20,266 nt of DNA, taken from NCBI GenBank assembly GCA_946480535.1, contig CAMLKA010000017.1, positions 1 through 20,266 of the forward strand, written 5' to 3'. The position numbers were made by a program, and so were the translations under genes. The first letter of the stretch is position 1, and every line of letters begins with the position of its first letter. The stretch is from an uncultured Candidatus Saccharibacteria bacterium (GTDB taxonomy: Bacteria; Patescibacteria; Saccharimonadia; Saccharimonadales; UBA1547). Below the pieces are notes generated by a model. It was not told the DNA's origin. It saw only the letters and a program-made list of their open reading frames with translations, and ran no database searches. Shown in pieces: positions 1 through 20,266 of this stretch.

Positions 1-707
1 CCGTCTCAACCCTTTACATCGACTATCAAATCATTGAACGAAGCCGCAAGACAATCGTCGTACTTATGAGCGCTGTATCACGCGTTATCGTTGATAACAT
101 TACTCGGAGCGTCGAAGCAGCAGGCCTTACTCCTATCCTTATAGAACCGGGTATTAACGCCGTTGGGCGCGTCCTTACTGCGACCGAGGATGGAAGCCTC
201 CCAACCATCATTGTCGACATTGGCCCAGCAAATACCGACATTGCCATTCTTGACCGTGGTTCAATCCGCGTCACCGGCGGCCTACCAATTGGTGGAAACT
301 CGTTCACCCTTGATATCGCCAAGAAGCTCAACATCTCTCTCGAAAACGCCCACCAGCTGAAGGTTCTGAACGGGCTCAGCGCCGGCCCTCGTCAGCAAAA
401 ACTGAGCGAAGCGCTGACGCCAAGCCTCGAGCGTATTTTGGTCGAAACCAAGAAGGTCATGCGCTACTACAACGAGCGTATTAACAGCGAACGGAAGCTT
501 GAACAGCTCATTATTGTGGGCGGCGGAAGTAACGTACCGGGAATCGGTGAATTCTTTACCGACAAGCTTATCATCGCGGCTCGCGTTGCAAGCCCATGGC
601 AAAAGCTCGATTTCGGTAAGATTCAAGAACCGCCAAAGCAATTCCGCCCACGCTACATTACCGTTGCGGGTGTTGCGAGTGTAAACCCTGGGAGCGTTTG
701 GAAATGA
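1..707 (+). CDS. pilM: PilM, type IV pilus assembly actin-like ATPase (5' truncated by window edge)
   Basis: PilM is a cytoplasmic actin-fold protein that joins PilN/PilO to the pilus assembly platform at the inner face of the membrane. The frame is open from base 3, so the ATG at 66 is internal and the true start lies outside. The visible 235 residues are the C-terminal half: an actin-like phosphate-binding strand (VDIGPANTDIAIL), a 'GGLPIGGNSFT' turn, a helical insertion with basic residues, and the late nucleotide-binding loop IIVGGGSNVPGI, all in the order expected for PilM/FtsA-like proteins. The stop TGA overlaps the ATG of pilN (ATGA, 704-707), indicating translational coupling. Identification rests on these motifs plus the pilN-pilO order downstream. 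Confidence 0.9.
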   Translation, partial: VSTLYIDYQIIERSRKTIVVLMSAVSRVIVDNITRSVEAAGLTPILIEPGINAVGRVLTATEDGSLPTIIVDIGPANTDIAILDRGSIRVTGGLPIGGNSFTLDIAKKLNISLENAHQLKVLNGLSAGPRQQKLSEALTPSLERILVETKKVMRYYNERINSERKLEQLIIVGGGSNVPGIGEFFTDKLIIAARVASPWQKLDFGKIQEPPKQFRPRYITVAGVASVNPGSVWK

Positions 708-1258
708 TAAATCTCCTTCCCGACCAACGCAAAGACGACATTCGCGCAGCGCGCGCCAACGTGATCATTCTCCGATACCTCGGTATTATTGTACTGGCCC
801 TCGTCTTCTTGACGGGCGCACTCTTCGCGTCGCACTCTATCTTGAAGATTACTATGGAGGCAAACGAAGAAATCATCTCTTCAAATGACGTAAAGGCTGA
901 TGTATATAGCGAAACAAGGCAGCAGGTTGACGCCTTGAGCGCAAAGCTAAGCGACGCCAAGGGCATTCTCGATCAAGAAATTCGTTACTCACAAATTCTC
1001 GTTCAAATCGGACAGCTTACGCCTCCAGGCACCATTCTTGATAACCTAACCCTCGACGCATCAAGCTTCGCAGGGACACCGGTTGAAATTACCGCCTACG
1101 CAAAATCAGCTGCCGAAGCGACAACCCTTCAGACACAATTCCAAAGCTCAACACTCTTTAGTCAAGTAAACCTAAAGAGTACCGAGACAAGTGGTGGTAT
1201 TGATGGATACCCGGCAAAAATTTCACTTTCCGTCGTGATGAATAAGGCAGGCCTCTAA
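704..1258 (+). CDS. pilN: PilN, type IV pilus inner-membrane assembly protein
   Basis: Single-pass inner-membrane protein that binds PilM with its short cytoplasmic N-terminus and pairs with PilO outside. The 184-residue product starts with the PilN signature MINLLPDQRK, has a membrane helix at about residues 24-46, a coiled coil at about 50-85, and a C-terminal alpha/beta domain. A TTG at 698 could extend it by two residues, but the ATG at 704 is chosen because it makes the ATGA overlap with pilM, has GGGAG about ten bases upstream, and puts the conserved INLLP directly at the N-terminus. It ends two bases before pilO. Confidence 0.88.
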   Translation: MINLLPDQRKDDIRAARANVIILRYLGIIVLALVFLTGALFASHSILKITMEANEEIISSNDVKADVYSETRQQVDALSAKLSDAKGILDQEIRYSQILVQIGQLTPPGTILDNLTLDASSFAGTPVEITAYAKSAAEATTLQTQFQSSTLFSQVNLKSTETSGGIDGYPAKISLSVVMNKAGL

Positions 1259-1260
1259 TT

Positions 1261-1803
1261 ATGAAACCGAAGAAACAATTCCGACCAGCCGACCTTCGCA
1301 CCCTCCTTGCGGTACTTCTTGTGATCGTTACTCTTGGTGGCGGCGCGCTCTTTTACTGGGGTCTGAACATCGTTCGTGAATATGCAGTCACCGTTAACCA
1401 GCGCGGTGTCGATGCAGAAGCCAGCGGAAAGCAAATCCAAGAACTCCAGCTCCTCAAGAGCCAACTTGATCAAAGCAACTCCCTTGTAGAAAAAGCCAAC
1501 CAGCTCTTCTCAACCCCTGAGGCCTATCAAGCACAGGTACTCAACGACGTCAGAAGCTACGCCGACGCCGCAGGGCTCGCAATTGCTAACACGAGCTTCA
1601 GCGACCCAAGCACGGGCAGCACCTACGCCATTACCGTCTCATTCCAAGAACCAGTACTCTATAGCGAACTCATTGCCTTCTTGAATAATGTTGAAAGCAA
1701 CCTGCCGAAACTTCAGGTAAGTAAGATCGCCCTAGGCCAGACTGGCGGCGGCGCAGATAGCGTGAAGGTGAACGAGCTTAAGATAGATATCGCAGTGAGG
1801 TAA
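1261..1803 (+). CDS. pilO: PilO-like type IV pilus assembly protein
   Basis: A 180-residue bitopic protein: basic N-terminus, one membrane helix at about residues 13-35, a coiled coil at about 50-80, then a ferredoxin-like C-terminal domain with the segment YAITVSFQEPVLYSELIAFLNNVE, which resembles the PilO/GspM core. PilO forms heterodimers with PilN in the periplasmic or extracytoplasmic space. Position directly after pilN (2-base gap) supports the assignment more than the weakly conserved sequence does. Four bases separate it from the next gene, so the four genes form one transcription unit. Confidence 0.82.
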   Translation: MKPKKQFRPADLRTLLAVLLVIVTLGGGALFYWGLNIVREYAVTVNQRGVDAEASGKQIQELQLLKSQLDQSNSLVEKANQLFSTPEAYQAQVLNDVRSYADAAGLAIANTSFSDPSTGSTYAITVSFQEPVLYSELIAFLNNVESNLPKLQVSKIALGQTGGGADSVKVNELKIDIAVR

Positions 1804-1807
1804 TACG

Positions 1808-2101
1808 ATGGCAACAACTTCTAAAAAATCACAGAACACCTTCCTAAAGCCAATCGGCGTTCTTTTCCGACGCTTCCATATGCTGCTCTTCTTCGTTATT
1901 GTTGCGGGCTGTCTTGCATTCGCGGTTGTCTTGCTCAATCAAACCCTTACTGAAACCGCACCAGACGACTACACTTCTTCTATTAACGCCGGTTCAATCG
2001 ACCAGGCCACCCTTGAAAGGATTCAATCACTCCACCCAAGCAGCCAGCCAAGTCCAGCTCCAACGATGCCTGCGGGTCGTGTAAATCCGTTCGCTGAATA
2101 G
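1808..2101 (+). CDS. Small membrane-anchored PilP-like protein
   Basis: A 97-residue protein with a basic N-terminus, one membrane helix at about residues 26-45, then a short Ser/Pro-rich tail ending in GRVNPFAE. Its place as fourth gene after pilM-pilN-pilO is where pilP lies in classical clusters, and an (R)xNPF element is common in PilP/GspC-type linkers. It lacks a lipobox and the beta-domain of true PilP, so it can at most be a reduced analogue that tethers something to PilN/PilO. GAGG at 1798-1801 (across the pilO stop) serves as ribosome binding site. Membership of the operon is well supported; the function is inferred from context only. Confidence 0.6.
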   Translation: MATTSKKSQNTFLKPIGVLFRRFHMLLFFVIVAGCLAFAVVLLNQTLTETAPDDYTSSINAGSIDQATLERIQSLHPSSQPSPAPTMPAGRVNPFAE

Positions 2102-2130
2102 AACCAGTAGCGACCAAAGGGCAAAAAGCT

Positions 2131-2136
2131 TATACT
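2131..2136 (+). promoter_or_regulatory. -10 box of PRC-barrel gene (leaderless arrangement)
   Basis: TATACT (with an overlapping TATAAC at 2136-2141) lies six bases before the ATG at 2143 and there is no Shine-Dalgarno sequence between, so transcription should begin at or next to the start codon. No clear -35 box is visible. Confidence 0.55.
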
Positions 2137-2142
2137 ATAACT

Positions 2143-2730
2143 ATGCTACTTCTCGGATCCCGCCTCCTCAACACACCCGTCATGAGCCTTCAGACAGGTA
2201 CCCGACTCGCCAGCACCGTGAGGCCCCTTATCGACCCTGCGAATCTCCGCCTTCTTGCGTATGAGGTAGATGGCCCACTTCTTGCGGAAAAACCATCATT
2301 TGTGCGCACTGCCGATATTCGAGAATACGGCCGCCTTGGCATGATTATTGATAGTAACGATGAACTTGTTGGCATGGATGATGTCATTCAGCTTAAGAAG
2401 CTCCACGAACTCTCGTTTAACCTCATTGGCCTCAATGTTATCGACGAGCATAAACGAAAGCTTGGGAAGGTCGACGACTACACCCTCGATACCAGCGACT
2501 TCCTTATTCAACAGCTCAACGTGAAGCGTGGCTTTATTAAAGGCTTCACTGATACCGGGCTTCTCGTCAACCGCTCGCAGATTATTGAAATCAATAACAC
2601 CTCAGTTATTGTGAAAGCACCTTCTGTAAAAAGTGCTGAGCCAGTGATGCAGGCAATTCGTGGCGAATTCGTTAACCCATTCCGCCCGGCAAAGCCGCAT
2701 CCCGAACCAGAAACAATGTCTAAGTCTTAG
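2143..2730 (+). CDS. PRC-barrel domain protein
   Basis: A 195-residue soluble protein with two tandem beta-barrel halves of PRC type: residues about 1-80 (IDPANLRLLAYEV, then DIREYGRLGMIIDSNDELV) and about 88-165 (LIGLNVIDEHKRKLGKVDDYTLD). PRC-barrels occur in photosynthetic reaction centre H subunits and RimM, and generally act as protein-protein adaptors. No partner is shown by the sequence. The C-terminal tail carries FVNPFRPAKP, echoing the VNPF ending of the preceding pilus-operon protein, so a link to the pilus machinery is possible but unproven. It has its own -10 box and ends four bases from the convergent recX gene. Confidence 0.75.
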   Translation: MLLLGSRLLNTPVMSLQTGTRLASTVRPLIDPANLRLLAYEVDGPLLAEKPSFVRTADIREYGRLGMIIDSNDELVGMDDVIQLKKLHELSFNLIGLNVIDEHKRKLGKVDDYTLDTSDFLIQQLNVKRGFIKGFTDTGLLVNRSQIIEINNTSVIVKAPSVKSAEPVMQAIRGEFVNPFRPAKPHPEPETMSKS

Positions 2731-2734
2731 GCTA

Positions 2735-3394
2735 TTACTCTTCTTCAGAGTCCGAGCGAAGCGCCTCTTTAATATCGTCGTAGCGGAACCCCTGGCGCGC
2801 GAGGTACATCATGAGTTTTTGCTCGTCGTCGTAGCGACGGGCTTTTTTCGCTATAATTTTGCGGAGTTCGTCGATATCAGTACGCTCAGATTCACCAAGC
2901 ACCCTTTGGATGATCGAACTTTCTACCCCTTTTGCCTGCAGCTCAGACTGCAGCTTACGCAAACTCGTCCCTTTACGAACATTGCGGTTTTCTACCCAAA
3001 ACCGAGCAAATTTCTCATCGTTCAAATACCCTTTATCGGATAAACGCTGAAAAACGCGCTCGGTCAGTTCTTTACTGACGCCTTTTTTGATATCACCTGT
3101 TTTTGTGCGAGTGTCACGTGTTTTTCGATACAGATAGTCTTTTAGCTCGCGTTGGCTCCGCGGCCGTACTAGGGCATACTCAAGCGACCTCGTATAGAGC
3201 TTGCCGAACTGGCTTTCATTCTCCAGTTCAACAAGCTCCTCCTCCGAGTACTCTGCGCCATTTTTAATACCAAGTTCTGCAACCTGCGTAATATCAAGCG
3301 AGAATCGATATTTTCCATCGACAAATACATTCACGCGATCCTTGTCGCGTGCCTGTATTTTTAAAGCGGTAATGCGTGCGCGAGGTGCGCTCAC
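2735..3394 (-). CDS. recX: RecX, regulator of RecA
   Basis: RecX binds inside the RecA filament groove and limits filament growth and ATPase activity. The 219-residue product has an N-terminal beta segment (RVNVFVDGKYRFSLD) followed by the three-helix tandem repeats of RecX, seen as SQRELKDYLYRK, LSDKGYLNDEKFARFWVENR and LARQGFRYDDIKEAL. The length fits the longer RecX subclass. The start codon is GTG, three bases after the recA stop; GAGG inside the last recA codons can act as its ribosome binding site, so expression is coupled to recA. Acidic C-terminus (DSEEE). Confidence 0.9.
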   Translation of the reverse strand: MSAPRARITALKIQARDKDRVNVFVDGKYRFSLDITQVAELGIKNGAEYSEEELVELENESQFGKLYTRSLEYALVRPRSQRELKDYLYRKTRDTRTKTGDIKKGVSKELTERVFQRLSDKGYLNDEKFARFWVENRNVRKGTSLRKLQSELQAKGVESSIIQRVLGESERTDIDELRKIIAKKARRYDDEQKLMMYLARQGFRYDDIKEALRSDSEEE

Positions 3395-3397
3395 AAG

Positions 3398-4450
3398 CTA
3401 CGCCTCTTCTTCAACTACTTTCTTGCGAACCTTAGCTTCGATCTCGTCGAGGACCTTTGGATTGTCAGCAAGGTATTGCTTTGAAGCTTCACGACCTTGA
3501 CCAATCTTGCCATCGCCGTATCCAAACCATGCACCACTCTTCTCAACAATGTTGTGAAGTGTCGCGAGGTCGAGTACGTCACCAGTACGAGAAATACCTT
3601 CGTTGTACATAATATCGAATTCGGCAGCGCGGAAAGGCGGAGCGATCTTGTTCTTGACGATCTTCACCTTTGTTCTGTTACCTATGATATCTTCACCCGA
3701 TTTAATTTGACCGGTACGGCGAATATCCATACGAACTGAAGCGTAGAACTTTAGTGCGTTACCACCAGTGGTGGTTTCAGGGTTACCAAACATCACACCA
3801 ATCTTCATACGAATCTGGTTAATGAAGATAACGATAGTTTTGCTCTTGTTGATGATACCGGTAAGCTTGCGGAGCGCCTGGCTCATAAGACGAGCTTGAA
3901 GACCCATGTGGCTATCACCCATTTCACCTTCAATTTCAGCCTGTGGCACCAGTGCCGCAACTGAGTCGACCACAACGAGGTCAACAGCGTTTGAGCGCAC
4001 CAATGTTTCAACAATTTCAAGTGCTTGCTCACCGTTGTCCGGCTGAGCAACAAGAAGGTTGTCGGTATCAACACCTAGGCGACGAGCGTATGCTGGGTCG
4101 AGCGCGTGCTCGGCGTCAACAAAGGCTGCCGTACCACCTTGTTTTTGGATTTCAGCAATTGCGTGAAGTGTTAGCGTTGTCTTACCTGAAGACTCTGGAC
4201 CGTAGATTTCTACGATACGGCCCTTCGGGTATCCACCACCGAGGGCGAGGTCGAGGCTAAGCGCACCACTACTGATGAGCTCAACGTCTACTGTTGAGGT
4301 ATCTCCGAGACGACGGATTGCTCCGTCTCCGAATTGCTTATTAATTTGCTCTTGTGCGAGGCCTAAAGCCTTAAGTTTTGCCTCTGAAGCTGGCGCAGTT
4401 TGGGTTTTTTCTGCCTTGGTAGTATCAGACGTATCAGTTTTCTTTGCCAT
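3398..4450 (-). CDS. recA: RecA recombinase
   Basis: DNA-dependent ATPase that forms filaments on single-stranded DNA, drives strand exchange and (where LexA exists) SOS induction. The 350-residue protein has Walker [10 protein letters not shown] at residues 84-92, the DAEHALDP segment, Walker B region [12 protein letters not shown], the conserved [23 protein letters not shown] region, L2 loop [17 protein letters not shown], and a typical C-terminal domain. A Thr/Lys-rich N-terminal extension of about 25 residues precedes the core. GAGAGGG stands six to seven bases before the ATG. It is followed by recX. No candidate repressor operator was recognised in its promoter. Confidence 0.98.
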
Positions 4451-4475
4451 ATTTCCCTCTCTTTCTCTGTAATCT

Positions 4476-4481
4476 ATTATA
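4476..4481 (-). promoter_or_regulatory. -10 box of recA
   Basis: Reverse-strand TATAAT, 25 bases upstream of the recA ATG, giving a short leader with a Shine-Dalgarno site. The TG dinucleotide lies two bases upstream (TGCGTATAAT), close to an extended -10. No good -35 hexamer is visible. Confidence 0.6.
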
Positions 4482-4498
4482 CGCAGGCGAATCTTAAT

Positions 4499-4508
4499 TT
4501 GCTATAAT
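4499..4508 (+). promoter_or_regulatory. Extended -10 promoter of pseudopilin gene
   Basis: TTGCTATAAT contains the TGn extension and a perfect -10 hexamer, eight bases before the ATG at 4517. The transcript would be leaderless or have a one- or two-base leader. The same TTGCTATAnT string recurs at three other promoters in the window. Confidence 0.6.
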
Positions 4509-4516
4509 CTATAGAG

Positions 4517-4918
4517 ATGAAATCATCACGTGGATTTACCGTTATTGAACTCCTTATCGTTGTCGTGCTTTTCGCCGTCGCCAGCGTTGTTTTCTTTGTG
4601 CAACGCAACCATGTCGAGGTTGCCGCACGTGATGACGCACGAAAGATCTCTATTAATGCCATGTACTACTCACTTGAGGAGGTATATTTCAAGGAAAATA
4701 AAGCATACCCTCGTACGGTTACCGCTGAGACCCTCCCTTCAGTTGACCCAGAACTCTTCAAAGACCCGAACGGGGTAAAGATTGGCGAAAGTTCAAGTGA
4801 CTTCCGCTACGAACCACTCGATTGTAACGGAGATGCCTGCAAAGGATACTCTCTTCGTGCCAGCCTTGAAGGCGAAGACGACTACGTCAAGACAAATCGT
4901 ACCGCAACCAGCGAATAA
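4517..4918 (+). CDS. Type IV pilin-like protein (pseudopilin)
   Basis: A 133-residue precursor with a six-residue leader ending in glycine, cleavage expected before Phe7 (RG|FTVIELL), and Glu at mature position 5, the class III signal recognised by prepilin peptidase. A hydrophobic helix of about 25 residues follows, then a small soluble domain with YYSLEEVYFKENKAYPRTV and a Cys pair (DCNGDACKG) that could form a disulfide. It would be processed and assembled by the machinery to which pilMNO at the left end of the window belongs, although it has its own promoter and lies between divergent recA and a convergent membrane gene. Whether it is a major or a minor pilin cannot be told. Confidence 0.88.
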   Translation: MKSSRGFTVIELLIVVVLFAVASVVFFVQRNHVEVAARDDARKISINAMYYSLEEVYFKENKAYPRTVTAETLPSVDPELFKDPNGVKIGESSSDFRYEPLDCNGDACKGYSLRASLEGEDDYVKTNRTATSE

Positions 4919-4920
4919 AT

Positions 4921-5685
4921 CTAGTCGCCTTCTACAGGACGGCCATTCTTAAATGCTTCTACAGCATTATTGAGCCGTGCAATATGCTCTTTTGGACCCG
5001 CCACATAGCTAAAACGGTAGGTTGTTTCATCGCCTTCTGTACTGAGGCGGATGTCACCATAATCCAGTAGGTGTTGCAGAATACCGTGCTGGGTGTAACT
5101 TGCGTCTTCAATGTTGCCAAGGCTCACGGTTTGTTCATTGCGGGCAAACAGCGACACTTGAATTTCCTGAATAACACTCTCGTTTGTTAAGAAGAATTTA
5201 TTATTTACATACACGTAGTACGCAATAAACATAATCAGTCCAATAATAGCGACCAGCACAAGGACAGGAACGGCAATTGTTGCCGCACTCGCAAGTGGAC
5301 CAGTAAGTGCTACATTCGCGACAATAAGATCGTAATTAAAGAGGAGTGACAGAAGAAGCCCAATCGCGAGCGTTCCCCCGCCGAGTGGCAAAATAAGACC
5401 AATCGGGTGGCGTCGCACAGCACGAATGACATACTCGCCTTCACTCAAGTTCAAAAGTGGGTAATTTCGCTTCGAGCGATCATGGAGACGTTGGCGCTCG
5501 GCGCTCATGACTGGCTTTTCTGGTTCGAGCGGACGCGCGACGTGCACAACGGTTGGCTGGGGTTGCTGGGCAGCGGGCTGTGGCGTTACTGGCGGGTGTG
5601 CGTAGAGGGGGCGACCTTGGGCGTCGTAAGCAACGGGTTGAGGAGTTTCTGGAGGAGTGGTTGGCGCTTCAGGCTGATTATTCAT
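4921..5685 (-). CDS. Membrane protein with bacterial PH domain (bPH_2/YdbS-like)
   Basis: A 254-residue protein. Residues 1-60 are Pro/Gln-rich and disordered; a basic stretch (about 62-75) precedes EGEYVIRAVRRHPIGLI, typical of the YdbS/YdbT-type membrane PH proteins; two membrane helices lie at about 96-118 and 132-160; and residues about 163-235 (FFLTNESVIQEIQVSLFARNEQTVSL..IEDASY) form the bPH_2 domain on the cytoplasmic side. No biochemical role is defined for the family. It lies downstream of ruvB in the same direction but has its own -10 box adjacent to the ATG, so it can be expressed separately. Confidence 0.8.
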   Translation of the reverse strand: MNNQPEAPTTPPETPQPVAYDAQGRPLYAHPPVTPQPAAQQPQPTVVHVARPLEPEKPVMSAERQRLHDRSKRNYPLLNLSEGEYVIRAVRRHPIGLILPLGGGTLAIGLLLSLLFNYDLIVANVALTGPLASAATIAVPVLVLVAIIGLIMFIAYYVYVNNKFFLTNESVIQEIQVSLFARNEQTVSLGNIEDASYTQHGILQHLLDYGDIRLSTEGDETTYRFSYVAGPKEHIARLNNAVEAFKNGRPVEGD

Positions 5686-5691
5686 GTCTGT

Positions 5692-5701
5692 ATTATAGCA
5701 A
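5692..5701 (-). promoter_or_regulatory. Extended -10 promoter of PH-domain gene (leaderless)
   Basis: Reverse-strand TTGCTATAAT, with TATAAT ending six bases before the ATG at 5685. It overlaps the last codons of ruvB and predicts an mRNA beginning at the start codon. Confidence 0.6.
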
Positions 5702-5703
5702 GA

Positions 5704-6720
5704 TTAATCGTTCTCGGGCGGGGTCTGTTGCAAATGCGTAAAGGCGCGTGGCGTTGCACGGCGACCGCGAGGCGTGCGCTCGAGAAGACCAATTTGAAGA
5801 AGGTACGGTTCATAGAAATCTTCAATGGTACTTGTCTCGTCACCGGTCAGTGCGGCCAGTGTTGTAAGGCCGACTGGGTTCGTGCCATACATTTCAATCA
5901 TACGAAGCAAAAGATTACGGTCACCAGTGTCGAGTCCGAGTTCATCGATTTCCAGCAGTGTCAGTGCCTGGGTGCTAATGTGAGTATCAATGATACCGTC
6001 GCCATTTACATCAGCGTAGTCACGAACACGCTTCAGAAGGCGGTTCGCAATACGAGGTGTCAGGCGAGCGCGGGTCGATAGGAGCGTGGCAGCAGGTTGG
6101 TCAATTTTCGTTCCAAGAATATCGGCAGCACGGCTAATAATACGCGCAATCTCAGATGGATCATAGAATTCAAGGCGATAAATATGGCCAAAACGGTCGC
6201 GAAGCGGTGCAGCAAGTGCGCCCGTACGAGTCGTTGCGCCAATAACGGTGAATTTCGGAAGATCAAGGCGAACACTGCGAGCGCCCGGGCCTTTTCCAAT
6301 CATAATATCAAGCTTGTAATCTTCCATAGCTGCATAGAGCACCTCTTCAACCGAACGACTGAGGCGGTGAATTTCGTCGATAAACAGAATATCGCCATCG
6401 GTAAGGCTGGTAAGAATACTCGCAAGGTCTGCGGCGCGTTCAATCGCCGGCCCTGCGGTCACGCGAATATTTGAACCCATTTCGCGAGCAATCACTGTGG
6501 CCATTGTCGTTTTACCAAGCCCCGGAGGCCCGTACAACAAAATATGATCAAGCGGTTCGTCACGCTTTTTTGCAGCATCAATTGCAAGCTTTAGATTCGT
6601 TTTAAGGCGCTCTTGTCCAACGTATTCTGCAAAAGTTTGTGGACGCAAACTAATTTCAATAACTTGCTCTTCGTTATCCTCGTCGTGCGTCGATGTATCA
6701 ACAATACGTTCAATAGCCAT
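5704..6720 (-). CDS. ruvB: RuvB, Holliday junction branch-migration ATPase
   Basis: AAA+ motor that, with RuvA, drives branch migration at Holliday junctions. The 338 residues are the normal length. Seen: Walker [10 protein letters not shown] (64-72), Walker [11 protein letters not shown] (about 110-119), the RuvA-contacting segment [20 protein letters not shown], sensor GATTRTG, arginine-finger region PLRDRFG, and the C-terminal winged helix ending [16 protein letters not shown]. The N-terminal 20 residues are acidic and variable, as is usual. It starts four bases after the ruvA stop, with AGGGGA as ribosome binding site, so ruvA-ruvB is one operon. Confidence 0.98.
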
Positions 6721-6724
6721 CGCG

Positions 6725-7294
6725 TTATCCCCTCAGCGCCAGCGTCACACGTTCGGCAGTTGGCAAGTCTTTTGGAATGGTTTCAAGCGCAACAACGGCG
6801 TCGTTCAACGTATACCCGAGTGCCATCAGCGCTTCGAGTGCTTCGTCACCCGCAGGAACATGCGTGGCACCAGTTGCCTGCGCTACCGTCGCCGCAAGGC
6901 CAACCTTATCAGAGAGATCAACCACAACACGTTCAGCAATTTTCTTACCCACACCGCTCGCTTTCGAAACAAAGCCGCTGTCGCCATTGGCAATTGCATT
7001 GCGCACCGTCTCGCTATCACCGAGTGAAAGAATTGCGAGTGCCGCCTTCGGCCCTACGCCCTGCACAGTAATAAGAAGTTCAAATAATTTCTTCGCAGCA
7101 AGCGACGAAAAGCCAAAGAGGTCTTGCGACTGTTCGCGGATATGGTGATAGGTGTAAAACTTCACTGGCTCATTCAATAGAGCGGCATCAAAATCACCTG
7201 CCGCAACTTGTACTTCATACCCAACATCGTGTACGTCGACAATGACAGAATTTCCAAACTTTTCGGCAACTACCCCAGAAACATGCGCAATCAT
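6725..7294 (-). CDS. ruvA: RuvA, Holliday junction recognition subunit
   Basis: RuvA tetramers hold the junction in a square-planar form and load RuvB. The 189-residue product has the N-terminal OB-fold ([25 protein letters not shown]), two helix-hairpin-helix motifs at about residues 75-89 ([15 protein letters not shown]) and 110-129 ([15 protein letters not shown]), a linker, and the C-terminal RuvB-binding three-helix domain (about 145-189, [17 protein letters not shown]). It is separated from ruvC by a gene on the other strand, which differs from the common contiguous ruvCAB order. Confidence 0.97.
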
Positions 7295-7301
7295 TGCTTC
7301 T

Positions 7302-7310
7302 ATTATGGCA
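7302..7310 (-). promoter_or_regulatory. Extended -10 promoter of ruvAB (leaderless)
   Basis: Reverse-strand TGCCATAAT: TGn plus CATAAT, ending seven bases before the ruvA ATG. No Shine-Dalgarno sequence lies between, so the mRNA should begin at the start codon. Confidence 0.5.
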
Positions 7311-7389
7311 CATCCACCTCCGTCCGACTACTGTTTCCTTTTGAACCTAAATCTGCCCCATAATTCATAGGAAGCATAAACTGTTTTTC

Positions 7390-7395
7390 TATAGT
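7390..7395 (+). promoter_or_regulatory. -10 box of Y1-like gene (leaderless)
   Basis: TATAGT, six bases before the ATG at 7402. The GGAG at 7397-7400 is only one base from the ATG, too close to serve as a ribosome binding site. Confidence 0.45.
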
Positions 7396-7401
7396 TGGAG
7401 T

Positions 7402-8010
7402 ATGAAAGATACAGTCAGCGAATACGGCTTTTGCCACGTCACTATTGAGCCTCCTGAAGCAAAGAAATTGCTCCGCTCAAATAACGAACGTGCTTTTGTC
7501 ATTGCACAGCTTCAAGATCTACTGAGCCCACGCCTCATCCTTGGTGATGTTCCTGCCTATCGCCAGCTTTCATCGTGCATTGATTTACTTGCTTTTTCTA
7601 TTTCACACGAAGCAATTCATTTGCTTATTTTCACCATCGATACAACGCTCGCAAGTGATTTCGCGCACCGAATAACCGCCCGGCTCGTTCAATTTCAGTA
7701 TGAATTCCGTCCACGACGCTATCAGCACGGCCCAGAGGCACGCGTCCATATCGAAAAACTCATCGGACCACACCAGGCACTCGCTCGCTCAATACAAATT
7801 CACCTTCTTCACCAAGATTGGGAATACGACCGCTATTCAAGTATTGGCTTTTACCTGCATGATCGCCGCGGAGATTGGATGCGACTTTGGCGACTTACCG
7901 CGCTCTACGACAATGACCCAACTCTCTACTATGGGCTTATCGAGCAAAGCATTCCACCAGAACCCGAATCATTCGTGGCTACGACGCCGCTGCAACTCCC
8001 TGCGTCATAA
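7402..8010 (+). CDS. Degenerate REP-associated tyrosine (Y1/HUH) transposase-like protein
   Basis: A 202-residue protein of no certain function. Its pattern follows the TnpA-REP/Y1 family: an early CHVTIEPP strand, an acidic-basic helix, a strand corresponding to the HUH site (residues 64-77, AFSISHEAIHLLIF), a helix RLVQFQYEF with Tyr100 where the nucleophile would be, and a late segment IHLLHQDWEYDRYSSIGFYL resembling the family's 'YIHLNP...Y.WSS...Y' block. The HUH motif is damaged: the first His is replaced by Ala71 (AIH), with His69 shifted. This suggests an inactive, possibly repurposed relative. It stands in reverse orientation between ruvA and ruvC, overlaps the end of ruvC by 32 bases, and shows no flanking repeats. 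The family call is from remembered motifs and needs a profile search. Confidence 0.5.
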   Translation: MKDTVSEYGFCHVTIEPPEAKKLLRSNNERAFVIAQLQDLLSPRLILGDVPAYRQLSSCIDLLAFSISHEAIHLLIFTIDTTLASDFAHRITARLVQFQYEFRPRRYQHGPEARVHIEKLIGPHQALARSIQIHLLHQDWEYDRYSSIGFYLHDRRGDWMRLWRLTALYDNDPTLYYGLIEQSIPPEPESFVATTPLQLPAS

Positions 8011-8476
8011 CGGCATGGGTGATGGCTGCCGCCAAGGCGTCGGCGCAATCGTCCGGCTTCGGAACGTCTTTGAGGCCAAGTTGCACACGCACCATTTCCT
8101 GGACCTGTTTTTTGTCTGCCTTGCCGTATCCGGTAAGGGTTTGTTTGATTTGTGGCGGCGTATATTCAAAGATTGGCACTTGGTGCTGGCGAGCAACAAG
8201 CAGCGCTACGCCTCGAGCTTCGGCTACTGACATTGCCGTGGTGATATTGCGCGAAAAGAATAGCTTCTCGACCGAACAGACATCAGGCTTTGTTGCTTCG
8301 ATAATTTCAGTCAGACTATCGAAGATGTCTTCCAGGCGTTCATCGTGCGGTGTGTGCGCAGGCGTGCGCACTACTCCGGCGTCAATCATAGTAAAACCGC
8401 CTCGCTTCGTATCGCTCACCTCCACAACGCCGAACCCAAGAATGCCTGTGCCGGGATCTATTCCGAGAATTCTCAT
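7979..8476 (-). CDS. ruvC: RuvC, Holliday junction resolvase
   Basis: Dimeric endonuclease that resolves Holliday junctions. The 165-residue product keeps the four acidic catalytic positions of the RNase H-like fold: Asp7 in GIDPGTG, Glu70 in SVEKLFF, and Asp143/Asp146 in PDDCADALA. The FFSRN and YTPPQIKQTLTGYGKADKKQV segments are typical. The 3' end overlaps the opposing gene by 32 bases. Start chosen at MRILGIDPG, the canonical N-terminus, with a -10 box seven bases upstream. Confidence 0.97.
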   Translation of the reverse strand: MRILGIDPGTGILGFGVVEVSDTKRGGFTMIDAGVVRTPAHTPHDERLEDIFDSLTEIIEATKPDVCSVEKLFFSRNITTAMSVAEARGVALLVARQHQVPIFEYTPPQIKQTLTGYGKADKKQVQEMVRVQLGLKDVPKPDDCADALAAAITHAVMTQGVAAAS

Positions 8477-8483
8477 ATCCTTT

Positions 8484-8489
8484 AGTATA
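8484..8489 (-). promoter_or_regulatory. -10 box of ruvC (leaderless)
   Basis: Reverse-strand TATACT, seven bases before the ruvC ATG, just past the stop codon of the lamin-tail gene. It allows ruvC to be transcribed independently of the upstream secreted-protein gene. Confidence 0.55.
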
Positions 8490-8497
8490 GAGGAGTC

Positions 8498-10000
8498 TTA
8501 CTTCTTCGCAAACGCAGTGCGAACTCGGCGCCACCCTGCTACAAGCTCTTGGCGCCACTCCCACACGGCATAGCCCATGATCAGAGCAATAATACCCGCT
8601 ATCGCCGCCCAGTAGTACCAGCCGAGCTGCGTTGCAGCTTTTTCTTGAACACCCTTTACTCCATGACTGGCAGTCGACATCTTCACAATATTTCGACAGC
8701 GATTTGTTTCGGGGTTGCGCTCTTGACCTTCCTTACAAGGTGCTGGTTCTTTTACGGTGGCAATGGTGCGACATCGACCCGTTTCGGCGTTGCGTTCTTG
8801 CCCAGGCTTACACGAAGTACTGACTTTGGCCGTTGAAGCGATTAATTTACACCTTCCTGTTTCGGGATTGCGAAATTGATTGGTAGCACACGGCTTTTGA
8901 GCAGCGACCTCTTGCACAGGCTCGTCAGCTGGTGACGGTATCGGCAGGGTATTTGCCGCATTCATTGTAGGGTCCGTGTATTGCCACATGCCGTCTATGA
9001 GGGCCCAGGCCTGGTCATCTTTTGGCAACAGGTAGTCGACACGATCACCGAGCGCAACGTCACTTTGATATAGCTGCACGCTTCCTTGGGTATTTGGGAG
9101 GGTGAAGCCAAGGTCTGCGTCCGTGAAGGCGAGATATTCGCCAGCAAGAATAATTGCTCCTGCAGGGAACGAATACCACTTTACCGTTTCAAGGCCAATA
9201 CGAAGCCGTAGACCATCCAGGGACTGTGCTTCAGTGGGGTGCGAGTTGTACAGTTCGATAAATTCTTTGCCCGTATCAGAGCCGCTGGCATTTGCAAGTA
9301 TTTCAGAGATTTGGACCGTAGAGAGGTTGCTCTCGATTGGTGGAGTTTCTTGCTCCGGATCGGTGCCCGGCTCTGGATCGGAAGGCTCCTCGACCTCAAC
9401 AGTCCTCTGTTCAATCATATTGCTTGGGAGCGCCTGGAATGTCACCGCACTCCAATCAAGACTCGCGCCATTTGTTGCATAGATATCAGGCCCTGTAAGG
9501 ATTTTTGCACGCATCCAGGCCTTACCACTTGGCGGCGCACTCCCCCATGACCAGCTATCGACCGTTTCTCCGCCTGCATCGACCAACGTAATGACATCTG
9601 AGCTTCCGACGATACTGCCGCTCGATTGACTTGTCACTTCGTACATACGGGTCACCATTTCTTCAGCATAGGCACGTGAGCCCATGAAATCGAACGAAGC
9701 GACCGTCGCAGTGCTATACCCAGGTAGAATAAATTGAGTTTTCACGCCCGGGGTGTCTTCAATAGAAAAACAGGCGAATGCAACCGCGGCTTTATTTTTC
9801 AAACACCAATCCGTAATATTAACTTCCGCAAGGCCATTGTTGTAGAGCGTAATAAGTTCGTCGCGAGCGCCAAAAGGCCCGGTGGCCTGAACATACGTTA
9901 AGACCACTGATTGCGCTGAAGAAGCGTGCGTAGGGGTTACGCACGCACTACCGGCGATAACTACCAAACCCAAAAATAGTAATCGTATTTTCTTCAGCAT
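8498..10000 (-). CDS. Secreted, membrane-anchored protein with two lamin-tail domains and three Cys repeats
   Basis: A 500-residue surface protein. Residues 1-26 form a signal peptide (cleavage likely after THA; the GSAC at 17-20 is a poor lipobox). Two lamin-tail (LTD) immunoglobulin-like domains follow at about 30-190 and 228-345 (second: VQISEILANASGSDTGKEFIELYNSH), joined by an acidic Pro-rich linker (200-225). Then come three tandem units with two cysteines each, C371/C384, C397/C410 and C422/C435, all C-x12-C with a QxRNxETxRC core. A membrane helix at about 461-480 and a basic cytoplasmic tail end the protein. LTDs are found in nuclear lamins and in secreted bacterial proteins, often with nucleases; no catalytic domain is visible here. 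It separates yebC from ruvC and has its own promoter. Confidence 0.8.
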   Translation of the reverse strand: MLKKIRLLFLGLVVIAGSACVTPTHASSAQSVVLTYVQATGPFGARDELITLYNNGLAEVNITDWCLKNKAAVAFACFSIEDTPGVKTQFILPGYSTATVASFDFMGSRAYAEEMVTRMYEVTSQSSGSIVGSSDVITLVDAGGETVDSWSWGSAPPSGKAWMRAKILTGPDIYATNGASLDWSAVTFQALPSNMIEQRTVEVEEPSDPEPGTDPEQETPPIESNLSTVQISEILANASGSDTGKEFIELYNSHPTEAQSLDGLRLRIGLETVKWYSFPAGAIILAGEYLAFTDADLGFTLPNTQGSVQLYQSDVALGDRVDYLLPKDDQAWALIDGMWQYTDPTMNAANTLPIPSPADEPVQEVAAQKPCATNQFRNPETGRCKLIASTAKVSTSCKPGQERNAETGRCRTIATVKEPAPCKEGQERNPETNRCRNIVKMSTASHGVKGVQEKAATQLGWYYWAAIAGIIALIMGYAVWEWRQELVAGWRRVRTAFAKK

Positions 10001-10007
10001 GCCCCTT

Positions 10008-10013
10008 AGTATA
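10008..10013 (-). promoter_or_regulatory. -10 box of lamin-tail gene (leaderless)
   Basis: Reverse-strand TATACT, seven bases before the ATG. AAGGGG lies in the gap but is one base from the ATG, too near for ribosome binding. Confidence 0.55.
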
Positions 10014-10056
10014 AAAATCGATTTTTAACTCCCCATTGAATCGACAGCTAAAATAA

Positions 10057-10084
10057 AAAACACCCCTATTAATGGGGGTGTTTT
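10057..10084. terminator. Intrinsic terminator after yebC
   Basis: AAAACACCCC pairs with GGGGTGTTTT around an eight-base AT-rich loop, with T-runs on either side. It lies between the end of yebC and the promoter of the lamin-tail gene and can act in both directions; its job is most likely to end yebC transcription on the reverse strand. Confidence 0.85.
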
Positions 10085-10097
10085 GTACATGCACCTT

Positions 10098-10817
10098 CTA
10101 TTCTTCGGTTTGAATATCGGCGTTTGTGTGCACGTTCGTAACGTCATCGAGGTCATCAAGCGCGTCGAGAACCTTCAGCACCTTATCGGCAGTTTCTTGG
10201 TCGGTAATTGGCACTGAGTTATTCGCGACGTATTGCAGTTCAGCACCGGTAACTTCCAGGCCAGCTTCAACAATTCCAGTGCGTACCCTTGCGAGGTCTT
10301 TCTGGTCGGTATACACAACGATTTCGTCACCCTCTTCTACCGCGTCTTCAGCACCCGCATCAAGAATCGTAAGGAGTGCGTCCTCGCCGGTTGCAGCGAC
10401 ATTAATAACACCCTTGCGCGTAAACTGGAACATCACACTTCCGGCGTCTGCAATACGGCCACCGCTCTTGGTAAGCGCAGTACGAACGTCCGGGAAGGTA
10501 CGGTTCTTGTTGTCAGTTGCGACTTCGATAATAATGCCGATGCCACCTGGACCCATCGCTTCATACGCAACTTCTTCAAGTTGTGCAGCATTCTTGTCGC
10601 TCACGCGGTCGATAGCACGTTGGATATTCGCAACTGGCATGTTTGCCTGCTTCGCTTTTTCAATCGCCAAGGCGAGTGATGAGTTCATTGCAGGGTCAGC
10701 ACCAGAGCGGGCTGCAATTGCAATTTGATTTCCAATTTTAGTGAAAATAGCACCGCGCTTTGCGTCTTTCGCACCTTTTTCACGCTTAATAGTTGACCAT
10801 TTACTGTGTCCAGACAT
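10098..10817 (-). CDS. yebC: YebC/TACO1-family protein
   Basis: YebC/PmpR/TACO1 proteins act as transcriptional regulators or, as shown for TACO1 and some bacterial YebC, as translation factors that help ribosomes through proline-rich stretches. The 239 residues are full length, with the family N-terminus MSGHSKWSTIKREKGAKDAK, the AIEKAKQANMP helix, the GPGGIGIIIEVATDNKNRT core and a C-terminal domain ending with LDALDDLDDVTNVHTNAD. In many genomes it precedes ruvC; here the lamin-tail gene and a terminator intervene. AGGAG stands about eight bases before the ATG. Confidence 0.95.
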   Translation of the reverse strand: MSGHSKWSTIKREKGAKDAKRGAIFTKIGNQIAIAARSGADPAMNSSLALAIEKAKQANMPVANIQRAIDRVSDKNAAQLEEVAYEAMGPGGIGIIIEVATDNKNRTFPDVRTALTKSGGRIADAGSVMFQFTRKGVINVAATGEDALLTILDAGAEDAVEEGDEIVVYTDQKDLARVRTGIVEAGLEVTGAELQYVANNSVPITDQETADKVLKVLDALDDLDDVTNVHTNADIQTEE

Positions 10818-10856
10818 AAGAAGACTCCTGGTTAGTTTGCTCTATCAATTATCGTA

Positions 10857-10865
10857 ATTATATCA
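10857..10865 (-). promoter_or_regulatory. Extended -10 promoter of yebC
   Basis: Reverse-strand TGATATAAT (TGn plus perfect -10), about 40 bases before the ATG, leaving a leader with an AGGAG ribosome binding site. Confidence 0.6.
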
Positions 10866-10876
10866 CTTTTAACCCT

Positions 10877-12127
10877 TTAAAGATACCTCGTGCTTCCAAA
10901 TGGAATCTTCGTGCTGACATAAATACCGGTATTTAACGTGTCGGCCGAATGCACCGTTCGCTCACCGAATCGTTTATTCAAATCGTCCACCGCCTCCACT
11001 ACCTGCCGTTCACGCGTAATTTCATCGGCAAAGAGGCTGATCTGCGAATCTTCGAGCGGGCCGAGTTCGTAACAATGGATTCCTATCTCACGCAGCATAT
11101 CGGGCGCCTTTGTAAACAACTGTGCGGCCTGCGTGTAAATGGCGCGGTCGCTATAAAAGGGCAGGGGAGAGAGGGAAGAGGCGTGCCAGTAGCCACGCTC
11201 GAGGGTTTTTGCATAGACATATACTCCCCTGGCCGCTACTCCTTGGGAGCGCATTCGACTTCCGACCGATTCGCACAAATGGTGCAGCCGCTGCGTAATT
11301 TCTTCGTGTGTTAAATCAAATCGCTCCAACACGTACTGTCGTCCAACTCGGCCCATCTGCGTCTCAACGTCATCAACCTCATAGCCCCGAAGCCGCTTAT
11401 ACCACCACTCGCCCACGACACTTTTGAAGACAATCTTATGAAGCGTTACAACATCTGCATCGAGAAACTGAAGCGAGGTGTAAATACCGACGCTATTCAG
11501 GCGGTGCTCGTTACGGCTTGCGATGCCCGTAAGGTCGGTCAACTTCAAACTCTTCAGTACTTCGTGAATATTTTGCGGCGTAATAACATCCAACCCGTCC
11601 GGCTTATGCAGACCTGCGGCAGTTTTGGCAAGGAATCGATTGGTCGCAATGCCAATATTGCACCGCATCCAGACACCAATTTCATCTTTCAGGCGCTGCT
11701 TAATTTCATAGCCAATTTCTACTAAATCACGGCCGGCAATTGCATAGCTGGTATCGTGAAAATCAATCACCCCCTCGTCGATACTTTTCATAGTGACATG
11801 CGCCGAGTAGTCGCGCATGATGTCGAGCAACTTATGGTATACATAGCGATATTTCGAGGGGTCGCTTTCAAGGGCGATGATATCCGGGCAGAGCGTTCTC
11901 GCCTCTTTTAATTTCATACCCACCTTCACGCCTTTTGCTTTTGCCTCGTAACTAGCAGTCACGATAGCCGTGTGCTCGGTGCGACGGTTCACAATTGCCA
12001 CCGGCTTGCCGCGCAGCATAGGCCGCGCTTGCTGCTCGACTGTCGCGAAACAACTGTTGAGGTCGATATGCATAATAAGCGGACGCTCTGGGTTAAATTC
12101 GTCGTGACCCGGAATCCAATTACTCAT
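10877..12127 (-). CDS. dinB: Y-family (error-prone) DNA polymerase, DinB/Pol IV type
   Basis: Translesion polymerase. The 416-residue protein has the palm motif HIDLNSCFATVE with metal ligand Asp22 and Phe27 at the steric-gate position, the second acidic motif SIDEG (Asp117, Glu118), the fingers/palm segment RCNIGIATNRFLAKTAAGLHKPDG, a thumb helix-hairpin-helix (TGIASRNEHRLNSVGI), a little-finger domain, and a beta-clamp binding motif QISLF at 362-366. The second acidic residue often found in motif I (DxD) is Asn24 here, which is not a metal ligand in Dpo4-type enzymes. The ATG overlaps the stop of the upstream small gene (ATGAGTAA), so the two are translationally coupled. Confidence 0.93.
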   Translation of the reverse strand: MSNWIPGHDEFNPERPLIMHIDLNSCFATVEQQARPMLRGKPVAIVNRRTEHTAIVTASYEAKAKGVKVGMKLKEARTLCPDIIALESDPSKYRYVYHKLLDIMRDYSAHVTMKSIDEGVIDFHDTSYAIAGRDLVEIGYEIKQRLKDEIGVWMRCNIGIATNRFLAKTAAGLHKPDGLDVITPQNIHEVLKSLKLTDLTGIASRNEHRLNSVGIYTSLQFLDADVVTLHKIVFKSVVGEWWYKRLRGYEVDDVETQMGRVGRQYVLERFDLTHEEITQRLHHLCESVGSRMRSQGVAARGVYVYAKTLERGYWHASSLSPLPFYSDRAIYTQAAQLFTKAPDMLREIGIHCYELGPLEDSQISLFADEITRERQVVEAVDDLNKRFGERTVHSADTLNTGIYVSTKIPFGSTRYL

Positions 12128-12386
12128 AATGATCTGCCTCCATCGTAAGGCGCCAGGTTAACCGCTCGCTATCAAACTCCAGCCGATAATCGGTGCCGCC
12201 GTCCGTCACGTCGAATGCGTGCATTGTTTTGGTGCCATGGGGTAGGGGATGGCGCAGTCCAAGTTCGGTCACATTCACCTCTCGCCCATTCGCCCGTTTA
12301 AATTTGACTGGCTGACACGGATGGTGGCCACCCTTAAAGACCGCTAACACTTGTACTGGTTCGTTTAAAAAAGTTTCGTCATTCAT
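12120..12386 (-). CDS. Small DUF6504-like protein, partner of Y-family polymerase
   Basis: An 88-residue protein with the pattern PVQVLAVFKGGHHPCQPVKFKRANGREVNVTELGL ... TDYRLEFDSERLTWRLTMEADHYE. This resembles DUF6504-type small beta proteins, which are encoded beside Y-family polymerases in other bacteria; the match is from memory of the pattern, not from a search. The ATG at 12386 is preferred to a TTG two codons upstream, with GAGAAG before it. It overlaps dinB by eight bases. A role in recruiting or regulating the polymerase is inferred from the coupling only. Confidence 0.6.
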   Translation of the reverse strand: MNDETFLNEPVQVLAVFKGGHHPCQPVKFKRANGREVNVTELGLRHPLPHGTKTMHAFDVTDGGTDYRLEFDSERLTWRLTMEADHYE

Positions 12387-12406
12387 ATTCAATACTTCTC
12401 GTTTAA

Positions 12407-12426
12407 ATTATTCGAGAAACGTTTCT
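12407..12426 (-). promoter_or_regulatory. Possible -10 and palindromic operator upstream of dinB operon
   Basis: On the reverse strand, AATAAT (12412-12407) is a possible -10. Directly upstream lies the perfect 12-bp palindrome AGAAACGTTTCT (12415-12426), and a second inverted pair TTCTCG (12396-12401) / CGAGAA (12413-12418) brackets the -10. Dyads in this position suit a repressor; the nature of the repressor is unknown. Confidence 0.4.
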
Positions 12427-12549
12427 TTGAATTGTTCGCCCGTTTTCCCCTGCCCGTTTCTAGCAGTTTTGGAACCCGAAGACGATGAATGACCTTGCGC
12501 GAGGGACGCTTAGCTTCCGCCAGTGAGTATCGCGTGGTTACTCTTATTA

Positions 12550-12567
12550 TATAATAGAAAGAGGAGG
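12550..12567 (+). promoter_or_regulatory. -10 box and strong Shine-Dalgarno of coiled-coil gene
   Basis: TATAAT at 12550-12555 (inside the self-complementary TATTATATAATA) and a near-perfect ribosome binding site GAGGAGG at 12561-12567, five bases before the ATG at 12573. It is the strongest Shine-Dalgarno in the window. Confidence 0.65.
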
Positions 12568-12572
12568 TATGC

Positions 12573-12908
12573 ATGCAAACGATTAATGAAATCAATCAGC
12601 AACTTCAGCGGAACCAGGATCGCATCGAGGCCGAGAACAACGCGGCCGTACAAGAGCGCGCCAAAGCCGACCAATACAGTGCCGGTGGTGACATCGACTC
12701 AGCGCAGGCTCATATGAACGCGGCCATGAACCACGAGCAGCGAGCGCTCCAAATTCAAAATGAAAATACCACTCTTATGAACGACCAGCAGCGCATTCAG
12801 GCGGAGCTGAATGAGGTTGAGCGCCAGAAAAGTGCGGTCAACCAGCAACGAAGCGACGAGCTCTCTCGACTCGAAGCGCAAAGCGAAAAATTACGCGGCG
12901 GCGCGTAA
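12573..12908 (+). CDS. Small coiled-coil protein of unknown function
   Basis: A 111-residue, highly polar protein rich in Gln, Asn, Glu and Ala, with heptad-like periodicity over nearly its whole length (INQQLQRNQDRIEAENNAAVQERAKAD and LNDEQQ/ELNEVERQKSAVNQQRSDELSRLEAQ-type segments) and no membrane helix or signal peptide. A glycine-containing break near residue 38-40 (SAGGDIDSAQAHMNAA) probably forms a helical hairpin. The start is fixed by the GAGGAGG site. It stands alone between the divergent dinB operon and a tRNA gene. The function cannot be predicted from sequence. Confidence 0.75.
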   Translation: MQTINEINQQLQRNQDRIEAENNAAVQERAKADQYSAGGDIDSAQAHMNAAMNHEQRALQIQNENTTLMNDQQRIQAELNEVERQKSAVNQQRSDELSRLEAQSEKLRGGA

Positions 12909-12944
12909 TCGGTTGCCCCTCTAGAAAAAAGAGGAAGATTTTGG

Positions 12945-12975
12945 TAAAATCGACTTTGTACTTCACGTAAGTACA
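12945..12975 (+). promoter_or_regulatory. tRNA promoter -10 and leader hairpin
   Basis: TGGTAAAAT (extended -10, hexamer 12945-12950) lies 38 bases before the tRNA. The leader holds a 7-bp hairpin, TGTACTT (12957-12963) with AAGTACA (12969-12975), probably a processing element or incidental. Confidence 0.45.
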
Positions 12976-12988
12976 TTTCACATAGCGT

Positions 12989-13065
12989 GGCAGCGTAGCT
13001 CAGTTGGTTAGAGCGCGAGACTCATAAGCTCGAGGTCACTGGTTCAATCCCAGTCGCTGCTACCA
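12989..13065 (+). tRNA. tRNA-Met (CAU), elongator type
   Basis: A full 77-base cloverleaf with encoded CCA: acceptor GGCAGCG/CGCTGCT (G1-U72 wobble), D-arm GCTC/GAGC with the AGTTGGTTA loop, anticodon loop CTCATAA (CAU), five-base variable loop AGGTC, and T-arm ACTGG/CCAGT with loop TTCAATC. The paired 1-72 position and the absence of G-C pairs typical of initiators argue for elongator Met; tRNA-Ile2 (lysidine-modified CAU) cannot be excluded. The anticodon stem CGAGA/GCTCG has an A31-G39 mismatch next to the loop. Confidence 0.9.
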
Positions 13066-13104
13066 AGAAAAGACACCCATATTTTCATGGGTGTTTTTTC
13101 TTGG
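13065..13104. terminator. Terminator after tRNA-Met
   Basis: ACACCCAT (13073-13080) and ATGGGTGT (13087-13094) form a perfect 8-bp stem around ATTTTC, extended by A-rich/T-rich flanks to about 16 bp, followed by a T6 run. It can serve both the tRNA and the convergent pentapeptide gene. Confidence 0.9.
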
Positions 13105-13119
13105 CTCAATAAGTATTCG

Positions 13120-13953
13120 CTACTTAATAATCACGGTGTCGAGGTTAGCTCGGCCACCCTTCAAAATTGCGTAGGTTACCTTATCCATAGTGGTGCCGTC
13201 GAAGTTAATTTTGCGGGCATCGACATGCTTGAATGAAACGTTTACCAGGACTGCGTCTTTAAATGAGGCGTTTTTCAATCCCGTCCCGCTAAAATCGGTG
13301 TCGGTGAGGGTTCGGCCTTCAAACGATACGCCGCCCAGGTCACTATGGCTAAAGCGTGTTCCTGTTACGTTTGTGTTGTTGAACGAAGAGCCACTCAACG
13401 AAGATGCCTTGAAGACGGCATTGGTAAGGTCGGCATCGTCAAAAATAGATTTCGTTAAATCAGTTCCGCCAAATACTGCGCCCACAAGGTTTGCACCCTT
13501 AAATGACGATTTGTTCATAGACGAGCCACGGAAGGTAGCACCAGCTAAATTCGCACGGTCAAAATTAGACTTTTCGAGTGAGCTTGAGCTGAAATCTTCG
13601 CCAGGAAGGTCGGTATCCGAAAGGTCACTCTCGCGCAGTTCGCTCCAAGAAAACCTCGACTTGCTCTTTTTTGCGAGCTTAAATTGGCTTCGCAAGGCTT
13701 TACCGACAGACTTATCTGCAACATCGTCCGCCCGCGGTGCTGGTGGCTGCACTTCGCCCATGAATTCGGTAACGTCACCGAATGAGTCGATGGTCGCCTT
13801 GTAGGCCTCGTCGTCGCTTTTGCCTTCTTCCTTCAAATGTTCGTACCTATCAATCAAATTTGCAAGTAATTCCTGCTCGACATCATCCCGAGAAGGGAAG
13901 TTGCCATAGGGTGCGAAGGCTGAGTCGAGAAATGCTTTTAATTTCTTTTCCAT
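13120..13953 (-). CDS. Pentapeptide-repeat protein with N-terminal helical prefix domain
   Basis: A 277-residue protein. Residues 1-70 (LDSAFAPYGNFPSRDDVEQELLANLIDRYEHL..GKSDDEAYKATIDSFGDV) resemble the short helical prefix (DUF1700/permease-prefix type) found on membrane proteins controlled by PadR regulators. From about residue 100 to 265 the chain is made of A(N/D)LxX-like pentapeptides (SNFDRANLAGATF, KGANLVGAVF, DDADLTNAVF), predicting a right-handed quadrilateral beta-helix of about eight coils. There is no membrane helix. It follows padR by ten bases with AAGGAG as ribosome binding site. Some pentapeptide proteins mimic DNA and bind gyrase; nothing here shows that this one does. Confidence 0.85.
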   Translation of the reverse strand: MEKKLKAFLDSAFAPYGNFPSRDDVEQELLANLIDRYEHLKEEGKSDDEAYKATIDSFGDVTEFMGEVQPPAPRADDVADKSVGKALRSQFKLAKKSKSRFSWSELRESDLSDTDLPGEDFSSSSLEKSNFDRANLAGATFRGSSMNKSSFKGANLVGAVFGGTDLTKSIFDDADLTNAVFKASSLSGSSFNNTNVTGTRFSHSDLGGVSFEGRTLTDTDFSGTGLKNASFKDAVLVNVSFKHVDARKINFDGTTMDKVTYAILKGGRANLDTVIIK

Positions 13954-13963
13954 AATTATCTCC

Positions 13964-14293
13964 TTACAATAGCTTTTCCAAAATATTTTTTGAGGTGTTC
14001 CAGTTGTCTATATTGCTTTGGTACAATTCTCGGCCAGCTGGCGTTATCGAATAATACTTACGCCGCCCTCCTTGCGTTTCACTTCCCCAGTACGACTGAA
14101 TATGCCCGCCGCTCTCGAGGCGCTTCAGGCTCGAGTACATCGTGGCTTCTTTGAGTTCATATTCCATACCTGAATTCTCGTGAATCAAGCGGGTGATTTC
14201 GTAGCCATAGCGATCATGATTCAAAAGTAATTTAAGAATCATAGTGTCGGTATGTCCGCGCAGTAAATCTGATGACATCTTGTTATCTATCAT
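13964..14293 (-). CDS. PadR-family transcriptional regulator
   Basis: Winged-helix repressor of 109 residues with the PadR pattern: DTMILKLLLNHDRYGYEITRLI, EATMYSSLKRLESGGHIQSYW, and GGRRKYYSITPAGRELYQ. It lacks the long C-terminal domain, so it belongs to the short PadR subclass. The ATG at 14293 is chosen over upstream codons because it lies six bases after a perfect -10 box and would be the first codon of the transcript; an internal ATG at 14278 (MSSDLLRG) is also possible. It probably represses itself and the pentapeptide gene; the inducing signal is unknown. Confidence 0.88.
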   Translation of the reverse strand: MIDNKMSSDLLRGHTDTMILKLLLNHDRYGYEITRLIHENSGMEYELKEATMYSSLKRLESGGHIQSYWGSETQGGRRKYYSITPAGRELYQSNIDNWNTSKNILEKLL

Positions 14294-14299
14294 AATTAC

Positions 14300-14328
14300 A
14301 TTATATGCCATATTACTATGACAGTCAA
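14300..14328 (-). promoter_or_regulatory. Consensus promoter of padR operon with overlapping dyad
   Basis: Reverse-strand -35 TTGACT (14328-14323), 17-base spacer, -10 TATAAT (14305-14300), then six bases to the ATG: the best consensus promoter in the window. The odd palindrome TGACAGTCA (14319-14327) covers the -35 box and is a candidate autoregulatory operator. Confidence 0.75.
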
Positions 14329-14371
14329 GGTAATTATTTTACAGGGGTTATATAACTATTTCATTCTGCTT

Positions 14372-14381
14372 TTGCTATACT
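14372..14381 (+). promoter_or_regulatory. Extended -10 promoter of membrane protein gene
   Basis: TTGCTATACT, 25 bases before the ATG at 14407, with AAGGAG as ribosome binding site between. A perfect dyad GTTATATAAC lies about 20 bases upstream. Confidence 0.6.
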
Positions 14382-14406
14382 GAATCTACATTTAAGGAGA
14401 ATCTTT

Positions 14407-15384
14407 ATGGCCACAAAATCAAAGAAACCAAAAGCCCCGAGCGACCTCACCGCACAAACCAGTACCGCCGGAACGCTTGTTTTGCAGTGGCTCACCTACG
14501 CCTTCTGGGGCTGGTTTATCGGTGCAGCTGTCTGGCTGATTGGCGTCCTCTTTACGCATATCTTAGTTGGTGAATCAGTCGGCACACACGCCGCTATTCC
14601 ATACGCCGTTGCCGCAATTATCGTGCTGTTTCCACTCGCCTTTATTTGCGACCTTTTCTACCGCAAACACGAGCCGCTGCGTAAAGCTGGGGCCGCAATG
14701 GTTATCATGCTTATTCACGCCGTTATCTTTGCACTTTTTGCAATTGGCGCGCTTATAACCGCCGTCTTTACCGGGCTCAATTCGGTCATTAACCCAAGCG
14801 ACGACAGTGCCACAGTAACAAATGTTGTTGTATACACGGCCGGAAGCGCAGCAGTCCTTTTCGGCCTCGCCTTCCTCCGCACGCTCAACCCGTTCAAGCA
14901 AAAGCTTGGCGCAGCTATTTACGACTGGGCGATGCTTGGCCTTGCGGTGCTGCTCCTCATCTTTGCATTCATAGGGCCAGTTAACCAGGCTGTCTCCACA
15001 CAAGACGACCGCGCCCTCGAAGAATCAGTCACGCTCGTGAATTACGGCGTCCAAAATTACTACTACAAAGAAGGTAAACTGCCGGAAAAGCTCGACCAAG
15101 TCAGCGTTGCTTCAGAAAAAGCCGAAGCTGCCATTAAAGCCGGTGATATCGAATACATCGCCGAAGAAACCACCGAAACAATGAGCTATCCTTCAACCAA
15201 AACCGCTCACTACCAACTCTGCGTTGTTTATGACCACGCTGCCAAGGGCGATCAGTACCAAGACACATACAATGATTGGGATTCTGAACCTGGCTCTGAT
15301 TACAAATCATACCCACAAACAACACCGCATGACGCTGGTCGTGTTTGCTACAAGCTTTTCGTTGATCAACAAATAACCGAATAG
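14407..15384 (+). CDS. Polytopic membrane protein with pilin-like extracytoplasmic C-terminal domain
   Basis: A 325-residue protein with a basic N-terminus and about five membrane helices (approximately 23-52, 62-84, 95-122, 137-158, 172-195), followed by a soluble domain of about 125 residues. The N-terminal half resembles the DUF5671 kind of multi-helix bacterial membrane protein. The C-terminal domain begins with ALEESVTLVNYGVQNYYYKEGKLPEKL, which is the helix-plus-'YP..L' arrangement found in type IV pseudopilin head domains, and ends with two cysteines (about 272 and 315) that may form a disulfide. It is monocistronic, with its own promoter and a strong hairpin starting at its stop codon. 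No function can be assigned. Confidence 0.7.
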   Translation: MATKSKKPKAPSDLTAQTSTAGTLVLQWLTYAFWGWFIGAAVWLIGVLFTHILVGESVGTHAAIPYAVAAIIVLFPLAFICDLFYRKHEPLRKAGAAMVIMLIHAVIFALFAIGALITAVFTGLNSVINPSDDSATVTNVVVYTAGSAAVLFGLAFLRTLNPFKQKLGAAIYDWAMLGLAVLLLIFAFIGPVNQAVSTQDDRALEESVTLVNYGVQNYYYKEGKLPEKLDQVSVASEKAEAAIKAGDIEYIAEETTETMSYPSTKTAHYQLCVVYDHAAKGDQYQDTYNDWDSEPGSDYKSYPQTTPHDAGRVCYKLFVDQQITE

Positions 15385-15432
15385 GGGACATAGGAAAAGG
15401 GGAGTGGCATAACTCCCCTTTTAGTCCCCTAT
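15381..15432. terminator. Nested long hairpin, bidirectional terminator
   Basis: The inner stem AAAAGGGGAGT/ACTCCCCTTTT is 11 perfect base pairs around GGCATA. The outer stem ATAGGGGAC (15381-15389)/GTCCCCTAT (15424-15432) adds nine more across a small bulge. The outer arm overlaps the stop codon of the membrane protein gene. It lies between two convergent genes and could terminate both. Confidence 0.75.
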
Positions 15433-15454
15433 TCTCTAGGGATATATGGTCTGA

Positions 15455-15589
15455 TTAAAGGCCAAGCATCGAACTGCGGCGTGATACGAAATCGCGTAAT
15501 TCTTCGTTGCTTCGTGGTCGATCCCAGGTTGCAAGTTGTAAAACTTCACTTATAGTTACTGGTTCGATTGTTGCTTGGTTGGTTTCCAT
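15455..15589 (-). CDS. Small 44-residue protein of unknown function
   Basis: A complete small gene, ATG at 15589 to TAA at 15457-15455, beginning METNQATIEPVTISEVL and ending RRSSMLGL. The composition is that of a soluble, amphipathic helical peptide (ISEVLQLATW, then SNEELRDFVSRRS). Evidence that it is real is contextual: the 383-base gap between its neighbours holds nothing else, a consensus promoter lies upstream, the leader of about 37 bases is A-rich with a weak AAAGG, and the nested hairpin lies downstream. The leader has no strong Shine-Dalgarno site. The name and function are unknown. Confidence 0.55.
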   Translation of the reverse strand: METNQATIEPVTISEVLQLATWDRPRSNEELRDFVSRRSSMLGL

Positions 15590-15632
15590 TTTGTTAATTT
15601 GCCTTTTTTTGTTTTTGTTGCTTTATGTACTT

Positions 15633-15661
15633 ACTCTAGCATAAGCATGATAAATTGTCAA
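15633..15661 (-). promoter_or_regulatory. Promoter of the 44-residue gene
   Basis: Reverse-strand TTGACA (15661-15656), 17-base spacer, TAGAGT (15638-15633) preceded by TGC, so an extended -10 as well. It is a strong-looking promoter with nothing but the small gene to transcribe. Confidence 0.7.
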
Positions 15662-15704
15662 TAGTCTTGTATAAAATACTTCTAGGAAATTAACCGTAAC
15701 CCTT

Positions 15705-15734
15705 TTGACGTCTCGGTTACGCTTATGGTATAAC
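15705..15734 (+). promoter_or_regulatory. Promoter of membrane protein/ATP-cone/flavoprotein operon
   Basis: TTGACG (15705-15710), 18-base spacer, TATAAC (15729-15734) preceded by TGG. The start codon is at 15768. It is divergent from the small-gene promoter, with about 43 bases between the -35 boxes. Confidence 0.65.
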
Positions 15735-15767
15735 ATAGCTAGAGGATCTCTAAAAAATAGAAATTAT

Positions 15768-16484
15768 ATGGACACATTTACTTCGCTCGCGATTGTCGGC
15801 TTTGCCGCTCTCATCCACGCTAGTTTTCAACTAAGCGTCAGCGTTCTGACCCTGCTTAGTGGTCACGCTATTGGCGCGAAGAAATCCCACGCCCGCCTTG
15901 TCCGCCTTACTACCAGCTACACCACCGGTGCTGGGGTGATGACCCTGCTTATTCTCGCCTTCACCTCACTTATCTTCCTCCATGCTTTTGGCACGCAAGT
16001 TCCCCTTCTCGTTTGGGCGCTGGTGTGTGGGCTGGTACTTGGTATTGGCATTGCCGTCTGGTTGTTTTACTACCGCCGTGGCACCAAGGGCACAGAACTC
16101 TGGCTCCCACGGGCATTTGCAAAATTCCTGACCGATCGAAGCAAAAAAACCCACCAAGGTGCGGAAGCGTTTAGCCTTGGCCTTACCAGCGTTATCGCTG
16201 AGCTTGTGTTCATCATTCCAACCGTCGCAATTGCAGCACTTGTACTCATCGAACTCCCCCCTGTTTGGCAACTCGTTGGTATTGGTATCTACACGCTTAT
16301 TTCCCTTCTCGGCCTCCTGATTGTTTGGTCGCTGATTGGCAGCGGTCGCTCGCTCGCCCGTATTCAAAAATGGCGCACCGAAAACAAGCGCTTCCTGCAG
16401 TTTAGTTCGGGCAGTGCCCTGATTGTCCTTGGCTTCTTCGTCTACGTCAGCAAAATTATGGCAACCGTCCTGGGAGCCGAATAA
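15768..16484 (+). CDS. Six-helix integral membrane protein of unknown function
   Basis: A 238-residue protein with six predicted membrane helices in a 3+3 arrangement: about 5-30, 52-74, 78-102, then a basic cytoplasmic loop (103-132), 134-162, 167-192 and 211-233. The layout is that of LysE/DsbD-like small transporters, but none of their signature motifs is seen, so no substrate is proposed. A TTG at 15705 in the same frame overlaps the -35 box and is rejected; the ATG at 15768 is used. Its stop TAA shares one base with the ATG of the next frame (TAATGG), so it is the first gene of a three-gene operon with the ATP-cone and flavoprotein genes. Confidence 0.75.
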   Translation: MDTFTSLAIVGFAALIHASFQLSVSVLTLLSGHAIGAKKSHARLVRLTTSYTTGAGVMTLLILAFTSLIFLHAFGTQVPLLVWALVCGLVLGIGIAVWLFYYRRGTKGTELWLPRAFAKFLTDRSKKTHQGAEAFSLGLTSVIAELVFIIPTVAIAALVLIELPPVWQLVGIGIYTLISLLGLLIVWSLIGSGRSLARIQKWRTENKRFLQFSSGSALIVLGFFVYVSKIMATVLGAE

Positions 16485-16501
16485 TGGAAGAGGGTGGGCA
16501 C

Positions 16502-16777
16502 ATGACACACGTAGTGAAAAATAGTCACTACCGCCACCCGGAGCCATTTGACCGAGTGAAATTGCATAAAAGTATTGTGGCCGCATGCTTGGCCTCAGGC
16601 GCACCGACAGGGCACGCCGAAAGCTTAGCCCGGCGAGTCGTTGAGCAAGTAGAAGAATGGCTCGAAAGCCGGCCGGAAGTCACCAGTAACGATATCCGGC
16701 GCGTCGCCTCCCAATATCTGAGAACCTACCACCCCGACGCAAGCTTTTTATACGAACATCATCGAGCGACACTCTAA
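16502..16777 (+). CDS. Stand-alone ATP-cone domain protein
   Basis: A protein of 91 residues (97 if the ATG at 16484 is used) that consists of almost nothing but an ATP-cone: HVVKN then EPFDRVKLHKSIVAACLASGA, a helix with SLARRVVEQVEEWLE, VTSNDIRRVASQYLRTYHPDASFLYE. In class I and III ribonucleotide reductases and in NrdR, ATP-cones sense ATP/dATP and switch oligomeric state. Here no reductase or zinc ribbon is attached, so it would be a free nucleotide sensor or oligomerisation module. The ATG at 16502 has GAGGGTGGG before it; 16484 would overlap the preceding stop. The neighbours suggest that it regulates the membrane protein or the flavoprotein; this is inference. Confidence 0.8.
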   Translation: MTHVVKNSHYRHPEPFDRVKLHKSIVAACLASGAPTGHAESLARRVVEQVEEWLESRPEVTSNDIRRVASQYLRTYHPDASFLYEHHRATL

Positions 16778-16787
16778 GGAAAACACC

Positions 16788-18170
16788 ATGGCAAAAACAA
16801 AACACACATTCGACTATGACCTCATCGTAATAGGAAGCGGCGCTGCCGGTAGTGCTGCCGCGACCATCGCCGCACGCGCCGGAAAGCGCGTTGCCATCAT
16901 TGAAGAAGATACCTTCGGTGGCGACTCTCCTAACTGGAGCGACGTTCCAACCAAGACCCTCCTGCACGTTGCGCGGGTGTACGATGAAGCCCGTCACGCT
17001 AATCGCTTTGGCCTCCGCACTTCAACCCTTGGCTACAACTACCCTTCAATTCGCAACTGGAAAAACCTTGTTGTCGAGCGCACTGGCGCGGCTGGTAACC
17101 GTCGCTTTTACGAAAACCACGGCATTAGCGCCTTTAACGGCAAGGCTCATTTCTTAACCCCTCATGAAATCACCGTCAATCGTCGCCACCTTTCTGCGGC
17201 ACACTTCTTGGTTGCGACTGGTTCGTCATGGATTGCTCCAAAAATCCAGGGGCTTGAAGACATTGAATACTTCACGCCACGTACCATCCTTGAAACGCTT
17301 CGTCCGCCAAAGAGCCTGTTTATTGTTGGCGGTGGTCAGTACGGTATTGAAATCGCGCAGCTCATGGCGACCTTTGGCACAAAAGTATACATTGCCGAAC
17401 AGGCCGGGCGGCTCCTTCCTCATGAAGACCCTGAAGTTGGCGACCTGATTGAGCGCGTGCTCACCGAGCAAAAAGGCACGACCGTTCTCACCCACACCCG
17501 CGTCCTTTCTGTTGCCAAAGAGGGCCTCAGTAAGAAGATTCTTATCTCACGCGGTGGGACCGAAAAGCACATTAGGGTCGATGAAATTGTCGTTGCCGCT
17601 GGGCGCTTGCCGAATGTTGACCTTGGCCTCGAAAATGCCTCAGTGAACTACACTCCGAAAGGCATTGAAGTCAACGAGCACCTCCAGACCAGCAATAAGC
17701 ATATCTACGCCGCCGGTGATGTCCTGGGGCGCGATAGCCACACGCACACTGCCCTGCTGGAAAGTAAAATTGCCGCTAATAATATGTTTGCGCGCACTAA
17801 AGTAACGCCTGACTACACCGCGACCCCGAATGTCATCTTCATTGCACCGGAAATCGCACATGTTGGCCTGTCTGAAGATGATTGCCGTCGTCGCGACCTT
17901 CAAGTTCACAAAGCTATCACTCCCCTCAGTATTGTGGCCCGCAGTAACACCGCCGATTTCCGTGATGGCTTTGTAAAGCTGATTGCCGATAAAAAGGGTG
18001 CTATTGTAGGCGGCACTATTGTTGCACCGCACGCCGCTGAAATGATTCACGAAGTGGGCCTCGCCGTAAAACTTGGCCTGACCGCCCAACAGCTTGCCGA
18101 CACGCCGCACGCCTTCCTTACCTGGGCCGAAGCAATTCGCATTACCGCTCAAAAGCTTACCGAAAAATAA
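16788..18170 (+). CDS. FAD/NAD(P)-dependent oxidoreductase, MerA/Lpd-like fold without redox cysteines
   Basis: A 460-residue protein with the full pyridine nucleotide-disulfide oxidoreductase layout: FAD-binding GSGAAG (16-21), ATG motif (VATGSS, 142-147), NAD(P)-binding GGGQYGIE (181-188), second FAD motif IYAAGDV (306-312), and the C-terminal dimerisation domain (about 345-460). The active-site motif, normally GGxCxNxxCxPTK, reads GGDSPNWSDVPTK (44-56): both cysteines are replaced (Ser47, Asp52). The C-terminal His-Glu dyad position reads HAFLTWAE, with Phe443 in place of the catalytic His and Glu448 kept. It therefore cannot do thiol-disulfide chemistry like dihydrolipoamide dehydrogenase or mercuric reductase; it could still be an NAD(P)H oxidase or diaphorase, or a redox sensor. 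AAGGA precedes the ATG; ten bases after the ATP-cone gene. Confidence 0.88.
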   Translation: MAKTKHTFDYDLIVIGSGAAGSAAATIAARAGKRVAIIEEDTFGGDSPNWSDVPTKTLLHVARVYDEARHANRFGLRTSTLGYNYPSIRNWKNLVVERTGAAGNRRFYENHGISAFNGKAHFLTPHEITVNRRHLSAAHFLVATGSSWIAPKIQGLEDIEYFTPRTILETLRPPKSLFIVGGGQYGIEIAQLMATFGTKVYIAEQAGRLLPHEDPEVGDLIERVLTEQKGTTVLTHTRVLSVAKEGLSKKILISRGGTEKHIRVDEIVVAAGRLPNVDLGLENASVNYTPKGIEVNEHLQTSNKHIYAAGDVLGRDSHTHTALLESKIAANNMFARTKVTPDYTATPNVIFIAPEIAHVGLSEDDCRRRDLQVHKAITPLSIVARSNTADFRDGFVKLIADKKGAIVGGTIVAPHAAEMIHEVGLAVKLGLTAQQLADTPHAFLTWAEAIRITAQKLTEK

Positions 18171-18195
18171 ACCTCGCGCCATTTCTGACGCGAGG
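18163..18195 (-). terminator. Intrinsic terminator of the SPW gene
   Basis: CCTCGCG/CGCGAGG (7 bp, ten-base loop) is followed on the reverse strand by TTTATTTTT. It follows the end of the reverse-strand SPW gene and overlaps the stop of the flavoprotein gene. On the forward strand there is no T-run. Confidence 0.75.
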
Positions 18196-18219
18196 CACCT
18201 TGGGAGGATATGTACCAGC

Positions 18220-18603
18220 TTAACTCTGCAAGCTGGCGTCTTCAGGTTGTGATTGTGAGAAGATAACCACAAGGATCACCGCAAGACCAACAACCACGTG
18301 TGGCACCCATACATTCCAGGCTTCGTTTGCGAAGCCGAAGATCCATGGCGAGAGTGCCAAGAATGCTGCGGCAACCACATCGATAATAAGGTGGTACGGC
18401 ATACCAAGTACCTTCACCAGACCCCATTCGTATTTTGTGAAAATACTATAAAGGATAAGGCCAATACCAAGCACGATTGGAACAATCACAGCAGCGCCGC
18501 CCATGTCCGCGAAACCGAAAATCCATGGAGCGCCGATGAGCGCCAAGCCAACAATATAATCGAGTGCGCCGTGTACCTTTGTAGGAATAAATTTATAACT
18601 CAT
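18220..18603 (-). CDS. SPW-repeat membrane protein
   Basis: A 127-residue protein with four membrane helices in two tandem halves, each opening with the SPW-type motif: GAPWIFGFADMGGAA and LSPWIFGFANEAWNVW, each followed by a helix of the form VVPIVLGIGLIL / VPHVVVGLAVILVV. The SPW family (PF03779-like) has no known activity. The start is placed at the ATG (18603) after a clear AAGGAG; an upstream in-frame start at 18657 would add 18 basic residues and overlap the probable promoter. It is divergent from the Crp/Fnr regulator gene and probably controlled by it through the palindrome at 18665-18680. Confidence 0.85.
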   Translation of the reverse strand: MSYKFIPTKVHGALDYIVGLALIGAPWIFGFADMGGAAVIVPIVLGIGLILYSIFTKYEWGLVKVLGMPYHLIIDVVAAAFLALSPWIFGFANEAWNVWVPHVVVGLAVILVVIFSQSQPEDASLQS

Positions 18604-18637
18604 GTAATTCTCCTTACATTTTCTTAATTGTGCCCTC

Positions 18638-18643
18638 AGTCTA
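18638..18643 (-). promoter_or_regulatory. Candidate -10 of the SPW gene
   Basis: Reverse-strand TAGACT. With a start of transcription about seven bases downstream (near 18631), the centre of the 16-bp palindrome falls at about -41.5, the classical class II activator position of Crp/Fnr proteins; no -35 box is present at the right distance, as expected for an activator-dependent promoter. Confidence 0.45.
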
Positions 18644-18664
18644 TGGGAGCGTGACAATTTGGTA

Positions 18665-18680
18665 TGTAAGATATCTTACA
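18665..18680. promoter_or_regulatory. Perfect palindrome, candidate Crp/Fnr-type operator
   Basis: TGTAAGATATCTTACA is a perfect 16-bp dyad with half-sites TGTAA spaced by six bases, the geometry of Crp sites (TGTGA-N6-TCACA). It lies in the 102-base region between the SPW gene and the regulator gene. It overlaps the -35 region of the regulator's promoter, so the regulator would repress itself while activating the SPW gene. Confidence 0.75.
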
Positions 18681-18685
18681 AAACT

Positions 18686-18695
18686 TTGCTATAGT
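18686..18695 (+). promoter_or_regulatory. Extended -10 promoter of the Crp/Fnr regulator
   Basis: TTGCTATAGT with TGn extension, ten bases before the ATG at 18706, giving an mRNA with a leader of about four bases or none. Confidence 0.55.
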
Positions 18696-18705
18696 TGTAG
18701 GTACT

Positions 18706-19338
18706 ATGGATTTTGTGGACTACATCAAGAGCGCACCTCTGAAAAACTTTACGCGCGGCGAAGTATTAGTACAAAAAGGCGCTGCGAGTAGTTCGGTCAT
18801 GGCCCTGCGCTCTGGCTTTGTAAAAGTTACCTCCATTAATGATGAGGGTGTCGAGCGACTGGTGTGGATTGCTGGGCGCTATGACCTTGCACCGACCGAA
18901 CGCCTCTTCTCAAAATCAGGTACGGTTCGCTTCTTTTACACCGCACTGACCGACGGCAGCTATTATCAGCTTGAAAAGTCAGCATTTCTTGAAAAAGCAG
19001 CTAATCACCCAGAGCTTATGGCAGAAATTGCCAAGGGGATGTCCGACCACTACGACGACCTACTACAGCATATCGACGCAATTGACACCGCCAGCGTGAA
19101 AGAACGACTGCTTCGCACCCTTCTTTACTTAGCCGAGCGATTGAGCGCCGAAGAATCGGTAGATTTATGTGAATACGGCCTCACCCTCACCCATGCCGAC
19201 TTTTCAAACCTTATTGGATCAACCCGCGAAACAACATCGCTCACCCTCAACGTGCTTCGACGCGAAGGCTATATCGACTACACCCGTAAGCAATGTATCG
19301 TGCACGCCTCGAAAATCCGTACCTTGTTTGAGGCGTAA
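18706..19338 (+). CDS. Crp/Fnr-family transcriptional regulator
   Basis: A 210-residue regulator with an N-terminal cyclic-nucleotide-binding-type beta barrel (about 10-115: NFTRGEVLVQKGAASSSVMALRSGFVKV...VRFFYTALTDGSYYQLEKSAF), a dimer helix (about 118-150) and a C-terminal HTH_Crp winged helix (LTHADFSNLIGSTRETTSLTLNVLRREGYIDY). The phosphate-binding GExAL/RTA signature of cAMP-binding proteins is not intact (AGRYDLAPTERLF), and the cysteine cluster of [4Fe-4S] FNR is absent, so the effector is unknown. In the recognition helix Arg and Glu (RET) are kept, but the Arg four residues after the Glu is Leu, which fits a half-site TGTAA in place of TGTGA. Probable targets are itself and the SPW gene. 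Confidence 0.88.
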   Translation: MDFVDYIKSAPLKNFTRGEVLVQKGAASSSVMALRSGFVKVTSINDEGVERLVWIAGRYDLAPTERLFSKSGTVRFFYTALTDGSYYQLEKSAFLEKAANHPELMAEIAKGMSDHYDDLLQHIDAIDTASVKERLLRTLLYLAERLSAEESVDLCEYGLTLTHADFSNLIGSTRETTSLTLNVLRREGYIDYTRKQCIVHASKIRTLFEA

Positions 19339-19343
19339 GAGGG

Positions 19344-19372
19344 TTGAAAATCAAGCCCGTATCTGTTAAGAT
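19344..19372 (+). promoter_or_regulatory. Promoter of the initiator tRNA
   Basis: TTGAAA (19344-19349), 17-base spacer, TAAGAT (19367-19372) with TG extension; the tRNA begins 12 bases downstream, so the primary transcript has only a short leader. Confidence 0.7.
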
Positions 19373-19383
19373 AGTATTTGTGA

Positions 19384-19461
19384 CGCGGGGTGGAGCAGCC
19401 CGGTTAGCTCGTGTGGCTCATAACCACAAGGTCGCAGGTTCAAATCCTGCCCCCGCTACCA
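19384..19461 (+). tRNA. Initiator tRNA-fMet (CAU)
   Basis: A 78-base cloverleaf with encoded CCA. Initiator features: unpaired 1-72 (C1, U72), the CGCGGGG acceptor arm and GGAGCAGCC...GGTTAGCTC D-arm close to the E. coli initiator, and anticodon loop CTCATAA. The anticodon stem is TGTGG/CCACA, so only two of the three G-C pairs (30-40, 31-39) that mark initiators are present; pair 29-41 is U-A. The T-arm is GCAGG/CCTGC with loop TTCAAAT. Confidence 0.95.
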
Positions 19462-19468
19462 AGAAAGA

Positions 19469-19495
19469 CTTCGAACTTGATTCGGAGCCTTTTTT
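19469..19495 (+). terminator. Terminator after tRNA-fMet
   Basis: CTTCGAA (19469-19475) pairs with TTCGGAG (19481-19487), with one G-U pair, followed by CC and a T6 run. Confidence 0.75.
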
Positions 19496-19577
19496 GTTTA
19501 GTGCCCACTAGGGTAAATTAGTAGATTTAACCCAAAGAGAGCATACTAGAGAGAACAACCAAAGAAATAAGGTGTTC

Positions 19578-19817
19578 ATGAACTCAACAACGCTCGCAAT
19601 AGAAAAGTACCTTAGGTCAGACGCCGCAAAGAATGTCCGCAAAGAATTGGAGGCGATGTTTGAAAATCCAAACTATCGCACCGAGTCAAGCTACTCACCC
19701 AGCTCGGAAGGGCGTATTACTTTCGTAAACAAACATGTTCGCTATTTGAGCATGCATCAGAAAATTAACCCCGATCAGTATCTTTCAAACCTGAAACTAA
19801 TGACTAAAATTAAATAG
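19578..19817 (+). CDS. Small hypothetical protein
   Basis: A 79-residue soluble protein, polar and basic, with an N-terminal helix (LAIEKYLRSDAAKNVRKELEAMFENP), a short Ser/Tyr-rich turn, and a C-terminal basic region. A family was not recognised. The ATG at 19578 is preferred over an in-frame GTG two codons upstream, with AAGGTG before it. A possible -10 (CATACT, 19542-19547) and a hairpin with one bulge (GGGTAAAT/ATTTAACCC, 19511-19533) lie upstream. Coding character is plausible but not strong. Confidence 0.55.
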   Translation: MNSTTLAIEKYLRSDAAKNVRKELEAMFENPNYRTESSYSPSSEGRITFVNKHVRYLSMHQKINPDQYLSNLKLMTKIK

Positions 19818-19841
19818 TTCCGATTTTTCGTAGCATTTTGC

Positions 19842-20266
19842 CTACTCAGATTCAGCTGTTGAATTGATACTCTTACTATACCCACCAAACAAGAAATTGA
19901 GCCATTGCTCCATATTGCTAATCTGCTCTTGTGGCGCAGTAGCCGCACTTGAAGAAGTTTGCTTATCAGCCTGCTTTGCCGCTTCTGAATTCTCCGGAAG
20001 TATTAATACTTTTTCACCGGGCATAACCAACCCAAGCGACTCGCGCGTAGCCAGTTCTTTGTACTCGTTGGTCTGATAATAGCGCTGTTGCAGCTCAAGG
20101 CTTTGCTTTTGCAGTTCAGTCAGTTGAAGTTGTCGTTGTTTAAAATCCACCTCTTTTTGCAGGGCGTAATTTCGCTGCATAACCTGAAGTGATCCCCAAA
20201 TCCATCCGGCGGCAATCAAAAAGGCCGTTAAAATGACGAGATTATTAAACGTCAGGTATTTGTGAC
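19842..20266 (-). CDS. DivIC/FtsB-like septum protein (5' truncated by window edge)
   Basis: The frame stays open to the right edge, so the start is outside. Visible: a membrane helix (LTFNNLVILTAFLIAAGWIWG), a coiled coil (about 45 residues, LQKEVDFKQRQLQLTELQKQSLELQQRY), then the family block NEYKELATRESLGLVMPGEKVLILPE, typical of DivIC/FtsB septum formation initiators, which link FtsL and the divisome. A Ser/Ala/Gln-rich linker and a short hydrophobic-aromatic tail (MEQWLNFLFGGY) follow, longer than in classical FtsB. It ends 24 bases from the convergent small gene. Confidence 0.82.
   Translation of the reverse strand, partial: HKYLTFNNLVILTAFLIAAGWIWGSLQVMQRNYALQKEVDFKQRQLQLTELQKQSLELQQRYYQTNEYKELATRESLGLVMPGEKVLILPENSEAAKQADKQTSSSAATAPQEQISNMEQWLNFLFGGYSKSINSTAESE

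Follow-up and report, generated by a model that had tools for sequence, protein, structure and literature searches.

A conserved Saccharibacteria operon of a membrane protein, a stand-alone ATP-cone protein and a flavoprotein, with a putative origin in a cysteine-based membrane relay

Layout and conservation of the operon

The window, a stretch of 20,266 nucleotides from an uncultured Candidatus Saccharibacteria bacterium, carries three adjoining genes on the forward strand. They encode a membrane protein (MEM), an ATP-cone protein (CONE) and a flavoprotein (FLAV). The following features were located, each given with its basis.

15705..15734, + strand: promoter TTGACG-18-TATAAC with extended -10 (TATGGTATAAC); sequence and upstream alignment
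15768..16484, + strand: MEM, six-helix membrane protein, 238 aa; ORF, structure model and profile comparison
16484..16777, + strand: CONE, stand-alone ATP-cone protein, 97 aa; PF03477 score and fold matches
16788..18170, + strand: FLAV, FAD/NAD(P) pyridine-nucleotide disulfide reductase homologue, 460 aa; domain scores and motifs
16917..16955, + strand: GGDSPNWSDVPTK, former CxxxxC site within FLAV; comparison with Cys-bearing kin

The initial annotation had joined the three genes by one promoter, a TAATG junction and a ten-base gap, and all of these elements were found in place. The -35 element TTGACG (15705-15710) is followed by an 18-base spacer and the -10 element TATAAC (15729-15734). The MEM stop and the CONE ATG overlap by one base (TAATG), and 10 bases separate CONE from FLAV. 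A simple promoter scan missed the TTGACG/TATAAC pair because it requires T as the final base of the -10 element. TTTGAC and GCTTATGGTATAA are invariant in all 10 aligned upstream regions (the window and nine relatives).

The order and strand of MEM, CONE and FLAV are identical in 36 of 36 loci that were found through CONE alone, with intergenic distances of -7 to +4 and of 6 to 32 bases. The concern that the adjacency might be confined to this genome is thereby removed. For a broader comparison 115 loci were used, consisting of the window, these 36 loci and 78 of 80 survey loci. The survey loci were taken from 80 of the 129 genomes with a FLAV match and weighted towards matches that were weak or unusual; two of them, L115 and L116, were left out because they are ordinary disulfide reductases detected by score alone, and a few genomes are counted twice (e.g., L016 and L104). 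In 109 of the 115 loci, including L080, which carries an insertion, the three genes follow one another in this order and on the same strand. In an even draw of 195 genomes of the class, CONE was detected in 112 genomes (E up to 1e-5), i.e., more than half, and MEM in 116. FLAV matches with E no higher than 1e-20 occur in 129 genomes, some plain disulfide reductases included. The total of 118 CONE matches contains 6 above E 1e-5, at least some of which are NrdR-sized frames. MEM-CONE-FLAV is confirmed as a genuine and widely kept unit, far beyond chance. Among the titles and abstract openings listed from the open-licence literature, no description of this operon was found.

The stand-alone ATP-cone protein

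In ribonucleotide reductase (RNR) the ATP-cone is known to act as the master switch, and in NrdR as the sensor. The description of CONE as a free-standing ATP-cone between a membrane protein and an FAD/NAD(P) protein holds: it passes PF03477 (33.8 vs a cut-off of 25.8 bits), and the gene order is kept. The best fold matches of its structure model (pLDDT 82.7) are NrdR and RNR cones. CONE keeps the VVKN, E, F and K positions of the predicted nucleotide site. K12, E20 and K26, which we take to correspond to the nucleotide-contacting K9, E15 and K21 of E. coli NrdA, are kept in 35, 36 and 35, respectively, of the 36 rows that form the window's group. Among the matches listed in the open-licence literature, ATP-cone papers are, by title, mostly RNR and NrdR work, and no title or abstract opening joined the ATP-cone with Saccharibacteria.

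The fold, with NrdR as the best structural match, would also suit a detached RNR regulator or a short NrdR. We regard this as highly improbable, since CONE has no N-terminal zinc ribbon and reaches 14.8 bits against the 124.65 bits of TIGR00244 (NrdR), in a match that begins at model position 48. In addition, seven genomes were searched for other ATP-cone frames. NrdR-sized frames are present in 7/7 and RNR-sized frames in 5/7, all of them more than 100 kb from CONE or on another contig. CONE also stays with MEM even where FLAV does not. CONE is an additional ATP-cone protein, distinct from the frames of NrdR or RNR size, and the worry that its homologues always pair with an nrd gene is unfounded in these genomes. 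Three loci elsewhere in the phylum contain stand-alone ATP-cone genes without MEM or FLAV partners.

By its sequence, CONE would suit the role of a putative nucleotide sensor next to a membrane protein and a redox protein. In one large subgroup, 36 of 45 CONE rows have no residue at K12 and the predicted nucleotide-binding strand is gone, with the operon retained; these rows were hand-picked, and the choice of start codon could explain part of the missing N-terminus. CONE is absent from L053 (a Cys form), L050 and L051, and the CONEs of L048, L037, L042 and L045 have no PF03477 match. Therefore, nucleotide sensing is not vital everywhere.

The flavoprotein and the membrane protein

FLAV contains Pyr_redox_2 and the dimerisation domain according to the profile scan, and its nucleotide motifs read GSGAAG, GGGQYG and AAGD. 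It scores 340.8 bits with TIGR01350 and 362.7 bits with TIGR02053, under both equivalog cut-offs. FLAV of the Cys form L047 passes TIGR01350 (416.9 vs 408.8), and that of the intermediate L063 fails (395). At the place where Cys-bearing kin show GGxCxxxxCVPTK, window FLAV has GGDSPNWSDVPTK and so lacks the redox pair. In the resulting SPNWSD, Ser replaces the first Cys and Asp the second, presumably flavin-proximal one. The label of a cysteine-less flavoenzyme is therefore right for the CxxxxC pair and wrong for the protein as a whole, which is not entirely without cysteine. In HPTxSE, which we take to be the catalytic His motif of disulfide reductases, FLAV has Phe at the place of the His, Cys forms included. 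FLAV is judged to be a derived disulfide reductase.

Motifs were counted in 110 of the 115 FLAV rows (L010, L015, L023, L093 and L103 were omitted as short). The FAD motif is intact in all 110 and the NAD motif in 100. All 110 rows have an acidic residue, presumably a sign of NAD(H) use, after strand 2 of the NAD domain. Cys is absent from the second Cys position in 103 rows, 99 of which have Asp or Asn instead. These counts would agree with a FLAV that still functions as an NAD(P)H oxidoreductase without thiols, acting on a quinone, on another nucleotide as in soluble transhydrogenase, or on a small molecule, with MEM as its anchor or substrate carrier and CONE tuning it. However, 10 of the 110 rows have a disrupted NAD motif and 9 a disrupted FAD 'GD' motif, mostly with the operon retained, and in L050 and L051 the whole redox-site stretch is absent, yet FLAV still adjoins MEM. 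We consider this explanation unlikely.

The structure model of MEM (pLDDT 83.8) has six long, partly kinked helices, which bears out the six-helix membrane protein first proposed. In basal kin, an NPC motif in helix 1 and an ELPC motif in helix 4 give one Cys per half. Window MEM reads FQL and ELVF at these places and is without both membrane cysteines, which are present in 8 basal loci. Comparison of the window-type and Cys-type MEM profiles gave a probability of 98.6% (E 6.5e-16, 214 columns aligned), and the alignment puts NPC over FQL and ELPC over ELVF. Three far kin of Cys-type MEM were noted. L155 passes PF02683, the CcdA/DsbD domain (28.4 vs a cut-off of 27.1), and its N-terminal stretch has a CxxC with a sub-threshold glutaredoxin match. 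L138 contains a glutaredoxin domain above the cut-off, and L165 adjoins a VKOR protein. MEM of the intermediate L063 reaches 18.4 of 27.1 bits with PF02683; the only two Cys-type MEMs scanned, L047 and L053, have no PF02683 match, and neither has window MEM, which is above no family cut-off in the profile scans. MEM is interpreted as a derived, cysteine-less CcdA/DsbD-type protein, the Cys form being tied to PF02683 via L155. In titles and abstract openings of the open-licence literature, the sole match for CcdA together with Saccharibacteria concerned CRISPR.

The nearest other model is PF11139 (Sap/GAP), whose cut-off of 35 is reached by L047 (35.9), one of the two Cys-type MEMs scanned; L053 scores 28.6. 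Together with a weak match to the ArsG-type efflux permease model (25.1 of 200 bits) and the fast sequence change on the MEM branch at cysteine loss (2.85 changes per column, weak tree), this might indicate an exporter or channel of the LysE superfamily type with the two soluble proteins as energy and redox gate. Such a role seems improbable to us: window MEM exceeds no transporter-family cut-off, the neighbouring genes suggest no substrate, and for the model no solved counterpart was found at E 0.001 (Foldseek, VIA-align), the middling rows being other transporters. This last result counts against the CcdA/DsbD reading too.

Cysteine loss, putative function and known systems

In its basal form the operon has four genes, which encode ECP, a MEM carrying two cysteines in the membrane, CONE, and a FLAV that has the CxxxxC pair. 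ECP consists of N-terminal hydrophobic stretches and a His/Cys-rich domain. The MEM Cys pair is found in 8 of the 112 loci having a MEM, and all 8 also have the FLAV pair and ECP. In the other 104 loci the FLAV pair occurs three times, and an intact ECP is present in none within the locus DNA examined (3.5-8 kb in many loci). A genome-wide search detected ECP in 10 of the 195 class genomes, namely the 8 Cys-form genomes and two with a degenerate ECP. Four further genomes from the phylum draw (G496, G519, G503 and G329), which likely lie outside the class and are absent from the class draw, have ECP-MEM(Cys)-CONE in a row; CONE stays with MEM, and FLAV does not adjoin the others. In L054-L056 FLAV occurs without MEM and CONE. 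For these reasons, the direct partnership of FLAV and MEM is only putative.

The term cysteine-less thus stands for a joint loss in MEM and FLAV, with loss of the ECP gene, because both proteins derive from Cys forms. The window's lineage has the fully cysteine-less form: ECP is absent, and the MEM cysteines and the FLAV pair are gone. Trees were built from hand-picked subsets of the 115 loci (53 for the co-loss test, 44 FLAV and 41 MEM for the rooted trees). From a Cys outgroup, the rooted FLAV tree leads over a ladder of CC, CC with MEM already Cys-less (L036, L063 and L065), AD and SD. By these intermediates, the FLAV pair was the last to go in the window's lineage. L062 and L049 lost both pairs separately from the main ladder in this tree, which amounts to at least one further independent cysteine loss. 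The co-loss statistics comprise few events (2/2 independent pairs concordant, sign test p 0.5). The ancestor looks like a cysteine-based membrane electron-transfer chain, and this probable ancestry of the operon is a new result beyond the initial annotation.

Loss of ECP, of the MEM and FLAV cysteines and of cone residues, and of CONE itself in L050 and L051, could also mean that the operon is decaying, an unneeded relay kept by linkage only. This is hardly credible. Between the window and L001, dN is 0.07-0.12 and dS 1.6-2.3, which is near saturation; the resulting dN/dS of about 0.03-0.06 shows all three genes to be under purifying selection, as judged from this pair. The wide presence of CONE and MEM (112 and 116 of 195 genomes) and the promoter elements invariant in 10/10 regions argue against decay as well. 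That the genes, CONE among them, stay together despite the loss of cysteines and ECP points to a new, non-thiol function.

We favour, at somewhat less than even probability, an operon that is what is left of a transmembrane thiol relay and that has been remodelled into a non-thiol membrane complex under nucleotide and flavin control. In the Cys form, electrons would pass from NAD(P)H via FAD to the CxxxxC pair of FLAV, then to the MEM cysteines and to ECP outside, and CONE would set this flow according to the ATP/dATP level. Today, FLAV may be an NAD(H)/FAD-loaded module at the inner face of MEM and CONE an adenine-nucleotide switch. Both would jointly gate MEM, which would perform a non-thiol transport or signalling step without electron passage via cysteines. 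More tentatively, the operon might be a new kind of nucleotide-gated membrane module, in which the ATP-cone controls a membrane protein and not ribonucleotide reduction, and FLAV, once a disulfide reductase, now senses redox state or donates hydride without thiols. Such a module could have been born when a CcdA-type relay of inner reductase, membrane relay and outer acceptor shed its cysteines and its outer partner, the rest staying one complex.

If true, the link of an ATP-cone to an electron relay in the membrane would give this domain a role that is new for it. Operons that are intact, half-dismantled or free of these cysteines form a natural experiment on an electron-transfer chain that changes its role with its core subunits together, and the intermediates of cysteine loss can be produced and measured. 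The hosts are bacteria whose genomes are very small and about whose redox physiology little is known.

Several known systems resemble parts of the operon. CONE has the fold of the ATP-cone proteins (RNR catalytic subunits, NrdR and ATP-cone NrdB) and their K, E and K positions, which we assume to be nucleotide-binding there. Unlike these, it is a free-standing protein of some 90-100 aa that goes with a membrane protein, lacks a zinc ribbon and has no RNR adjoining. FLAV is homologous over its full length to dihydrolipoyl dehydrogenase (TIGR01350) and mercuric reductase (TIGR02053), sharing FAD and NAD motifs and the dimerisation domain, but has Ser/Asp for the Cys pair and Phe for the catalytic His. 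The soluble transhydrogenase SthA and the LpdA-type NAD(P)H-quinone dehydrogenase are flavoproteins that share this fold and function although their redox disulfide is incomplete; FLAV stays far under both family cut-offs (242 vs 465 and 207.8 vs 479 bits). MEM shares with CcdA/DsbD six helices in two halves, in the basal form a Cys in each of the two motifs, and far kin of the Cys type that carry glutaredoxin-like domains or adjoin VKOR. In contrast to CcdA/DsbD, window MEM has neither Cys, passes no family cut-off and is partnered by an ATP-cone protein and a flavoprotein.

Organisation and conservation of the operon

The operon encodes a six-helix membrane protein (MEM), a stand-alone ATP-cone protein (CONE) and an FAD/NAD(P) flavoprotein (FLAV), all on the same strand, with a one-base stop/start overlap between MEM and CONE and a gap of 10 bases before FLAV. 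Coordinates, overlap and gap agree with the initial annotation, and the promoter claimed there is present in the sequence; a simple promoter scan of the window does not list this pair. TTTGAC and GCTTATGGTATAA are invariant across all 10 upstream regions that were aligned (window and nine relatives).

Features of the window (first four from sequence; last two after the operon)
15705-15734, + strand, promoter TTGACG-18-TATAAC
15768-16484, + strand, MEM
16484-16777, + strand, CONE
16788-18170, + strand, FLAV
18223-18657, - strand, SPW-repeat protein
18706-19338, + strand, Crp/Fnr regulator

CONE matches the ATP-cone family PF03477 (33.8 bits, cut-off 25.8). The family scan revealed an FAD/NAD domain and a dimerisation domain in FLAV, and for the window MEM no family over its cut-off. 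Searching the genome collection with the CONE alignment yielded 36 loci, by title 27 Saccharibacteria, two with Saccharibacteria genus names (Microsaccharimonas, Chaera) and seven Patescibacteria or (uncultured) bacterium. In 36 of 36, CONE is flanked on the same strand by MEM directly upstream (spacing -7 to +4 bases) and FLAV directly downstream (spacing 6 to 32 bases); adjacency in this genome only, which the initial annotation had considered, is thus dismissed.

Across 195 genomes drawn evenly from the class Saccharimonadia, 118 carry CONE (112 with E of at most 1e-5) and 116 carry MEM; FLAV matches with E of at most 1e-20 occur in 129 and include some plain disulfide reductases. The unit is complete and in order in 109 of the 115 loci studied in detail; L050, L051 and L053 are without CONE, and L054-L056 have neither CONE nor MEM. 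L050 and L051 encode a FLAV (401 aa) without the redox-site stretch, still adjacent to MEM. The cysteine-pair FLAV of L055 stands alone, with neither MEM nor CONE within 7 kb; the same contig (genome G064) carries a MEM relative with both cysteines (L134). L080, counted among the 109, has an 814-aa frame with a pilin-like N-terminus (2784-5228) between CONE and FLAV. Compared with the relative L001, dN is 0.069 (MEM), 0.123 (CONE) and 0.079 (FLAV), far under dS (2.28, 2.05 and 1.58), which indicates purifying selection, with dS near saturation.

A divergent 44-aa ORF, METNQATIEPVTISEVLQLATWDRPRSNEELRDFVSRRSSMLGL, lies at 15455-15589 on the - strand, a small protein outside the feature list with a counterpart in 7 of 7 loci inspected (window, L001, L002, L007, L008, L011, L013). 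The scan places a promoter-like site at 15661-15633, within a conserved stretch and pointing away from MEM. The SPW-repeat/Crp pair is located just upstream of MEM in L002 (Crp match broken), L007 and L010, and the end of a Crp gene in L009. The Crp/Fnr regulator may act on the operon.

The free-standing ATP-cone

In the portion of the literature available to us, ATP-cones appear in ribonucleotide reductase (RNR) and NrdR contexts. A PF03477 search of seven genomes identified, besides CONE, an NrdR-sized frame (156-171 aa) in 7/7 and an RNR-sized frame (731-809 aa) in 5/7, both named by size, either >100 kb from CONE or on a different contig. The pairing with an nrd gene, raised in the initial annotation as a refuting condition, is not borne out in these genomes, and CONE as a part of RNR was rejected, as these frames are separate and distant. 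The predicted CONE structure (pLDDT 82.7) has NrdR and RNR cones as best fold matches (E 5e-3, TM-score about 0.6-0.8).

Among the 36 rows of the window's group, K12 is conserved in 35, E20 in 36 and K26 in 35; the 7/7 rows from cysteine-bearing loci retain both K12 and K26. The CONEs of L035, L046, L047, L049, L062 and L156 pass PF03477. In the fast subgroup, cysteine-less loci with a degenerate CONE, 36 of 45 rows have no residue at K12; none of its tested members (L037, L042, L045) matches PF03477, and neither does L048. Free-standing ATP-cone genes of 84-93 aa with unrelated neighbours occur in other genomes of the phylum (L172, L173, L174).

Cysteine-bearing forms and the fourth gene

The deepest relatives, eight loci (L046, L047, L053, L057-L061), encode a MEM with the motifs [IV]DSINPCAIGVL and VELPCTGAPYL, one cysteine per half, and the same eight keep CPNxxC in FLAV. 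CcdA/DsbD-type thiol relays likewise have one cysteine per half. Profile comparison relates window-type to cysteine-type MEM (98.6% probability, E 6.5e-16) with both motifs in register. Of the two cysteine forms scanned, L047 barely reaches the PF11139 cut-off (35.9 vs 35), L053 stays under it (28.6) and neither matches PF02683; L047 matches the DsbD model NF001419 weakly (29.8 against 330). Among MEM kin elsewhere in the phylum, L155 passes PF02683 (28.4 vs 27.1) and shows, at its N-terminus, a CxxC stretch matching glutaredoxin below the cut-off (15.7 vs 22.9), L138 has a glutaredoxin domain above cut-off (29.3 vs 22.9), and the cysteine-bearing L165 adjoins a VKOR protein (by Pfam). These features tie thiol chemistry to the MEM family. 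L166 and L167, also cysteine-bearing, adjoin proteins assigned to VKOR by N-terminal likeness.

All eight cysteine-form loci contain a fourth gene, ECP, which directly precedes MEM and either abuts it or overlaps it by at most 11 bases. ECP has 252-356 aa, N-terminal hydrophobic stretches judged by eye to be two membrane helices, then GGPVH[WR]HxDxE...ACG...HEHxDxRxHLEG and further conserved cysteines. A Pfam scan gave no family over its cut-off; the protein database holds at least 1747 members. ECP (L046, L047, L053, L057-L061, L156-L159, L162), with its HWHAD...HEHxD pattern and conserved cysteines, resembles an extracytoplasmic protein that handles metals or thiols. It occurs in 10 of the 195 class genomes, the eight above plus G118 and G167, and in no further locus among L001-L125 and the window. 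In both additional genomes its His motifs are lost: in G118 (L048) beside a cysteine-less MEM and a FLAV with one cysteine, in G167 next to a 226-aa membrane protein lacking the cysteines, with no CONE. The phylum draw adds four genomes, absent from the set of 195 and probably from outside the class, that have ECP, cysteine-bearing MEM and CONE in a row and a FLAV with CPNYAC elsewhere; CONE therefore belongs with MEM and ECP even when FLAV is apart.

The MEM pair occurs in 8 of the 112 loci having a MEM, always together with the FLAV pair (MEM pair alone, 0/112). Among the 104 others, three (L036, L063, L065) retain the FLAV pair, with no ECP found, and two (L048, L075) a single cysteine. Rooted on FLAVs from three of those four genomes, the FLAV tree runs from cysteine forms with ECP over L061, then L036 and L063+L065, to L067 (redox site Ala/Asp), the window's type (Ser/Asp) and the fast subgroup. 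Within the cysteine clade, both pairs were lost on a separate path in L062 and L049 (support 99 for these two loci and 96 for the surrounding clade); L048 represents another, partial loss. Independent pairs are concordant in 2 of 2, too few events for significance. The MEM tree, weak owing to long branches, has 2.85 changes per column on the branch to the cysteine-less clade.

Proposed mechanism and comparison with thiol relays

In the basal form, electrons would pass from NAD(P)H via FAD and CxxxxC to the MEM pair and ECP outside, and CONE would read ATP/dATP from inside. The putative outer acceptor and relay were lost first and the inner reductase later, the order to be expected if such a chain broke down.

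The L047 FLAV lies above the dihydrolipoyl dehydrogenase cut-off and the window FLAV below. Among the 110 FLAV rows that are long enough, GxGxxG of the FAD site is intact in 110, the NAD motif GxGxx[GA] in 100 (8/8 cysteine forms, 92/102 others) and the FAD-site GD in 101, every exception to the latter two being cysteine-less. Asp replaces the second cysteine in 87/103 rows and Asn in 12/103. Electron flow through these thiols is impossible in the window's form, which retains the flavin, nucleotide and membrane parts under selection. FLAV as a thiol-free oxidoreductase is one main rival reading; MEM as a gated exporter is the other. We favour a present-day complex in which FLAV and CONE would together gate MEM.

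The portion available to us of the open-licence literature on ATP-cones with Saccharibacteria, flavoproteins or CcdA describes no such system. The closest comparison is the CcdA/DsbD relay: the operon would work, or would have worked, alike, but the window proteins are not members, since the defining cysteines are absent.
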